A stretch of 64,000 nt of DNA from Thermalbibacter longus (lineage in GTDB: Bacteria > Chloroflexota > Chloroflexia > Thermomicrobiales > Thermomicrobiaceae). Each line of letters opens with the position of its first letter. Position 1 is the stretch's first letter. The notes beneath the pieces were generated by a model. The model did no database searches. It was not told where the DNA came from and was given only the letters and a program-made list of their open reading frames with translations. Location: the NCBI RefSeq assembly GCF_023806485.1, contig NZ_JAMSLR010000008.1:1-64000 (forward strand). Reading direction: 5' to 3'. The position numbers and the translations under genes were made by a program. Of this stretch, positions 1 through 64,000 are shown one piece after another.

Positions 1-162
1 CACCAGGTAGAGCACGAGCGCCGTCCAGCGGCCGGGATCGCCCGAGTAGCGCGGGTGTGCGCGGTCGGGTGATGTCTCCCAGCGCCACACTTCGCGGCCG
101 CGGAACGTGAGCGGGCGGCGGCCCGTGCGCTCCAGAATAATGTCAGTGTGTTCGTATGTCAT
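1..162 (-). CDS. hypothetical element protein, 5' part only
   Basis: An ATG at 162 opens 54 codons that run off the left edge of the window without a stop. A strong Shine-Dalgarno (GGGAGGAGG) lies just upstream of the ATG on the minus strand. The protein starts MTYEHTDIILERTGRRPL and is rich in Arg and Trp. I do not recognise a family. It lies in the same direction as the two following element genes, so it probably belongs to the same operon. The gene is cut by the window edge, not visibly broken. Confidence 0.55.
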   Translation of the reverse strand, partial: MTYEHTDIILERTGRRPLTFRGREVWRWETSPDRAHPRYSGDPGRWTALVLYLV

Positions 163-188
163 CGGCCTCCTCCCTTCCGGCCATGTCT

Positions 189-238
189 GGTGAAACCCGG
201 TGAAAACCTGTGAAACCCTGTGAAACCCGGTGAAACCC
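189..238. repeat. five tandem 10-bp repeats (KGTGAAAMCC)
   Basis: Five contiguous 10-bp units occupy 189-198, 199-208, 209-218, 219-228 and 229-238: GGTGAAACCC, GGTGAAAACC, TGTGAAACCC, TGTGAAACCC and GGTGAAACCC. The 10-bp period places each copy on the same face of the helix. They lie just upstream of the partial minus-strand gene, so an iteron or multi-operator role is plausible. The function is inference. Confidence 0.8.
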
Positions 239-279
239 AGAACGTGGCGGCGACCGTGGCATAGTGACGCCCCTCTCCC

Positions 280-681
280 CTAGGTCTCGAGCCAGTCCAG
301 CAGCGTCTCCGCGTAGGCGGTGACCTGCTCTGCCGGCAGGCCAGTGCCGTGCAGCACCTCAGCGGCGGCGCGGAGGGCGCTCATGCGGAGCATGCGTCGC
401 TCCCGGTCACCAGCCGGGGCTGGTGGGATTGCCGGCGCGCTGGCTACCGGCTCGGAGGCCTCGTGCACGGCTGGTGCCTCGTGCACGGCGACGATCCGCG
501 GGTATTCGGCCGAGCCGTTGATCGAGACCACGGCTGTGGTGCCCGCCAGGAGCTGATCGACGATCTCCTTGCTCCAGGCGAAGTAGACGCCGCTGTCCGT
601 CCGGATACGCCAGTAGGCCTTGCCGTTCTGGCTCTGCCGCTGCTCCACGGCCAGGACGGTGACCGTCTGCCGCTGTGCCAT
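280..681 (-). CDS. OB-fold-like small element protein
   Basis: A 133-residue protein starting MAQRQTVTVLAVEQRQS. The ATG at 681 is preceded by GGGAGTCGGGAG, so I prefer it to longer in-frame starts. Residues about 4-66 alternate hydrophobic beta-strand-like segments (TVTVLAVE, YWRIRTDSG, AVVSING, PRIVAV) in a pattern typical of small OB-fold nucleic-acid-binding domains. An Ala/Pro/Glu linker and a C-terminal helix follow. It is co-directional with the SWIM gene upstream and the partial gene downstream. A single-strand DNA-binding role in the element is plausible but rests only on the fold pattern. Confidence 0.6.
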   Translation of the reverse strand: MAQRQTVTVLAVEQRQSQNGKAYWRIRTDSGVYFAWSKEIVDQLLAGTTAVVSINGSAEYPRIVAVHEAPAVHEASEPVASAPAIPPAPAGDRERRMLRMSALRAAAEVLHGTGLPAEQVTAYAETLLDWLET

Positions 682-777
682 CTCCCGACTCCCTTCCGTG
701 CCAGTCTCCCTGGGCCAGGCGGCCCATTCGACGCGCCGCTGGTGGAGGCCTCCACCAGGGCGCCGCTGGGGCACGGG

Positions 778-1170
778 CTAGAAGAGGTACTCGAGCAACC
801 GGCGGGCCTGCTCCTCTTCCATGAGATCGACCTCGATGCGGTGGAGGCGGGCCGGCTCCGCCTCAGGCTCCGGCTCGGCCTGGGGCTGGGGAGGCCGCTC
901 CCCAGCCGTGGCCTGCTGGCGCTCGACGTAGAGCTCGACCGCCATCGCGTGCTTGCAGACGATCCCCAGCTTGGGGCAGCGGAGCTGGCTGTCCGGGCAC
1001 GTGCACTCGCCGCTGATGTGATCGACCAGGTAGGCCTGGCCCTGGCCGTTCACGACCACGTAGCGATCCGGCTCGCCGTAGAGCGGGAAAACCTTACCGG
1101 CCTCCACCAGCTCGACCGCCTTGGCATACCGCTCGGCCACCGCCTTCGCCTGCTTCGCCGTCATCGCCAT
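778..1170 (-). CDS. SWIM zinc-finger protein
   Basis: A 130-residue protein starting MAMTAKQAKAVAERY. The ATG at 1170 has GGGAGG eight bases upstream. The centre carries a SWIM motif, CTCPDSQ followed by a cysteine-rich stretch and CKHAMAVELY, which is the CxCx(n)CxH zinc-binding arrangement. SWIM domains bind DNA or proteins and occur in transposase- and helicase-associated proteins. The C-terminus is a Pro/Glu/Gln-rich linker and an acidic helix. The gene is divergent from the XRE regulator and its promoter contains a perfect dyad, so repression by that regulator is likely. Confidence 0.7.
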   Translation of the reverse strand: MAMTAKQAKAVAERYAKAVELVEAGKVFPLYGEPDRYVVVNGQGQAYLVDHISGECTCPDSQLRCPKLGIVCKHAMAVELYVERQQATAGERPPQPQAEPEPEAEPARLHRIEVDLMEEEQARRLLEYLF

Positions 1171-1213
1171 TGTTCGCCTCCCGCCTTGCTCAAAGCTATC
1201 ATTCTCTATTACA

Positions 1214-1242
1214 AGACTAACACAACGTGAGCACGTTGTCAA
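1214..1242 (-). promoter_or_regulatory. promoter of the SWIM gene with an embedded operator dyad
   Basis: On the minus strand TTGACA (1242-1237) and TAGTCT (1219-1214) are separated by 17 bp. A dyad, ACAACGTG at 1222-1229 and CACGTTGT at 1232-1239, fills the spacer and overlaps the -35 box. That is the usual place for a repressor site, and the divergent XRE gene is the obvious candidate repressor. Confidence 0.6.
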
Positions 1243-1248
1243 GAGTTG

Positions 1249-1278
1249 TTGCATGGACTGTTGCGATCGTGCTAGGAT
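1249..1278 (+). promoter_or_regulatory. likely promoter of the XRE-integrase operon
   Basis: TTGCAT at 1249-1254 and TAGGAT at 1273-1278 are 18 bp apart, ending 22 bases before the GTG start of the XRE gene. The dyad operator of the divergent promoter lies immediately upstream. Confidence 0.45.
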
Positions 1279-1300
1279 CGTTCGGGAAGGAGGTGTACGG

Positions 1301-1558
1301 GTGAGCGTGAAGACGCTCAGGCAGTGGCGCTATGAGAAGGCGATCGGGCTCCGCGAGCTGGCGCGGCTCTCCGGCGTCTCCATTGCTACGCTTACGGCGA
1401 TCGAGCACGGCCGGAGCCGCGGCTATCCAGCTACCTGGCGGAAGATCGCCAGCACACTCGGAGTCGATCCTCTCCAGATCGCCGAGTACCGGCGCGCCGT
1501 CGGGCTCGACGCCGAGCGCGACGCGACAGAAAGCGAGGGTAGCGACCGTGAAGCCTGA
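1301..1558 (+). CDS. XRE-family helix-turn-helix regulator
   Basis: An 85-residue protein. The GTG at 1301 follows GGAAGGAGG with good spacing, so the longer upstream reading frame is not used. A Cro/C1-type HTH spans about residues 5-60: LRELARLSGVSIATLTAIEHGRS contains the two helices, followed by TWRKIASTLGVDPLQI. It shares an 11-bp overlap with the integrase start, so the two are probably translated together. It probably controls the divergent SWIM operon and the integrase through the dyad at 1222-1239. Confidence 0.85.
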   Translation: MSVKTLRQWRYEKAIGLRELARLSGVSIATLTAIEHGRSRGYPATWRKIASTLGVDPLQIAEYRRAVGLDAERDATESEGSDREA

Positions 1559-2660
1559 ACGCCGCAGTGGCTCGTACTCGACCCGCGTCTCCTACGTGGA
1601 CCCGCTCACTGGCCGCCGGCGCCAGAAGCGGGTGACGGCCAAGACCAAGCGGGAGCTCGACGTCAAGGTGGCGCAGCTCAAGGCGGCGCTCGCCAGCGGC
1701 AGCTACACCGAGCCAACCAAGATCCCGTTCGCGTCCTACCTCGAGCACTACCTAGAGACAGCCGACCTGGCGCCGCGCACCCGCGCAGCCTACGGCCTGG
1801 TGGTGCGCGCGCTCGTGGCGCCACGGCTCGGCGCGATCCCGCTCAGCAAGCTGACCGGCTGGCATGTCCAGGAGCTCTACAACGCCGTGCGGGAGACCAG
1901 CTACGCGCAGCAGGTGCAGGCGGTCGTCTCCGGCGCGCTCCGGCTGGCCGTGCGCGAGGGGCTGCTCGCGCGCAACGTCGCCGAGGGCCTGACGCCGGGG
2001 CGCCGCCAGCGGGAGCCACGAGTGCCAGCAGTCTGGACGGCTGCCGATCTCCGGGCGTTCCTCGACGCCGTCCGCGAGCACTGGCTGTTCCCGCTCTTCC
2101 GGACGGCGGCGCACACCGGCCTGCGGCTGTCCGAGCTGGCCGCGCTCCGCTGGGACGACGTGAGCCTGGACCTGGCACGGCTCTTCGTCGGCAAGTCGAA
2201 GAGCGCGGCAGGCCGGCGCCGCGTCGCGCTCGACAGCGCCACCGTCGCTGTCCTCGAGGCGCACCGTGCCGACCAGGAGCGGCGCCGAGCGGCGCTGGGG
2301 AGCGAGTGGCAGGAGCACGGCCTGGTCTTCGACCGCGGTGACGGCCGGCCGGTCTCGCCGCGCACGGTCGAGGCCACCATGGCGCGCTACGTCCGGCGCC
2401 TGGGGCTCCCGCCAGCGACGCCGCACACCTTGCGCCACACTCATGCCACGCTCTTGCTCTCGGACGGCGTGCCGCCGCACGTGGTGCAGCAGCGGCTCGG
2501 CCATGCCAGCGCGCGCACCACGCTGGACGTCTATGCGCACGTGCTGCCCGTGAGCGAGCGGGAGGCCGCCGAGCGGTTCGCTGCCAGGCTCGCTGCGAGC
2601 GAGCGTGACCAAATCGTGACCATAGCGGCCGAGCGGGGCGCGAGAGTGGCGTCAGAATAG
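1548..2660 (+). CDS. tyrosine recombinase/integrase
   Basis: A 370-residue phage-type integrase. I start it at the GTG at 1548 because it follows GCGAGGG and overlaps the XRE stop, and the upstream frame has no homology. The N-terminal 60 residues look like an arm-binding domain (SGSYSTRVSYVDPLTGRRR), followed by a SAM-like core-binding domain. The catalytic domain carries R193 (TGLRLSEL), H293 and R296 (HTLRH), H319 (LGHAS) and Y329 (DVYAH), giving the complete R-H-R-H-Y set. The gene ends 13 bp before a 28-bp dif-like dyad, and the next gene is chromosomal, so this is the outer end of the element. Confidence 0.93.
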   Translation: MKPERRSGSYSTRVSYVDPLTGRRRQKRVTAKTKRELDVKVAQLKAALASGSYTEPTKIPFASYLEHYLETADLAPRTRAAYGLVVRALVAPRLGAIPLSKLTGWHVQELYNAVRETSYAQQVQAVVSGALRLAVREGLLARNVAEGLTPGRRQREPRVPAVWTAADLRAFLDAVREHWLFPLFRTAAHTGLRLSELAALRWDDVSLDLARLFVGKSKSAAGRRRVALDSATVAVLEAHRADQERRRAALGSEWQEHGLVFDRGDGRPVSPRTVEATMARYVRRLGLPPATPHTLRHTHATLLLSDGVPPHVVQQRLGHASARTTLDVYAHVLPVSEREAAERFAARLAASERDQIVTIAAERGARVASE

Positions 2661-2673
2661 GCAGTTAGAGGAT

Positions 2674-2701
2674 CTTGCGCATAAGCGCACTTATGCGCAA
2701 G
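2674..2701. repeat. 28-bp dif-like dyad, candidate recombination site
   Basis: Two 11-bp arms, CTTGCGCATAA (2674-2684) and TTATGCGCAAG (2691-2701), flank a 6-bp centre GCGCAC. The arms are perfect inverted repeats. The 11-6-11 layout and the CATAA/TTATG inner ends match XerC/XerD dif sites. It sits directly after the integrase stop and before the first chromosomal gene. No T-tract follows, so it is a poor terminator. Confidence 0.6.
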
Positions 2702-2833
2702 AAATCGACCGCCGACTGTGAGCAATGATCTCGCACGCTAGCCTGGCCGTGACGGCTTTCCGTGTGGTCCAGTCACCCGGAACAGCGGCTGCCTGTGAGT
2801 CGTACGCAGGCCGAGCGGCGCCGTGACGCATGG

Positions 2834-3511
2834 TCAGGACTCCCTCGCGCGCCGCGTCGCGAGCGCGCGCTGGGCCTGCTGGTGCGCGCGCAGCGTCGGG
2901 TCCGGAATCCGATCGCGCGTCAAACGCAGTGTCCATGCGACAGCTTCCTCGAGCGTGATCAGGTTTCCCACCGAGACGAAGACCGGCGGTGCGCCTGTTT
3001 TGGTACGAACGACCATCCCGATCGTTTCAGTACGGTCCACGAGCGGCGCTGTCGATCCGCGTTCTCGTCCCGGTTCCGCGTATCGACCAACGAGCTTCGA
3101 CTTTGCGACGCCGATGGTTGGGATGCCGAGCATAACCCCGACATGGCACGCCAGGCCGAATCGCCTCGGGTGCGCCCTGCCCTGCCCATCAACAAAAAGA
3201 AGATTAGGTTTCGCCTCCAGGGAGTTCACGGCGTCGACGATAGCTGGAGCCTCCCGGAAAGAGAGAAAGCCCGGGATGTAGGGAAAGTCGACGTGACGCC
3301 AGAGCTCGCGCACCTCACGTACCATGAGCCCGTCTGCGTCAGTGGCTACGGCCACAGCGACTGCCTCGCCTCCAGCGATATGCACGTCCGCGCCGGCAAC
3401 GACCTGTGGTTCGTGCGTCAGCGGCCGCTCGATCACCTGGGCCGCGAGCTCGCGCTGCAGTGCGCGCAGTTGATCGAGGTCAGGTCTGCCCGGAGTCTTA
3501 CAGGCAGTCAT
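2834..3511 (-). CDS. nfi: endonuclease V (deoxyinosine 3'-endonuclease)
   Basis: A 225-residue protein, the usual length for the family. It cuts the second phosphodiester bond 3' of deoxyinosine and starts repair of deaminated adenine. Family signatures are GADVHI near the N-terminus, YIPGFLSFREAP in the centre and DGQGRAHPRRFGLACHVG, including the acidic metal ligands. The ATG at 3511 has GGGGGA about ten bases upstream; a GTG at 3532 overlapping the fmt stop is an alternative. It is the last gene of the GTPase-fmt-nfi operon. Confidence 0.93.
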   Translation of the reverse strand: MTACKTPGRPDLDQLRALQRELAAQVIERPLTHEPQVVAGADVHIAGGEAVAVAVATDADGLMVREVRELWRHVDFPYIPGFLSFREAPAIVDAVNSLEAKPNLLFVDGQGRAHPRRFGLACHVGVMLGIPTIGVAKSKLVGRYAEPGRERGSTAPLVDRTETIGMVVRTKTGAPPVFVSVGNLITLEEAVAWTLRLTRDRIPDPTLRAHQQAQRALATRRARES

Positions 3512-3531
3512 TACGACGAGATCCCCCGTCA

Positions 3532-4467
3532 CTAGGTGAAGCGCGCGTCTGGGGTCAAGCGTGCCCCACGCCACCAGTCGATTGCAGACAGCGATTTGCG
3601 TCCCTCTGGGACTACCACCTGTAGGATGACAGGCACGCTTCCTGTTCCGACGAGCAGGTGATCCCGGTCGACGTGTATTTGTCCCGGAGCCAGCATGTAA
3701 TCGTGATGGGATATGTCGAGCGATGTGACGATCAATCGCCGCCCGTCCACCATCGTCCACGCCCGAGGCCACGGCTGCATCGCCCTCACCAACCGCTCGA
3801 TCTCTTCGGCCGGCTTGCTCCAGTCGATGCGTGCGTCTTCCTTCGTCAAGGGTCTGGTATAGCTCGCCTGGGTCTCATCCTGCGGAATCGGGACAATGTC
3901 CCCTCGCGCGTACCGTTCCACCAGATCTGGTAGCGCCTGAGACGCTAGGACCGCCAGCCGCGCCAGTAGTTCACCGGCAGTCTCTCGCGGTGCGATCGGC
4001 ACACGGATCTGAGCCAGGATCGGCCCTGCATCCATCCGCGCGGTCATCTCGATGATAGTGATCCCCGTTTCCTCGTCACCGTTCAATATGGCGGCCTGCA
4101 CCGGGGACGCGCCACGATAGCGCGGTAGCAACGAAGGATGAACGTTCACCGCGCCGCGGAGCGGCAGCCGCAATATAGATTTGGGCAGGATCTCACCGTA
4201 GGCGGCTACGACGTAGATGTCCGCCACTACCTGCTCCAGCCGTTCTCGACTGCCAGGTGCGCGCAGTGACTCTGGCTGGAAGACCGGCAACCCCATCTCT
4301 TGTGCTGTCTTCTTCACCGGTGGCGACATCAGCCGCTGCCCGCGACCCGCAGGCCGATCCGGCTGCGTCACGACGAGGCTCAGCGTAAACCTGGGATCGC
4401 TCGCCAGTGACTGAAGAATCGGCACCGCAAACTCGGAAGTTCCGAAGAAGACGATCGTGATAGCCAT
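3532..4467 (-). CDS. fmt: methionyl-tRNA formyltransferase
   Basis: A 311-residue enzyme that formylates Met-tRNAfMet with 10-formyl-THF for translation initiation. The N-terminal formyltransferase fold begins ITIVFFGTSEFAVP; the catalytic Asn-His region is AVNVHPSLLPRYRGASP and the catalytic Asp region is MTARMDAGPIL. The C-terminal OB-type tRNA-binding domain follows from about residue 205 (SYTRPLTKEDARIDW). The start codon is three bases after the GTPase stop and the stop overlaps or nearly touches nfi, so the three genes form one transcription unit. Confidence 0.96.
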   Translation of the reverse strand: MAITIVFFGTSEFAVPILQSLASDPRFTLSLVVTQPDRPAGRGQRLMSPPVKKTAQEMGLPVFQPESLRAPGSRERLEQVVADIYVVAAYGEILPKSILRLPLRGAVNVHPSLLPRYRGASPVQAAILNGDEETGITIIEMTARMDAGPILAQIRVPIAPRETAGELLARLAVLASQALPDLVERYARGDIVPIPQDETQASYTRPLTKEDARIDWSKPAEEIERLVRAMQPWPRAWTMVDGRRLIVTSLDISHHDYMLAPGQIHVDRDHLLVGTGSVPVILQVVVPEGRKSLSAIDWWRGARLTPDARFT

Positions 4468-4470
4468 CGG

Positions 4471-4977
4471 CTACGCTGGCTGGCGGGTCGCTCGCCGGAC
4501 GGCGGTCGTTGCCAGAAACTCGAACGCGCTTCGCACGTTGTGTCCCGTCTTCGCCGACACCACGGCATGTGGGGCCTGTACTAGCCGGGCAAAGACGCGG
4601 CCCCAGAACAGCGGGAAGGTCGGGACCAGGTCAGCCTTGTTCCCGACGATCAACAAGCCGGCATCGGGGGCGAATTCACGGCAGCGGCGATACCACTCGA
4701 TCAGCCTCTCCAGTGTCTGAACGTTCGTCACGTCGTACACGAGCATGGCAGCCTGCGCTCCGAGGTAGAAGACTGGCCGGTTCCCACTCTGGCCCTCGAT
4801 ATCCCAGATGGCGAGCTTCACCGGCGAATCGTCGATTCGGAACTCCTGTGTCGTGATATCGATACCAAGGGTGACCTGCCGCGCCTGGCTGAACTTTCCC
4901 CGCGCGTATCGTCGAACGAGCGACGTCTTGCCGACGTTCCCCTCGCCACCGACGATAACCTTGAGCGTTTTCTGCAT
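4471..4977 (-). CDS. Rab/Ras-like small GTPase
   Basis: A 168-residue single-domain GTPase. The motifs are in order: P-loop GGEGNVGKTSL, switch I Thr in VTLGIDITT, WDIEGQ (Rab-type G3 with the catalytic Gln), NKADL (G4) and SAKTG (G5). RAEMLVYDVT-like and WYRRCREF segments are also Rab-like. Eukaryotic Rabs are prenylated at C-terminal Cys; this protein ends RRATRQPA and has no such cysteine. No MglB/roadblock partner is nearby. The role is unknown. ATG 4977 is preferred over GTG 4980 because of its spacing from GGGGG. Confidence 0.85.
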   Translation of the reverse strand: MQKTLKVIVGGEGNVGKTSLVRRYARGKFSQARQVTLGIDITTQEFRIDDSPVKLAIWDIEGQSGNRPVFYLGAQAAMLVYDVTNVQTLERLIEWYRRCREFAPDAGLLIVGNKADLVPTFPLFWGRVFARLVQAPHAVVSAKTGHNVRSAFEFLATTAVRRATRQPA

Positions 4978-5015
4978 CACTGCCCCCGGATGGTCCCGAC
5001 CTCGGGTCGAGGCTC

Positions 5016-5045
5016 AGTATAGAGCGGCCATACGGGGCCGATCAA
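5016..5045 (-). promoter_or_regulatory. promoter of the GTPase-fmt-nfi operon
   Basis: On the minus strand TTGATC (5045-5040) and TATACT (5021-5016) are 18 bp apart, 39 bases upstream of the GTPase start. This is a near-consensus sigma70-type promoter. Confidence 0.6.
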
Positions 5046-5088
5046 CGTACAATCGAGTGTCGGAGCGCCGCGTCGAGGAGACCAGAGG

Positions 5089-8000
5089 TTGCCGCGGCCC
5101 ACCGAGGACCCGGTGAAAGAAATCGCAATGGACGAAAGGCGACGACCGTTCCGCCTCTACCCGCTCCTGACCCTGGGCATTCTTTTCCTTGCGCTCGCGC
5201 TGCGCCTCATCGGCATAGACTGGGATCAGGGACATCTTCTCCACCCGGACGAGCGCTATCTCACCATCGTCGCGGTCGATCGCATTCACTGGCCACAGGA
5301 TCTATCCACGGCGATCGATGCAACACGCAGCCCGCTCAACCCACGTGCGACCGGCCCCGATGGGCACCCTCAGCCATTTGCCTACGGCACGCTCCCTCTC
5401 TACCTGGTGAAGTTCGCAACCTGGATCGGGGATCGATGGTTCGATCTCTCCTTGTGGCCCTATGCCCGTGTTGCATACGTAGGGCGTTTCCTGACAGCCC
5501 TCGTCGATGTCGCTACGGTCTTTCTGGCGATGCTCTTTGCTCGCCGAGCATTCGGACGAGCGGCCGCCCTGCTCGCGGGACTCTTCCTGGCCCTCAGTGT
5601 CATCATGATCCAGCAGGCACATTTCTTCGTCGTCGATCCCTGGACGACCTTCTTCACGATGGCGACTCTCCTCTGTGCTCTCCGGCTCGCTGAGGACTCG
5701 CGGGCACGCTGGGCAGTGCTGGCCGGCGCTAGCTTCGGAGCGGCACTCGCGACCAAGGCCAGCATCGCGCTGCTCGCCTTGCCGGTGTTGCTCGTCATCG
5801 GGCGACCGGCCTGGTCAGCGCGGAGGCAGGTACCACTGCTTCACATCGTTCGCCTGCTCGGCGCGTTCGGCGTAGCGGCGTTCACAGTCTTTGCTTTGTT
5901 CGAACCCTATACGCTCCTGGCGCCTCGCGCTTACCTCGCCGACATTCGCCTCCAGTGGCAGATCGCTACCGGGGAGGTCGATGTCCCCTACACCCTGCAA
6001 TACGTCGGGACCACTCCTGGCATCTATCAGGTCGAGCAGCTGGTCAAGTGGGGGCTGGGACCCGGGCTCGGCATCGCGTGTCTTATCGCGCTCTTGGTCG
6101 CTGTTCGCCGCTGGTGGCACGGCCGTGGTGTGGCCGATCTGATCCTGCTGAGCTGGATCGCCGCATACAGCGCGAGCATCGCTGGATCGGACACGAAGTA
6201 CCTTCGCTATCTGCTTCCGATCACGCCACCGCTCGTCATCTTGGCCAGCTCCGTGCTCGGGTCGTGGATCAGCCTCGAGCGTCCGCGAACTCGCCGGCGT
6301 CTCGCAGCGCCTACGACTGGCGGCGTGATCCTCCTGACTGCCCTGTGGGCTCTAGCTTTTATGTCGATATACGGGCAACCTCATCCGCGTATTGCTGCCT
6401 CCCGCTGGATGCTCGAGCACATACCGGCTGGATCCGTCATCGGCGTTGAGCACTGGGATGATGCCCTCCCGCTGAACCTGCGCGATACGCCGGGATCCGA
6501 TGACGCGTTCCAACGCGTGACCATGACTTTCTACGATGTGCGGCCGAACGAGGAGGCATTCGAGTACATCGCGCAGACGCTCGACCAGGTCGATTACATC
6601 GTGCTGTCGAGTGATCGTCTCGCAGGATCGATCCCTCGACTTCCATGGCGCTATCCGGTGACCGCGGAATACTACCGGCTGCTCGAGAGCGGGCAACTTG
6701 GATTTCAACTGGTATACGAGGCTCGATCCATTCCTCACCTCGGCTCGCTGGCTCTCGACGACCTGCACGCAGACGAGAGCTTCACAGTGTACGACCATCC
6801 CCGGGTGCGTATATACCGAAAGGTGCAGCAACTCTCACGGTCGCACCTGCGCGAGCGATTCGCATGGGCACTCGCGCAGCCCTTCTCGCCTGGTCGGGAC
6901 GAGCCTCCCGAGTACAAGACCCTGCTGGGTCGCCCTGTCTCGTCGCTCCCGGCTGCAAGCGATCTGGGTTGGTCGCAGCCGCTCACGGCTTCCGAACCGG
7001 TGGCCGTCATCTGGTGGCTGGTGCTGGTCTCGCTACTCGGCGCCTGCGTCTTGCCCCTGATACCGATCCTCTTCCCAGCGTTTCCCGATGCTGGCGTCGG
7101 CTTTGCTCGTCTCCTCGGTTTGGTCGTCGTCGGCTATCTCACCTGGTTACTGCTGAGCCTAGATCTGATGCCGTTCACGATGCCCTGGCTGCTCGGGCCA
7201 ACCGCGATGGTGGCGGTGGCCGCGGCAGTGAGCGCGCGCCTGCCCCCTGGTGAACTCGTGGCCACGCTGGGACGCCGTGGACCCATGATCCTCGCCAGCG
7301 AGGCAGCCTTTTGGGCAGCGTTTTTCATATTTCTGGCCTTCAGGTGGCTCAACCCGGACCTGTGGCACCCGTTTTTCGGTGGCGAGAAACCCATGGAGCT
7401 CGCCTACATCAACGCCATCGCCCGCAGCTCGACCTTTCCACCCTACGACCCGTGGTTTGCTGACGGCTCCATGAACTACTACTACTATGGCTTCTATCTG
7501 GTTGCCCTCCTCTGGAAGCTCACTGGCGTCGATCCTGCTATCGGGTTCCAGCTCGCTATCGCGACGCTTGCCGGGATGTTCGCTAGCGCGCTTTTCAGTG
7601 TCGGTTCAGCGATCTCCCGCCACCTTCTTCCGCATGCGCACGCAAGGCGCGCTTCGATACTCGCCTCCGGAGCTATGACTGTTTTGCTCGGCGCCTTCAC
7701 CGGAAACCTTGACGCGCTGCGCCAGGTACTCTCCCGAGGCACCTGGAGTATCGACTTCTGGCAAAGCTCTCGCGTGGTGACCAATGCGATCACGGAGTTT
7801 CCCTTCTTCACCTTTCTCTGGGCAGATCTTCACCCCCATGCCGTCGCGCAGCCGCTTCTCGTCTTGCTCCTTGCGCTGGTCTTCAGCCGCTGGCTAAGCG
7901 CCCAGATGTCGCCGCACACCGGGAGCGTGCTGCTTGTCGGGATGGGCGTTCTCGTCGCGGGTTCAATCGCGGTGACGAATGCCTGGGACATTCCACTGGC

Positions 8001-9582
8001 AGCTCTGCTTCTCGCGGCCTTCGCTGTCGGGCCCCTCTTGACGCTGGAGAAGCCCTCGGTGCGGGCGTTTGCGACCGCCCCGCTGGTGGCAGCAGGATTG
8101 CTCGGCGGGTGCTGGCTCCTCTTCGCTCCCTACTTCACCCGGTTCGTAGCGGTCGTCGGGGGCATCGCTCCGACGTCGAACGGCACGGCCACTGATGAGT
8201 ATCTGACGCAGTTCGGCATCTTGCTCGGCTTGCTGGCCGCGGCTGTCGTCTGGTGGCTGGTTCGTGACGGTTCCACCTGGCAGACGGGCGGCGCCCGCGC
8301 AGCTCTCTTCGGTGCCAGCGCATCCCTCGCGGGCTACTGCCTCGGCGCTCTCGCATTCGGGCGTCTCTTCGGAATCCATGTGGAGTTCGAATGGTCCACG
8401 CTCATCACGCTGTTGCTCCTGAGCACGCTTGCTCCCTTCGTGGCGTTGGGGCTTCTGGGTGGGGACTCGGGTCACCCAGAGCTTCTCAGCAGTGTGTTCC
8501 TCTTAAACGCAACTGCCGGCTTGCTGATCACCTTGCGCCCTACCGCCGGCATTACGCTCCTCCCGTGTCTCTTGCTCTCTATCGCCATACTCCGCGTGAG
8601 ACAGAGACCAGCGCTCGCCTTCGTCACGCTCTCTGCCGCGGTCGGGCTCTGGATTACCTTCGCTGTCGATCTGGTGCTGATTGTGGACGATCTTTTCCGA
8701 TCCCCCTGGGAACGGATGAATACTGTCTTCAAGTTCTACCTCGAGGCCTGGTTGCTCTTCGCCGTCGCCGCTGGAGCAGTGACTACCTGGCTGGTGAGTT
8801 CACTGTGGCGAGCTACCAGCGAGCAAGCCCAGGTAACTCTGGGGATCATCTCGCGAAGAGCCGCGTCATTCAGACCGTCGTCCGCAGGACTTCGCGCCGC
8901 CAGTGCCAGGCTCGTGCCGTATGCGTTGCTCGGCGTCAGCCTGGCGCTCCTCGCAGCGGGGCTTGTCTATCCAGTTCTGGGCACGCCCCAACGCCTTGCC
9001 CAGCGCATGCCGACCACACCGGCTGCCGGTAGTCTCGACGGATACTCCTGGATGCGCGGAGCCTCGATTACGAACGCGCTCGGCGAGCCGATCACCTTCA
9101 CTGGTGACTACTACGCGATCCAGTGGCTGCGCGATCACGCGACCGGTCACGCAGTGATCGTCGAGGCAAGCATCGGCCCCTACCGGGGGAACGGTTCCCG
9201 GATCTCCTCAGCCACCGGCTTGCCCGCGGTCCTCGGGTGGGATCGGCACCAGCGCCAGCAACGGCTGACACCCGAGATCGACCGCCGGCTGCTAGACGTG
9301 CGGGAGCTGTATTCGACCACGGACCTCGAGCGTAAACGCTGGATTCTCCGGCGCTACAACGTGCGCTACATCATCGTCGGTGACGTGGAGCGGCGGTGGC
9401 GCATCAACTGGCCGTTCGCCGGCGCCCAGGCCCAAGCGGAGCCGTATGCCTCCGAGGCTGGGCTCGCTGCATTCGAACAGCTCGAGGGGACTCTGCTACG
9501 GCGCGTATTCGAGTCCGGGAAGACCGTCATCTATGAAGTCATCCAGTTCCCGAGCCTGCCGCCGGCAAGCCGAGCCGATTGA
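5089..9582 (+). CDS. GT-C glycosyltransferase fused to DUF2298 (Chlor_Arch_YYY)
   Basis: A 1497-residue polytopic membrane protein. Residues 1 to about 600 resemble PMT/GT39 mannosyltransferases: a first membrane helix followed by HPDER (52-56), the usual extracytoplasmic acidic catalytic loop, and many more membrane helices. From about residue 640 a second polytopic module carries YYYYG near residue 796 and the DUF2298 hallmarks (WMRP-type loops, MNTVFKFYLEAW). Together they suggest lipid-linked sugar transfer at the outer face of the membrane. The start is uncertain: TTG 5089 (after GAGGAG), GTG 5113 (after GAGG) or ATG 5128 are all in frame. It overlaps or abuts the second DUF2298 gene. 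Confidence 0.85.
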   Translation: MPRPTEDPVKEIAMDERRRPFRLYPLLTLGILFLALALRLIGIDWDQGHLLHPDERYLTIVAVDRIHWPQDLSTAIDATRSPLNPRATGPDGHPQPFAYGTLPLYLVKFATWIGDRWFDLSLWPYARVAYVGRFLTALVDVATVFLAMLFARRAFGRAAALLAGLFLALSVIMIQQAHFFVVDPWTTFFTMATLLCALRLAEDSRARWAVLAGASFGAALATKASIALLALPVLLVIGRPAWSARRQVPLLHIVRLLGAFGVAAFTVFALFEPYTLLAPRAYLADIRLQWQIATGEVDVPYTLQYVGTTPGIYQVEQLVKWGLGPGLGIACLIALLVAVRRWWHGRGVADLILLSWIAAYSASIAGSDTKYLRYLLPITPPLVILASSVLGSWISLERPRTRRRLAAPTTGGVILLTALWALAFMSIYGQPHPRIAASRWMLEHIPAGSVIGVEHWDDALPLNLRDTPGSDDAFQRVTMTFYDVRPNEEAFEYIAQTLDQVDYIVLSSDRLAGSIPRLPWRYPVTAEYYRLLESGQLGFQLVYEARSIPHLGSLALDDLHADESFTVYDHPRVRIYRKVQQLSRSHLRERFAWALAQPFSPGRDEPPEYKTLLGRPVSSLPAASDLGWSQPLTASEPVAVIWWLVLVSLLGACVLPLIPILFPAFPDAGVGFARLLGLVVVGYLTWLLLSLDLMPFTMPWLLGPTAMVAVAAAVSARLPPGELVATLGRRGPMILASEAAFWAAFFIFLAFRWLNPDLWHPFFGGEKPMELAYINAIARSSTFPPYDPWFADGSMNYYYYGFYLVALLWKLTGVDPAIGFQLAIATLAGMFASALFSVGSAISRHLLPHAHARRASILASGAMTVLLGAFTGNLDALRQVLSRGTWSIDFWQSSRVVTNAITEFPFFTFLWADLHPHAVAQPLLVLLLALVFSRWLSAQMSPHTGSVLLVGMGVLVAGSIAVTNAWDIPLAALLLAAFAVGPLLTLEKPSVRAFATAPLVAAGLLGGCWLLFAPYFTRFVAVVGGIAPTSNGTATDEYLTQFGILLGLLAAAVVWWLVRDGSTWQTGGARAALFGASASLAGYCLGALAFGRLFGIHVEFEWSTLITLLLLSTLAPFVALGLLGGDSGHPELLSSVFLLNATAGLLITLRPTAGITLLPCLLLSIAILRVRQRPALAFVTLSAAVGLWITFAVDLVLIVDDLFRSPWERMNTVFKFYLEAWLLFAVAAGAVTTWLVSSLWRATSEQAQVTLGIISRRAASFRPSSAGLRAASARLVPYALLGVSLALLAAGLVYPVLGTPQRLAQRMPTTPAAGSLDGYSWMRGASITNALGEPITFTGDYYAIQWLRDHATGHAVIVEASIGPYRGNGSRISSATGLPAVLGWDRHQRQQRLTPEIDRRLLDVRELYSTTDLERKRWILRRYNVRYIIVGDVERRWRINWPFAGAQAQAEPYASEAGLAAFEQLEGTLLRRVFESGKTVIYEVIQFPSLPPASRAD

Positions 9583-9584
9583 CG

Positions 9585-11921
9585 ATGAGTGCTGGCGAAG
9601 CGTTCGTCCAGGCCACACTCTGGTACGCGATCCTCTCCGCTCTAGGCTGGATCGGCTACCCGCCTTTGTATCGCGCCTGCCGGGTCTTGCCTGACGGCGG
9701 GTTGTCGTTGCTCCGCGTAACAGGTTTGCTCCTCACGATTGTCCCGATCTGGTGGCTTGCCGATACGTTCCAGCTTCCGTACAACGCGACGAGTATCGGT
9801 ATTACCGCCGCCGTCGTGGGCCTTGCCGGCTGGGGTTATGAGCTCGCCTCCCCGCAGGCAGTCCCATTCCTCAAACGACGCTGGCGTCTCGTCTTGGCTC
9901 TGGAGGGGCTGACCGCTGCCGCATTCGCGGTGTATCTGGTCTTCCGCGGCTTCCACCCAGACATTGCGTACACCGAGAAGCCGATGGATCTCGCGTTTCT
10001 CTCGAGCGCCATGCGTGCCCAGCGATTGCCGGTTCCCGACCCGTGGTTCGCCGGTGAGCCCGCCAACTACTACGTCCTCGGTTACGTCGTCGCCGCCTCT
10101 CTTGGCAAGCTCGCGGGCGTCCCTCCAGAAGTGGCGTTCAACCTGGAGCTGGCCACCCTCTTTGCCCTCGCGGTGATCGCCGCATTCGGAACTGGCGCCA
10201 ACCTGGCTCGACTCTGGACGCCAGGAGGCCACCGACGACACCAATGGATCGGCGGTACGGCGGCAGCGTTGCTACTCGCTGGCCTGGGCAACCTGTACAC
10301 TCCCTGGCAGCTCCTAAAGAGCCCTCAGGCGACCCTCGACGCGTCGTGGTGGCAGGGCATCGGCTGGCGGGCGTCCCGGGTCATCGTGGACAGCGGCTTC
10401 CCTTGGACTGAAGAGTCCAGGCCAACGATTAACGAGTTCCCCGCGTTTTCGTTCGTGCTGGGAGACCTCCACCCGCACCTGCTCGGGTTGCCTATCGTGC
10501 TCTTGGCTCTGGCGCTGGCCCTGGTCTTGATCCTCGATCCGCTCAATCGCTGGCTGGTACCGCTGACTGGGCTGGCTTTGGGCAGCATTTATGCGGCGAA
10601 TTCCTGGGATATGCCGACTGCTGCGCTCGTCTGCCTGGCTGTCCTGGCAGTGTCGCGGGCTGCTGCCGGTCCTGTAAGAAGAGTCCTCAGCGCCGGATTA
10701 TCGCTGCTCATCGCCGCCGTCGTATCGCTGCCTTTTAGCAGCCGCTACATCCCGTCCTTCGGTGCTGACGCGGGTCTGGTCCCCGAGCCGTTGGCCTCTC
10801 TTCCGATCCTCGGTACCATCGCGAGAACTCTGGGAATCGTTATCTGGTCGAGGAGCTCGCTACGAGAGCTGTTGCTGGTGCACGGGCTGTTCCTGGTGAT
10901 CGGATGGCTGCTCGCGGCCTATGTCTTCCAGCGCTGGCGCGAGCGCCCTTCTTCAACCGTCGTTATCGCAGCGGTCGGCGCGGTGACGGCTCTGGCTTTC
11001 ATCGCGCGCTTTCCGGCGCTAGCACTGTTCGCGTTGCCAGCGGCTTTCTTGCTCTGGTCGTCAGCGACTTCAGGGGTGTCGAACCCCGTGCGGTTCGCCG
11101 CGGTGGTCACTGGAATTGCCTGGGCGATGATCACCGCCGTGGAGATCTTCTATCTCCAAGACGCGTTCGGTGACCGCATGAATACCGTTTTCAAAGTCTA
11201 TTTCCAAGCATGGTCACTCCAGGCAATCGCGCTCGGTGGTGCACTGCCGGCATTGCTCGGCTGGCTACGCGCCCACCGCCAGCGGTTGGGCACAGGCATC
11301 ATGGCTTTGGCTGCCCTCCTCGCCCTCGGTGCTGCCACTTACCTGCCGATCTCAGCGTATCGCTGGACTGATGGCTTCGCGCGCTGGTCGGGGCTGGATG
11401 GGCTCCAGTATCTCCGGGAAGCAGCTCCGAGCGAGATGGCCGCAATTGACTGGCTTCGGCAGCAGGCGCCACGCGACGCGGTAGTCGCGGAGGCTCCGGG
11501 TTGTTCCTACGGCGTCACCAACGGGGTCCCACACAATCGCGTGTCGATGGCAACCGGTATCCCGGCGATCCTCGGCTGGGGTGGTCACGAGTACCAGTGG
11601 CGACGAGGTGACCCGGCAGGACTCGCTGAGATCGAAGAGCGGCGGTCGGATGTCGCGTCTATCTTCGAGAGCCCGGATAGCGCCTCCCTAGAGACACTGC
11701 TCGATCGATATCGAGTGACGTTCGTGTACATCGGCATACTCGAACGCCACGGGCTCGGCCAACAGTGCACGACGCTTCAGCAGACCGACGTGGCGGGTCT
11801 GGAACGTGCGCTGGAGTCGATCGGCTGGCGTCGGCTCTACTCCAACGGTGAGGTGGCCGTCTACGGGCATCCGGCACAGCAGACTTCAACCAGGAACGTC
11901 GCCAGCGAAGCGCATCGCTAA
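9585..11921 (+). CDS. DUF2298 (Chlor_Arch_YYY) membrane protein
   Basis: A 778-residue polytopic protein homologous to the C-terminal half of the preceding gene. Shared landmarks are EKPMDLAFLSSAMR, DPWFAGEPANYYVLGY near residue 160, INEFPAFSFVLGDLHPH and DRMNTVFKVYFQAW. The family is annotated as a predicted membrane glycosyltransferase, but its substrate is unknown. A TTG at 9579 overlaps the upstream stop; ATG 9585 is the conventional choice. The tandem arrangement suggests duplication of the DUF2298 module and that both products act in one surface-glycan pathway. Confidence 0.85.
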   Translation: MSAGEAFVQATLWYAILSALGWIGYPPLYRACRVLPDGGLSLLRVTGLLLTIVPIWWLADTFQLPYNATSIGITAAVVGLAGWGYELASPQAVPFLKRRWRLVLALEGLTAAAFAVYLVFRGFHPDIAYTEKPMDLAFLSSAMRAQRLPVPDPWFAGEPANYYVLGYVVAASLGKLAGVPPEVAFNLELATLFALAVIAAFGTGANLARLWTPGGHRRHQWIGGTAAALLLAGLGNLYTPWQLLKSPQATLDASWWQGIGWRASRVIVDSGFPWTEESRPTINEFPAFSFVLGDLHPHLLGLPIVLLALALALVLILDPLNRWLVPLTGLALGSIYAANSWDMPTAALVCLAVLAVSRAAAGPVRRVLSAGLSLLIAAVVSLPFSSRYIPSFGADAGLVPEPLASLPILGTIARTLGIVIWSRSSLRELLLVHGLFLVIGWLLAAYVFQRWRERPSSTVVIAAVGAVTALAFIARFPALALFALPAAFLLWSSATSGVSNPVRFAAVVTGIAWAMITAVEIFYLQDAFGDRMNTVFKVYFQAWSLQAIALGGALPALLGWLRAHRQRLGTGIMALAALLALGAATYLPISAYRWTDGFARWSGLDGLQYLREAAPSEMAAIDWLRQQAPRDAVVAEAPGCSYGVTNGVPHNRVSMATGIPAILGWGGHEYQWRRGDPAGLAEIEERRSDVASIFESPDSASLETLLDRYRVTFVYIGILERHGLGQQCTTLQQTDVAGLERALESIGWRRLYSNGEVAVYGHPAQQTSTRNVASEAHR

Positions 11922-11934
11922 TGAAGAAACGCGA

Positions 11935-11963
11935 TTGACCGGCGCGCTAGTCTGTGATAGGAT
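11935..11963 (+). promoter_or_regulatory. promoter of the infC operon
   Basis: TTGACC at 11935-11940 and TAGGAT at 11958-11963 are 17 bp apart, 66 bases upstream of the proposed infC start. Confidence 0.65.
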
Positions 11964-11973
11964 TCGCCTCGGT

Positions 11974-11993
11974 CTCGCCACCGTTGTGGCGAG
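11974..11993 (+). promoter_or_regulatory. infC leader hairpin
   Basis: CTCGCCAC (11974-11981) and GTGGCGAG (11986-11993) form a perfect 8-bp stem with loop CGTT, inside the transcribed leader between promoter and start codon. It could be an attenuator or an IF3/L20 control element. Only the structure is seen. Confidence 0.5.
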
Positions 11994-12029
11994 TTCGGTG
12001 TTTCCTGTCCTGACGACGAGGAGGGATCC

Positions 12030-12563
12030 ATCGGCACGTCACGGCCAATCCGTGTCAACGAGCGCATCCGAGTGCCCGAGGTGCGCTTGATTGACGAGAA
12101 CGGAACGCAGATCGGAATTGTGCGAACCAGCGAGGCCCTGCAGATCGCGCGCGAGCGCGGGCTCGACCTTGTCGAGGTGCAGCCGAATGCGGTTCCACCG
12201 GTCTGCCGCCTGATGGACTACGGCAAGTACCGGTACGAGGAGAGCCGTCGAGAACGCGAGTCCCGCAAGCGCCAGCGGACTGTGGAGCTGAAAGAAATCC
12301 GGATGCGACCCCGGATCGACACGCACGATTTCCAGACGAAGGTCCGTCAGGCGCAGCAGTTCCTCGAAGACGGCGCCAAGGTGAAGGTCACAGTACTGTT
12401 CCGCGGTCGAGAGATCGCTCACCAGGAACTCGGTGAGCGGCTGCTCCAGCGGATGGCGGAGCAGCTCCGAGATAAGGCATCGCTGGATCAGCCCCCGCAC
12501 CTGGAAGGGCGAACGATGGTTATGCTGCTCTCGCCGGCTCAGACGACGTCGACCAGCGGTTGA
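12030..12563 (+). CDS. infC: translation initiation factor IF-3 (AUC start)
   Basis: IF3 binds the 30S subunit and checks start-codon choice. From the proposed ATC at 12030 the protein is 177 residues and begins GTSRPIRVNERIRVPEVRLI, which matches the conserved IF3 N-terminus. AGGAGGG at 12019-12025 lies five bases upstream. No ATG, GTG or TTG occurs in frame between the upstream stop at 11958 and GTG 12072, which would remove the conserved VNERIR segment. Known infC genes use AUU or similar rare starts for autoregulation. Both domains are complete (DLVEVQPNAVPPVCRLMDYGKYRYEE; C-terminal beta-alpha-beta). It heads the infC-rpmI-rplT operon. Confidence 0.93.
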   Translation: MGTSRPIRVNERIRVPEVRLIDENGTQIGIVRTSEALQIARERGLDLVEVQPNAVPPVCRLMDYGKYRYEESRRERESRKRQRTVELKEIRMRPRIDTHDFQTKVRQAQQFLEDGAKVKVTVLFRGREIAHQELGERLLQRMAEQLRDKASLDQPPHLEGRTMVMLLSPAQTTSTSG

Positions 12564-12620
12564 GAGATCGCAACCATCGCTTGTGACTACGGTTCGATCC
12601 TGTGGAGTGAGAGGCGAATC

Positions 12621-12830
12621 ATGGCGAAAGTCAAGATGAAGACCAGGCGCGCCGCCGCAAAGCGGTTCAAGATCACGGGCACCGGCAAGATCTTGCGCAT
12701 GCGCGGGGCCCGCGGCCACAACCGGACGAAGAAGTCCGGGCGAACGATCCGCGCGTTCGACAAGATGGTCGAGGTGCACCCGTCGGACCGGCACCGATTC
12801 AAGCGGTTGCTTCCCTACGGGTTGTCCTAG
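12621..12830 (+). CDS. rpmI: 50S ribosomal protein L35
   Basis: A 69-residue, very basic protein with the L35 pattern KVKMKTRRAAAKRFKITGTGK and HNRTKKSGRTIR. A GAGAGGCGA ribosome-binding site precedes the ATG. The order infC-rpmI-rplT is the near-universal bacterial arrangement. Expression is presumably controlled together with IF3 and L20. Confidence 0.97.
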   Translation: MAKVKMKTRRAAAKRFKITGTGKILRMRGARGHNRTKKSGRTIRAFDKMVEVHPSDRHRFKRLLPYGLS

Positions 12831-12931
12831 CCGACAGTATCGAACACGGCAGCGAAACGAACAGGAATTCCCGCTCCGTTCCTGGTTCACGGTTGATCCG
12901 GCTCGACTCGAGAGAGGAAGGGAACTAACGA

Positions 12932-13285
12932 ATGGTTCGCGTCAAGCGGGGCGTAACCAAGCGCCGTCGCCACAAGAAGATTCTGAGGCTGGCCAAGGGC
13001 TACCAGCTCACCCGCAGCAAGCTGTACCGCCACGCGAACGAGGCGGTACTCAAGGCGCTACGCTACCAGTACCGGGACCGGCGCCAGCGCAAGCGTGACT
13101 TCCGCCGCCTGTGGATTATCCGGATCAACGCCGCCGCTCGCGAGCACGGCATGCCCTATCGCGAGTTCATCCACGGGCTCAAGCAGGCCGGGGTAGAGAT
13201 TGACCGCAAGGCGCTCGCGGACATCGCGGTTCGCGACGCCACCGCCTTTGCTCAGCTCGTGGAAGTAGCCAGGCAGGCTCGCTAA
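12932..13285 (+). CDS. rplT: 50S ribosomal protein L20
   Basis: A 117-residue protein beginning [23 protein letters not shown], the long basic N-terminal helix that nucleates 23S rRNA folding, followed by the globular domain [35 protein letters not shown] precedes the ATG. The 101-bp gap after rpmI holds no other gene. In other bacteria L20 represses this operon by binding the mRNA; no such site was identified by eye here. Confidence 0.97.
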
Positions 13286-13289
13286 TGCC

Positions 13290-14096
13290 GTGGCCGAATC
13301 CGTCATCACTAGCCTGAGCAACCCCTGGGTCAAGTACGCCCGCTCGCTGCATCACCGGCGCGTCCGGTATCGGGAGCGGGCTTTTCTTGTTGAATCGCCG
13401 CGGATTATCGCTGAAGCGCTGGCTGCCGGGTTCAGGCCCACCCTTCTCCTCATCGCGCCAGCGCGTGCTGGTCATGAATACGACCAGCTTATCGACGTGG
13501 CCCGCGCGCGCAACACGCGAGTGCTCGCCGTCAGCGAGCAGGTGCTCGATCGGGTGACAGACACCGTAACTCCTCAAGGACTGCTGGCAATCTTTCCCTT
13601 CCCGGACGTGGCCCCTGTGCTTCGACCTCGTGAATCACCATTGATCCTGCTCCTCGACGGCATACAAGATCCTGGCAACCTCGGCACCTTGCTTCGATCA
13701 GCACTCGGAGCCGGCGCGCACGCGGTCTACCTGGCACCCGGCACGACGGACCCGTATGCGCCCAAGGTAGTTCGCGCGGCAGCAGGTAGCCACTTCCATC
13801 TGCCTATCCGGCCTCTGGCGTGGGATAGTCCAGAGAGCTTGCTGGCGAACTGCTCTCAGCGCCTCGCAGCCGAGCCTCACGTTGGACTTCCCTACGACCA
13901 GGTCGATTGGACCCGGCCATCAGCGGTGTTGATCGGCAGCGAGGCCCACGGGCTCTCGTCATCGGCTCGAACAATGGCGACGGGCTCCGTACGGATTCCG
14001 CTGCAAGGTGGCCTGGAGTCGCTCAATGCGGCGGTCGCCGGCTCGGTCATCCTCTTCGAAGCCGCTCGCCAGCGTCGTGCCGCGTCCAGACGCTAA
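13290..14096 (+). CDS. SpoU/TrmH-family RNA 2'-O-methyltransferase
   Basis: A 268-residue protein. The N-terminal substrate-binding part starts ITSLSNPWVKYARSLHHRRVRYRERAFLVES, as in RlmB/TsnR-like rRNA methyltransferases. The C-terminal SPOUT knot carries the motifs LDGIQDPGNLGTLLRSA, VLIGSEAHGLS and PLQGGLESLNAAVAGSVILFEA, which bind S-adenosylmethionine in the trefoil knot. The GTG start is four bases after the rplT stop, so it is part of the ribosomal operon and likely acts on rRNA. The exact target is not predictable. Confidence 0.9.
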   Translation: MAESVITSLSNPWVKYARSLHHRRVRYRERAFLVESPRIIAEALAAGFRPTLLLIAPARAGHEYDQLIDVARARNTRVLAVSEQVLDRVTDTVTPQGLLAIFPFPDVAPVLRPRESPLILLLDGIQDPGNLGTLLRSALGAGAHAVYLAPGTTDPYAPKVVRAAAGSHFHLPIRPLAWDSPESLLANCSQRLAAEPHVGLPYDQVDWTRPSAVLIGSEAHGLSSSARTMATGSVRIPLQGGLESLNAAVAGSVILFEAARQRRAASRR

Positions 14097-14157
14097 TTGC
14101 GCCGATTGCCCATACCGATGGGCTTCTTGCCTCCAACGCCCGGATTCCGGCATGGAC

Positions 14158-14185
14158 TTGAGAAATTTGCAATTTGTGCTATAGT
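14158..14185 (+). promoter_or_regulatory. promoter of the HU gene
   Basis: TTGAGA at 14158-14163 and TATAGT at 14180-14185 are 16 bp apart, with a TGC extended -10 element directly upstream of the -10 box. Confidence 0.6.
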
Positions 14186-14237
14186 GACGGTGATCTCTAT
14201 GTGGAGGTCATGTCTAAGAGGGAAAAGGGGGGTAGAG

Positions 14238-14516
14238 ATGCGCAAAAGCGATCTGATCAAGGCGGTTGCCGACAGGTCGGGCATGCGCCAGAGCCAGGTT
14301 GCCCCGGTCGTCAACGCGGTGTTCCAGACGATCCAGGAGGCGCTGGCATCGGGCGAAGAGGTGAGCATCGCTGGCTTCGGCACATTCCGGATCAGCGAGC
14401 GAGCGGCCCGCGAGGGGCGCAACCCGCAGACGGGCGCCCGGATCACCATTCAGGCCCGCAAGAGCCCGAGCTTCCGCCCGGGCACGCAGCTCAAGCGCGC
14501 TGTCGCCGGGCGCTGA
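14238..14516 (+). CDS. hup: HU-family DNA-binding protein
   Basis: A 92-residue histone-like protein. The ATG at 14238 follows a G-rich Shine-Dalgarno (AAGGGGGG). The protein starts MRKSDLIKAVADRSG; the beta-arm contains GFGTFRISERAAREGRNPQTG, and the invariant Pro is in RNPQTG at the tip. It bends and compacts DNA as a dimer. It has its own promoter and a strong downstream hairpin, so it is monocistronic. Confidence 0.95.
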   Translation: MRKSDLIKAVADRSGMRQSQVAPVVNAVFQTIQEALASGEEVSIAGFGTFRISERAAREGRNPQTGARITIQARKSPSFRPGTQLKRAVAGR

Positions 14517-14538
14517 GCCCATACCGCTCGTCTACTTC

Positions 14539-14585
14539 GGCCCCGAGCGCGGCGTCCCCCGTCGCCCTCGGGGCCCTCTCTACCT
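14539..14585. terminator. hairpin between HU and plsX
   Basis: GGCCCCGAG (14539-14547) pairs with CTCGGGGCC (14567-14575), with further GC pairing in the loop, followed by a pyrimidine-rich CTCTCTACC. It lies between convergent genes and probably ends both transcripts. Confidence 0.55.
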
Positions 14586-14603
14586 ATCTGATTGAGCGCG
14601 GTT

Positions 14604-15668
14604 TCAACCTCGACGATCCTTCGCCTCAGCCTCGACCGCAGACTGCTCGGCGGCGACCCGCTCGAGGCGCGCCAAAAGTCCGGCGCGCGCCGCCTGCGCA
14701 GCGGCCTGCACGGCCCTGCGCATGGCATAGGCATCGGAACGGCCGTGGGCGACGTAGACCAGGCCGTTTACGCCCAGTAGCGGCACACCCCCGTACGTGC
14801 GATAGTCGAGCCGTTGCATCTCGCGCCTCAGTGTCGGTCTCAGCATCAGGCCGAGCAGTGCCGTGTACCAATGTCGACGGAGCGCATCTCTGAGCACGCG
14901 CTGGATAAGCGCCGCCACGCCCTCGGCCGTCTTCAACAAGATATTGCCGGTAAATCCGTCACACACGACCACGTCCACCGGGCCGTCCGGAATCTGGTGC
15001 GGTTCGACATTACCCGCGAACTGCGCACCGAATGCCTGGGCCAGGAGGTGATGGGTTTCCCGGACCAGCCGGTTGCCCTTCTCCGGCTCCTCCCCGTTGC
15101 TGAGCAACCCGATTCGCGGCTCCTCCACTCCCCACACGGTGCGGACATAGCCCGCCGCTAGCGCGGCCTGCTGCACGAGCCACTGGGGACGCGGATCGAC
15201 CACCGCCCCGGCGTCGATCACCAGCACCCATTTCCCAACTGTCGTGGGGAACGGGATGCCCAGCGCCGGGCGCTCGATACCTGGTAACCGGCCGAGGTGT
15301 AGAACCGCTGCCGCGACCACCGCGCCGGAGTGACCGGCGGAGACAACGGCACACCCTCGCCCGGCGCGCAGCAAATCCATCGCGACCACGATCGACGACC
15401 CCGGGCGTCTGCGAACGGCCGCAACGGCTTCATCACCCATGCCCACCACGTCAGGGGCATGGTGAATATGCACCAGTCCCCCCATCGCTGCGACGCCGAC
15501 GAGCGGGCGGAGCGCATCCTCATGACCGACCAGAATGACCGGCACCCCGTCTGCGGCCGCTGCCTGGATCGCACCCTGTACCGGCGCCGAGGGCGCATGG
15601 TCGCCCCCCATCGCGTCGACGACGACTGGTAGCATCGGCTGGTGCAGAGAGCGCGCTTCTCCGGACAC
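14604..15668 (-). CDS. plsX: phosphate acyltransferase PlsX
   Basis: It makes acyl-phosphate from acyl-ACP for phospholipid synthesis. The core begins MLPVVVDAMGGDHAP, the family N-terminus, and contains VVSAGHSGAVVAAA, GLLSNGEEPEKGN and VVVCDGFTGNILLKTAEG. GTG 15668 has GAGGAA six bases upstream; ATG 15635 gives the canonical start but has no clear ribosome-binding site; a GTG at 15728 is also possible. The C-terminus is Glu/Arg-rich. It lies downstream of gyrB in the same direction with a 160-bp gap. Confidence 0.92.
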   Translation of the reverse strand: MSGEARSLHQPMLPVVVDAMGGDHAPSAPVQGAIQAAAADGVPVILVGHEDALRPLVGVAAMGGLVHIHHAPDVVGMGDEAVAAVRRRPGSSIVVAMDLLRAGRGCAVVSAGHSGAVVAAAVLHLGRLPGIERPALGIPFPTTVGKWVLVIDAGAVVDPRPQWLVQQAALAAGYVRTVWGVEEPRIGLLSNGEEPEKGNRLVRETHHLLAQAFGAQFAGNVEPHQIPDGPVDVVVCDGFTGNILLKTAEGVAALIQRVLRDALRRHWYTALLGLMLRPTLRREMQRLDYRTYGGVPLLGVNGLVYVAHGRSDAYAMRRAVQAAAQAARAGLLARLERVAAEQSAVEAEAKDRRG

Positions 15669-15829
15669 GGCCTGTTCCTCAGCCGTCTCACGCACCTGCA
15701 CGTAATCTCGCCTGCGGGAACCGGTCACACGTCGCCAGCTCCACCGGCCTCCAGCATCGCGAATGTAGGAGCAGCTCCCACGCTCGCACGGGGTTGACGA
15801 GATGACCCCTGCGCCTCGGTGTGAGCAAT

Positions 15830-17755
<1,926 letters not shown>

Positions 17756-18730
17756 TTAAGATTCAGATGACACGGTCCTCGAAGCCTGCTGCGCCAGGAC
17801 AAGTGAGATGCGATCACGGTAAAAGATCATCGAGGCGAGCGCGAGTCCCGTGATCAGGTATGCATAGCTCACGAGCGCGAACGGTACCCCCCACGGAGTG
17901 GCAGTGAAGAGACTCAAGGCAATCGGAGCACCTGTCTGGATGATCATCACCACGACGATGAAGCGCACCGCTGGCCAGAACTGCGAACGCAGCAGGTGGT
18001 AGCTCAGGTAGAGCGCGCGTAGTGGGCCTGCCTGGGAAAGCACAATCGCTTCCTCCACGAAGAATGTGAGCAGGAACGCCCAGAGTGAAAGCGCGAACAG
18101 GAAGAGCGACACGATCGGCAAGATCAGCGCCTCGATGCCGATGATGACCGACAGTACGCTGGTGATGATGGCTGGCATCAAGATCAGCACGAACAGGCCA
18201 AGGAGGACGAGATAGACTCCGATCATCGTGAGCCCGTTCCGCAGCGCCGCCCGCGGTAGCCCCGTGCTGGCTGCCGGTTGCCCACGCACCAGCCTTCCCA
18301 GCATCGTCAGATAGCCCATACCCACAAGCACACCGAGCGCTGCCAGCGTCAGGGCCAGCGGCGGCACCAGCCACCACGGAACCTCTACGCTCCAGCTCAA
18401 CGCCGAGAGCTGCGGCATCCGGTCGACGCCGAGTGCGAACACCAGCGTCGGGATCAAGACGCTCAGCAACAGCAGCAAGTTGTCGAACTGTGCCCCGAAA
18501 TCCTGCACCAGGCTCTGCGCCTGACTGTCGGCGCCCGCCTGGCCCAACCACTGGGTCACTCGAGCGGTGAAGCCCACCGGTGACAAACGCGGGCCGAGCC
18601 AGTACACCAGATCGAGCAAGACGAGCATCATGACCAAATACGGCTGGCGATTCAACATTGCGTACGCCGAGCCGATCGTATCGATCACGCCAGGAATCGT
18701 TCGCCCCGCGCCGGCCTGGGAGACGTTCAC
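17756..18730 (-). CDS. polytopic membrane protein, unknown
   Basis: A 324-residue protein with about six to seven membrane helices, starting with a GTG that has GAGAGG upstream. A soluble-looking segment (residues about 52-75, TQWLGQAGADSQAQSLVQDFG) lies between the first two helices; the rest alternates long hydrophobic stretches such as LTMIGVYLVLLGLFVLILMP. I see no catalytic motif. It lies between the zincin gene (19 bp) and gyrB (12 bp). Confidence 0.75.
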   Translation of the reverse strand: MNVSQAGAGRTIPGVIDTIGSAYAMLNRQPYLVMMLVLLDLVYWLGPRLSPVGFTARVTQWLGQAGADSQAQSLVQDFGAQFDNLLLLLSVLIPTLVFALGVDRMPQLSALSWSVEVPWWLVPPLALTLAALGVLVGMGYLTMLGRLVRGQPAASTGLPRAALRNGLTMIGVYLVLLGLFVLILMPAIITSVLSVIIGIEALILPIVSLFLFALSLWAFLLTFFVEEAIVLSQAGPLRALYLSYHLLRSQFWPAVRFIVVVMIIQTGAPIALSLFTATPWGVPFALVSYAYLITGLALASMIFYRDRISLVLAQQASRTVSSES

Positions 18731-18749
18731 CGCCAGCCTCTCAGTCGCA

Positions 18750-19121
18750 TCAGTAACGCCCGAGCTCTCGCAGCCGCTCGTCGCTGATGCCGAAGTGGTG
18801 CGCCACCTCGTGAATCACCGTATCGCGCACGATCTGGCGCACCTCCTCCAACGTGCGCGCCCGCCGGCAGATCGGCCCCTGGAAGATCGTAATCACGTCG
18901 GGCGGCACCAGGTTGTACGACGATGTCCGTTCGGTCAGCGGAACACCCTCGTAGAGGCCGAAGAGCGTTCCTCGCACGATCCCTGCCGCTCGCCGGTGAC
19001 GATAGTTCGGCTCCCGTTCGATCACGATCTCGACATTCTCGAGCGCTGCCGCGATCTCCGGTGGCAACTCCTCAAGCGCCTCGACGACGAGCCGCTCGAA
19101 TGCCTGTCGTGAAAGTAGCAT
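18750..19121 (-). CDS. zincin-like metallopeptidase family protein
   Basis: A 123-residue minimal zincin of the PF06262 type. The active-site helix is VIHEVAHHFGISDERLREL: HExxH binds zinc and the downstream Asp/Glu provides the third ligand. The central GTLFGLYEGVPLTER and VPPDVITIFQGPI segments are typical of the family. The substrate is unknown. It is the first gene after the promoter at 19156-19185 and is followed by the membrane protein and gyrB. Confidence 0.85.
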   Translation of the reverse strand: MLLSRQAFERLVVEALEELPPEIAAALENVEIVIEREPNYRHRRAAGIVRGTLFGLYEGVPLTERTSSYNLVPPDVITIFQGPICRRARTLEEVRQIVRDTVIHEVAHHFGISDERLRELGRY

Positions 19122-19155
19122 GGCAGCTCCCGGGCCGACTCACCACACCCGGGAA

Positions 19156-19185
19156 AGTATACCATTTTCATTGTCCGTACGCTAA
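19156..19185 (-). promoter_or_regulatory. promoter of the zincin-membrane protein-gyrB unit
   Basis: On the minus strand TTAGCG (19185-19180), 18 bp, and TATACT (19161-19156) preceded by TGG, an extended -10 arrangement. Confidence 0.5.
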
Positions 19186-19208
19186 AACCTGGCGGCGGTG
19201 AAGCCCGC

Positions 19209-20855
19209 TCACCGTTGGAGGGCCGCCTCTAGCAGAGCCTTGCCGATGGGTAGTGCGACCTCACTGCCTGAACCCGCGTTCTCGACGACCACCGCCACGA
19301 CGTATTGCGGCTCTTCGCGGCCCGCGAACCCGATAAACCACGCATGGGGAGGGCGGTCACCCACCTCGGCTGTGCCAGTCTTGCCACCGACTATGGCGCC
19401 GGGAATCTGGGCACCAGAGGCATACCCCTGCTCGACCGACCAGCGCATCGCCCGCTCGATCTGTGCCGCCGTATCTGCTGACATGGCACGTCGCCAGGTT
19501 TCTGGTTGTCGCTGGTCTACCACTTCACCAGCAGGGGTTTGGATCCTGTCCACCAGACGGGGCACCGCGATCTGGCCGTCATTCACCACCGCCGCGGTGA
19601 CGAGTGCCATCTGGAGTGGCGTGACCAGGAGCTGCCCCTGGCCGAAGGAAGTCTCAGCGAGGCCAGCAGGACTCGTGAGATGCTCTGGACTTACACTCAG
19701 GGCACTGGGTGCTACGGGCAGATCGAACGGGATCGGCTCACCGAACCCGAAACGCTGTGCGGCCTCGGTCAACCGGCTGGCGCCGAGTTCCAGCCCTAAC
19801 TGGGCAAACACGACGTTGAGCGAATAGCCGTATCCCTCCTCCAGGGTATAGGAGACCCGGTTAGGATCAGGACGGTTCTGCTCGATGATGACGCGCGAAT
19901 CGACGGTCAGGGCACCCTCGTCACGATACACCTTGTCGAGCGTCGCGAGGCCGCTCTCGAGCGCTCCGGCAAGTGTAATCGTCTTGAACGTCGATCCTGG
20001 CGGATAGCGGCCTTGAGTCGGGCGCAAGACCAGGCGACCATCGTTCGACTGCTGGAGCGATTCCCAGTACGTACGCGCGGCGGTCAGTTCCTCCTCGGAG
20101 GCGGTAGTGCCGACCGAGAGCTGATTTGGATCGAAGGTCGGTGCGCTCGCCATCGCGAGCACCGCTCCGGTATGCGCGTCGAGGACGACGATGCCACCGG
20201 GGCGACCACCGAGGAGCCGATCAGCCTGTGACTGCAGCTCCGGATCGATCGTGAGGACGATGTCGTAGCCCGGCGTCGGACGATTGAGAATGCCATCGAC
20301 CCACTCGCGCAATCGCCGCGCCTCGCTCCGCCCGCTGAGGGCGGCGTCGTAGGAGAGTTCCAGGTTCGTGGCGCCGTAGAGAGCTGGGGAGTAATAGCCG
20401 GCCAGATAAGCCGCCGGGCCGAAGGGATAAACCCGCCGAGGCCGTCCATCGTCCCCCATCTGAGTCTCGGCAATGACGGTTCCATCGCTGGCCAGGATCC
20501 GCCCTCGCTGGGATTCCTCCTCCAGCGCTTGTCGCCGCGGATCGGCTACCACTTCAGTTCCGGTCGAGTAGATCCGAGACTGGATGCGCTCGCGGTCGAG
20601 CGCCTGCACCCGCACGAGCTGTGCCCCGACCAGCAAGAATCCAACACCGAACGCCGCCACCACGTGCACCATCGTCCGATCCATCGTCCGCACCTGGCGG
20701 CCGAGCGAGGGCCACAGGGCTATGCCCCACAGGAGCGCAAGCATGAGAAGCAGTGCGAGCCAGCGCGGATCAGTGCGATCTTCAGTGGTCGCCACTCCAT
20801 ACGCGACGATCGCGGTGGCGGCGACGAGTGCCGCAGTGCGGATGAACCAGCTCAT
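19209..20855 (-). CDS. class B penicillin-binding protein (transpeptidase)
   Basis: A 548-residue protein with two N-terminal membrane helices (residues about 5-22 and 33-48) and a third near 65-85, then a dimerisation domain and a transpeptidase domain. The active-site motifs are STFK (PPGSTFKTITLAG), SLN (GYSLNVVFAQLG) and KTGTAEVG. It cross-links peptidoglycan and resembles the PbpA/PBP2 partner of FtsW/RodA. Its ATG overlaps the FtsW/RodA stop by four bases (ATGA), so the pair is translationally coupled. Confidence 0.92.
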   Translation of the reverse strand: MSWFIRTAALVAATAIVAYGVATTEDRTDPRWLALLLMLALLWGIALWPSLGRQVRTMDRTMVHVVAAFGVGFLLVGAQLVRVQALDRERIQSRIYSTGTEVVADPRRQALEEESQRGRILASDGTVIAETQMGDDGRPRRVYPFGPAAYLAGYYSPALYGATNLELSYDAALSGRSEARRLREWVDGILNRPTPGYDIVLTIDPELQSQADRLLGGRPGGIVVLDAHTGAVLAMASAPTFDPNQLSVGTTASEEELTAARTYWESLQQSNDGRLVLRPTQGRYPPGSTFKTITLAGALESGLATLDKVYRDEGALTVDSRVIIEQNRPDPNRVSYTLEEGYGYSLNVVFAQLGLELGASRLTEAAQRFGFGEPIPFDLPVAPSALSVSPEHLTSPAGLAETSFGQGQLLVTPLQMALVTAAVVNDGQIAVPRLVDRIQTPAGEVVDQRQPETWRRAMSADTAAQIERAMRWSVEQGYASGAQIPGAIVGGKTGTAEVGDRPPHAWFIGFAGREEPQYVVAVVVENAGSGSEVALPIGKALLEAALQR

Positions 20856-22150
20856 CGACGCTCCCCCACCGACTCGCTGGCTTTGAGAAGCAGCCCGACG
20901 ATCAAGAAGTTCGTCAGCAGCGAGCTACCACCAGCGCTGATGAAGGGAAGCGTGATCCCGGTCAGCGGCAACAGGCGGACGTTGCCGGCGAGAATAATCA
21001 ACGTTTGCAACCCCAATACCACCGTCAATCCGGCCGCCAGCAGCCGGACGAAGGAGTCTCTGGCTTGCAAGGCGATCAGCATCCCCCGGGTCACGAGCAG
21101 CAGGTAGAGTCCGAGCACCGCCACCGTGCCGAGCAGACCCAATTCTTCGCCGATCGCCGCAAACGCGTAGTCACTCGCGACCACCGGGATGAACTCAGGG
21201 TGCCCGAACCCCAAACCGGTGCCGAAGATGTGGCCGTGCGCGAACGCGTAGTCGGCTTGGATCGGCTGGAAGCCGGCCTGGAGCGGATCGCTCCACGGAT
21301 TCAGCCACACCTGGATGCGCACGCCCACATGGCTGAACAGGTGAAGTGCCACGTACACAGCCAGGGCGAACGTGAGCAGACCGGCAAGCACGTAGGCGAC
21401 CCGACCGGTGGCGATGTACAGCATGGCCAGGAAAATCCCGAACAGTAGCAGCGCGTTGCCCAGGTCTCGCTGCAATACGACGACCAGGATCGACATGCCC
21501 CACATGATGAGCATCGGGAGGAGGTATGGCAACGGGGGAAGCGTGAGCGGGCCGAGGCGGTACCCCGTCGCGATCAGGTCGCGGTAGTCGTCCAGGTAAG
21601 CGGCCAGGAAGATGACCAGCAAAACCTTGACCAGCTCGCCGGGCTGTACGGTCACCACGCCGAGGTCGAGCCAGAGCCTGGCACCCTGGATTTCGATCCC
21701 GAAGATCATCGTCACGAGGATCAGCCCCAGGCCGATGATCGCCGCGGTGTACTTGTAGCGACGCAGCCACTCGAGACCTCGCAGGAAGGTCAGCGTTCCC
21801 CAGAGCAGCCCGAATGAGAGGGCCAGGTAAATGAGTTGCCGCTGGGCCAGCGTCGCCCAACCGGGATCATCTCGTAGCACCGGTTGGAGCCGCTGGCTCA
21901 GCAGCAAGCCCAACCCGCTCAGCATAGCGACCAGAGGAAACAACACCTGATCTCCGCTGAAGCCGATCAGGCTCAGCCAAACGCTAGTACCCAGAACGAG
22001 GCCCATGAACGCGAGGCTGACCCAGATGTCGGCCCAGGTCCAGCGAGTGGTGCCCGTGCCCGAGAGATAGACGGTCAGCAACCCCACGATCCCGAGGAGC
22101 GCTGGGAGCACGAGGAGCTGCAGCTCGAGCAACCGGATTCGCGCAGCCAC
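20852..22150 (-). CDS. FtsW/RodA/SpoVE-family peptidoglycan polymerase
   Basis: A 432-residue SEDS glycosyltransferase with about ten to twelve membrane helices. The conserved loop around GHIFGTGLGFGHPEFIPVVASDYAFAAIGEELG carries the family acidic residues, and the C-terminus has LPLTGITLPFISAGGSSLLTNFLIVGLL. It polymerises lipid II with the class B PBP encoded by the next gene. The GTG start has GGAGG nine bases upstream. FtsW and RodA cannot be told apart by eye. Confidence 0.93.
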   Translation of the reverse strand: MAARIRLLELQLLVLPALLGIVGLLTVYLSGTGTTRWTWADIWVSLAFMGLVLGTSVWLSLIGFSGDQVLFPLVAMLSGLGLLLSQRLQPVLRDDPGWATLAQRQLIYLALSFGLLWGTLTFLRGLEWLRRYKYTAAIIGLGLILVTMIFGIEIQGARLWLDLGVVTVQPGELVKVLLVIFLAAYLDDYRDLIATGYRLGPLTLPPLPYLLPMLIMWGMSILVVVLQRDLGNALLLFGIFLAMLYIATGRVAYVLAGLLTFALAVYVALHLFSHVGVRIQVWLNPWSDPLQAGFQPIQADYAFAHGHIFGTGLGFGHPEFIPVVASDYAFAAIGEELGLLGTVAVLGLYLLLVTRGMLIALQARDSFVRLLAAGLTVVLGLQTLIILAGNVRLLPLTGITLPFISAGGSSLLTNFLIVGLLLKASESVGERR

Positions 22151-22217
22151 CTGCTTGCACCTCCGCTCGACTCAGCAGTCGAGCAGGCTGATCCAGGATT
22201 CCTTCCTGCGGCTCATC

Positions 22218-23087
22218 CTACTCGGCCGGCAGATAGCGGCCGAGTAGCAAGCTGTAGCGGCGACGCACTTCGGTGGATACCGCATCCGGAGCCGTCACGA
22301 TCGCCTGGGCCAGCGCGTCACCGCATGAGCAACTCGTCTCCCGTGGTAGCCGCGGGATCAGCTCCTTCAGCACGTCCTGGGCTGTCTGGACGTTGCGCTG
22401 CAGATTCTGGATGACCGTCGCCACGTTCACCGGCTCTTCGGTCACGTGCCAGACGTCGTAATCGGTCACCAGCGCCAGAATTGCGAAGCAGAGTTCTGCC
22501 TCGCGCGCCAGTCTGGCCTCCGGCATCGCGGTCATACCGATGACGTCGACACCCCACGAGCGATAGATCCGCGACTCCGCTTTCGTGGAGAATTGGGGTC
22601 CTTCGATGCAGATATACGTCCCCTGCGGATGGACTCGAGCTCCGGCTCGAGTCGCTGCCTCGAGCAAGGCGCGCCGCAAGTCGGGGCAGAATGGCTCGTC
22701 TAACGCAACGTGAACGACGGGGCCACTCTCCTCGAAGAACGAGCGTGCTCGTCGCACGGTACGGTCGAAGATCTGGTCCGGCACCACCAGATCCAGTGGC
22801 GCGATCTCCTCGCGCATGCTGCCGACCGCGCTGATCGAGATCACACGGCGCACACCCAGTTGCTTCAGTGCCCAGAAGTTGGCGCGGGCAGGCACGGCGC
22901 TCGGGCTGAACTGGTGGCGCAGGCCATGCCGCGGCAGGAAGGCGACCCGAACCCCCTGCAATGTGCCAAGCGTGATCGGCGCGCTCGGTGGCCCGAACGG
23001 CGTCTGGACCTCGACTTCCTCGATCTGCTCAAGCTCCGCCATCCGGTAGAGCCCGCTGCCGCCGATTACCCCGATCTCAACCTGCAT
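22218..23087 (-). CDS. mtnP: S-methyl-5'-thioadenosine phosphorylase
   Basis: A 289-residue purine nucleoside phosphorylase family member that splits MTA to adenine and methylthioribose-1-phosphate in methionine salvage. Landmarks are IGVIGGSGLY (phosphate loop), FLPRHGLRHQFSPSAVPARANFWALK, ISAVGSM, GTYICIEGPQFSTKAESRIY and VIGMTAMPEARLAREAELC. The ATG at 23087 follows GGGGGAG; the frame upstream is not homologous. It is divergent from the 23214 gene. Closely related enzymes act on inosine or guanosine, so specificity is inferred. Confidence 0.92.
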   Translation of the reverse strand: MQVEIGVIGGSGLYRMAELEQIEEVEVQTPFGPPSAPITLGTLQGVRVAFLPRHGLRHQFSPSAVPARANFWALKQLGVRRVISISAVGSMREEIAPLDLVVPDQIFDRTVRRARSFFEESGPVVHVALDEPFCPDLRRALLEAATRAGARVHPQGTYICIEGPQFSTKAESRIYRSWGVDVIGMTAMPEARLAREAELCFAILALVTDYDVWHVTEEPVNVATVIQNLQRNVQTAQDVLKELIPRLPRETSCSCGDALAQAIVTAPDAVSTEVRRRYSLLLGRYLPAE

Positions 23088-23213
23088 CGTCTCCCCCTTC
23101 GGCCGGCCACACCCGCGCACCATTGTACCCAGCATCGATGGGCGATCGGGAGCGAGCGGCCCGCGCGACACCGCTCCCTCCGTGCCGCATACTAACGTTG
23201 GAGGCAGGTGGGT

Positions 23214-23957
23214 GTGACTCACATGGAACCGCAACCTCACGCGCAGGGACGCCCGTTCGGGCTGGGCCGTGGCACCGGCGTGCCTAGCCACTTCTGGCCG
23301 CTGGTCATGCCCGGCCTCGCTGTCGTGCTGAGTCTTTGCCTTGCGGGCTGGCTATTGACTGTCGCTGACCGGCTTCACCAGGTTGGAATCCCAGCCCCCG
23401 GGACCGGCGTGCAGGCTGCGCTGTATCCCGGGGCCAACTCACTCCCCCACTCAGCCGTGCGGGCCGATGGAGACTGGGTAACCCAGGAAGTCGGCGGCGA
23501 GCGATTCCTTGCCACCCGCGCTCGCGACGCGTCACTGACGATCCCGTTTTACGGCACTGCGCTCACGCTGATCGCGCGGACGGGGCCCGACGCAGGCCGT
23601 GTCTACGTCACGATCGACGGCAATGCGGCATCAGGCCTACCGAGTGACGAGATTGGCAGTTTCCTCGACCTGGAAGCACCCCAAGCGTCGACTGAGGAGA
23701 TTCCTGTCACCAGTGGGCTCCGGCCAGGCTATCATGTGATTGTCCTGCAGAACGGCCCGGACGCCGAGTTTGCCGCCAGCAGCGTGGAGGTGAGCAACCG
23801 TCCGGCACTCGGCTGGGTGCTGTCGTTGATGTTTACCTCGCTCGGTGGCCTTCTCTTTCTCTCGGTTCGCCGGTGGTGGCTGTCGCTGGCGGCTGACCGC
23901 GGCTGGCTCTCCCAGGCCACTGTGCCAGAAACGGCTGACAACGATGCTCTCGCTTGA
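23214..23957 (+). CDS. membrane-anchored beta-sandwich protein, unknown
   Basis: About 247 residues. A membrane helix lies near residues 28-48 (VVLSLCLAGWLLTV), then a largely beta external domain with SLTIPFYGTALTLIARTGPDAGRVYVTIDG, resembling carbohydrate-binding or lectin-like sandwiches of glycan loci, then a second helix near the C-terminus. GTG 23214 has GGAGG nine bases upstream; ATG 23223 is possible. It opens the polysaccharide locus and overlaps the next gene, so a role in surface-glycan assembly is inferred from position only. Confidence 0.65.
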   Translation: MTHMEPQPHAQGRPFGLGRGTGVPSHFWPLVMPGLAVVLSLCLAGWLLTVADRLHQVGIPAPGTGVQAALYPGANSLPHSAVRADGDWVTQEVGGERFLATRARDASLTIPFYGTALTLIARTGPDAGRVYVTIDGNAASGLPSDEIGSFLDLEAPQASTEEIPVTSGLRPGYHVIVLQNGPDAEFAASSVEVSNRPALGWVLSLMFTSLGGLLFLSVRRWWLSLAADRGWLSQATVPETADNDALA

Positions 23958-25359
23958 TCGGTCGGGCCGGCGCACGGTCCCGGCGATACGTCTGAGTCCG
24001 CGCTGGCTCAGCCCAGCCGGTGCCGCGCTGCTCGTCGGGTTGGGATATCATGCCGCCGGCTCATCGCTCGCGCTGCTGTCCATAGCTGGTCTCATCGTAC
24101 TGGGAACGATTGCCCCTCGCGGCCCGCTGATCGTCCTTCCGGCCAGCTTGGGGTTGGTGTACCAGCCGCTCCAGATCGGACTGGGCACGGCTCGCCTGAA
24201 CCCCGCGGAGATCCTTATCGTCTCCACCGCGGCTGGGGTCTCGTTCCGTGCCGCCTTGGCAGTTGTCCGGTCTCGAGCGAATTGGGGTTCTCAGATCGCG
24301 ACGCTCCGCGACTGGTTCGTCGATCTCCGATTCTCGGCCATCGCTATCGGTCTGCTCGTCGCGGGTACGGTTTCTCTCGGCACGGTCGCAGACCAAGAGC
24401 ACTGGCGCGAGAGTTTGCGCGAATTCCGCTGGGTGGTGCTCGAGCCCGTAGTCGCTTACTTCCTGTGCTGCTGGTTCCTGCGCCCGCGCGATGATCGCTG
24501 GCGCGCGCTCGACGTTTGGGCCATAGCCAGCGCCGGGATCGCGCTCTACAGTCTCGGCGCTGGACTTGCGGGCTCCGGCCTCGCGGTCGAAGGGGTAGTG
24601 CGCCTCCGTGGATTGCACCCGCATCCGAACGCTCTGGCCCTCTACCTGGAGCGACCGCTCGTGCTCGCGGCGGTGCTCGCGCTCGCGCTGGCCGGGCGCA
24701 ATCGCTGGCTCTGGGCCATACCAGCAGTGATCTCAGCCGGAGCGCTCGTGCTCACCTATTCTCGCGGGGCGCTGCTCAGTGTCTTGCTGACTACGCTTCT
24801 CGCGGGCTGGTTGACCAGGCGCTACCGATTGACCCTAGCCCTCACGGCTATCAGCATCTTGGCGATCACGGGTCTCATTCTGGCGGCGCCTGAACGTTTT
24901 CTCAGCCTCTTCGAGGGTGGGAGCGGGAGTCTACGCCTCCAGATCTGGAGCGCGTCCCTCGCAATGATCCGTGATTACCCGGTCTTCGGGGTCGGGCTCG
25001 ACCAGTTCCTGTACCAATACGCTCCCCGCTATGTCGCCCCAGAAGCGTGGCCAGAGCGCTTTACCTCGCATCCTCATAACCTGCTGTTCGACGCCTGGCT
25101 GCGCCTCGGCCTCATGGGTATCACTCTTTTCATCTGCGTAGCGGTTGCGCTGCTGAGGTGCGTGGCCGATGCGCGGCGCGAGGGCAAGCCCATAGCGATG
25201 GCTGCCAGCTTCGCAGTGGTAGTCGGCGCAGTGCACGGGCTAGTTGACAATGGGTACTTCTTGCCCGATCTTGCTCTCGCCTTCTGGCTACTGGCTGCCA
25301 TACTTGATCTGGAGTTGAGCCGCCGGCCCGCAGTGGCGCCGGCGGTTGAGGCCGGGTGA
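23944..25359 (+). CDS. O-antigen ligase/polymerase-like membrane protein
   Basis: A 471-residue polytopic protein. The long periplasmic loop near the C-terminus (FGVGLDQFLYQYAPRYV... then TSHPHNLLFDAWLRLGLMG) with its HPHN motif is characteristic of WaaL/Wzy-type O-antigen ligases. It probably transfers or polymerises lipid-linked glycan outside the membrane. ATG 23944 overlaps the end of the previous gene by 14 bases. A second protein of the same type lies at 26302, so one may act as polymerase and one as ligase. Confidence 0.82.
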   Translation: MLSLDRSGRRTVPAIRLSPRWLSPAGAALLVGLGYHAAGSSLALLSIAGLIVLGTIAPRGPLIVLPASLGLVYQPLQIGLGTARLNPAEILIVSTAAGVSFRAALAVVRSRANWGSQIATLRDWFVDLRFSAIAIGLLVAGTVSLGTVADQEHWRESLREFRWVVLEPVVAYFLCCWFLRPRDDRWRALDVWAIASAGIALYSLGAGLAGSGLAVEGVVRLRGLHPHPNALALYLERPLVLAAVLALALAGRNRWLWAIPAVISAGALVLTYSRGALLSVLLTTLLAGWLTRRYRLTLALTAISILAITGLILAAPERFLSLFEGGSGSLRLQIWSASLAMIRDYPVFGVGLDQFLYQYAPRYVAPEAWPERFTSHPHNLLFDAWLRLGLMGITLFICVAVALLRCVADARREGKPIAMAASFAVVVGAVHGLVDNGYFLPDLALAFWLLAAILDLELSRRPAVAPAVEAG

Positions 25360-25370
25360 AGGAGTCGAGT

Positions 25371-26324
25371 GTGCGGGTTCTGGTTGCTGGCGGTGCCGGG
25401 TTCATCGGCTCTCATTTGTGCGAGTCGCTGCTGCATTCAGGGTTCGACGTCGTCGCAGTCGATAACCTGATCACTGGTCGGCTGCACAATATCTCCAGCC
25501 TGCTGGAGCACCCGCGCTTCACGTTCCGGCAGCACGACATCACCGAGCCGCTCGACCTCGAAGTTGATGCAGTCTTTCACCTGGCGAGTCCCGCGAGTCC
25601 CGTCGGCTACCGTCGCTACTCGATCGAGACGCATCTCGTCAATTCGATCGGGACACTGCACCTCCTCGAGCTTGCTCGTCGACTCAATGCGCGCTTCCTC
25701 TTCGCGTCGACCTCGGAAGTCTATGGCGACCCGGAAGTTCACCCGCAGCCGGAAACCTATCACGGCAACGTGAATCCCGTCGGGCCGCGTAGCTGCTACG
25801 ACGAGAGCAAACGCTTCGGCGAGTCGCTGACGATGGAGTTCGTGCGCAAGTACGGGCTCGACGCTCGCATCGTTCGGATCTTCAACACCTACGGCCCGCG
25901 GACCGACCCCGACGACGGCCGCGTGGTCCCGAATTTCGTGTTGCGGGCGCTGCGCGGCGAGCCCCTGGTGGTATACGGTGACGGTAGGCAGACTCGCTCC
26001 CTGTGCTATGTCAGTGACATGGTTCGAGGTATTCGACTGGCCATGGAGCGCGATGGACTTGCCGGGGAGGTCATCAACCTCGGGAATCCAGATGAGCGCA
26101 CTGTGCTCGATCTCGCCCAGCTCGTCCTCGAACTGACTGGTTCCTCATCGAGGATCACCTTCGCCCCGCCGCGGCCCGACGACCCCATCCGGCGTTGCCC
26201 CGATATCGCCAAGGCTCGCCGTCTCCTGAACTGGGAACCAAAGGTGAGCCTGCTCGATGGCTTGCGGCTCACCATCGCCTACTTCGCCGAGACGCTGGAT
26301 CATGCGCCTGCAGCCGGTGAGTAG
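25371..26324 (+). CDS. NAD-dependent sugar epimerase/UDP-glucuronate decarboxylase-like
   Basis: A 317-residue extended short-chain dehydrogenase. The Rossmann motif GGAGFIGSHL lies at the N-terminus; the catalytic Ser-Tyr-Lys set is in ASTSEVYGD and SCYDESKRFGE. The STSEVYGDPEVHPQPE and PRSCYDESKR signatures are those of UDP-xylose synthase (UXS). It would produce UDP-xylose or a related sugar for the surrounding polysaccharide genes. GTG 25371 has AAGGAG six bases upstream; GTG 25356 overlaps the previous stop. Confidence 0.88.
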   Translation: MRVLVAGGAGFIGSHLCESLLHSGFDVVAVDNLITGRLHNISSLLEHPRFTFRQHDITEPLDLEVDAVFHLASPASPVGYRRYSIETHLVNSIGTLHLLELARRLNARFLFASTSEVYGDPEVHPQPETYHGNVNPVGPRSCYDESKRFGESLTMEFVRKYGLDARIVRIFNTYGPRTDPDDGRVVPNFVLRALRGEPLVVYGDGRQTRSLCYVSDMVRGIRLAMERDGLAGEVINLGNPDERTVLDLAQLVLELTGSSSRITFAPPRPDDPIRRCPDIAKARRLLNWEPKVSLLDGLRLTIAYFAETLDHAPAAGE

Positions 26325-27867
26325 CGTCTCTCTGCAACGCATATCACCGCGCCTGGCCGCCGTTGCCGGGGTCCTGCTATCCCTCGCGCTGGCGTTCGCC
26401 ATTCTCCGGTTACCGCCACCGCTGAACCTGATTGCAGTTCCCGGTGTGCTTCTGGGCACGTTGATGCTGATCGCCCCGTCGCTGGCACCGATGCTGCTGG
26501 TTGCTTCGGTGCCGGTTCAGGATGTGGGGGCTGTATCCCTCGGTGTCCAGACCTTGACCGCTACCAAGGCAGCGGTAGGGGCGACAGCGGTCGTCCTCCC
26601 TCTCGTTCTGCTCGCCAGGCGCCAGCCACTGCGCCTGCCAGCTTTGGCAGTCGCGATCGTGGGGTACATCCTGACACAGGTGATTTCGCTCCGCGCGGCC
26701 CGCGAGCTGCTTCCCGGTTTCGCTGAGATCTACCGGTGGACTGTCATGCTCCTGGCTCTGCTGGCGGTCGTCCACCTGGTGCGTGGGCGCGCGGCGATCA
26801 TTTGGCTCAGCAGCGTCGTCGCGGCCGGCGCTATCGGTCAAGCAGCGCTCGGAGCCGTGCAGTCCGTGCTGGGACTGGCGCCGGAGAGTTTCGCCGTCGG
26901 CGGCGGCATCTTCCGGGCGTACGGAACCTTCGGCAAACCCAATCCGTATGCCGGCTATCTCGAGATGACCGGGTTGTGGCTTCTCCCGCTGGCCATCTGG
27001 GCACTGCGCGAAGCGTGGAACGCCGGGTCAGCCTGGCACCGCGCGCGTAGCGATGGCTTCGTCGCCAGTCGCGCCCTACGGCGCGATCTCCTGGTCCGAC
27101 TCGGTCTGTGCGCATGGCTCACTTTGGGTTCGGTATGCAGCTTCCTAGGTATAGGCCTGAGCTTTTCGCGCGGTGCCTGGCTCGGCGCTGCCGCAGGCCT
27201 GGTCGTGCTCGTACTGGCGGCATCACGCCGCGTTCAGATCGCAGGTGTCGGACTGGCGCTGGTCGGTAGCCTCTTTCTCTTGGCCGGCGGGGCTACCGTG
27301 CTGCCGGACGCTGTCCGTGAGCGTGCAGTCCAGCTTACGTCACAGATACGACTCTTCGATGTGCGCGATGTTCAGCTCACCGACGAGACCTTCGCGGCGA
27401 TCGAACGGATGACGCACTGGCAAGCCGGTCTCGCGATGGCACGAGAGTTCCCCTTGACCGGCGTCGGCGTTGGCAACTACAACGTTCGCTTTGCTGAATT
27501 CTCTCCTCACCCGGTCTTTCGCATATCACAAGGTCATGCCCACAACTATTACATCCACGCGGCCGCCGAGACTGGATTCCTCGGGCTGGCCGCCTACCTG
27601 CTGGTCTCGTTGTTCGCGCTGGTCGCAGCGCTCCGATCCAGCCGCCAGGGCCGATCGGCGCTCGACCGGGCGCTGGGCCTCGGCGCGCTCGCGGCGACCA
27701 CCGCAGTAATGGTCCATAATGTGGTGGAGAACTTGCACGTGCTCAATCTGTCGGTACAGCTCGCCGCGATATGGGGCCTGGCACTCGTGGCCGAAAGGAG
27801 CCGTTCGCTGGCTGGTTCAGGCTGTGGGGCGCTCGGGGCTAAAAGGCAAAGGAGATCCCCCTCGTGA
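26302..27867 (+). CDS. O-antigen ligase/polymerase-like membrane protein
   Basis: A 521-residue polytopic protein with about twelve membrane helices. The HAHNYYIHAAAETGFLGLAAYL segment is the O-antigen ligase HxHN loop, and FSRGAWLGAA is also family-typical. It overlaps the end of the UXS-like gene by 23 bases, so it is translationally coupled. It is a paralogue in function, though not obviously in sequence, of the 23944 gene. Confidence 0.83.
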   Translation: MRLQPVSSVSLQRISPRLAAVAGVLLSLALAFAILRLPPPLNLIAVPGVLLGTLMLIAPSLAPMLLVASVPVQDVGAVSLGVQTLTATKAAVGATAVVLPLVLLARRQPLRLPALAVAIVGYILTQVISLRAARELLPGFAEIYRWTVMLLALLAVVHLVRGRAAIIWLSSVVAAGAIGQAALGAVQSVLGLAPESFAVGGGIFRAYGTFGKPNPYAGYLEMTGLWLLPLAIWALREAWNAGSAWHRARSDGFVASRALRRDLLVRLGLCAWLTLGSVCSFLGIGLSFSRGAWLGAAAGLVVLVLAASRRVQIAGVGLALVGSLFLLAGGATVLPDAVRERAVQLTSQIRLFDVRDVQLTDETFAAIERMTHWQAGLAMAREFPLTGVGVGNYNVRFAEFSPHPVFRISQGHAHNYYIHAAAETGFLGLAAYLLVSLFALVAALRSSRQGRSALDRALGLGALAATTAVMVHNVVENLHVLNLSVQLAAIWGLALVAERSRSLAGSGCGALGAKRQRRSPS

Positions 27868-28925
27868 TGGACGCCGAGCGGGCGGCGCGCCTGGCACCAA
27901 CTGAGTCCGGTGAGGTCGATGATTCGAACCAAGACCGGCTGTTGCCCCGCAAGACTTGGGTTCGGGCAGCTATCTCGCTGGTACTGGCCGTCTCCATCGC
28001 CGTCTTCGGCATTTGGCGACTCGACATCGACCTCGATACTGTCTTTGCTCAGATTCTCCGAGCCCAGCCGGTATTTCTCGCCGGTGCTCTAGCTGCGTAT
28101 TATGGGGCGATGCCACTCCGAGCCTGGCGCTGGCGCGTGATTCTCGAGAAGTCCGATACGGCGCCTGACCTTCCCGACCGGCTTCCGGGACTGCCCGGGC
28201 TCCTGCGGATCTACCTGCTCGGCTGGTTGGTCAACTGCTTGCTGCCAGCGAAGCTCGGCGAGGTCTATCGCACCTACCTACTCAAGCGACAGTCGGGGAT
28301 CCGTCTGAGCAGCACGTTCGGCACGGTGATCGCCGAGCGCGCCAGCGATCTCCTCGCCTTGACCACGCTGTTTATCGCTTCCGGCGCGGTCGTCTTCGGC
28401 GGTCGCCTGACCGCGACAGTGGGGAGCTGGGTGGAGTGGGCACTGCTCCTCGGTTTGTCCGTCGCGTTCGCGCTCGGCGCCGGCTACGCGTTGCGGCATC
28501 GATTCGGGCGGCTGCTGCCCGCCGGAGTTCGCCAGATCTATTGGGGACTGCAGCAGGGTATCTTCGGTAGCGCCGGGCGATTGCCAGCGATTGCCGGCCT
28601 GACCGCTATCATCTGGAGCCTCGAAGGCGTGCGGTTTTACGCTGCGGCCAGAGCAGTCGACGTCTCGCTTCCCCTCTCCGCCGCGTTGCTCGCAGCCCTG
28701 CTCGCTTCGCTCCTCACCACTGTTCCCTTGACGCCGGCCGGGGTCGGAGTGGTGGAGACGGGCGTTGTCGGGCTGCTGTTGCTCCTGGGCGTCAGCGAGT
28801 CTTCCGCTGTCTCGGTTGCCATCCTGGATCGCCTCGTAGCCTACTGGAGTGTTCTCCTGGTTGGCCCACCGATCTGGGTGTACTCTCGGTGGCGATCGCT
28901 GCAGCACGATGCGTGTCGCGCTTGA
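27864..28925 (+). CDS. UPF0104 / lysylphosphatidylglycerol synthase TM-like protein
   Basis: A 353-residue membrane protein with about eight helices. The central NCLLPAKLGEVYRTYLLKRQSGIRLSSTFGTVIAERASDLLALT matches the UPF0104/AglD-type pattern, and TPAGVGVVETGVVGLLLLLG is the typical C-terminal helix pair. Such proteins act in lipid or lipid-linked sugar translocation or transfer; the exact role is unknown. GTG 27864 overlaps the previous stop and AAAGGAG lies upstream; ATG 27867 is possible. Confidence 0.82.
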   Translation: MMDAERAARLAPTESGEVDDSNQDRLLPRKTWVRAAISLVLAVSIAVFGIWRLDIDLDTVFAQILRAQPVFLAGALAAYYGAMPLRAWRWRVILEKSDTAPDLPDRLPGLPGLLRIYLLGWLVNCLLPAKLGEVYRTYLLKRQSGIRLSSTFGTVIAERASDLLALTTLFIASGAVVFGGRLTATVGSWVEWALLLGLSVAFALGAGYALRHRFGRLLPAGVRQIYWGLQQGIFGSAGRLPAIAGLTAIIWSLEGVRFYAAARAVDVSLPLSAALLAALLASLLTTVPLTPAGVGVVETGVVGLLLLLGVSESSAVSVAILDRLVAYWSVLLVGPPIWVYSRWRSLQHDACRA

Positions 28926-30039
28926 TTACACCGCGGCACTCACCCAGCAGGCCGGCATCGGTCGGTACGTCCGGGAGCTGGCTCAGGCTCTGGCGCCGTT
29001 GTTCGAGCCTGAGGAGAGGCTCGTCCTCTGGCACGGCCGCCTTCCCAAGCGCTGCGCCGGGCCCCGACCGGGGGGTGCCGCGGTGCAGGACGTAGAGTTG
29101 CCATTATCCCCTGAATGGGTAACGCGTCTGTGGCAGCGTCTACGCGCGCCGCTCCCTCTGGAGTGGTTTACCGGCCCGCTCGGCCTAAGCCATGGCCCGG
29201 ACTTCGTCGTGCCACCGTCGCGAGCTCCCAGCGTGGTCACGATCCACGACCTGAGTTTTCTCGTCGTGCCGCAATACGCGCATCCGCGCCTCCGGGCTTA
29301 CCTCAGCGCGGCCGTCCCTCGCTCGCTCCAGCGCGTCAGCGCAGTCATCGCCGTGTCCGAGCAGGTGCGCCAGGAAGTAATCGAACACTACCGCTTACCA
29401 CCCGAGCGAGTCGTGGCCATCCCGCACGGCGTGACGACCGGCCTCGCCGCGCCTCCAGTCGATCAGTCACGGCGTACGCTCGACAGGCTCGGGATCCGCG
29501 AACCCTACTTCCTGATGGTCGGCACGGTCGAGCCGCGAAAGAACCATATGACCGCGCTGGAGGCCTTCTCCCTGCTGGCGCCCCGTTACCCTGGTCTCGC
29601 TCTGGTTATCGCCGGGCGCCCAGGCTGGCTCTCGGATCCCGTCATGCAGGCGATTCGCGCGGCCGGTGCGCGATTGCCGGTGCGCTATGTCGGCCCGGTC
29701 GCGGATGGGGATCTCCCTGCGCTGTACGCCCGTAGCGTCGCGCTCATCTATCCTTCCTGGTATGAAGGCTTCGGCCTGCCCGTTCTCGAGGCGATGGCTT
29801 GTGGCACCGCGGTGATCACGAGCGTGGGAGGAGCCCCAGCCCAGGTGGCCGGCGAGGCTGCGCTCGTCGTGCCGCCTGGCCGTCCCGAAGCACTGGCCGA
29901 GGCGATGGAGCGAGTCATAGACGATTCTGCCCTCCGCCAACGGCTCGTCCAGGAGGGGCAGCGCAGAGTCCCCAGCTTTAGCTGGGAGCGGGCGGCGCGG
30001 CAGCATCTGGAGCTGTACCGCAGGGTGGCCCGGGGGTAG
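28909..30039 (+). CDS. glycosyltransferase family 4
   Basis: A 376-residue cytoplasmic GT-B enzyme. It begins MRVALDYTAALTQQAGIGRYVRELAQ, and the C-terminal nucleotide-sugar site has VGTVEPRKNHMTALEAF, YPSWYEGFGLPVLEAMACGTAVIT (the E-x7-E motif) and GGAPAQVAGEAALVVPP. The start overlaps the UPF0104 stop. It adds a sugar, donor unknown, to the lipid-linked glycan of this locus. Confidence 0.92.
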   Translation: MRVALDYTAALTQQAGIGRYVRELAQALAPLFEPEERLVLWHGRLPKRCAGPRPGGAAVQDVELPLSPEWVTRLWQRLRAPLPLEWFTGPLGLSHGPDFVVPPSRAPSVVTIHDLSFLVVPQYAHPRLRAYLSAAVPRSLQRVSAVIAVSEQVRQEVIEHYRLPPERVVAIPHGVTTGLAAPPVDQSRRTLDRLGIREPYFLMVGTVEPRKNHMTALEAFSLLAPRYPGLALVIAGRPGWLSDPVMQAIRAAGARLPVRYVGPVADGDLPALYARSVALIYPSWYEGFGLPVLEAMACGTAVITSVGGAPAQVAGEAALVVPPGRPEALAEAMERVIDDSALRQRLVQEGQRRVPSFSWERAARQHLELYRRVARG

Positions 30040-30223
30040 CGCGTCATGGGTGACGGATCGCGGTCGTCCGAGCAGCAGACATCCCCTCCGTCGAGACCGT
30101 GTCAGGGCCGCCTCTGGGTTCCGAGCGTGCTGATGGCCTGCGCAGCTCTGCGCGGAATCGCCTGCATGTGAGCCCTGGTCGGGTTCGCGGTACTGGTTCG
30201 CTGACGCGGCGAGGACATGGTCG

Positions 30224-31804
30224 ATGATCGAGACTCTGGCTGCCTGGCCCCAAGCACCGCTCGCCTTCGCGCTCTTCGGGCTGGCCAGCGCGCTCGCCCT
30301 CCTCGGGCTGGCCTGGAGCGGCCTGCCAGCGGTCGAGCGCGCACTCACTACCTCCGCGCGCCGCGTCTTCACCAATAGCGCGATGCCTCTGGCGGCCCAG
30401 CTCTTCAACCGCGCCGTCGACCTCGTGTTCGCGGCCTTCGCCCTGCGGCTGCTCGGCGTGACCGGCAACGGCCAATACGCCATCGCGGTCGTGACCTGGC
30501 TCTACCTCAAGACCATTTCCGACTTCGGCCTGAGCGTGCTCGTTACGCGCGAGGTCGCCAAGGCCCCGACGTGCGCCGCCAGGCTCCTAGGTATGACCAC
30601 AGCGCTGCGACTGGCCGTGCTGCTAGCACTCGGGCCCGCAGTCGCTGCCTATCTCCTCGCGGGACGCCAGTGGTTCCAGCTCTCCACGGACAGCACCTAC
30701 GCCATCATGCTGCTCTATCTCTCCCTAGTCCCCGGCAGCTATAGCGAGGCGATCAACTCCGTCTTCAACGGACACGAGAAGATGCACCTCCCGGCTGCCC
30801 TCACCGTGCTCACGAACTTCAGTCGCTTCGGCTTCGGCTTGGCTGCGCTGTTCGCCGGCTACGGCGTCCCGGGCCTGGCTGCAGTCTCCGTGCTCGTGAC
30901 CACGATCTCGGCGCTCGCTTTCCGATTGGCTCTGCGACACCTCCGCGTACGCCCGATCTGGTCGTTTTCCCCGAGCGAGGCCCGTAGGCTGCTGGGCCTC
31001 GCCTGGCCGTTGCTCCTGAACGGGCTGCTGATTACGCTCTTCTTTCGGCTCGACACGTTCGTCATCCAGGCAGCGCAGGGCGACCGCGCGCTCGGTATCT
31101 ACGACGCCGCGTACAAGTTCGCGAACCTGCTGCTGCTCATCCCCTCCTATTTCGTCCTCGCCATCTTCCCCATCCTCTCGCGACAGGCTGGGAGCGAGCA
31201 CCTGCGAGACAGCTTCGAGCTGGCCGCCAAGTTCCTCCTGCTCATCGCCTGGCCTATCGTGCTCGGCACGATGGCGCTCGCGCCGCTCATGATCCGGATT
31301 CTCGGCGGAGACGCCTTCCTCCCCGAGGCGGCGACCGTGCTCCGTGTCCTGATCTGGTTCACCCCGCTCCATTATGTGAACGGCGTGGCTCAATACGCCA
31401 TCATCGCCGTCAACCAGCAGCGGCAGATCGCTAGGGCGTACACCCTCGCCACTGTCTTCAATCTGGTCGCCAACGTGCTGCTCGTGCCGCGGTTCGGTTA
31501 TCTGGCCGCTGCCGTGATCACGGTTCTCACCGAGATCGTGCTATTCGTCCCGCTCCACCGCGCGATCCAGAGGTACATCGGCCGCGTCGCCTGGCACTGG
31601 CTTGCGCTGGCCCCGCTCCCGGCCGTTGCGGCGATGGCAGGGGGTATGCTGCTCAGTCACTGGATCGGGTCGATCCTAGCGGTCGCGCTCGGCTTCTCGC
31701 TCTATCTGATTGTGCTGCCGCTGTCGCGGGTGGTCGGCCCGATCGAGTACCGGATTCTGCGCGAGCTGGCCGGCCGGCCGGGGGCGGCCGGGTCACGCGC
31801 CTAA
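30224..31804 (+). CDS. Wzx-like polysaccharide flippase (MOP superfamily)
   Basis: A 526-residue protein with about fourteen membrane helices, starting after a short hydrophobic N-terminal extension. LFNRAVDLVFAAFALRLLGVTGNGQYAIA and KTISDFGLSVLVTREVAK are typical of Wzx/RfbX oligosaccharide flippases. It would move lipid-linked glycan units across the membrane for the O-antigen-type polymerase/ligase proteins. The 184-bp gap after the GT4 gene contains no gene that I can support. Its 3' end overlaps the convergent lipoprotein gene by 12 bp. Confidence 0.9.
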   Translation: MIETLAAWPQAPLAFALFGLASALALLGLAWSGLPAVERALTTSARRVFTNSAMPLAAQLFNRAVDLVFAAFALRLLGVTGNGQYAIAVVTWLYLKTISDFGLSVLVTREVAKAPTCAARLLGMTTALRLAVLLALGPAVAAYLLAGRQWFQLSTDSTYAIMLLYLSLVPGSYSEAINSVFNGHEKMHLPAALTVLTNFSRFGFGLAALFAGYGVPGLAAVSVLVTTISALAFRLALRHLRVRPIWSFSPSEARRLLGLAWPLLLNGLLITLFFRLDTFVIQAAQGDRALGIYDAAYKFANLLLLIPSYFVLAIFPILSRQAGSEHLRDSFELAAKFLLLIAWPIVLGTMALAPLMIRILGGDAFLPEAATVLRVLIWFTPLHYVNGVAQYAIIAVNQQRQIARAYTLATVFNLVANVLLVPRFGYLAAAVITVLTEIVLFVPLHRAIQRYIGRVAWHWLALAPLPAVAAMAGGMLLSHWIGSILAVALGFSLYLIVLPLSRVVGPIEYRILRELAGRPGAAGSRA

Positions 31805-32944
31805 GCTGCTCTCAACGAGCTCCACGGCTACGACGCGCTGGTCCTGCAGCCGCCAGAACACAACCCAGCGGCCGTCCGGCGAAACCTCCCATACCGAGTT
31901 GAGCACCTGCCCCGGGAGCTCGAGCTTGCGCAGCGGAACAGCGCTCCGGGCGTCAATGAGGACCAGCGTATCCGGCTGCTCGCCCGAGCCGGGCACGAGG
32001 ACCCAGAACGATTCACCGCTCCCCGCCCAGCGGAAGCCGGAGGCGAGCGGCAAGCGCCAAGTCTCCCCGGACTTCAGATCGAGGATCCACATGCCATCCC
32101 GAGCAGGCTCGCCGCTGAGCGCGCGCACGTAGCCGATCCGCCGGCCATCCGGAGAGAGACGCACGTTATACAGGAACGTCCCTTCGACGACCACGTCCAC
32201 CTGACCGCTGTCGACATCGATGATCCAGATGCCGGGGCGTTCCCCTTGCGGCGTGCGAGCACCGAGCAGCAGCCGGCGGCTATCGGGTAACCACGTGAGG
32301 CTGGCAGCCTGCAGCTCGAGTAGCGGCCGCCGCTCCCCTGACGCAAGGTCGGCGATCCAGAGCCGCATCACCCGGTTGACCGAAGAGCTCGGTGTCCGCA
32401 CCGGGAGCCGCTCTAGCCAGGCGACCTTTCTGCCATCGGGAGATGGCCAGGTCAGCGTTCCACCGTTGGGTATGACATCGATCACATTCCCCGCGAGATC
32501 CAGCACGGCCGTCCGCTGGCTCGCGGGCTCGGGAATCGCGATGATGCCCGTTGGCGACGGCAGCCCGAAGCGTTGCGAGAGAAATCGTCGCTGGCCTTCA
32601 GGCACCTGAACGAGCCAGGTGCCAGGCGAGCCACCGGCCGGCGCGTCGTAGACCACCAAGCGATCGGCATCCACCCAGGCCAGCAGACCACAGCAGGACG
32701 CGAGTTCCACGGACGACCCTTCCGGAACCGGCGTAGCAACGGGCACCGGTGTGACGATCCGCACCGGCGCCGGCTCGGCGGTCGAGGTTGAAGCAGGCGA
32801 CGGCTGTGGCGTCGGTTCCAGGAGCAGCCTGGGGGTCGGTGCGACCTCGACAGGAGTCGGCGTTGCCGTCGGCGTCGCGCTCCGCGTCCACCGGCAGCCG
32901 GCCATCAGCGCAACGGCGACCAGGAGGAGCTGGAATATCCTCAT
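31793..32944 (-). CDS. lipoprotein with C-terminal beta-propeller-like repeats
   Basis: About 383 residues. The signal peptide ends in a lipobox, LMAGC near residue 17, after which a Thr/Pro-rich linker of about 60 residues reaches out from the membrane. The remainder is a TolB/WD40-like propeller with repeating units such as WPSPDGRKVAWLE, LTWLPDSRRLLLGA, VRLSPDGRRIGYV and EVSPDGRWVVFWR. It is likely a surface lipoprotein; the ligand is unknown. ATG 32944 is chosen to place the signal at the N-terminus. It lies 13 bp behind the M23 gene and likely forms an operon with it. Confidence 0.8.
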   Translation of the reverse strand: MRIFQLLLVAVALMAGCRWTRSATPTATPTPVEVAPTPRLLLEPTPQPSPASTSTAEPAPVRIVTPVPVATPVPEGSSVELASCCGLLAWVDADRLVVYDAPAGGSPGTWLVQVPEGQRRFLSQRFGLPSPTGIIAIPEPASQRTAVLDLAGNVIDVIPNGGTLTWPSPDGRKVAWLERLPVRTPSSSVNRVMRLWIADLASGERRPLLELQAASLTWLPDSRRLLLGARTPQGERPGIWIIDVDSGQVDVVVEGTFLYNVRLSPDGRRIGYVRALSGEPARDGMWILDLKSGETWRLPLASGFRWAGSGESFWVLVPGSGEQPDTLVLIDARSAVPLRKLELPGQVLNSVWEVSPDGRWVVFWRLQDQRVVAVELVESSLGA

Positions 32945-32957
32945 CGATAACCTATCA

Positions 32958-33683
32958 CTACCTGGGCGGCCAGGCGTCCCGCCAGCTATTAAGCGCCGGC
33001 CCGCCGAATCTGACCTCCGGCTGGTCCCACGGCGTCCGCCACTGGAGCGGCGCTTCGTACGGCAGAGCGAACTGCGACCCATCGGTACCGAATCCGAGCG
33101 TGATCCGGCGCCAGTCCGCGTCGATCAGCGGGACGGGATTGAAGGCCCGGTTCATGGTGCGATCCCGGATCTCGAGATGCAGGTGGGGAGCCCGATCACA
33201 GGAGGGACTCGCAGGGTCTCCAACCACGCCGACCTGATCGCCGCGCCGCACCCGCTGGCCGACCTGCAGCGAGGAGCGCTGGCCGAGGTGCCCGTAGAGC
33301 GAGCGGAGCCCGTTCGCATGCTCGATAACTACGTTGTGCGGTGCGGCGCCGTACGGCCCATCGACCGCGACCACTACCCCGTCCCCGATGGCCACCACCG
33401 GAGTACCGCAGCGCGCCGCGAAGTCGATTCCGAAGTGCAATCCCTGGCCGGCGCTGTACAGGTCTTCCCGGTTGCGGTAGGCCCAAACCGTGTTGCCGTA
33501 GAGCTGGGTGACGAACCAGGTCGACGCTCCAGCAGGCATCACGAACGGCAGGCCGAACGGCGGCTGGGCAGCCGCAGGCGACACTGTGCTGAGCGCCAGT
33601 GCCCAACCCAGGCCGATCACCGGTAGAAGGAGGCCGGCGCGCGAGAGGGAACGTCGAACCGGTCTGAAACGAGTTTTTCGCAT
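32958..33683 (-). CDS. M23 (LytM-type) metallopeptidase, secreted
   Basis: A 241-residue protein with a clear Sec signal (basic RKTRFRPVRR, hydrophobic LLLPVIGLGWALAL, AAA cleavage region). The M23 domain has GLHFGIDFAA (HxxxD), VVAIGDGVVVAVDG, HANGLRSLYGHL and APHLHLEIRD (HxH zinc ligands). It probably trims peptidoglycan or regulates such activity. The zinc ligands look complete, so it is probably active. Confidence 0.92.
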   Translation of the reverse strand: MRKTRFRPVRRSLSRAGLLLPVIGLGWALALSTVSPAAAQPPFGLPFVMPAGASTWFVTQLYGNTVWAYRNREDLYSAGQGLHFGIDFAARCGTPVVAIGDGVVVAVDGPYGAAPHNVVIEHANGLRSLYGHLGQRSSLQVGQRVRRGDQVGVVGDPASPSCDRAPHLHLEIRDRTMNRAFNPVPLIDADWRRITLGFGTDGSQFALPYEAPLQWRTPWDQPEVRFGGPALNSWRDAWPPR

Positions 33684-33909
33684 GCCATCTCTGCCTGCGC
33701 CGCGCTCTCTGATCGTTCAGGCGTGTTAGACCATACCACACGCCCCGATTTGTGGCGTCGACCCACCGATGGGAGGCTAGAATTGAGCTTGCACCCAGCC
33801 CGAGCGCGAGCAGGTTCGGGAAGGGTTTTCAGTACCGAGGCCTGGTCACAGTGTGAGCACCCGCCGTGGCAACTGAGGACACCGCTGGAGAGATCACGGA
33901 GCGCGACGA

Positions 33910-34974
33910 GTGTTGATTCTTCTCTACGGCGACAACCGGCTGGCGATCGACGAGCTCGTTCGGGATCTCCGGACTCAGTACGATCCCGACGGATTCGCGA
34001 CCAGCCTGTTCTCGATGCCCGGAGACAGCATCGAGGCGATCCGCAGCGCGTGCCTCTCTCCCGGCTTCTTCGGCTCGACCAGGCTGGTTGTCGCCTACGA
34101 CCTCGTAGCCTCGAGCGGAGGCCAGCGTTCGGGGCGGCAAGCTGCGTCCCTTCCGCCGTCACTAGAGGAACTCCTGCGCGAGATCCCTGAGTCTACTGTC
34201 CTCGTGCTGGTCGAGCGCGCGCTCGACCCTGGCCTTGCGCGAGCGATCCAGCGAGCGGTCCCGAGTGCCGTCGTGCAGCAGCATTCGACTCCCCGTGGCC
34301 CCGAGCTCGTGGACTGGACGATCGAGCGGGCACGCAAGCACGGGAGCACGCTCGATCGCCGGGTTGCAAGCAGGCTACTCGAGGTGCTCTTCCCGGCGAG
34401 CTGGCAGCGTCCGTCTCGCACCGAAGATCTGCCACCGGACCTGTACCGGCTGGATCAGGAGCTGGCCAAGCTGGCCGTGGCCGCACTGCCGGAAAGCGTC
34501 ATGACGAGGGAGCTGGTCGATCAGCTCGTGATGAGTGAGGACAGCGGCGACGATTGGGCGCTTGCCGACGCGCTCGCCGTCGGTGACCAGGAAGCCGCGA
34601 TCAGGGAACTAGAGCGCGCGCTGGCGCGGGGCGCCCAGCCGGAGGTCGTGCTGGGCCAGCTCGTGAGCCAGTACGAGGCCTACGCGGCGCTCGTGAGCTC
34701 ACCGACCTCTCCGATCGAGCGGATCGCGCGCGAGACCGGCCTGAGCGAGGGACGGCTTCGGCGAAGCCAGCGAGTCGTATCACGGCTCGACCGTGCCGCT
34801 GTCGCCGAGGCGTTAGGCTGGCTGCGCCGTCTCGATGCAGCGGTCAAGCTCGGCCAGGCTGAGCTTGTTGACAGCCTGCCCGCCGTTGTCCAGCGGCTAG
34901 CGCAGCTCTCGGCAGCGCAAAACGGCGCGACGAGCCTGGCTCGTCGCGCCTCGAGGCCGAGTCATCGGCCTTAG
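33910..34974 (+). CDS. holA: DNA polymerase III delta subunit
   Basis: A 354-residue clamp-loader subunit that opens the beta clamp. It starts [20 protein letters not shown] (degenerate AAA+ N-terminus), with [18 protein letters not shown] in the first domain and [12 protein letters not shown] and [23 protein letters not shown] typical of HolA. It ends overlapping the rpsT stop by three bases tail to tail, and holA next to rpsT is a common bacterial arrangement. GTG 33910 is chosen; no strong Shine-Dalgarno is visible. Confidence 0.92.
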
Positions 34975-35261
34975 GCCTGGGCCGCCTCCAGCCGCGCCTT
35001 CACCAGTCGGTTGAACTTCTTCATCAGGCGAGACTTGCGCCGGGCTGCGTTGTTCTTATGGATAATCCCCTTAATTGCAGCCCGGTCGAGGGTGCTGATC
35101 GCGTCACCGATCGCGCGCGCGGCTGCCTCCAGATCACCGGCCGCCATCAACCGCTCGGCCTTCTTGATATATGTCCGGGCAGCCGATCGATACACGCGGT
35201 TGCGCAGCCGGCGCTTCTCGGCCTGCCTGGCACGCTTGGCGGCAGACTTCGTATTCGGCAA
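34971..35261 (-). CDS. rpsT: 30S ribosomal protein S20 (UUG start)
   Basis: A 96-residue basic three-helix protein, starting [35 protein letters not shown]. The initiation codon is TTG at 35261-35259, with GGGGAGG nine bases upstream. E. coli rpsT also uses UUG, where it matters for autoregulation. The gene is convergent and overlaps with holA. Confidence 0.96.
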
Positions 35262-35288
35262 AGCTCACAACCTCCCCGTACGCGGTCA

Positions 35289-35528
35289 TCAAGCACCGTC
35301 GCCAGCAAATTCACCGATCCATACTACCAGATCAACGCCGTTGGCGACAAACGTTGCGCACTGGGCTTCTGTTTCACTAACCGGCGGCCCGTCTAGCTCG
35401 AGGTAAAGACGGAGGTAGGACCGCCAGGTGTCCCAAACTGTAGCCGCCTGGCTTGAGCCGAGCGCCGGCCAGTTACACCCTGAGCGTCGGTTTCCAGAAG
35501 GAAACGTGGAGCGGCCTCGTAAATACTC
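35289..35528 (-). pseudogene. start-less reading frame, possible gene remnant
   Basis: Between rpsT and the DUF6941 gene one minus-strand frame is open for 80 codons, ends in a stop at 35289 and has no ATG, GTG or TTG. The translation reads like protein (TVWDTWRSYLRLYLELDG, PPVSETEAQCATFVANG, VDLVVWIGEF). I do not recognise the family. It may be the 3' end of a gene disrupted by insertion of the neighbouring island. Confidence 0.25.
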
Positions 35529-35625
35529 TTAGAGTGGGCAGTGCGGATTCTCGCCCTAGTAAGGCGTGAAATAAGCCGTGCTGCCTAGAAGCCGCTGCGG
35601 TACGGCACGTTGCTAGCCCGCGTTA

Positions 35626-35649
35626 CAGAGAGGAGTTCCGTCCTCTCTG
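35626..35649. repeat. perfect 9-bp hairpin in the rpsT-DUF6941 gap
   Basis: CAGAGAGGA (35626-35634) and TCCTCTCTG (35641-35649) with loop GTTCCG. No T-tract follows. The 537-bp gap (35262-35798) otherwise contains only the start-less frame above; I see no known RNA family. Confidence 0.4.
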
Positions 35650-35798
35650 GCCGGAGCATGGCGCACCTTCTGCCGGCTGTGTCGGACGAGCAAACTCGTA
35701 TACTAGCCATCAGAAACAAGCTCAATGCAAGCCCATGCCTGTACCAGCTTGACCCTAGTTCAGTGCGAAGTGGTCGTAAGAATAGAGGAGCCTAACCA

Positions 35799-36254
35799 AT
35801 GTCCGATGCGGTTCATGTGCAAGGAGGACCCTATCTACGATGCGCGCTTATCTGCGAGCGCGTACTCGAAGAAAAGGACAACGTGCTCAGCGCTGTTCGG
35901 ATCTTCGAGCGCTTCATCGTTGCCGCTACGGGACCGGATGCGCCAGAGAGCATCCCTAGGACCACTGTTCCTTTTGCTCTCCTGATCTCGTTCATTCCCG
36001 GGGAAGCCCGTGGGAGTGCCAGGGTCCAAGTTCAGATGGAAGAGCCATCTGGTCTCAAACGCGAGCCTCTAGAGTTTACCGTCCATTTCGACGCGCCGAG
36101 TAACCCAGTTAATCTTATCCTGAACTTTCAACTCGATATCGAACAGCCCGGACTTTACTGGTTTGACGTCTTGCTCGACGAAAGGCTCATTACGCGGGTG
36201 CCGCTGCTGTTACAATACCAGGCTACACGCTTACCTTCTCAGGGCCATGTGTAG
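35799..36254 (+). CDS. DUF6941-family protein
   Basis: A 151-residue protein. GAGGAG lies nine bases before the ATG. It starts MSDAVHVQGGPYLRCALICERVLEEKDNVLSAVRIFERFIV, the pattern of the DUF6941 family (short all-beta proteins of unknown function). The middle is a beta-rich domain (FALLISFIPGEARGSARVQVQM, NLILNFQLDIEQPGLYWFDVLL). Lower GC and different codon use from the flanking core genes indicate acquisition. Its 3' end overlaps the convergent gene by 32 bp. Confidence 0.6.
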   Translation: MSDAVHVQGGPYLRCALICERVLEEKDNVLSAVRIFERFIVAATGPDAPESIPRTTVPFALLISFIPGEARGSARVQVQMEEPSGLKREPLEFTVHFDAPSNPVNLILNFQLDIEQPGLYWFDVLLDERLITRVPLLLQYQATRLPSQGHV

Positions 36255-36555
36255 TTGATGCCATTGTGGCCGTATGCGTTCTAGTAACGGCCTCATTATC
36301 CACCGTCACCTGCAGTTGCCGAATAAGCGCTGCCAGTTCGCGGCGAAATTCCTGTTCGTCCAGGATATCCTCATGATATCGAACGATAGCAGCGTCGATA
36401 TTGAAGACAAGTTCCTGGAGCAACTCGTCGAAGATCGGATGCACAGGCCAAGTAAGACGGATGAACTCGCTCTCGAACTCGTCGAAGGAAAGCTTGCCAT
36501 CAAGATATGCGCTAGCGATTTGGGTCAGCTTGCTCACGATAGGAGCGACAGCCAT
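36223..36555 (-). CDS. small acidic helical protein, immunity-like
   Basis: A 110-residue protein starting MAVAPIVSKLTQIASAYLDGKLSFDEFESEFIRLTW. GGAGG lies eight bases before ATG 36555. The LDGKLSFDEFESEF segment has the character of small colicin-immunity-like helical proteins, but this resemblance is weak. The ATG overlaps the ATG of the divergent 36554 gene inside one CATG, and its ribosome-binding site lies inside that gene. The 3' end overlaps the DUF6941 gene. An antitoxin or immunity function is speculation. Confidence 0.55.
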   Translation of the reverse strand: MAVAPIVSKLTQIASAYLDGKLSFDEFESEFIRLTWPVHPIFDELLQELVFNIDAAIVRYHEDILDEQEFRRELAALIRQLQVTVDNEAVTRTHTATMASTTHGPEKVSV

Positions 36556-36883
36556 GGAGTCTCCCTCCTTTCCGGAAGTGAAGTACGTCACTCAGGAAGA
36601 AATGCGCATGCTCTTCAAGAATCACAGCTTTCTAGATCGCATTCAGCGGGGCGAACTAACTCCTCGTCTGAAAGGCAAGGCTCGTCATGTGAGTAACCCG
36701 AGCCACACCGAACACTGCAGTATGAGCCAGATAGTCTACTACTTTGATCGACAGGGCAGGCCTCTGGTGTTAGCCCACCAGTACGTCCGAAGTGACGGCA
36801 CCCTTGGCGCAAGCGGCCTCCCAGACCCGAAGCGGCTTCAGATCGGTGATGTCGTCTATAAACTGCTCAAATCGCGTGTCTAG
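36554..36883 (+). CDS. small basic protein, unknown
   Basis: A 109-residue protein starting MESPSFPEVKYVTQEEMRMLF. AGGAG precedes the ATG at good spacing. Basic, Lys/Arg/His-rich segments (TPRLKGKARHVSNPSHTEHC) and a beta-rich end (QIVYYFDRQGRPLVLAHQYVRSDG). I do not recognise a family. It shares the CATG start site with the divergent 36555 gene, so the promoters and ribosome-binding sites of the two must lie inside each other's coding sequence. A toxin-immunity relationship is one possible reading. Confidence 0.55.
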   Translation: MESPSFPEVKYVTQEEMRMLFKNHSFLDRIQRGELTPRLKGKARHVSNPSHTEHCSMSQIVYYFDRQGRPLVLAHQYVRSDGTLGASGLPDPKRLQIGDVVYKLLKSRV

Positions 36884-37054
36884 GGGCATGATGCGTGCAG
36901 CCCTCCTCTGGAGCTACCAAACGCACGACGAACTAATGATGACACTTTTCTGGTCGCCTGTCATGCGGCCTGCTCCACACTTCCGTTCGCGCGTTCAGCG
37001 ACATCGTCAGCACGACCACTAGCGCCGCGTTGTTAGTCTTCTACAATTCGGCCC

Positions 37055-38683
37055 GTGAGCGATGCCGCGCCTGGGCAGACCCAGGAGTTGACCAGCATCG
37101 ATGGCGATACCAGCCGCGGCGTGGCCGGGAACGCTGCGATCGTCGCGGCCGCGTTCGTGCTGAGCCGGGTGCTCGGCCTGGTTCGCGAGATGCTGATCGC
37201 GGCCCGCTTCGGCACCGGCCCCGACTACGACGCATACGTGGCGGCCTTCCGCATCCCCGACCTCCTCTTCCTCGTGGTGATGAGCGGCGCTTTCGGATCG
37301 GCGTTCATCCCGGTCTTCGGCGGGCTGCTCGCTCGCGGCGACCGGGCGCGCGCCTGGCGGCTCGCCAATACCGTCCTCACGCTGGCGCTCGTCGTGCTCG
37401 CGGCCGCCTCGCTGCTCACCGTTCTGCTCGCGGGATGGCTGATCCGCGCGCTGGTCGCCCCCGGTCTCGCCCCGCCACAGCAAGAGCTCGCAACCGACCT
37501 GACCCGTTTGCTCCTGCTCTCCCCGCTCCTCCTCGGCCTCGGAGCAGCCGGCAAAGGGATGCTCGAAGCCCAGCACGCCTTCGCGGTGGCCGCCTTCGCG
37601 CCGGTGCTCTACAACCTCGGCATCATCCTCGGCGCCCTCTTCCTCGCTCCCGCCTACGGGCCGTTCGGCCTGGCGATCGGCGTCATCGGAGGCGCTATCG
37701 GCCATGCCGGGATCCAGTTCCTCGACCTGCTACGCCGCGGCTGGCGCTTCGTCCCGGCTCTGGATCTGCGCACCGAGGGGCTGGATCAAGTCGGCCGCTT
37801 GATGGCGCCGCGCATCCTGGGGCAGGCTGCCTTTCAGATCAACATGATCGTGCTGACGAACTTCGCCTCTCGGCTGGGCGAGCGGCACGTCTCCGCGCTC
37901 AACTACGCCTTCCAGCTCTTCATGTTGCCGCACGGCGTGCTCGCACTCAGCCTCTCGACCGTGATCTTCCCGCTGATGGCCCGGCAGTTCGCTGTGGGCG
38001 ATCTCCCTAGCGTGCACCGGACGCTCCAGCAGGCCCTCTCCCCGTTGCTCTTCCTGACCATCCCGGCGACCCTCGGCCTCCTGCTGTTCCGTACCAGCAT
38101 CGTGCAGGTGCTGTTCCAGTTCGGCGCCTTCTCGGCGACCTCGACCGAGTTGGTCGCCGCCGCGCTCGGCTACTTCGCCCCCGGCCTGGTCGCCTTCGCC
38201 GTCGTCGAGGCCGTCACCCGCGCCTTCTACGCCATGCACGATACGCTGACGCCGGTCTTAGCGGCGGTCATCACTATCGCCGCCAACATCGCGCTGAGCT
38301 GGCTGTTGATGCCCTCCCTCGGCCATCGCGGGCTAGCTCTCAGCCTCTCGCTCACCACCACCCTGGAGATGGCAATTCTCCTGCTGGTACTACGTCGCCG
38401 TCTGGGCGGCTTCGGAGCTGGGCTCCCCGGATCGCTGGCGCGGATGCTGGCCGCCGGAGCAGTGATGGCCGTGGCCGGTTGGTGGCTAGCTGGCCCGCTG
38501 GCCCTCGCTACCGACCCGGCCGCTGGTCGCTCGGTTAGCCAGGTCCTCGCCTTCGCCTACACGCTGGTAGCAGTGGCCGCCTGCTACTTCGTCGCTGCCT
38601 ACTGCCTCGGCGTCCCCGAGCTGCAGACACTGTTTCGACGCATTGCCTCCAAGCGGCGCTCGACGGCGAGTAACGCCGATTGA
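37055..38683 (+). CDS. murJ: lipid II flippase MurJ
   Basis: A 542-residue MOP-superfamily protein with about fourteen membrane helices. It starts with a soluble tail, then [41 protein letters not shown], the MurJ signature, and has [19 protein letters not shown] and [22 protein letters not shown]. It flips lipid II for cell-wall synthesis. GTG 37055 has no clear Shine-Dalgarno, and TACAAT ends seven bases before it, so a leaderless mRNA is possible. Core-type codon use resumes here. Confidence 0.94.
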
Positions 38684-38744
38684 GCGCGGCTGTGACGGCT
38701 ATACTTGCACGGTGACGCCGAAGGCGGCGCGTTCGAGGGGCGCT

Positions 38745-40573
<1,829 letters not shown>

Positions 40574-40577
<4 letters not shown>

Positions 40578-41968
40578 GCGCGCTCGCTGACATCACGATC
40601 GTCGGGTTGGGGCCGGGACGAGCTGAGCTCCTGACGCTGGAAGCCCGCGAGGCCCTGCGGGCAGGGCGAGTCTTCCTGCGCACGCGCCGGCACCCTACCG
40701 TTGCCGAGCTACCCGAGGCCAGCGCCTCGCCCTCCTTCGACGAGCTCTACGAATGGGCCGAGACCTTCGAGGAGGTCTACCTGGGCATCGTCGACTCCCT
40801 CCTGTTCGAAGCAGCGCGTGGGCCGCTCGTTTACGCCGTGCCCGGCCACCCGCTGGTCGGCGAGGCGAGCGCGCGTCTCGTCTTGCAGCGGGCTCCTGAA
40901 CGGGGTCTGCGGGTGCGGATCGTGCCCGGACTGAGTTTCGTGGACGTGACTTTGCCCCTGCTCGGGATCGACGCGCTGGGCGAGAACCTCCAGATCGTCG
41001 ACGCTCTGGAGCTGGTCGCCTGCGTCGAGCGCCAGCCGTTCTCGGGCGGTGGCTGGCCGCTCTCACCGCTGCGACCAGCGCTTATCGGACAGGTCTACAG
41101 CCGGCTGATCGCTGGTGACGTCAAGCTGGCGCTGTTCCGGCTGTATCCGGAAGATTGGCCGGTGACCTTGGTACAGGCCGCCGGGACAGCAGAGGCGGCG
41201 ACGTGGGAGATCCCGCTCTACGAGCTCGACCACCGGGAGGTCGACCACCTGACCGCTGTCTATCTGCCCGCAGTGCCTGTCGAGGACGCTCAGAGCGTCG
41301 AGGCTCTCCAGCGGATCGTGGCTCGGCTGCGAGCGCCCGGTGGATGCCCCTGGGATCGCGAGCAGACCCACCGCACGCTGCTTCGCCACCTCATCGAAGA
41401 GGCCTACGAGGTCGCCGATGCCATCGAGTCCGGCGATCCCGAAGCGCTCCGCGACGAGCTGGGCGACTATTTGCTCCAAGCGCTGATGCACGCCCAGATC
41501 GCCGAGGAAGCGGGCGACTTCACCTTGGAAGAAGTCGCCAGGCATGAGATCGACAAGCTCGTGCGGCGGCACCCCCACGTCTTCGGAAATGTCACAGCCG
41601 AGACCGCAGGAGCCGTCCTCGCGAACTGGGAGCGCATCAAGGACGCGGAGCGCCACGAGCGTGGAGAAGCCCAGGAGCACCCGCTGGGACGCATACCGGC
41701 GGCGATGCCGGCGCTCGCGCGGGCGCAGGCGCTGATCCGCCGAGCTCGCAGGCGCGGTCTCGAGGTGATCCCGGCTGGCGAACTGTCCGCCTGGCGATCG
41801 GCATTCGGCGATCGCAGCATGGCCGAGGACAGGCTCCCGCTGGCGCTGGCAGCGTTGTGCGCGCTTGCCCAGGACGCCGGCCTCGATGCCGAGCAGTCCC
41901 TACGACGGTGGACGCTCGACACCGAGGCACGATTGCGCCGGGACGAGCCGACAGCGATCGACGGCTAA
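40574..41968 (+). CDS. YabN-like protein: tetrapyrrole methylase domain plus MazG
   Basis: A 464-residue two-domain protein. The N-terminal half has the corrin/porphyrin methylase fold ([37 protein letters not shown]). The C-terminal half is a MazG nucleotide pyrophosphohydrolase with [14 protein letters not shown] and [15 protein letters not shown], the ExxE and ExxD magnesium ligands. YabN homologues hydrolyse NTPs or their analogues; the methylase half has no proven substrate. The GTG overlaps the lepA stop by four bases (GTGA). Confidence 0.92.
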
Positions 41969-42020
41969 CGTGTGGAACACTCGGTGGGGAACCGGTACTG
42001 GGACGAGGAGAGGTGACAGC

Positions 42021-43850
42021 ATGACGGAGTCCCCGGTGACGGCGCGACGGCCAGGCGCGCGGTCTTACACCACCTGTGGAGAGCTCCGGATCGGCGATGC
42101 CGGCCGGGTCGTGACGCTCAAGGGCTGGGTGAACCGGCGGCGCGATCACGGCGGCCTGATTTTCCTCGACTTGCGCGACCGGTATGGTATCACCCAGGTG
42201 GTCGCCAACCCGGAGCATTCGCCGGACGCACACGCCGTCGCTGAGCGCGCTCGCGGCGAGTACGTGCTGGCAGTAACCGGCCGTGTGGTCGCCCGGCCCG
42301 AGGGGACGGTCAATCTCTCCCTACCCACCGGCGAGATCGAGGTGCTGGCTGAGCGGATCGAGATCCTCAACCCGTCCAAGCCGCTGCCCTTCCCGATCCA
42401 TGAGGAGGCTGAGGTTGATGAGTCGCTCCGGCTCGAGTTCCGGTACCTCGACCTCCGGCGCGAGCGCATGCAGCGCAACCTGATGCTGCGCCACCAGGTA
42501 ACGCGCTTTATCCGGCAGTACCTCGACGAGCGCGACTTCGTCGAGGTCGAGACGCCGATGCTGATCAAGAGCACGCCGGAAGGCGCTCGAGACTACGTCG
42601 TCCCCAGCCGCCTGTTTCCCGGGCACTTCTACGCGCTGCCCCAGTCTCCGCAGCAGCTCAAGCAGCTCCTGATGGTGGCCGGCTTCGACCGCTACTACCA
42701 GATCGCTCGCTGCATGCGCGATGAGGACCTGCGGGCCGACCGGCAGCCGGAGTTCACTCAGCTCGACCTCGAGATGTCGTTCGTCGACGTCGAGGACGTT
42801 CTGCTTCTGATCGAGGGACTCTACACCGAGCTCTTCGAGCGGTTCTCGAGCAAGCCGATCCGCCAGAAGCCGTTCCCGCGCTTGACGTTCGCCGAGGCGA
42901 TGCTCCGCTACGGGAGCGATAAGCCGGATCTGCGGTTCAGCATGGAGATCGGCGACGTGACCGACATCGTAACCGGCAGCCAGTTCTCTGTCTTCGCCCG
43001 CGCCGTCGAAGAGGGGGGCGTGGTGCGCGGACTGGTCGCGCCGGGACTGTCGGGCGCGTCGCGGCGCCAGACCGATGAGCTGACCGAGCTCGCGCGCAGC
43101 TTCGGCGCCCGCGGGCTAGTGTGGCTCGCGTTACAGCAGGAGGAGGGGGCACTCAGCGCCCGCTCTCCCGTCGCCAAGTTCCTCAGCGGCGAGGAGATCG
43201 ACGGCATTGCTGGCCGGTTGGGTGGCAAGCCAGGAGACCTGGTCCTCCTTGTGGCAGATCAGGCCAGTGTGGCCGCCAACGCGCTCGGCCGGTTGCGGAG
43301 CCACCTCGGCCACGAGTTGGGGCTCGTCGACACCGGGGTACACGCCTTCTGTTGGGTGGTCGATCCGCCGCTCTTCGAGTGGGACGCCGAGGCCGGCCGC
43401 TGGGAGGCGATGCATCACCCGTTCACCGCGCCGGTCGACGACGACCTTCCCTTACTGGAGACCGAGCCGGGCCGGGTGCGGGCCAAGGCGTACGACCTCG
43501 TCGCCGACGGCTGGGAACTCGGAACCGGCAGCATCCGGATCCACCGGCGAGAGGTTCAGAACGCGATCTTCCGCATCATGGGCTACGACGAGTCCGAGAT
43601 CGAGCGGCGCTTCGGCCACCTGCTGCGCGCCTTCGAGTACGGGGCCCCGCCGCATGGCGGCATGGCACCGGGTCTCGACCGCACAGTCATGATCCTGGCC
43701 GGGGAGGAGAACATCCGCGAGGTCATCGCCTTCCCGAAGAACCAGCGCGCGCAGGATTTGATGTTCGGCGCGCCCTCGCCGATCGACGAGCAGCAGCTCC
43801 GCGAGCTGCACATCCGGGTGGTGCTGCCGGAGGAAGAGGAGCAGGGATAG
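42021..43850 (+). CDS. aspS: aspartyl-tRNA synthetase (probably non-discriminating)
   Basis: A 609-residue class IIb synthetase with an OB-fold anticodon domain ([26 protein letters not shown]), catalytic motif 2 ([14 protein letters not shown] region and [22 protein letters not shown]), the GAD insert and motif 3 ([14 protein letters not shown]). His43 in NRRRDHGG is at the position that favours non-discriminating enzymes, which also charge tRNA-Asn and depend on GatCAB. GAGGAG precedes the ATG. It follows the MazG gene in the same direction. Confidence 0.95.
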
Positions 43851-43978
43851 CAGGCTCAGTCGACAGCCGTCGCTCGGGGCGGCCTCATGCCACCGCCTGC
43901 CGAGGCCGTTCGGTGGCTGCAAGCGAGCCCTCTAGTTCTCCGATTCCGAACCTGGGCTTTGCTGCCGCTCGCTCTCAC

Positions 43979-45712
43979 TCAGTCCTCGTACAGGCGCTCA
44001 CCACGGTGCAGGCGCTGCGCGATCCGAAAGGTCTGGCTCTGCGCCCGCACCGTGGGCGCGTGCGCCGCGAGATAGCGCGCCGCAGCGACCAGGATGTGCA
44101 TAGCCTCCTCTGATCGCCCGCGGTGCGAAGCCTGTCGGGCCGCGGCCTCGACCATCTGGATCGTGTGGAAGTTGCGATCCTCCCGCAGCAACAACCGCCC
44201 CAGCGCCGCGATCAGCTTCGCTGGATCGCCCCCGCCGGCCAGGTAGCGAGCCACCAGGCGACCAGCCTCGTCGACTTGCTGCTGCCGGTCGAGCAGCGCC
44301 GCCAGCTCGTCCAGCAGCGCCTGCGGGTCAGGGGGAGCTTCATCGACCGCGGGTAGCCGCACAGCCGGCACGTTCAGGAACCGGTCGAGGTAGACGCTCA
44401 TCGCCGCGTCGAACACGCCGCGGAGCAGTTCCGGCGAGGGCGCCCGGCGCAGCCCCTGCTCGACGGCGTTCGCGAACGTGAACGTGTGCAGCGCCGTGTC
44501 CCAGTCCCCGAACTCGTTACTCGTCGGGAAGCGGGCGATGCGCAGCGCGGCAGCGTAGGAGACCGTGGCGGCCAATTCGACCTCGGTAGCGCCTTGCCTC
44601 AGCGCCTCCAGCAGTCCCTCCGCGATCGCGCGCGGGTCGTCCCCGAGCAGCACCGGAACGAGGTGCCTCGCGCCCTGCCATGTGCCGCGGCGCGCGCGCC
44701 CGGCGCCCAGAGCCTCGGGCAGGGCCGCGAACGCCTGGTCGAGAATTGCTACGAGGTCGACTGGATGACGCCACTGGTTCGACTCCTCCATCCGGTCGCC
44801 ATCGGCATAGCCTGGTACCAGGCTACCGAGTACCGGCTCAGCTAGAGCCCAGCCCACGGCGTCCAGCGCTTCGAGCGCCTTGTTCGTGAAGTCGAGCGGG
44901 TGGCCGGTACTGACGTACCGGTGATCGGTGATGGCCGCGAACAGCATGTCGGCCAACTGCCGGCGCTCGGCTCCGGCGTGCACTGCCGAGACGACGCAGC
45001 GCTCGGCCCCCTCGGCGTCGCGCACCTCGATGAACCGCCGAAACCAGCGCTTGAGCGTGTCAACGTCATGTGGCCCTCCGGGTAGCGGACGGAGTGGGAA
45101 GCGCGGCGACGAGTTCCGGGTATCGTTGGCCACCGCCGACAGCCCGTGGTAGAGCGCCTGGGCCCGATCCTCAGGCGCGAGGTGCGGGAGCAGATTGACC
45201 ATGCAGGCGAGGATCGTGAGTCCCTGCCCCCAGCCCTCCCGGCGATACCTCGTACCGAATTCGAGGCCGATCCGGGCCGGCAAAGCTGGATCCCCGGCAC
45301 CGTCGAGCATGGCGATGGCGGCCTTGGCGATCACCAGCGGGATATTGCGCTCCAGGCCCTCGCGCAGCCGGGTGCATTGCCGCTCCTGGGCATCTGCCGG
45401 TGGAGTCAGATCGACCCACACCTCGCCCCCGCGGATCTCGACCGGGAAGGTTCGAACATCGCCGGCCCAGGGATCGAACGTCCCACCGGTCGCGATATCG
45501 AAGCGGGCATGGTGCCAGTGGCAGGTCAGGATACCGCCCTGGACGGTGCCGCGATGCAGTGGGAAGCCCATGTGCGGGCAGCGATTGTCCAGGGCATAGA
45601 CGCGCTCGCCCTGCGCGATCAGCAGGATCGCTTGCCCGTCGAGCGAAACGGCCAGGCGCCCGGCCTGCTGGAGCTGGTCTAGACGCGCTGCACGGACGTA
45701 CCGGTTCGCCAT
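43979..45712 (-). CDS. Rieske [2Fe-2S] domain fused to a large helical domain
   Basis: A 577-residue protein. The N-terminal 100 residues are a Rieske ferredoxin-like domain with CPHMG near residue 43 and CHWHHARFD near residue 62. The next 470 residues are mostly alpha-helical and I cannot assign them with confidence; HPLDFTNKALEALDAVG and similar His-rich stretches resemble questin-oxidase-like proteins. The fusion suggests an electron-transfer partner for an oxidase-like domain. The ATG at 45712 has GGAGG upstream. Confidence 0.75.
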   Translation of the reverse strand: MANRYVRAARLDQLQQAGRLAVSLDGQAILLIAQGERVYALDNRCPHMGFPLHRGTVQGGILTCHWHHARFDIATGGTFDPWAGDVRTFPVEIRGGEVWVDLTPPADAQERQCTRLREGLERNIPLVIAKAAIAMLDGAGDPALPARIGLEFGTRYRREGWGQGLTILACMVNLLPHLAPEDRAQALYHGLSAVANDTRNSSPRFPLRPLPGGPHDVDTLKRWFRRFIEVRDAEGAERCVVSAVHAGAERRQLADMLFAAITDHRYVSTGHPLDFTNKALEALDAVGWALAEPVLGSLVPGYADGDRMEESNQWRHPVDLVAILDQAFAALPEALGAGRARRGTWQGARHLVPVLLGDDPRAIAEGLLEALRQGATEVELAATVSYAAALRIARFPTSNEFGDWDTALHTFTFANAVEQGLRRAPSPELLRGVFDAAMSVYLDRFLNVPAVRLPAVDEAPPDPQALLDELAALLDRQQQVDEAGRLVARYLAGGGDPAKLIAALGRLLLREDRNFHTIQMVEAAARQASHRGRSEEAMHILVAAARYLAAHAPTVRAQSQTFRIAQRLHRGERLYED

Positions 45713-45936
45713 CGTGTCCTCCTGCCCGCTCTCTCCCCGCACATGCTCCCCAGACTCGTGTCCCTCGCCCGGAGCCAGTCAGTGCTGGTGTCCGGGGCCG
45801 CAAGCGACACCGCGACCCTTCTCGCTCGAGACGGTACCCGCAGTATTAGCTCTCGCATCGAGAGTACAGCCTATGTACCGCATCTGTCCCTGTCCATCTG
45901 GCCAGGTCCTCGCAGAGAACCCTCATCCCATGAGCC

Positions 45937-46220
45937 TCAATCTGGCAGTCGATGATCAGGAGTGGCCCCGCGCTTGGCGAGTATGAGCCCTCTGACACGG
46001 TACCCGAGCGTCTCGTAGAAGCGGATCGCCGCTCTGTTGGCAGCATCGCAGTCGAGGAGAAGGTCGACAGCGCCCTGTGCCTTCGCCCACCCCTCAGCGG
46101 CGCGCATCAGGCGCCTGCCGATGCCGCGCCGCGATACTCCGCACTGACCATAATAGCCAACCAGGCCGTTGCCCGGGGGCGGATCATGCCGGACGTGGGT
46201 GACGGTTGCGCGAGGCGGAC
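45937..46220 (-). pseudogene. frameshifted GNAT acetyltransferase
   Basis: The C-terminal part of a GNAT domain is clear in one frame: RGIGRRLMRAAEGWAK, then LLDCDAANRAAIRFYETLGYRVRG. The preceding strand (MIRPRATAWLAIMVSAEYRG) is in the next frame, and one base appears lost at about 46117-46128 between EYRG and GIG. The N-terminus is missing or short. So the locus looks like a degraded gene, though a sequencing error could also explain it. It lies downstream of the Mn catalase terminator. Confidence 0.55.
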
Positions 46221-46237
46221 AAGTTGCAGAAACAACA

Positions 46238-46266
46238 CGAGCGGGCCGCAGTCCACGGCCCGCTCG
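46238..46266 (-). terminator. rho-independent-type terminator of the Mn catalase gene
   Basis: An 11-bp perfect stem, CGAGCGGGCCG at 46238-46248 and CGGCCCGCTCG at 46256-46266, with a 7-base loop. On the minus strand it is followed by TGTTGTTT. It lies 37 bases after the catalase stop. Confidence 0.7.
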
Positions 46267-46302
46267 CATGCCGTCCCAAGCTGCTCTTCGTCGGCCAGGG
46301 CG

Positions 46303-47190
46303 TCAGGACGCCGCTAGCTTCCGCGCCAGCTCCACGATCTCTTCGGGAGCCAGTCCCGGTGCGAACTCCTCTTCCACTGGCGGCAAATCGGGCACCGGCC
46401 CACCAGCCGGCGGCCCATCGACGACCTCCAGCTCCCCATCGCCGCCTGGCGCCGGGCCGCGCCAGATAGTTGCCAAGTCCTTATAGTCTTCTAGGCTGAA
46501 CCGGTAGAGCTTGCGGTGCACGCCCATCTCCTCGAACTTCCGGGCCTCCGGGAAGCGGGCGTTCTCGATCTTCGGGATCGGCAGCAGCTTGCTGACCTCG
46601 ACGCCAGTCAGCGATTCCAGCGCCTTGGCGTAGGCCATCGCGTGCACGCCGCCGCGCACGAGCAGGTACCCGATCATCTCCCTCGCGACCGGGTTGTTCG
46701 TCATCTCGTAGACCCGGATCTTCTGAAGACGCGCACCGTTTTCGAGGAAGAAGTTGTGGAGCAGGTCGAGGATAAGGTTCCCACTGGAGAAGACATAGTC
46801 GCCACTCCAGTGCGCCCCCATCGAGTTCCCCACCAAAGCCGTCTGCGCTGTGGAGATGAAGTGGTGCGTGTTGCGCGCGTTTACCCCGGCGCTCAAGGGC
46901 GCCGTTTCAGGCGCACCCGGCCGCGTTGCCCCGGTCAGCATCAGATTGATCGTCGCGGCAACCAGCTCGATATGGCCGAGCTCTTCGGTCGCGATGTTGG
47001 CGATGAGGTCATAGTACGGGCGGAGCTTGTCGCGCCCGCGGAAGTTGAAAGACTGATACGTATAGTTCATCAGCGTGGACATCTCGCCGAAGCGACCGCC
47101 CAAAAGTTCCTGCACAGCGGCTGCCGCGTTCGGGTCCGGCTCCTTCGGTTGCGGCAGTTCGACCTGCAGGCGATCGATTCGAAGATACAC
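46303..47190 (-). CDS. non-haem manganese catalase
   Basis: A 295-residue dimanganese ferritin-like catalase. It starts (GTG) YLRIDRLQVELPQPKEPDPNAAAAVQELLGGRFGEMSTLMNYTYQSFNFRGRDKLRPYYDLIA, the family N-terminus. Mn ligands are in GEMSTLMNYTYQS, ATEELGHIELV and GGVHAMAYAKALE. GTG 47190 has AAGGAGG upstream; the 14-residue longer frame is not homologous. It removes hydrogen peroxide and lies behind a PerR/Fur regulator in the same direction. A GGACAATGCC sequence at 47215-47224 resembles the regulator half-site. Confidence 0.95.
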   Translation of the reverse strand: MYLRIDRLQVELPQPKEPDPNAAAAVQELLGGRFGEMSTLMNYTYQSFNFRGRDKLRPYYDLIANIATEELGHIELVAATINLMLTGATRPGAPETAPLSAGVNARNTHHFISTAQTALVGNSMGAHWSGDYVFSSGNLILDLLHNFFLENGARLQKIRVYEMTNNPVAREMIGYLLVRGGVHAMAYAKALESLTGVEVSKLLPIPKIENARFPEARKFEEMGVHRKLYRFSLEDYKDLATIWRGPAPGGDGELEVVDGPPAGGPVPDLPPVEEEFAPGLAPEEIVELARKLAAS

Positions 47191-47394
47191 CCCGATCCTC
47201 CTTCCGATCTCTTCGGACAATGCCGTTTCCATCCTCAGGACGCCGTGCCGGTTCGGTAAGGGTGAGATGCTGGAGATCCTGGGCTCGCTCGATCATGGAG
47301 CGGAAGATCGTACTGGCTGCCGGCGCAGCGCGCGCCGCGTCTCATCGTCCATCCGGCGGCCCTCGACAGGACCGGACGGGATTCGTGCTGAGCC

Positions 47395-47883
47395 TCATGA
47401 CGACCCGGTATTCGCCACCTGCTGTACAGCGCCCGCGCATTGCGGGCATCTCCCGCGCCAGATCACCTGTGCCTCGTCCACCTCGACGCCGGGCAGATCT
47501 GGCTCGAGACAGGGCTTCTCTCCCCTGACACAGGGCACATCGATGATCACCCCGCAGTCGCGGCACACGAAGTGGTGGTGCCAGGTCTTCCCCGCCTCGA
47601 ACAATGCCCGCCCCGGGCCGGCATCCGCCGCCAGAATCAAACCGTGGGCGAGCAGCGCGTTGACCACGTTGTAGACCGTCGCACGGGGCAAGGGCGTACC
47701 CCGCTGGCGCAATGCGGCCACCAGCTCGTCGACCGAGCGGTGACCACCCGCGTCCTCCAGCACCTCTAGGACCAGCAGTCGTGGCCGGGTGACTCGCAGC
47801 CCGGCCTGCCGCAGTCGCTGAGCCTGGAGTTGCGAATCTCTCTCGGCAGCAGCTTTACCTTCGAGTTTCACCGGTTCATGCAC
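47395..47883 (-). CDS. Fur/PerR-family metalloregulator
   Basis: A 162-residue regulator. The winged helix spans QRLRQAGLRVTRPRLLVLEVLEDAGGHRSVDELVAALRQRG; the metal-binding domain has TWHHHFVCRDCGVIIDVPC and GRCPQCAG, giving the two CxxC zinc pairs. The His-rich motif is HHHFVCRDCG. The neighbouring Mn catalase and the paired dyads at its promoter point to a PerR-type peroxide sensor that represses itself and perhaps the catalase. Fur, Zur and PerR functions cannot be separated by eye. Confidence 0.88.
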   Translation of the reverse strand: MHEPVKLEGKAAAERDSQLQAQRLRQAGLRVTRPRLLVLEVLEDAGGHRSVDELVAALRQRGTPLPRATVYNVVNALLAHGLILAADAGPGRALFEAGKTWHHHFVCRDCGVIIDVPCVRGEKPCLEPDLPGVEVDEAQVIWRGRCPQCAGAVQQVANTGSS

Positions 47884-47902
47884 CCCGCTGGACAGCCCTC
47901 AT

Positions 47903-47943
47903 TTGACATTGTCCAATATAGTCCCTTCTCTGGACATTGTCAA
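47903..47943 (-). promoter_or_regulatory. autoregulated promoter with two operator boxes
   Basis: On the minus strand TTGACA (47943-47938) and TATATT (47920-47915) are 17 bp apart. Two dyads with the core GACATTGTC occur at 47905-47913 and 47934-47942, overlapping the region beside the -10 box and the -35 box respectively. Both fit a TTGGACA-N-TGTCAA-type operator. The layout suggests direct repression by the Fur/PerR protein. Confidence 0.65.
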
Positions 47944-48112
47944 ATTTAGATCTCGGACAGCGTCTCCCCCAGGCTTCGGTCTCAGATCCGTCCACGTGGG
48001 CTATCCGTGCGACCGAACGCCCACAGCTTCCCACCCCCTTGCCAGACGGCATGCTGGCCGTCACGCCGGTGAAGATCCGGCGCGCCCCCGAATGGACAGG
48101 CCGTAGGCTTAG

Positions 48113-48517
48113 TTACGGGTGAAAGCGCCTATGGTCAGCGGAGCGCACGCCACGCCGGTTGCAGTTGGAGTACACCCAAACCACTTCACGGGCGATCTGC
48201 GCCCCGAACGGCTCCTGGCGAATCTTTGCCCACTCGGCGACGGTGTACACCAGGAGGTCGGACGGGACGGGGAGGCTGATCGTGTCGTACCTAAGCGGGC
48301 GCAGCATCCAGGGTGTCGAGTCCTCCTCGACGATCACGATCAGGTCGATATCACTCCCGAACCCCCAGTCGCCGCGGGCGTAAGAGCCGAAGTAGCCTAC
48401 GCAGCGGATCGGCGGCTGAGGCTGTCCCTCCGCCAGCGCCGCCGCCCACGCGCGCACCGCGCGGTCAACTGTGGCTCGGTCGGGCCAGGTACGGACGGAC
48501 GAAGTCCAGAATTGCAC
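48113..48517 (-). CDS. MNT-type nucleotidyltransferase (HEPN partner)
   Basis: About 134 residues. The catalytic loop is VGYFGSYARGDWGFGSDIDLIVIVEE (GS...SDID), the minimal nucleotidyltransferase motif, followed by LPVPSDLLVYTVAEWAKI. The GTG at 48517 has GGAG seven bases upstream and overlaps the HEPN gene; GTG 48457 is an alternative. In MNT-HEPN modules the MNT protein neutralises the HEPN toxin, in known cases by AMPylation. It overlaps the HEPN gene by 53 bp, so the two are co-translated. Confidence 0.8.
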   Translation of the reverse strand: MQFWTSSVRTWPDRATVDRAVRAWAAALAEGQPQPPIRCVGYFGSYARGDWGFGSDIDLIVIVEEDSTPWMLRPLRYDTISLPVPSDLLVYTVAEWAKIRQEPFGAQIAREVVWVYSNCNRRGVRSADHRRFHP

Positions 48518-48869
48518 GGGCGTACTCCACTGCCTGAGCACTCTGCAGCGGGCCGTAGTGCTCGAACGGCGCTCCCTCCGGATGGCTGTCCGGATAGCGC
48601 GTGGGAATGTAGAGGGTATCGAGGTAACGTGCTCGCTCAATCAGCTCGGCCGACGGCTGAGCTATTTCCGGCAACTGCGCCAGCAAGCGGGCCACCGCAT
48701 GGCCCCAGATGTCTTGACCCAGCGCATGGTGTAGCGCCTTTACCGCCTTCTCGGCCGCCTGATGGGCGGCGAAGCACGCCCACTCGTGCCAGCCCTCCTG
48801 GCGCGACTGTTCGGCCAGGGCGAGATCGCGCTCGGCCTGGCGAAACCAATCCGCTGCGCGCTGCGCCAT
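48465..48869 (-). CDS. HEPN-domain protein
   Basis: A 134-residue helical protein. The body (DWFRQAERDLALAEQSRQEGWHEWACFAAHQAAEKAVKALHHALG) is the HEPN pattern, and RYPDSH carries the R-x4-H ribonuclease motif. With the downstream MNT gene it forms a HEPN/MNT toxin-antitoxin module. The R-x4-H is intact, so toxicity is possible. Confidence 0.85.
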   Translation of the reverse strand: MAQRAADWFRQAERDLALAEQSRQEGWHEWACFAAHQAAEKAVKALHHALGQDIWGHAVARLLAQLPEIAQPSAELIERARYLDTLYIPTRYPDSHPEGAPFEHYGPLQSAQAVEYARAILDFVRPYLARPSHS

Positions 48870-49106
48870 CGTTAATCTCTCACCGTCGTTGTCAACACCC
48901 GTGAAGGCATCCCTGCGAGTTCACGTATGGGCCGGTCACCCCTGTGCTCGCCATTCTAACCTACCGTCCGGCGGCGAAGTGCACCGATCGAATCGCCTCC
49001 TGCCAGTTTTTCCTCCCGAAGGTCGATCACGCTCCTACGCCCTCCTCATCCGGCGAGCGAGCCGAGCGATCCCTCGGCCAGTGGATCTCCTTAGCGGGTA
49101 CCCGGA

Positions 49107-50546
49107 TCACGTCGTGCCGGCCGGAGCGATGTTCTGGTTGAACCGGAAGACGTTCTCCGGATCATACCGGCGCTTGATCTCCGCCAAGCGCGCATAGTTA
49201 GCCCCGTAGGCCGCGCGCACGCGCGCCTCCCCCTCGTTGCCGAGGAAGTTCACATAGACGCCCCCGGTCGAGAACGGCTCGGTAGCGGCGAAGAATTCGC
49301 GTGCCCAGGCAATATGCTCGTCATCTTCCGTCGGGTCGGTCCATACCGCGTTGATGTTGATGAGGTGCGCCCCGTCCCTCCCGACGAAGGCGGTCGCGTC
49401 CGGTGCAACCCGGCTGACGGCCCCGCCCATCAGCGGGATGAGCGTGTACGAGAGCGGTGACGTGTCGCGCCACGCATGCGTCACCAGGACGTCGATCACC
49501 TGGTCGCTCAGCTCGTGCAGGTAGTGCGACTTCCAGTAGTAGCGCCAGCCCGATGGCACCGTCGGATCGAAGAGGCGCTGGTGAGACAGGTAGCGTGTGC
49601 GCTCGATGGTGTCGACCAGTGGCGACCCGAAACGTTTCAGTGGCGCGAGTTCAACCAGCGCTTCGTCCACCGGCCCCGCGTAGCAGACGGTCATCGCAAT
49701 GACCGGCGCGCCGTGTAGCTCGGCTGGGATCCATGGAGCCGGAGGCGCGTGACGGAGATTCACGATCGCTCCCAGGGCATCCGGTGCCTCGCGGACGAAG
49801 TCGCGGTAGAACCGCAGGGCGTCACGGGCATGCTTTGCGGGATGCAACACCAGTCCGGCCACCACGTTCGGCCCGAGGGGGTGGAGCCGGTATTCGAATT
49901 CGGTGACGACGCCGAAGTTACCCCCACCTCCGCGGATGGCCCAGAAGAGATCGTCGTACGTGTCCGGACTCACAGTGATGAGCTGCCCCTCAGCCGTCAC
50001 GAGATCAGCCGATAGCAGGTTGTCACACGTGAGGCCGAACCGTCGCATCAGCCAGCCGACGCCGCCTCCGAGCGTCAGACCGGCCAGACCCGTCGTCGAG
50101 GCGATGCCGCTGGTCACCGCGAGTCCGAATGCCTGCGTTTCCCGATCGAGGTCACCGTTCGTTACACCCGCCTGCACGCGGACCGTGCGCCGGATTGGAT
50201 CGACGCGCACGCCCCGCATGCCAGAGAGATCCAGCACAATGCCGTCGTCGCACAACGCAGTGCCGGCCACATTGTGGCCACCCGAGCGCACCGCCAGCGG
50301 CAGCCCATGCTGGCGAGCGAAGCGGACTCCATCCATGACGTCGGCCGGCCCCGCGCAGCGCGCGATGAGCGCGGGTCGCCGGTCGATCATGCCGTTCCAG
50401 ATCCGGCGTGCTGCGTCATACTCGGCGTCACCCGGACGGATCAAGTTCCCGCGAAAGGTCTCCGCGAGCACTCCGATTGCCTGGTCGCTCAGGGCGCCGC
50501 GCATTCCGGTCGTACTTCCCACAGCGCCTGTCCAGTTCCCAGCCAT
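49107..50546 (-). CDS. FAD-linked oxidase (BBE-type)
   Basis: A 479-residue flavoprotein. The PCMH FAD-binding domain has LPLAVRSGGHNVAGTALCDDGIVLDLSGM, in which the conserved His of RSGGHN can attach FAD covalently, and GLTLGGGVGWLMRRFGLTCDNLL. The C-terminal berberine-bridge-like end has YANYARLAEIKRRYDPENVFRFNQNI. It oxidises small alcohols, sugars or amines; substrate unknown. ATG 50546 has GGAGGG upstream; GTG 50549 is adjacent. It is divergent from an HxlR-type regulator. Confidence 0.92.
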   Translation of the reverse strand: MAGNWTGAVGSTTGMRGALSDQAIGVLAETFRGNLIRPGDAEYDAARRIWNGMIDRRPALIARCAGPADVMDGVRFARQHGLPLAVRSGGHNVAGTALCDDGIVLDLSGMRGVRVDPIRRTVRVQAGVTNGDLDRETQAFGLAVTSGIASTTGLAGLTLGGGVGWLMRRFGLTCDNLLSADLVTAEGQLITVSPDTYDDLFWAIRGGGGNFGVVTEFEYRLHPLGPNVVAGLVLHPAKHARDALRFYRDFVREAPDALGAIVNLRHAPPAPWIPAELHGAPVIAMTVCYAGPVDEALVELAPLKRFGSPLVDTIERTRYLSHQRLFDPTVPSGWRYYWKSHYLHELSDQVIDVLVTHAWRDTSPLSYTLIPLMGGAVSRVAPDATAFVGRDGAHLININAVWTDPTEDDEHIAWAREFFAATEPFSTGGVYVNFLGNEGEARVRAAYGANYARLAEIKRRYDPENVFRFNQNIAPAGTT

Positions 50547-50804
50547 CACGGTCCCTCCTGGTGGCCAGCGCAGATGCCGACACCACCAGCCTGGGGCTCA
50601 CCGAGCTGGGGTACAAGTGCGAAAATTGTGGTACTGCTGCCAGGTGCCATTGGAGTTGGTGCCGAGGATCACCCTGGAGGCTTCCCTTCGCTGCCTTCGG
50701 ACCGCTCGAATAGTCCTCCGGACTGGACAGCACCATGGCGGCGTGCCCAGTGGCACTGGCGGACGGACCAGAGGCGTATCGCCCCTCGGGAGGAGGCTGC
50801 GTCC

Positions 50805-51575
50805 ATGCCCGGGTATCACCAGTTCTGTCCGGTGTCGAAGGGCGCCGAGATCTTCGCCGAGCGCTGGACACCGTTGATCCTGCGTGAACTCCTGTGCGGC
50901 AGCCACCGCTTTTCTGAGCTCCTGCGAGGGATCCCTCGGATCTCACCGAACCTGCTCATCCAGCGGTTGCGATCGCTGGAGCGTGACGGCGTGATCGAGC
51001 GGCGCCCGGCGCGCAATGGGCACGGTTGGGAGTACTACCTGACACCGGCGGGAGAAGAGCTAGGACCGGTCGTGGAGCTGCTCGGCGGCTGGGGCTACCG
51101 CTGGGCACTGGGCCATCTCTCGGAGGAGGATTGCGATCCCGAAACTCTGATGTGGTTTGTGCACCGGCAGATCAAGATCGACCAGCTTCCTGATCGAAGG
51201 GTGGTGGTGCGGTTCGAGTTCTCTGACGACCCGAAGGGACGCCGGTTCTGGCTGATCCTCGATCGTCCCCAGGTCGACCTCTGCCTGCGCGACGAGGGCT
51301 TCGAGGTGGACCTCGAGGTGCAGACCGATATCGTCACCTTCAACCGCGTCTACCTCGGTCACCTTGACTTGCGGGACGCGATCCGTCGCCGGCTGGTTCT
51401 GGTTGAAGGTGACTCTAGCCTCGCGCGCGACTTCCCCGACTGGATTGGCACCTCGCCGTTTGTCCGCTTCGGCAGCCCCGAGACCCACCCTGGCCTGCAC
51501 GCTCGTGGTATCCGCTGGCCCGCGCTGAGACATGAGCCCGGCAGTGGGACGGGCGCTATGCCAGGGACACCGTAG
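50805..51575 (+). CDS. HxlR-family regulator with a C-terminal SCP2-like domain
   Basis: A 256-residue protein. The N-terminal winged helix starts YHQFCPVSKGAEIFAERWTPLILRELLCGSHRFSELLRGIPRISPNLLIQRLRSLERDGVIERRP, typical of HxlR proteins, with the sensory Cys in FCPVSK. The C-terminal half resembles a sterol-carrier-like ligand domain (VVRFEFSDDPKGRRFWLILDRPQ, DLEVQTDIVTFNRVYLG). AGGAGG precedes ATG 50805. It lies head to head with the FAD oxidase, 258 bp apart, so it probably regulates that gene. Confidence 0.85.
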   Translation: MPGYHQFCPVSKGAEIFAERWTPLILRELLCGSHRFSELLRGIPRISPNLLIQRLRSLERDGVIERRPARNGHGWEYYLTPAGEELGPVVELLGGWGYRWALGHLSEEDCDPETLMWFVHRQIKIDQLPDRRVVVRFEFSDDPKGRRFWLILDRPQVDLCLRDEGFEVDLEVQTDIVTFNRVYLGHLDLRDAIRRRLVLVEGDSSLARDFPDWIGTSPFVRFGSPETHPGLHARGIRWPALRHEPGSGTGAMPGTP

Positions 51576-51717
51576 CGCCGCGAGTGCCCCAGCCTGGAGC
51601 CTCACCGGAACTGTTCCGGCCGGGGCCATCCGCCGCGCTCGCAGCGAGCGATCCGGGCACCGGTGAACGCGCAGTCATCCTCTGGACAGCAGCGCGGTGG
51701 TTGATCTCGCTCTCGTG

Positions 51718-51746
51718 TTGACAGGGTGACCGGTTGCCACTACCAT
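51718..51746 (+). promoter_or_regulatory. promoter of the ETF operon
   Basis: TTGACA at 51718-51723 and TACCAT at 51741-51746 are 17 bp apart. Two ACCGGTT elements flank the -10 region, a possible operator. The 302-bp gap 51576-51877 holds no other gene. Confidence 0.6.
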
Positions 51747-51877
51747 GCCTACCGGTTCCGCAGCCAGCGCCGTCTCGGGGCCTGCAGTGGCGCGTCACGC
51801 GTCGAAGCGAGTCGAATCCCCTCCCATCTCGCCATCCAGCAAGCAGGTACCGGAGTTGAAGGGATCGAAGAGCCAGG

Positions 51878-52663
51878 ATGAAGATCTGCGTCTGCGTGAA
51901 GCATGTGCCCGATCCGAACCTGCCGGTGCAGGTAGATCCCGCGACTCGCCGGCTGATTCGCGACCCCAAGCAATCTATCATCGATCCCGCTGACGAGTAC
52001 GGCGTCGAGACGGCGCTCCGCCTCGTCGAGGAGCACGGCGGCGAGGTCGTCGCAGTCACGATGGGTCCGCCGGCAGCCGAAGACGCGCTCCGCCGAGCGA
52101 TGGCTATGGGCGCTGACCGGGCCATTCTCGTCAGCGACGAGGCACTCGCCGGCTCGGATGTCCTGGGCACTGCCCGGGCGCTGGCGGCTGCCATCCGCCC
52201 CGAGCAGCCCGACCTCGTGATCTGCGCGACAGAGAGTACGGACGCCTACACCGGGCTGCTCCCCGGCGCGTTGGCTGGTCTCCTCGATCTACCCCAGCTC
52301 ACGTTTGCCCGTGCTGTTTCAGTCGAGGGAAGTACCGTCACCGTTCAGCGCGCGACCGAGACCGGTTACCAGGTCATCCAGGCGACTCTCCCCGCGCTCG
52401 TTACGGTGACCGCCAGCGTCGGTGAGCCGCGTTACCCGTCCTTCAAGGGCCTAATGGCCGCAAAGCGAAAGCCGATCGAAGTCCGCGATATTGCCGAGCT
52501 CGGTCTCGAGCAGCACACGGTGGGGGAACCAGGCGCCCGTGAGCGGGTGCTCGAGATCAGCGCCGTTCGCCAGGTGAAGCAGGGCCGGATCGTCGTCGAC
52601 GACGGGACCGGGGAGAGCGTCGAGGAGATCCTGGCCTTCCTCCGTTCGATCCAGGTCGTGTAG
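51878..52663 (+). CDS. etfB: electron transfer flavoprotein, beta subunit
   Basis: A 261-residue ETF beta subunit. It starts MKICVCVKHVPDPNLPVQVDPATRRL and has EYGVETALRLVEEHGGEVVAVTMGPPAAEDALRRAMAMGAD, which is the AMP-binding region. It carries electrons from acyl-CoA and similar dehydrogenases. It begins an operon with etfA, a small membrane protein and an HdrD-like Fe-S oxidoreductase. Confidence 0.95.
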   Translation: MKICVCVKHVPDPNLPVQVDPATRRLIRDPKQSIIDPADEYGVETALRLVEEHGGEVVAVTMGPPAAEDALRRAMAMGADRAILVSDEALAGSDVLGTARALAAAIRPEQPDLVICATESTDAYTGLLPGALAGLLDLPQLTFARAVSVEGSTVTVQRATETGYQVIQATLPALVTVTASVGEPRYPSFKGLMAAKRKPIEVRDIAELGLEQHTVGEPGARERVLEISAVRQVKQGRIVVDDGTGESVEEILAFLRSIQVV

Positions 52664-52672
52664 GAGGGGCGC

Positions 52673-53635
52673 ATGGGAGAGCGACGCGTCTGGGTATGGA
52701 CAGAGACCGCGGGCGACACCCCCCATCGGCTCTCGCTGGAGCTGCTCACCCCGGCTCGCGCGTTAGGCCGCGCTGAGGCCGTCCTCCTCGGCCCAGCAGG
52801 TGAGTCCGCCCTTCAAAAGCTTGCCGAGCACGGGGCGACCATCATCCACCACGCAGACGACCCCCGGTACACCCAGTACCTGGTCGAGCCGCAGGTAGCT
52901 ACGCTGTCGGCCCTGATCGAGGCCGAGCGCCCGGATCTGCTGCTCTTCCCGAGCACACCGGGTGCTCGCGACGTGCTCGCGCGCCTGGTGGGACGGCTCG
53001 GTGTCGGCGCCATCGCCAATGCCGTCGCGGTCGACTACGACCCGAGCGGCCGGCTGCTCGCGACCGTGCCCTGCGGAGCCGAAACCCTGGCTACCGTCAC
53101 CCTCGAAGGCCCGCCGCCCTACCTAGTCCAGATCCGACCTAAGGCCTACGCGGCCGAGGCGGTCGGGGGCGAGGCCGAAGTGCGCATGGTCAGTGTCCCG
53201 CTGGACGAGGCGAACTGCCGCGTGCGAGTGATCGAAACAGTCGAACAGCCGGCCGCCGGGCCGAATCTCGAGGACGCCAATGTGATCGTAGCCGGTGGCC
53301 GGGGCCTCGGTCGGCCGGAGAACTTCCGGCTACTGGAGGAGCTTGCGAACGCGCTCGGAGGAGCCGTCGGTGCCAGCCGAGCCGTCGTCGATGCCGGCTG
53401 GGTACCCTACAGCTACCAGGTAGGCCAGACTGGCCGCACCGTCAAGCCGACGCTCTACATCGCTTGCGGGATCTCGGGCGCAATCCAGCACGTAGCCGGC
53501 ATGCGCGGCAGCCGCTACGTGATTGCGATAAACCGCGACCCTGACGCCCCGATCTTCGAGCTCGCCGACCTCGGTGTGGTCGGTGATGTCCTCACGATCG
53601 TCCCCAAATTGACCGAGCGGATAGCTGCGCGATGA
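52673..53635 (+). CDS. etfA: electron transfer flavoprotein, alpha subunit
   Basis: A 320-residue ETF alpha subunit. The FAD-binding C-terminus has GGRGLGRPENFRLLEELANALGGAVGASRAVVDAGWVPYSYQVGQTGRTVKPTLYIACGISGAIQHVAGMRG. It is nine bases behind etfB, and the ATGA of the next gene overlaps its stop. It passes electrons to the Fe-S membrane protein at 54096. Confidence 0.95.
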   Translation: MGERRVWVWTETAGDTPHRLSLELLTPARALGRAEAVLLGPAGESALQKLAEHGATIIHHADDPRYTQYLVEPQVATLSALIEAERPDLLLFPSTPGARDVLARLVGRLGVGAIANAVAVDYDPSGRLLATVPCGAETLATVTLEGPPPYLVQIRPKAYAAEAVGGEAEVRMVSVPLDEANCRVRVIETVEQPAAGPNLEDANVIVAGGRGLGRPENFRLLEELANALGGAVGASRAVVDAGWVPYSYQVGQTGRTVKPTLYIACGISGAIQHVAGMRGSRYVIAINRDPDAPIFELADLGVVGDVLTIVPKLTERIAAR

Positions 53636-54099
53636 CGACACTCCGGCGTCGCACTACCCAGCTCGCCTGGATCGCGGTCATCCTAGGTGCTGGCATCATC
53701 GTGGCCGGCGAGCTCGCAGGCTGGGGCTGGGCACGACTGGTGTCCGCCGCACTCGCGAGCGCTGGGGGAATTACGCTCGGCGCAACCTTCGGCCTGAGCC
53801 GGCCCGGCAAGGAACGGCTTCGGAGTCGGCTCGCGCGGTGGAGTCTGCCTATGGCGTCGATCCTGGCCGCAGTCATGGTTTTGCCTGCCCTAGCCGCACT
53901 CGGGCTGAGCACCCTCGGCGCCGCTATGCAGCTTGGAGACGGGCGTGCCCCGGCGATGTCACTCGCCGGTCTCGCTCTCGCCTTCACCATGCTCGCGGCA
54001 ACGCTGGCGGTCACCGTGGTCGCGCTCCGAGCGATTCGCGAGGCCCGTACCCTAGCTGCACCGCGCGGAGATGACCGGGCAGAGGGAGAGCGCGCGTGA
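53632..54099 (+). CDS. small membrane protein of the ETF operon
   Basis: A 155-residue protein with four predicted membrane helices (residues about 11-30, 34-53, 73-96 and 108-130). I find no family. It overlaps etfA by four bases (ATGA) and the next gene's GTG overlaps its stop by four bases (GTGA), so it is tightly built into the ETF operon. A membrane anchor or assembly factor for the ETF:quinone oxidoreductase is inferred from position only. Confidence 0.6.
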   Translation: MTTLRRRTTQLAWIAVILGAGIIVAGELAGWGWARLVSAALASAGGITLGATFGLSRPGKERLRSRLARWSLPMASILAAVMVLPALAALGLSTLGAAMQLGDGRAPAMSLAGLALAFTMLAATLAVTVVALRAIREARTLAAPRGDDRAEGERA

Positions 54100-56222
54100 T
54101 CCCGACGCGGGAGATCACCTGGAACGTCGACCTCCTCGGACGCATCGCGCTGTACGCGCTTCTGGCGCTCCCGATCGGCTTCCTCGCCTTCGGGTTAGCA
54201 CGTCGCCTCCGCATGTGGCGACTCGGCCGGCCGGATGACCGGTTCGATCGGCTGGCAGCGCGCCTGTGGGGTGCGGTGGTAGCGAGCATCTTCCATGCGC
54301 GCATCGTTCGCAGGCAGAACCTCTACGGTGGGATCGCTCATGCCCTCATTTTCTGGGGATTCGTCGTCCTCTTCATCGGAACCGTCATCGTGATGATCGA
54401 GCACGACATTACGGTGCCGCTCTTCGGATTCAGCTTCTACCGGGGCAACTTCTACCTCGGCTTCAAGCTGGCCATGAACCTGGCCGGTCTGCTGTTGATC
54501 GCCGGGGTCCTGATGGCCCTGGTTCGGAGACTCGTGCTCAGGCCGGTCACGCTCGAGAGCAGCGCCGACGACCTCGTCGTGCTCGCCTTCCTGCTCGTGC
54601 TCAGCGTTCAGGGATTCGTCTTGCAGGCGCTGAGGCTAGCTGTCGAGCGCGATCCCTGGGCAGCCTGGTCGTTTGTCTCGTACCCGATGTCGCTCGTGCT
54701 CCAGGGCTTGCCCGAACGGTTGCTTCGCAGTCTCCACCTCGTCAACTGGTGGAGCCACATGCTCACGACGACCGTCTTCCTGGCGTACGTCGCCTTCAGC
54801 AAGATGATCCATCCCTTCACCGGGTTGGCCAGCGTCGTCTTCCGCCGGCTGCAACCGGCCGGGCGGCTGGAACCCGTCGAGAACCTCGAAGAGGCCGAGC
54901 GCTTCGGGATCGCAGGGCTTCAGGACTTCACCTGGGCGCAGCTCCTGCATGCCGATGCCTGCATGCATTGTGGCCGATGCCTCGAGTACTGCCCCACCTT
55001 CCACACCGGCAAACCCCTACGCCCGCGCGACCTGATCCTCGAGATCGCCGGCTACGTCGCCGACCGCGGCGGCATCTTCTCCGGCGAGCTCGGCCAGGGG
55101 ATGAACACGGCCCGCTTCCGCTGGGGCTCGGGAGCCGAGCGGGAGCTGATCGGAGGGGTCGTCTCGACCGAGGAGATCTGGGACTGCACCACCTGCGGCG
55201 CCTGCATGGAGCAGTGCCCGGTGTATATCGAGCACGTGCCGCTCATCGCCGGCCTGCGCAGACACCTAGTCCTGGAGCGCGGGGAGTTCCCCAACGAGCT
55301 GACCACCGTGTTCAATAACCTCGAGCGCCTTGCCAGCCCGTACCAGTTTCGGCCGGCCCAGCGGGTCGACTGGACGAAGAAGCTGGAGCAGCCGGTGCCG
55401 GAGATGGCCGAACTCGCAGCATCGGGCGAGGAGGTCGAGTATCTCTTCTGGGTCGGCTGCCTAGGCTCGTTCGACGGGCGAAACCAGCGCACTACCATCG
55501 CGCTGGCCCGAATCATGCAGACCGCCGGGATCCGGTTCGCCATCCTGGGACGCGAGGAGACCTGCACCGGCGACCCGGCGCGCCGTGCCGGCAACGAGTA
55601 CCTGGCGCAGCTCCTCGGCCAGCAGGCCGTCGAGACGCTCAACGCCTACCAGGTGAAGAAGATCGTCACCGCCTGCCCGCATTGCTTCAACGCGATCAAG
55701 AACGAGTTTCCCCAGCTCGGCGGCCACTATGAGGTGGTCCATCACAGCCAGCTCATCAGCGAGCTTTTGGCCCGAGGACGCCTCCGGCTGGACCCCGACT
55801 CAGCCATCGCCCGCGGGAAGGTCACCTACCACGATCCGTGTTACCTCGGTCGCTACAACCGAGTGTTCGACGAGCCACGTGCGGCGCTCTCAGCGCTGCC
55901 TGGCGTCGAGCTCGCTGAGATGCCGCGCAACCGCAGTCGGTCGTTCTGCTGTGGAGGTGGTGGCGGCCGCATGTTCATGGAGGAGACCCGCGGCCGGCGG
56001 ATCAACCAGGCTCGGGTGGCCGAGGCACAGGCGACCGGAGCCGAGGTACTGGCGGCGGCCTGCCCGTTCTGCATGACCATGTTCGAAGACGGCATCCGGG
56101 GCGCGGGAGTCGAGGGCAACCTGCGAGTGCTCGACATCGCCGAGCTCGTCGCCGGCTCGCTGGTCACGCCTCAGGAGGACGGTACTACGGCTGCCGAAGG
56201 CTCTTACGATCCCTCAGGCTGA
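54096..56222 (+). CDS. ETF:menaquinone oxidoreductase-like Fe-S/cytochrome membrane protein
   Basis: A 708-residue protein. The N-terminal 250 residues hold about six membrane helices of the nitrate-reductase-gamma type, which would bind haem b. Two 4Fe-4S motifs follow (CMHCGRCLEYCP and CTTCGACMEQCPVYIEH), then two HdrD/GlpC-type CCG domains (VGCLGSFDGRN with CPHCFNAIKNE, and DPCYLGRYN with SFCCGGGGGRMFMEE and CPFCMTMFED). This is the layout of bacterial ETF:menaquinone oxidoreductases, which pass electrons from ETF to menaquinone. Confidence 0.88.
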   Translation: MIPTREITWNVDLLGRIALYALLALPIGFLAFGLARRLRMWRLGRPDDRFDRLAARLWGAVVASIFHARIVRRQNLYGGIAHALIFWGFVVLFIGTVIVMIEHDITVPLFGFSFYRGNFYLGFKLAMNLAGLLLIAGVLMALVRRLVLRPVTLESSADDLVVLAFLLVLSVQGFVLQALRLAVERDPWAAWSFVSYPMSLVLQGLPERLLRSLHLVNWWSHMLTTTVFLAYVAFSKMIHPFTGLASVVFRRLQPAGRLEPVENLEEAERFGIAGLQDFTWAQLLHADACMHCGRCLEYCPTFHTGKPLRPRDLILEIAGYVADRGGIFSGELGQGMNTARFRWGSGAERELIGGVVSTEEIWDCTTCGACMEQCPVYIEHVPLIAGLRRHLVLERGEFPNELTTVFNNLERLASPYQFRPAQRVDWTKKLEQPVPEMAELAASGEEVEYLFWVGCLGSFDGRNQRTTIALARIMQTAGIRFAILGREETCTGDPARRAGNEYLAQLLGQQAVETLNAYQVKKIVTACPHCFNAIKNEFPQLGGHYEVVHHSQLISELLARGRLRLDPDSAIARGKVTYHDPCYLGRYNRVFDEPRAALSALPGVELAEMPRNRSRSFCCGGGGGRMFMEETRGRRINQARVAEAQATGAEVLAAACPFCMTMFEDGIRGAGVEGNLRVLDIAELVAGSLVTPQEDGTTAAEGSYDPSG

Positions 56223-56454
56223 AGACACATCCCGGCCCTGCACCCGGCAACCCTTGCCAGCAACGAGGGTCGGACACCCAGTGAGGGCGACGGGCCGGCC
56301 CCCCTACGCTTTACCAGCGAGCCGGCATGGGCAGACGAGCGCGAGGCGTTAGTCCCACGCCTGGCTATGCGGCGAGATCGAAGCAGACACAGCCAACAAC
56401 GTGAACGACTTGCAGAAGGTGACGCCCTCGCGACGAGCCAGTTCTCCGGGCTTC

Positions 56455-57162
56455 TCAGATCTCCAGCACGAGAAACGGCTGCTCTGGCTGGATTCGCCGC
56501 AGGAGGGGCAGGGCTACGTTGTAGACCGGGATTCCGCGTGCAGTTTCTCCATGCGGACAGCCATAGTGCGCGTGCCCGTGAAAGACCAGCGAGGCGTGGA
56601 AGCGATCGATCGGCTCGGCCAGCCGGGACGTTCCGAGGAACGGAATCAGATCTGGCGGCTCCCCTTCTACCGTCTGGCGCACCGGTGCATAGTGCAGGGC
56701 CACAACTTTGCGCGGCGTGCGCAGCCGTGCCAGGCTCTCTTCGAGTCGCAGCGCCTCCTCGATCGCCTCGTAGACGAATCGCTTGGTCATCTGCTCGCCC
56801 CACGGCTGGAGCAGGTACTCGCCGAATCCACCAGCGAATCCCTTCGCGCCGGCGAACCCGACGCCCTCGATCTCGTACGGCTGGTCGTCCAGCCAGTGCA
56901 CGCCGGCGCGCGCGAGGATCGCCCTGACTGCTTCTACCTGCCCTGACTCGTGATCGTGATTTCCCAGCACGGCCAGCACCGGGATCGTGGAGGTTCGTAA
57001 CTCCTCAGCCAGAAGCTCGGCTTGAGCAGGCAATCCGCGCTCCGTCAGATCACCACAGATCACCAGCACATCGGCCCGGCGAGAGAGGTCGCTCAGCAGC
57101 TCGCGGCAGACACCGATGGAGGATTCGTGCACGTGGAGATCCGCTGTTGCGGCGACACGCAT
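56455..57162 (-). CDS. metallophosphoesterase
   Basis: A 235-residue calcineurin-like phosphoesterase. Metal ligands lie in ADLHVHES, ICGDLTERG, VLGNHDHE, ALHYAP and FHGHAHYG, the complete DxH...GDxxx...GNHD/E...H...GHxH series. ATG 57162 has GGGAGGG upstream. The substrate is unknown. It is 17 bases behind the nucleotidyltransferase gene and forms a two-gene unit with it. Confidence 0.9.
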   Translation of the reverse strand: MRVAATADLHVHESSIGVCRELLSDLSRRADVLVICGDLTERGLPAQAELLAEELRTSTIPVLAVLGNHDHESGQVEAVRAILARAGVHWLDDQPYEIEGVGFAGAKGFAGGFGEYLLQPWGEQMTKRFVYEAIEEALRLEESLARLRTPRKVVALHYAPVRQTVEGEPPDLIPFLGTSRLAEPIDRFHASLVFHGHAHYGCPHGETARGIPVYNVALPLLRRIQPEQPFLVLEI

Positions 57163-57179
57163 CCTCGTTCCCTCCCTTG

Positions 57180-57926
57180 TCAGGAACTCAGAAGCTGAGC
57201 CCGGGCATCGCGAAAACCCCACTCCTGGACATCGATCTCGTATTCAGTCCTCGAGAGCAAGGTGCCCCGGCATACTGGCTCCGCCACCGGCTGGCTGACG
57301 AGCTGTTGATCCACCCGTCCGAGGAGTTCCCGCATTACCCAAGGGGGTATGCGCTCATGCTCGGAGGGGTAGACGAAACGGAAGTTCACGAGATGGGCCA
57401 GCAGGACCTCCCAGTGCGGTTCCAGCAGCGCAATCAGGTGAGACCAATCGATAGCCCGGCCGTGCTTCAGGATCAGATGGTGGATATCCGGGCCATCGTA
57501 GCGATCCCGCTCTTGAACGTAGGCTTTCGAGAGGATCATCTCCTCCACCGGTACGAGCCTCACCAGCGAGCCGAATACCCGGACAGCAGGAGCTCGTTGG
57601 AACCAGCGCTGGTTCACCGGGTGCAGGCCGTTCCCGGAATTGAAGAGCACATCGATCAGGAGATCGTGCCAGCGAGCCTTGGCGAGCCAAACCGGGTCGG
57701 TCAGCTCCACCTGCCAGCCAGCCGTCGCGAGCACCTCGAGCACTCGTTCGACCTCTGTGCGAGGGCAAAACAGATCGAGGTCCTTGGTCCAGCGCGAGAT
57801 CCCTACATACTCCCGCATGGCGTACGCCCCTCCGACCAGGAACGGTATCTCGCTCTCGATCAGGAGCTCGAGCGCTCTGCGGTAGTGCATCTCCGCGCGA
57901 GCGCCAGGCTCTCCGGTTGCGTGCAC
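57180..57926 (-). CDS. nucleotidyltransferase-like protein (DUF6036-type)
   Basis: A 248-residue protein. The active-site-like segment FLVGGAYAMREYVGISRWTKDLDLFC has the GGxA...R.T.DLD pattern of AbiEii/DUF6036-type nucleotidyltransferases. GTG 57926 follows GGGGGAAGAC; the longer upstream frame is low-complexity. Some relatives are toxins with antitoxin partners, but its neighbour here is a phosphoesterase, so a repair or RNA-end role is also possible. Confidence 0.75.
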   Translation of the reverse strand: MHATGEPGARAEMHYRRALELLIESEIPFLVGGAYAMREYVGISRWTKDLDLFCPRTEVERVLEVLATAGWQVELTDPVWLAKARWHDLLIDVLFNSGNGLHPVNQRWFQRAPAVRVFGSLVRLVPVEEMILSKAYVQERDRYDGPDIHHLILKHGRAIDWSHLIALLEPHWEVLLAHLVNFRFVYPSEHERIPPWVMRELLGRVDQQLVSQPVAEPVCRGTLLSRTEYEIDVQEWGFRDARAQLLSS

Positions 57927-58194
57927 GTCTTCCCCCTTCGCTTCTGGTATCTCCCTAGCAACTGGCTTCTCAGTATGCCTTATGTCTGGTGCGAGAGCAT
58001 CCTCGTCCGGCTCGCTCTCCCTCTCGCCCGGCTCGCACGAATCGGACGCGATCGTTATCCCGGCCATCGGGAGTACGCGTCTGCTGGTAAGCGGATCGCC
58101 GCTCGGGTAAGCTCATTTGTGTCGGAACCGGCGGGACTCCAGCCTTTTAGGCTGTTCGCGGGATCCACAGCCGCTTCGAGTCTGGGATCAGCAC

Positions 58195-58875
58195 GTGGTG
58201 TACGACTTCCACACCCACACGTTCTACAGTGATGGCGAACTCTCTCCGGTAGAGCTGGCACGGCGGGCGGTCGAGCGTGGCTACCGCGCCATTGCTCTGA
58301 CCGATCATGTCGCGGTGGGCGGGCTTCACGAGCTGGTTGGCAGGCTCCAGGCCGATCGCGAGCTGATCGAGCGCTTCTGGCCGATCCGTGTAGTCATCGG
58401 TGTAGAACTCACACACCTGCCGCCAGAAGCGCTCTTCGAGGCAGCCAATCTGGCCGGCGAGGCAGGCGCCGAGCTGATCGTCCTGCACGGCGAAACACTG
58501 GTGGAGCCAGTACTGGCCGGTACCGTGCGCGCCGGCATCACCACTGGCCTGATCGATGTGATCGCCCACCCGGGGCTGATCTCCGAGGAGGAGGTTCGGC
58601 TCGCGAAAGAATTCGATGTCTACCTCGAACTATGCGCGCGCTGCGGCCATGCGCTGACCAACGGCCACGTCGCCAAGCTGGCGCTCCAGCTCGGTGCGCG
58701 GCTACTCGTCAACAGCGACGCTCACGCTGCCGCCGACCTCTTGACCCCTGAGCGGCAGCGGCTCGTCGCGCTGGGGGCCGGCGTCGATGAAACGCTCCTT
58801 CCCGATCTCCTTGACAACTGGCCTGAAGAGCTCCTCCAGCGCGCGATCGAGCGTCGCGAGGCGTCTAGAGCATGA
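58195..58875 (+). CDS. PHP-domain phosphatase/phosphoesterase
   Basis: About 226 residues. It starts YDFHTHTFYSDGELSPVELARRAVERGYRAIALTDHV, the PHP metal site, with GVELTHLPP, VIAHPGLISEEE and LVNSDAHAA. It resembles histidinol phosphatase or trinuclear PHP phosphatases. GTG 58195 is chosen because no homology exists upstream. Its stop overlaps the start of polX, so the two PHP proteins are expressed together. Confidence 0.85.
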   Translation: MVYDFHTHTFYSDGELSPVELARRAVERGYRAIALTDHVAVGGLHELVGRLQADRELIERFWPIRVVIGVELTHLPPEALFEAANLAGEAGAELIVLHGETLVEPVLAGTVRAGITTGLIDVIAHPGLISEEEVRLAKEFDVYLELCARCGHALTNGHVAKLALQLGARLLVNSDAHAAADLLTPERQRLVALGAGVDETLLPDLLDNWPEELLQRAIERREASRA

Positions 58876-60536
58876 CCAATCGCGAGGTCGCCACACTGTT
58901 GCGGCACTACGCCGATCTCCTCGAGATTCAGGGGGAGAATCCCTTCCGCGTCCAGGCATATCTCCGCGCCGCCGAGGTCATCGATCGCCTCAGCACGCCA
59001 GTCGCACTGCTGGCTGCCGAGAACTCGCTCACCGCCATTCCTGGAATCGGGAGCGGGATCGCGGCTGCAATCGACGAGATCCTCGGGACCGGGCGGCTCA
59101 GCGCCCTGGATGCCCTGCAAGGCGAGCTTCCGGGCAGCCTGGTGACACTCCTCAACCTGCCAGGTATTGGCCCTAAGACCGTTGGACGCCTCTACCGCGA
59201 GCTCGGGATCGCGACCCTCGCAGACCTGGAGGAAGCAGCGCTCGCGGGACGAATACGCCAGCTAAAGGGTCTCGGCGCGAATGCTGAGCAGCGTATCCTC
59301 GAGGGCATCCGTTTCCTGCGCAGCGTGAGCCGTCGCTTTCTGCTCGGCGAGTTGCTGCCTATGGCCGAACGCCTGGCTTGCCAACTAGCCCAGCAGTTGG
59401 GCGCGGAGGTCGCCGTCGTGGGCAGTATCCGACGGATGCGCGAGACGGTCGGCAACATCAACCTCGTCGCCGGCGTTGCCGACCAGGCCGTGATCGTTCA
59501 CGCGCTCGGCTCGCTGCCGGAGATCATCGAGGTACACGAGCCGACTCCGGCCTTCGTTCCGGCGCTGTCCACGAACGGCGCCGAGGTGCAGGTCGTCGCG
59601 GCCACCCCCGAACGGTTCGGCACTGAGCTGGTCCGCTGGACCGGAAACTGGCAGCACGTCGAGGAACTGAGCGCGATTGCCGGCGGCGCGCTTCCGCTCG
59701 CGCCGACCGAGGAAGCGTGCTACCAGGCGCTGGGCTTGCCCTGGATCCCTCCCGAGCTTCGGGAGAACCGCGGCGAGCTGGATGCGGCTCTTCGAGGTCG
59801 TTTGCCACAGCTCATCACGCTGGAGGACGTCCAAGGAGACCTGCACACGCACACCACTTGGAGTGACGGGCGCGGCTCGATCCTGGAGATGGCTATGGCG
59901 GCGCGCGATCGCGGCTACCGGTATCTCGCCGTCGCCGACCACTCCGCCGGCCTCGGTGTGGCCCGGGGGCTAGATGCCGAGCGACTGCGCGAGCAGTGGC
60001 GAGAAATCGAGGCTGTGCAGGCACGCGTGCCCGCGATTCGGATCCTCCGCTCCTGCGAGGTCGAAGTTCGCCGCGACGGCTCGCTGGATCTGCCGGACGA
60101 GGTTCTGGCCGAGCTGGATCTCGTCGTGGCCTCGCTCCACGCCGGGCTGCGCCTGCCGAGGGATGAGCAAACCGAACGCATCATACGCGCTATCCGCCAC
60201 CCGCACGTCGATATCATCGCGCACCCGACCGGTCGGCTGATCGACCGGCGCCCCGGGGCCGACTACGACTGGGATCGCGTGTTCGCGGCGGCCCGCGAGG
60301 CAGGCAAAGCGCTGGAGATCAATTGTGGCCCGGAGCGCCTCGATCTCAATGATGAGCTGGCACGGCAGGCACTGGACGCTGGCGTGATGCTGGCGATCAA
60401 CTCCGACGCCCACGCGCCGGACGATTTCGCCTGGATGCGCTACGGGATCGGGAACGCGCGGCGAGCCTGGGCCAGACCTGACCAGGTACTCAATACCATG
60501 CCGCTCGAGGCGCTACTGTCCTGGCTTGCACGCTGA
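58872..60536 (+). CDS. polX: PolX-type protein with degenerate polymerase site and intact PHP domain
   Basis: A 554-residue family X polymerase-exonuclease. Helix-hairpin-helix motifs are TAIPGIGSGIAAAIDEIL and LPGIGPKTVGRLYREL. The palm motif reads GSIRRMRETVGNINLV: the usual DxD metal ligands are N195 and N197, and the third acidic position (xVDxR) is Q240 in EVQVVAA. So no polymerase metal ligand remains. The PHP nuclease domain is complete (DLHTHTTWSDG from His325, VADHSAG, CEVEV, HVDIIAHPTG, NSDAHAP). It is likely a nuclease or phosphoesterase with a DNA-binding polymerase remnant. Confidence 0.9.
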   Translation: MTNREVATLLRHYADLLEIQGENPFRVQAYLRAAEVIDRLSTPVALLAAENSLTAIPGIGSGIAAAIDEILGTGRLSALDALQGELPGSLVTLLNLPGIGPKTVGRLYRELGIATLADLEEAALAGRIRQLKGLGANAEQRILEGIRFLRSVSRRFLLGELLPMAERLACQLAQQLGAEVAVVGSIRRMRETVGNINLVAGVADQAVIVHALGSLPEIIEVHEPTPAFVPALSTNGAEVQVVAATPERFGTELVRWTGNWQHVEELSAIAGGALPLAPTEEACYQALGLPWIPPELRENRGELDAALRGRLPQLITLEDVQGDLHTHTTWSDGRGSILEMAMAARDRGYRYLAVADHSAGLGVARGLDAERLREQWREIEAVQARVPAIRILRSCEVEVRRDGSLDLPDEVLAELDLVVASLHAGLRLPRDEQTERIIRAIRHPHVDIIAHPTGRLIDRRPGADYDWDRVFAAAREAGKALEINCGPERLDLNDELARQALDAGVMLAINSDAHAPDDFAWMRYGIGNARRAWARPDQVLNTMPLEALLSWLAR

Positions 60537-60771
60537 GGTAGGCATACGCTCCGGAGCACTCAGCGCGCGTGAATCCTCCATTCACCGAGCACAGCAGCTA
60601 GCAAGTAGCGTAGCTTCCGGAACGACCCGCAGAGGACTCACCGTGTTTGCCGGCGAGAAGGCGAAGCGCACAGCGTGATCGATAGCCCAGGGCGCATGAT
60701 TCTGCTTTGGGTGACGGCGACGAGATCGTTCGCGCGATCCGGGCTGAAACCGGAGCCTGGCATCGGCGCGC

Positions 60772-60801
60772 TTGACACTGCTTGCGAGCACGGCCTATAC
60801 T
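60772..60801 (+). promoter_or_regulatory. promoter of the tRNA cluster
   Basis: TTGACA at 60772-60777 and TATACT at 60796-60801 are 18 bp apart, 27 bases before tRNA-Leu. It is the closest match to consensus in the window. The 292-bp gap before tRNA-Leu holds no gene I can support. Confidence 0.8.
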
Positions 60802-60828
60802 TTCTGATGCTGCCGGGAGGCAGCCTAT

Positions 60829-60915
60829 GCCGAGGTGGCGGAATAGGCAGACGCGCTACCTTGAGGGGGTAGTGCCCGAAAGGGCGTGGGGGTTCAAATC
60901 CCTTCCTCGGCACCA
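60829..60915 (+). tRNA. tRNA-Leu (GAG)
   Basis: An 87-nt class II tRNA with acceptor GCCGAGG/CCTCGGC, anticodon loop TTGAGGG (GAG), a long variable arm and an encoded CCA. Confidence 0.97.
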
Positions 60916-60928
60916 GGATCGTGTTCAT

Positions 60929-61001
60929 GGGCGATTAGCTCAGTTGGTAGAGCGCCACGTTTACACCGTGGAAGTCAGAGGTTCGAGTCCTCTATCGCCC
61001 A
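60929..61001 (+). tRNA. tRNA-Val (TAC)
   Basis: A 73-nt tRNA with acceptor GGGCGAT/ATCGCCC, anticodon stem CCACG/CGTGG and loop TTTACAC (TAC). The 3' CCA is not encoded (CGA follows the discriminator A). Confidence 0.97.
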
Positions 61002-61171
61002 CGAATGCGAGTCGCCCGGTGAGGATTGTGCCGAAGTCACTCGGTTGATCAGAGAATCGGCCACGCCGGGCACTTGTCGTGTCAGGGCTGGGTAGCTGGG
61101 CAAGCAGGGCGATTAGTCAAGTGCTCGAATCATGGCGCCCCGTGCTGGCTGCGCAGCCGCGATAGCTGAAG

Positions 61172-61223
61172 GGTCGGGTAGCTCAGTCGGTAGAGCACGT
61201 GACTGAAAATCCGCACCCGACGC
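61172..61223 (+). pseudogene. truncated tRNA-Phe-like remnant lacking variable and T arms
   Basis: Acceptor GGTCGGG (61172-61178), D-arm and a CTGAAAA anticodon loop (GAA) are followed directly by CGCACCCGAC, whose CCCGAC (61216-61221) still pairs with the acceptor. The variable loop and T-arm are absent. The junction falls in AAATC, a sequence shared by tRNA anticodon and T arms, so a microhomology deletion is likely. Confidence 0.75.
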
Positions 61224-61244
61224 ACTTCCGGCCCTCGATGGCCT

Positions 61245-61318
61245 GGCTGGGTAGCTCAGTCTGGTAGAGCAGCGGACTGAAAATCCGTGTGTCGGCGGTT
61301 CAAATCCGCCCCCAGCCA
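61245..61318 (+). tRNA. tRNA-Phe (GAA)
   Basis: A 74-nt tRNA with acceptor GGCTGGG/CCCAGCC, anticodon loop CTGAAAA (GAA) and T-arm GGCGG-TTCAAAT-CCGCC. CCA is not encoded. It marks the left edge of the accessory region and is a plausible integration target. Confidence 0.97.
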
Positions 61319-61319
61319 C

Positions 61320-61355
61320 CGGACACCACAGGCGGCCCGACTCCGCCGGTGTCCG
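61320..61355 (+). repeat. long hairpin directly after tRNA-Phe
   Basis: CGGACACC (61320-61327) pairs with GGTGTCCG (61348-61355), and inside it GGCGG pairs with CCGCC. No T-tract. It is the first of four consecutive hairpins up to 61468. Confidence 0.55.
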
Positions 61356-61367
61356 CGTCAGTCGCCG

Positions 61368-61396
61368 GCCCTGGCACCTCGCCAGGGCTCTTTCTC
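61368..61396 (+). terminator. rho-independent-type terminator of the tRNA cluster
   Basis: An 8-bp perfect stem, GCCCTGGC at 61368-61375 and GCCAGGGC at 61381-61388, loop ACCTC, followed by TCTTTCTC. It probably ends tRNA-Phe transcription. Confidence 0.65.
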
Positions 61397-61401
61397 CCAG
61401 T

Positions 61402-61468
61402 TGACAGCAGAATTCGACGCCGATTCTGCTGTCATTCCCCTGTCAGGCAATCCGACACCCGACAGGGG
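61402..61468. repeat. two consecutive dyads upstream of the HNH gene
   Basis: A 12-bp inverted repeat, TGACAGCAGAAT (61402-61413) and ATTCTGCTGTCA (61423-61434), is followed by CCCCTGTC (61437-61444) and GACAGGGG (61461-61468). Both contain the GACAG/CTGTC word that is enriched through this element. They may be operators or leader structures. Confidence 0.5.
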
Positions 61469-61516
61469 CAACGCTACGGCACGAGCCTTACTGCTGTCAA
61501 GAGGAAGGGAAGGCCG

Positions 61517-62050
61517 ATGCTGCCAGACGACCTTGCGGCGCTCTACGGCGAAGAGGGCTTAGGCCAGCGGCTGCTGTCTCGCGTCGTCTACGACCTTCGC
61601 CGGCCAGACCTTGAGCTTGGCCCCTGCTGGATATGGACAGGCGCGGTGACCAGTCGCGGCTACGGCTGTCTCACGCTGCAGCGCCGCAGCGGCCCCAGGC
61701 GGCTGAGCGTCCATCGCCTGGCCTTGGCCCTCTGGTCAGACTTCGATCTTGACGGCAGTCTTCAGGCGCTGCATCGCTGTGACCAGAAAGCCTGTATCAA
61801 TCCGCAGCACCTCTACGCCGGCACGCCGTCAGACAACATGGCCGATGCCTACGTCAGCGGCCTTCTCAAGCTGCCAGAGCGCCATGCCTCGCTCTTGAGT
61901 GAGGCTGAGGTCATCGACATCCTCAGGCTACTGCTGGACGGCTGTACGATGGCAGAGGTAGCCCGGCGCTACGGCGTCAGCCACGAGACGATCAGGGCTA
62001 TCCGTCATGGCCGGTCTTGGAAGCGTGTCCTTCAGCGCCAGCCGGCCTAG
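61517..62050 (+). CDS. HNH endonuclease with C-terminal helix-turn-helix
   Basis: A 177-residue phage-type HNH protein. CWIWTG and GYGCLTL precede the core VHRLALAL, LHRCDQKACINPQHLYAGTPSDNMADAY, which has the HNH zinc and catalytic residues (H, C, C, N, H). The C-terminal VIDILRLLLDGCTMAEVARRYGVSHETIRAIRHGRSW is a resolvase-like HTH. The ATG at 61517 follows GGAAGGGAAGG; the longer upstream frame runs into tRNA-Phe and is rejected. Such proteins are common in phages and mobile elements as nicking or homing nucleases. Confidence 0.88.
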   Translation: MLPDDLAALYGEEGLGQRLLSRVVYDLRRPDLELGPCWIWTGAVTSRGYGCLTLQRRSGPRRLSVHRLALALWSDFDLDGSLQALHRCDQKACINPQHLYAGTPSDNMADAYVSGLLKLPERHASLLSEAEVIDILRLLLDGCTMAEVARRYGVSHETIRAIRHGRSWKRVLQRQPA

Positions 62051-62057
62051 CAGCATG

Positions 62058-62085
62058 ACGACAGCCCGCCGAAGCGGGCTGTCGT
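62058..62085. terminator. 12-bp perfect hairpin after the HNH gene
   Basis: ACGACAGCCCGC (62058-62069) and GCGGGCTGTCGT (62074-62085) with loop CGAA. It is eight bases after the HNH stop. There is no strong T-tract, so termination is likely but not certain. Confidence 0.55.
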
Positions 62086-62134
62086 GACAACAGGACAGGG
62101 CTACTGCGTCACGCCGAGAGAACAGGCGGCGTCT

Positions 62135-62344
62135 CTAGATCGCTTGCGGCTGATACAGCCGGCGGCGAAGCGCCTTCGTGTCAAGCTCCAGCCGATCAGC
62201 CAGGGCAAAGGCCGTCTCATACGCCTTGGTCGCCAGGGTATAGGCGGCGTATAGCTCTTCGTCATACTCCGGTGAGCACTCGGTAGCGCCGATCAGGTCA
62301 TGCAGCGTCTGCAACAGCCGGTAAGCGTCTTCGTGAGTCATCAT
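62135..62344 (-). CDS. small hypothetical protein of the element
   Basis: A 69-residue helical protein starting MMTHEDAYRLLQTLHDLIGATE. AAAGGA lies just upstream of the double ATG at 62344/62341. No recognised family. Inverted CAGGACAGGGC repeats (62091-62101 and 62366-62376) flank it. The regular helix-forming sequence and the Shine-Dalgarno support coding. Confidence 0.55.
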   Translation of the reverse strand: MMTHEDAYRLLQTLHDLIGATECSPEYDEELYAAYTLATKAYETAFALADRLELDTKALRRRLYQPQAI

Positions 62345-62674
62345 GCATCCTTTCTGATGCCTCAGGCCCTGTCCTGTCGTCATGAGGAAGTGTACCAGAG
62401 AACCTTCTGGATGTCAAGAGTCTTTTTCGAGTACTTGTAGTGTGTAGACAACATTATCATCTTTACTGTAGTCAACAGTCACAGAAGAAGTCATCTTAGC
62501 GATGAAGACAGCCAGTATTCTGTTGTCAGATCGTGACAGTGAAGTTGTCTATCGGATGGACAGCCGCTGTCTGGCTGTGCTGTCCAAGGCAAAAAACGCC
62601 ATTTTCAAACCTGGGTTTTCCCATGCAGACGCGGAAAACGCGAAAAAAAACTAATCGAGTCGAATTCGTGGGAA

Positions 62675-62692
62675 TTTAGCTCAGAAGCTAAA
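62675..62692. repeat. 7-bp dyad in an AT-rich stretch
   Basis: TTTAGCT (62675-62681) and AGCTAAA (62686-62692) with loop CAGA, in the most AT-rich part of the non-coding region (about 62590-62720). An AT-rich stretch with dyads would suit an origin, but no iterons or initiator gene are seen. Confidence 0.4.
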
Positions 62693-62874
62693 AATCCTGA
62701 AAATTTCGTCGGGAAAGCTTCTGAGGGCCGCAGGTCACGAGCCTGCCGTCATCGGCTGAAGTTTTGACCTACTCTCCCCAGTCAAGCAGCCTAAGACGAA
62801 TTCGGACATTCGGCCAGATTTCGGCCATCGGCTATGTGGCCGAAATCCACCTCGCAGAACCCGCGTACAGACGC

Positions 62875-62890
62875 GGAATCTTAAGATTCC
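62875..62890. repeat. 16-bp perfect palindrome
   Basis: GGAATCTTAAGATTCC reads the same on both strands. CCGCGT-ACAG-ACGCGG overlaps its left side, and several TTCGGCCA/TGGCCGAA pairs lie nearby (62810-62960). Confidence 0.5.
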
Positions 62891-62948
62891 GGCCATTCGG
62901 CCACTTCGGCTTAAGAAGATACAAGCTGTAAATGGCCGAAAAGATTTA

Positions 62949-63001
62949 CTCGGTGAATCGGCGCTGTCATCGTGAGGCTTCACGTCATCCGATTCACCGA
63001 G
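62949..63001. repeat. nested 13-bp inverted repeat (cruciform-like)
   Basis: CTCGGTGAATCGG (62949-62961) and CCGATTCACCGAG (62989-63001) are perfect arms. Inside, CGTGA (62971-62975) pairs with TCACG (62980-62984). It is the largest dyad in the window and lies in non-coding DNA. Confidence 0.65.
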
Positions 63002-63195
63002 GCGAAGAAGTCTCTTGACTTGAGTCTAGCTTGATTAGTTGGACAGGGCTTGGTGATAGCAGGAGACTTCAGTCAAGTATGTTATCCCTGTCAGAGAAGA
63101 TAGCTACACGATTAGCGACTAGACAAGGCTGTGTCTAGTTGAAGACTAAGACCAAGATAGAAGACCTGTCAGAATAGCCAAGAGGACAACGTTTA

Positions 63196-63412
63196 CCGGC
63201 GTCGCTAGTTAAATTAAGCGACGCCGGCTTAGTCCAGAGACGAAGCCTTCGAGAAGACAGCCGAAGGAATCCTGAGGCTTCGATACCGGTGTCGCTGTCA
63301 TAATCTAGCGACACCGGGCTTCTTCCTGAGACGGCGAAGCGATAGAGACAGCCGCTGTCCTGAAGCCTGAGGCCTCGATGCCGGCGTCGCGAATCTCATA
63401 CAGCGACGCCGG
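63196..63412 (+). repeat. array of three hairpins spaced 90-95 bp apart, with covariation
   Basis: H1: CCGGCGTCGCT (63196-63206)/AGCGACGCCGG (63217-63227). H2: CCGGTGTCGCT (63286-63296)/AGCGACACCGG (63307-63317). H3: CCGGCGTCGC (63381-63390)/GCGACGCCGG (63403-63412). The loops differ, but the stem is kept; H2 changes one base on each arm so that pairing is preserved. Each is followed by a similar GGCTTC..TCC..GAGA sequence. No ORF covers them. Confidence 0.7.
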
Positions 63413-63499
63413 GCTTCATCCGGAGAAGACGACCACAGGAAGAAGCCGGATGCCGGCGTCTGTCATCCTGAGAATCCGCGTCTTGACGCGGAAGAAGCC

Positions 63500-63537
63500 T
63501 TGGGACGGCAAAAATTGTGGTATATATTAGAGGGGTC
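63500..63537 (+). promoter_or_regulatory. promoter repeat P1
   Basis: TTGGGA (63500-63505), 17 bp, TATATT (63523-63528), followed by AGAGGGGTC. The spacer holds AAAAATT and GGTA, shared with P2 and P3. Confidence 0.7.
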
Positions 63538-63671
63538 TCTTCCCGCCGGCATCCGGAAGACAGCCGCTGTCCTGACAGGCTGAGGCTGTAGCTGCGTCCT
63601 GACGCGGTTTCTGACCGGACATCTTGGCGCTGGCAACAGACCTGTTATCCAATAGGACTAGGCCGGCGACG

Positions 63672-63709
63672 TTGGGAGCGCAAAAATTGCGGTATATATT
63701 AGAGGGGTC
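63672..63709 (+). promoter_or_regulatory. promoter repeat P2
   Basis: TTGGGA (63672-63677), 17 bp, TATATT (63695-63700), then AGAGGGGTC. The spacer includes the near-dyad CGCAA-AAA-TTGCG. The initial transcript can fold GGGG with a downstream CCCC. Confidence 0.7.
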
Positions 63710-63831
63710 GTTTTCTATCCCCTACGTCGCCTCGGCGGCGTAGTCAACGCCGGCGTCTTCCCCCTGTCGCCTGCTCGGCCAGAGCGCCTGTCAGCCCTCG
63801 AACACTTCCGCATGACGACGCGGGAAAACGC

Positions 63832-63869
63832 TTGGGAACCCAAAAATTCCGGTATATATTAGAGGGGTC
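63832..63869 (+). promoter_or_regulatory. promoter repeat P3
   Basis: TTGGGA (63832-63837), 17 bp, TATATT (63855-63860), then AGAGGGGTC. GAGGG can pair with a CCCTC a few bases downstream. Confidence 0.7.
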
Positions 63870-63940
63870 TTTTCCTGCAGCCCTCCCGTGGCCGAGCTTG
63901 ACCGCCTGTCCACCTTGCCCATCCCGACGCTGAAGCCGGC

Positions 63941-63978
63941 GTGGGAGGGAATTATTTCCGGTATAGAGTAGAGGGGTC
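63941..63978 (+). promoter_or_regulatory. promoter repeat P4 (diverged)
   Basis: GTGGGA (63941-63946), 17 bp, TAGAGT (63964-63969), then AGAGGGGTC. The same spacing and downstream block as P1-P3, but weaker boxes. The region 62384-64000 contains no ORF that I can support apart from these elements. Confidence 0.6.
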
Positions 63979-64000
63979 TTCATCCCGAAACCTCGCCTGA

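Follow-up and report, generated by a model that had tools for sequence, protein, structure and literature searches.

An integrative element in the dif site of a Thermomicrobiaceae-related genome, probably placed there by its own lambda-class integrase

An integrative element occupies dif

The left end of the window (the whole 64,000 bp stretch of DNA analysed here) very probably belongs to an integrative element, 12.9 kb or more in length, that lies in the dif site of its heat-loving host and carries its own heterobivalent (lambda-class) integrase, Int, which would recombine the element's attP with dif. To judge from the sequences at its ends, the element is inserted exactly in dif and leaves dif whole at one end, and its entry by way of its own integrase, rebuilding dif in the process, is the most likely course of events. 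A preliminary description of this DNA had suggested either an integrative element using a Xer-type site at 2674-2701 or the element's own attachment site; both turn out to apply together, in that one site is the host dif and the attR of the element. What goes beyond that description is the finding of four sister elements, of arm-type repeats that point to a lambda-type rather than a Xer enzyme, and of a match between the attachment-site centre and the dif centre of each host.

The chromosomal dif site and its relatives

The 28-mer at 2674-2701 reads CTTGCGCATAA-GCGCAC-TTATGCGCAAG, and the 11-6-11 arrangement of inverted arms around a 6 bp centre that had been proposed for it is confirmed by the sequence, the dyad symmetry extending by one extra base on each side. 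The neighbouring genes are likewise as first described: the recombinase gene ends 13 bp before the site, with the last base of its stop codon at 2660, and the gene adjoining dif on the other side is nfi, encoding endonuclease V (PF04493, E 5.6e-65). The parts of the site and its chromosomal flank are as follows.

2674..2701, no strand: whole dif and attR of the element, supported by the arms, the skew switch and the adjoining nfi-fmt genes in empty relatives
2674..2684, + strand: left arm of dif (CTTGCGCATAA), facing the element; the chromosomal left copy is at attL, C6:68081
2685..2690, + strand: 6 bp centre GCGCAC, common to attL and attR, the probable crossover region; the centre rule described below is kept in 5/5 elements
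2691..2701, + strand: right dif arm TTATGCGCAAG, chromosomal
2834..4980, - strand: chromosomal flank with nfi (endonuclease V), fmt (formyltransferase) and a Ras-like GTPase, assigned by Pfam and kept beside dif in relatives

Perfect 11-6-11 dyads are not rare in these contigs, occurring also at window position 62058 and several times more in neighbouring contigs, so the argument is made from the specific arms and not from the dyad. The exact arms are present twice in the 3.63 Mb genome, at C78:2675 (the window site) and, with a different centre, at C8:6168, and reversed control arms have no match there. When 61 genomes of the order were searched with the arms, allowing up to 3 mismatches and using the reversed sequence as control, 41 contained such sites, frequently as two copies whose centres differ, and the control gave no match among the 61; the arms are kept across genomes and the centre varies. 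The dyad at 62058-62085 is G+C-rich and is probably a terminator-type hairpin.

In empty relatives belonging to different genera the site adjoins nfi, fmt and the GTPase gene, as it does in the window, and its position coincides with a switch in GC skew in three genomes. The skew is +0.032 to the left of the site (on contig C6) and -0.032 to the right (on the window contig, C78) in the present genome (G000), +0.021 and -0.040 on the two sides of dif in G003, and in the complete 2.74 Mb main replicon of G004 the switch falls at about 1,300-1,305 kb, with a dif-like site at 1,305,097. On the 1.25 Mb second replicon of G004, the sampled skew switch at 320-400 kb and the dif at 543.9 kb are about 150-220 kb apart. 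The main replicon of that genome also has a third dif-like site (C1:1627739; L039:9740), about 320 kb from the terminus dif and with no Int homologue nearby, which is possibly the dif mimic of another element. KOPS-like octamers (GGGNAGGG) were too sparse for judgement. Two Xer-like proteins are conserved in the family, and such proteins are present in all relatives searched. On its sequence and setting, the 28-mer is the chromosomal dif of this Thermomicrobiaceae-related genome, where Xer is predicted to act. The set as a whole provides dif sites for Thermomicrobia, for which we found no earlier report in the mainly open-access literature searched.

Element ends, extent and genes at the right end

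The other end of the element was located on contig C6. At C6:68081 there is TTGCGCATAAGCGCACT, consisting of one dif arm and the centre GCGCAC, followed by element DNA up to the contig end, and before it stands the gene that in empty relatives is the left neighbour of dif. The preliminary description had named a second copy of the site, entire or half, at the left end as the thing to look for, and this half-dif is such a copy. The two ends thus differ in make-up, attL having one arm plus the centre and attR the full dif. With the left arm at 2674..2684 lying on the element side, we infer that this arm was supplied by the element, and in the sister element of G008 the two copies of the left dif arm differ at one base. 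The total of at least 12.9 kb comprises 10.2 kb on C6 and 2.7 kb in the window, the two parts being joined by synteny and by the logic of the attachment sites. The C6 and C78 contig ends have same-strand reading that could be two parts of one gene, which is suggestive only as support for the joining. The G+C content of the element is 0.70-0.73, against 0.65 in the flanks. Its features within the window are these.

1..2673, no strand: right-hand part of the element; the remainder, on the far side of an assembly gap, is on C6:68098-78341
280..774, - strand: element protein with a homologue in the G008 element
778..1254, - strand: SWIM zinc-finger protein of the element, with a homologue in the G008 element and a partial one in the G002 element
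1301..1558, + strand: small HTH regulator overlapping the start of int (Pfam HTH_31/HTH_3), conserved with int in sister elements by tblastn
1548..2660, + strand: int, encoding a tyrosine integrase of 370 aa that has the domains Phage_int_SAM_3 and Phage_integrase and the catalytic residues R193, K218, H293, R296, H319 and Y329
2605..2622, + strand: GTGACCA-N4-GTGACCA (2605-2611 and 2616-2622), putative arm-type sites of the integrase, located in the 3' end of int; the partner pair is at C6:68217

Between element ORFs, at 189-238, GGTGAAACCC is repeated five times in tandem with a period of 10, an array that could consist of iterons or be regulatory.

Sister elements in four other genomes

Related integrases, 52-82% identical, are encoded in four other genomes (G002, G016, G012 and G008). 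In all five cases, the window included, a full dif follows int at a distance of 17-46 bp, and a half-dif with the same host-specific centre is found elsewhere in the genome; more distant homologues (up to 43% identity) have a full dif after int in 0 of 21 cases. The half-dif centres are GCGCAC (G000), GGGTTC (G002), CAACAC (G016), CTGTCC (G012) and GGGTTC (G008), and the centre of each element's attachment site equals the dif centre of its host. The G008 element, of 10.6 kb, lies entirely on one contig, and when its flanks are joined they align without a break through the empty site of G014. Comparison of G002 with the empty G003 shows a match in the arms and the centre, and flank synteny supports the placement on both sides in G000 and most clearly on the left side in G012. 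The int of G016 has an in-frame TGA. At the other dif of G012 (dif1; C92, L046:8938-9285) we found a remnant of a related integrase C-terminus together with a decayed GTGACCA pair, which is a dead sister element.

In a tree, the five integrases group together as a clade that is distinct from the two groups of host Xer proteins. Those of G002 and G016 are closest to one another although their hosts belong to different genera, which indicates transfer. Int has an extra N-terminal segment (residues 1-50), which was modelled as beta-beta-beta-alpha with pLDDT 63-79 in an AlphaFold model that was built from two sequences and is poor in its remainder; the N-terminal part had no Pfam match. No relatives of Int were found encoded on IMG/VR contigs.

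Arm-type repeats and a model for integration

Paired GTGACCA repeats, 11 bp apart and in the same orientation, are present at 10 of the 10 element ends, and they lie at conserved distances: about 120 bp inward from attL, and 50-70 bp inward from attR, where they fall in the terminal part of int. No GTGACCA-N4-GTGACCA pair occurred in 1.07 Mb of other DNA searched. Paired arm-type sites are the pattern expected of heterobivalent (lambda-class) integrases, and by their sequence and placement the pairs look like arm-type sites of such an enzyme.

The sequence that follows the centre is TCAGACGGCC or close to it in four elements and is unlike dif, so that a second attP arm is conserved, and attP would consist of the dif-like arm TTGCGCATAA, the host 6 bp centre and the element-specific non-dif arm TCAGACGGCC or a close variant; the predicted circular attP junction is GCGCACTCAGACGG. 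The stretch common to attL and attR confines the crossover to about CGCATAA-N6-T. Int probably binds the paired GTGACCA arm sites near both ends together with core sites at the junction, and would catalyse the exchange between attP and dif, for which the attP centre would have to match the host dif centre. After integration the end next to int (attR) would have a complete dif and the opposite end (attL) a half-dif. The host would thus retain one whole dimer-resolution site, presumably a working one, and the element would have a whole dif on one flank only. By analogy with the Legionella element LME-1 described below, the half-site at attL may protect the element from loss through host Xer. A broader proposal, which we find about evenly balanced, is that the integrase of one lineage of Thermomicrobia elements has evolved, as a lambda-class enzyme, to recognise dif independently of Xer. 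On this proposal the centre of the attachment site matches dif centres that differ between the two replicons of the host and may select one of them, with dimer resolution preserved.

Alternative explanations

Were the element an ordinary IMEX, host Xer would have integrated it at dif and Int would have another role, such as helping excision. A match to one dif arm and the centre, with a divergent second arm, is the layout described for TLCphi and the gonococcal island, and Xer-like host proteins are available throughout the relatives. We nevertheless consider this improbable, since int is kept in all five elements and directed at the dif end, close by it, the repeat pairs found at the two ends of each element are in keeping with an integrase that binds arm sites, four elements have a conserved second attP arm, and the tree shows that Int is not a Xer.

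It is less probable still that the site is the element's own attachment site only, dif-like by descent and not a functional host dif, because element-free relatives have it at the same place, at the GC-skew switch, and it is one of about two copies per genome; a search with up to 3 mismatches found no better-placed alternative dif on this chromosome. We can scarcely credit the remaining explanation, that an intrinsic terminator, or an inverted repeat arisen by chance, follows int and accounts for the dyad. Some of the other perfect dyads in these contigs are indeed terminator-like, but the recurrence in 41/61 genomes is specific to the sequence and absent from the reversed control, the stem here is not followed by a T-run, the arms are conserved while the centre varies, and the empty sites in relatives contradict such an origin.

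Comparison with other integrative elements

IMEX use the host XerC and XerD at dif, and islands at dif rely, according to the Islander paper, on Xer encoded outside the island. Like the IMEX TLCphi and GGI, the present element targets dif, has an att that matches one dif arm and the centre with divergence in the other arm, and keeps dif after integration; unlike them, it encodes an integrase that is not a Xer, and arm-type repeats stand at its two ends. As an IMEX has no integrase of its own, we do not file the element among them, though it has the dif target and the partial att match. LME-1 integrates at dif near the terminus, with one dif whole and the other end altered in a way shown to stabilise the element: the altered second dif reduced excision, and the host XerL catalyses recombination at dif (PMC9765430). 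The present element resembles it in the location of dif near the terminus, the one whole dif and the altered other end, and differs in that LME-1 is recombined by host XerL (PMC9765430).

In other respects, and as far as can be read from its sequence, the element would behave like a lambda-class integrative element with dif as attB. Lambda-class elements that restore their target, such as islands in tRNA genes, likewise have int beside attP and arm-type direct repeats, with the target restored on one side and a displaced fragment on the other (PMC4383910, PMC8138268); here the target is a dimer-resolution site and not a gene. There is also a likeness to XerT of the Helicobacter TnPZ islands, which, in the account given via PMC8138268, is an element-borne tyrosine recombinase needed for TnPZ transfer. 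XerT appears there as a simple Xer-type enzyme, whereas Int groups with neither of the host Xer clades and possesses the extra N-terminal segment. No element-encoded integrase at dif was found in the literature searched, mostly open-access, which is weak evidence of absence.

Nearly all circular bacterial chromosomes have a dif, which makes it a near-universal landing site, and the elements described there in the literature consulted rely on borrowed host Xer and are therefore tied to the timing of the host. If the present reading is true, an integrase that is encoded by the element and regulated through arm sites would provide a second and independent way into dif, with directionality control of its own, and these elements would offer a direct test of whether the 6 bp centre decides which replicon is entered.

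Gene content of the element

No packaging, structural or conjugation genes were recognised among the element proteins searched, which cover the assembled parts of the element except for a few small ORFs. The C6 part encodes an excisionase-like HTH protein, a DUF3854 primase-type protein and a family-A DNA polymerase with an exonuclease domain, in addition to zinc-ribbon-like proteins and proteins of no recognised family. An AlpA-like HTH protein is common to the sister elements, as for the most part is the int-adjacent HTH protein, and the remaining content differs. At C6:76007-76354 (L089:16008-16355), a frame that begins with ATGCCGTTGCGG is interrupted by an in-frame TAG about 73 codons on and may be a decayed gene, with a likeness to VRR-type nucleases noted by eye.

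Follow-up and report, generated by a model that had tools for sequence, protein, structure and literature searches.

In T7-like phages, the tandem early promoters A1 to A3, which are of host type and lie on the same strand, stand ahead of the early genes, and copies of a T7 promoter need not have their spacer and start sequence in common. In P4, the CI RNA pairs with sites in the leader, and transcription terminates before the genes. P4 is mentioned in excerpts of PMC7567579, which also describe, for the PLE satellites, a noncoding region of ~3 kb beside a marR-like gene, with the origin in the right quarter. According to the corresponding excerpts of two further papers, this region contains several repeat types and RepA_N iterons that converge on poly-A (PMC7145576), the iterons being three in number, ~30 bp long, and semi-palindromic (PMC8263062). 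For the capsid-forming PICIs, the parts of PMC10690885 and PMC10803314 considered here give a set of capsid, protease, portal, connectors, terminases, and HNH.

In this study, we analyzed a promoter-like repeat from Thermalbibacter longus that occurs in five same-strand copies at and just beyond the end of a 64-kb window (that is, the whole stretch of DNA that was analyzed) and that lies in a small integrated element. Like A1 to A3 of the T7-like phages, its candidate host-type promoters share one strand, are about 100 to 170 bp apart, and are followed by a noncoding leader and then by genes; unlike in T7, the array conserves ~34 bp, belongs to an integrated element rather than a lytic phage, and has a terminator before the first gene. 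P4 offers the parallel of a satellite operon behind a noncoding leader with termination ahead of the genes, though its mechanism relies on an RNA that pairs with leader sites. As in PLE, to the extent that the excerpts describe it, a long, repeat-bearing noncoding region has a leftward gene on one side and, on the other, a marR/MerR-like gene followed by rightward genes, but instead of three ~30-bp iterons and a RepA_N initiator we find promoter-like copies 109 to 172 bp apart, and none of the 10 ORFs scanned matches RepA_N. With the capsid-forming PICIs, as portrayed in the parts of PMC10690885 and PMC10803314 cited above, the locus has in common a small integrated element with an integrase, an HNH-type protein, and its own HK97-type capsid gene, whereas portal, protease, and large terminase are absent from the 10 ORFs scanned and the length is 8.8 kb compared to an average of 14 kb.

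Results

The integrated element spans 8,813 bp (positions 61212 to 70024, with 61212 to 64000 inside the window) and is bounded by a 45-bp duplication, the att core, which comprises part of a tRNA-Phe gene and its upstream edge (61167 to 61211 and 69980 to 70024). In a congener (G010:C209), the left and right flanks join at a single 45-bp segment, that is, an empty site. The genes are, in order, an HNH-type protein, a leftward 82-amino-acid (aa) ORF with no matches, the noncoding region, a MerR-like helix-turn-helix (HTH) protein, an HK97-type capsid protein (65061 to 66263, plus strand), an excisionase-like second HTH protein, three small ORFs with no matches, an AAA_25 ATPase with an HTH (67651 to 68637, plus strand), and a tyrosine integrase (68788 to 69861, minus strand). 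The HNH-type protein was assigned by PHROGs, its C-terminal HTH matching in Pfam below the cut-offs, and the 72-aa HTH protein has a weak small-terminase match (E value of 9.4e-5) beside its excisionase matches. The capsid and the HNH-type protein are the only members of a capsid and packaging set among the 10 ORFs scanned. Searches of solved structures returned nothing convincing for the AAA protein (best E value of 0.024, a designed protein) or for the HTH (best E value of 0.034, TipA). Of the features expected of a satellite, we see the integrase, the att core, the small size, and the empty site; we use "satellite" as a working name, and the element may possibly be a reduced or decayed prophage.

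Several further observations concern the element as a whole. A complete second tRNA-Phe gene lies inside it (61245 to 61320), differing in sequence from the tRNA-Phe at the right end. Repeated ATTCTGCTGTCA words near both ends (61403 to 61445 and 69903 to 69946) are likely arm-type sites of the integrase, and this paired pattern occurs in 1 of 61 genomes of the order, its own. CTGTC/GACAG is about five times as dense in the element as in the host DNA of the window (8.5/kb compared to 1.7/kb), with 45 CTGTC and 30 GACAG on the plus strand of 61177 to 70027 against 15.0 in total expected from host counts, and with 13 occurrences of CTGTCAG/CTGACAG against 0.1 expected. The density peaks in noncoding parts of the element. 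Since a maximal-order Markov model built on the element itself predicts about the observed number, the enrichment extends to shorter words. The same genome has a further HK97-type capsid gene, 42% identical to that of the element, on another contig (contig C14, L021:9466-10737, minus strand), where it possibly marks a prophage or a second element.

The array lies in a noncoding region of 1.85 kb (62384 to 64234, with 62384 to 64000 inside the window). Its copies, all on the plus strand, are P1 (63500 to 63545), P2 (63672 to 63717), and P3 (63832 to 63877), each a promoter-like block of the form TTGGGA-17-TATATT; the variant P4 (63941 to 63986), GTGGGA-17-TAGAGT; and P5 (64060 to 64105), on the same contig outside the window. 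The positions, shared orientation, and spacings that an earlier note on this DNA gave for P1 to P4 are all borne out, and the repeats are real, but their number, stated there as four, is five because P5 lies past the window end; the start-to-start distances from P1 to P5 are 172, 160, 109, and 119 bp. Each block is ~46 bp long, and orientation and hexamer spacing are constant, with no indels, in all five. The consensus over the 46 aligned positions is tTGGGa..g.A..A.TT.cGGTATA.A.TAGAGGggtCtttt.C (upper case, invariant), and conservation extends from the −35 element to about +10. In a leave-one-out weight matrix, the five copies score 39.9 to 60.8 bits, compared to at most −6.9 elsewhere in the 9.1-kb element stretch. 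The copies form two subtypes, P1 to P3 and P4 to P5. Block positions 7 to 10 vary, and the flanks are largely unrelated, with partial likeness immediately upstream of P1, P3, and P5 (P1 and P3 are 78% identical across 80 nt); this combination probably reflects selection on the conserved positions rather than recent copying. A 13-bp inverted repeat surrounds P1.

The hexamers and 17-bp spacer that had been read as a σ70 promoter hold for P1 to P3, each of which matches the consensus at 9 of 12 positions, but less so for P4, with just 7 of 12; P5, with the same spacing, matches at 8. When the columns of the motif were permuted, the summed score was equaled in 38 of 4,000 cases (~1%), and three copies at 9/12 were reached in 43 of 4,000. 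In dinucleotide shuffles of the individual copies, ~3% equaled the score of P1 to P3, compared to 35% for P4 and 15% for P5. The 9.1-kb stretch contains five σ70-like sites, three of them P1 to P3, against 1.4 ± 1.1 in shuffles. P4 and P5 are changed at −10 positions 3 and 5, where σ70 tolerates change, while −10 positions 1, 2, 4, and 6 and −35 positions 2 and 3 are invariant. As for the method itself, the host DNA of the window has 9 such sites in 8,831 intergenic bp versus 4 in 52,169 coding bp, counts that are uncorrected for base composition, and the host DNA right of the element has 1 in 3,965 intergenic bp versus 4 in 26,935 coding bp, a weak contrast. These data support rather than prove promoter function. 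On the other side, the invariant TGGG and GGTATA.A.TAGAGG exceed what σ70 requires, and given this conserved motif of ~34 bp, a further DNA-binding factor is likely to act at the block.

No plus-strand ORF of at least 60 aa overlaps 63500 to 64000, and the longest one wholly between P1 and the terminator described below has 39 aa. The statement that no ORF lies between the repeats is therefore accurate for the plus strand at this length, but on the minus strand a 107-aa ORF (63744 to 64067) crosses P3 and P4 and enters P5. Neither this ORF nor any of five further frames in the noncoding region has a Pfam or PHROG match at an E value of ≤0.1, and among 400 genomes of the phylum the ORF matches itself and an overlapping, stop-containing frame on the same repeats, with nothing in the 399 others; lacking domain match and relatives, it is probably mechanical, a by-product of the repeats. 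P1 to P3 share the plus-frame reading LGxQK(L/F)xYILEGS, in separate short ORFs and differing frames. A coding repeat, which the earlier note had named as a finding that would overturn its interpretation, was rejected on account of the missing domain match, the missing relatives, and this splitting of the copies over short ORFs and frames.

The highest A+T content lies left of the array, at about 62300 to 63300. Hairpins are strongly enriched on both strands of 62384 to 63260 (z scores of −7.09 and −9.93, 20 shuffles each), a pattern that speaks for inverted repeats in the DNA more than for an RNA encoded by one strand. Within 63196 to 63412, three 32-nt hairpins of the form CCGGYGTCGC-N12-GCGACRCCGG are spaced 90 and 95 bp apart, the middle one with a C-to-T/G-to-A double change that preserves pairing. 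Across the noncoding DNA of the element, 14 of 31 plus-strand and 10 of 31 minus-strand windows have a z score of ≤−3, compared to 2 of 49 per strand in host intergenic DNA; the gaps rich in inverted repeats include 61220 to 64234 and 64466 to 65060, with the P zone as an exception. There, eight 160-nt windows are unstructured (z scores of −2.0 to +1.1). For the 795-nt stretch from 63440 to 64234, which takes in the terminator and the inverted repeat around P1, the z score is −2.47 for the plus strand, where 1 of 20 shuffles does as well, and −3.75 for the minus strand, where none of 20 does. Folds of GAGGGG with CCCC can be drawn, as proposed earlier, but shuffled sequence folds just as well as the first 60 nt of each of the five putative transcripts (z scores of −0.40, −1.66, +0.82, +0.57, and +0.35). 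In Rfam, the 9.1-kb stretch yields two tRNAs above the gathering score and no other family.

Downstream of P5, a plus-strand intrinsic terminator (64155 to 64197) consists of a GC-rich stem of 12 bp, two of them G-U pairs, and, after two further bases, a run of six T. In a test for plus-strand hairpins before a T run, its energy was equaled in 0 of 300 shuffles of 63500 to 64234, and −18 kcal/mol was reached by 1 of 300. A general terminator scan found 7 sites compared to 4.9 ± 2.3 in shuffles, which is not above chance, and caught just a short part of this stem. No plus-strand terminator of comparable strength was found between the copies. From the end of the T run, 37 nt lead to the ATG of the 76-aa MerR-like HTH gene (64235 to 64465, plus strand), with AGGAGG upstream of the ATG. 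This gap leaves no room for another promoter, so that the HTH gene, by the anatomy of the locus, is probably transcribed from the array through the terminator, which may then act as an attenuator.

Within its genome, the motif is confined to the element. At up to 3 mismatches, the genome contains the five copies and three 3-mismatch matches, compared to 2 for the control, and 157 other genomes of the class yielded 14 matches in 12 genomes, all with 3 mismatches and equal in number to the 14 of a reversed-pattern control; a host-wide motif was therefore rejected. The noncoding DNA has no relatives in 20 other genomes of the family. Element DNA matched 26 of 400 phylum genomes, its own included, in a search of low sensitivity with two candidates scored per genome, and among the matches listed none from another genome falls in the noncoding region of the array. 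Searches of plasmids and of phage DNA found no relative, and a search with the HTH protein none. In IMG/VR, an exact 18-mer occurs in one contig, within an 815-aa ORF, and of two other patterns, one had no match and the other six single ones; the one match in genome_contigs, inside a 112-aa ORF on an A+T-rich archaeal metagenome-assembled genome contig, was taken as chance. There is thus no convincing second copy of the motif in phages, plasmids, IMG/VR, or genome_contigs, collections that may omit records of the same or very near genomes. At the protein level, the capsid has relatives in 346 phage records, all below 60% identity, and in 3 of 61 genomes of the order, including its own; the AAA protein has them in 19 of 158 class genomes, including its own, with the others among the matches listed at ≤41% identity; and the integrase has them in 19 of 21 family genomes, including its own, the best other one, at 49%, having no related element in the flanking DNA examined. 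Among IMG/VR proteins, neither capsid nor integrase has a relative, and the AAA protein has one, at 28% identity.

Discussion

The part of the earlier interpretation that fits best is that of a clustered operator/promoter region; the modules are promoter-like, noncoding, equally oriented, and part of a mobile element. To the more specific explanation that promoters arrayed in tandem, together with an attenuator, stand before the rightward genes of this small, satellite-like integrated element, we attach an even chance. The same promoter module would be repeated in all five blocks; RNA polymerase, initiating at several or all of these, would proceed rightward through the noncoding leader and reach the strong terminator ahead of the MerR-like HTH gene, so that the genes beyond would be made solely via read-through or antitermination. 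We favor promoters partly because all five copies face the gene cluster with constant hexamer spacing. Since the block exceeds the need of σ70, a regulator from the element or a helper phage probably also recognizes it.

The main rival is that the blocks are iterons, bound by a replication initiator, and the noncoding region is the origin of the element. We keep this reading, although we consider it unlikely, because of a similarity in layout to the noncoding region of PLE: here, too, repeats lie beside a MerR-like gene, each ~34 bp long and with an A-rich core. However, the spacing of 109 to 172 bp is not iteron-like, closely spaced direct repeats are absent, no RepA_N protein was found in the ORFs scanned, the most A+T-rich zone lies left of the array rather than in it, and the A-tract dyad is insignificant, being reached by 1,855 of 5,000 column permutations. 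That last result also weakens the idea, which we regard as even less likely, that the blocks are operators for a regulator such as the MerR-like or excisionase-like HTH protein, regardless of promoter activity, and form a repression or immunity region. MerR proteins bind promoter spacers, the first gene encodes a MerR-like HTH, and the motif is both longer than σ70 needs and restricted to the element, yet, at 76 aa, the HTH protein is small for asymmetric sites of 34 bp. CTGTY does occur 30 to 44 bp upstream of all five copies. No shift of 1,850 reproduces this at that distance, which was picked after seeing the data, but 35 of 617 do so when the 15-nt interval may lie anywhere, and the link is therefore not relied on.

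Independent small noncoding RNAs in tandem, one per block, as the earlier note proposed, appear very doubtful. No genes separate the copies, termination after P5 would yield 3′-coterminal RNAs of about 100 to 660 nt, and satellites, according to the excerpts of PMC7567579, produce abundant noncoding RNAs. However, all five starts fold like shuffles, the sequences downstream of the copies are mostly unrelated, tRNA is the sole Rfam family at gathering score, and the single strong terminator follows the last copy, with none comparable between copies, which favors one leader with stacked starts. Finally, it is conceivable, if quite unlikely, that the ~34-bp block is a promoter for the RNA polymerase, σ factor, or activator of a helper phage, copied five times; the satellite would then sense and amplify helper infection at transcription start, gated by the attenuator.

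Returning to the tandem promoter array with its attenuator, we see it as most likely the on-switch of the element, unusual in layout rather than new biology. The host group, Thermomicrobia, is not named among the literature matches listed. If the blocks are promoters, five extended modules and an attenuator would form a compact switch heading the genes of a tiny element, and should the motif be that of a helper phage, it would offer a handle for locating that phage.
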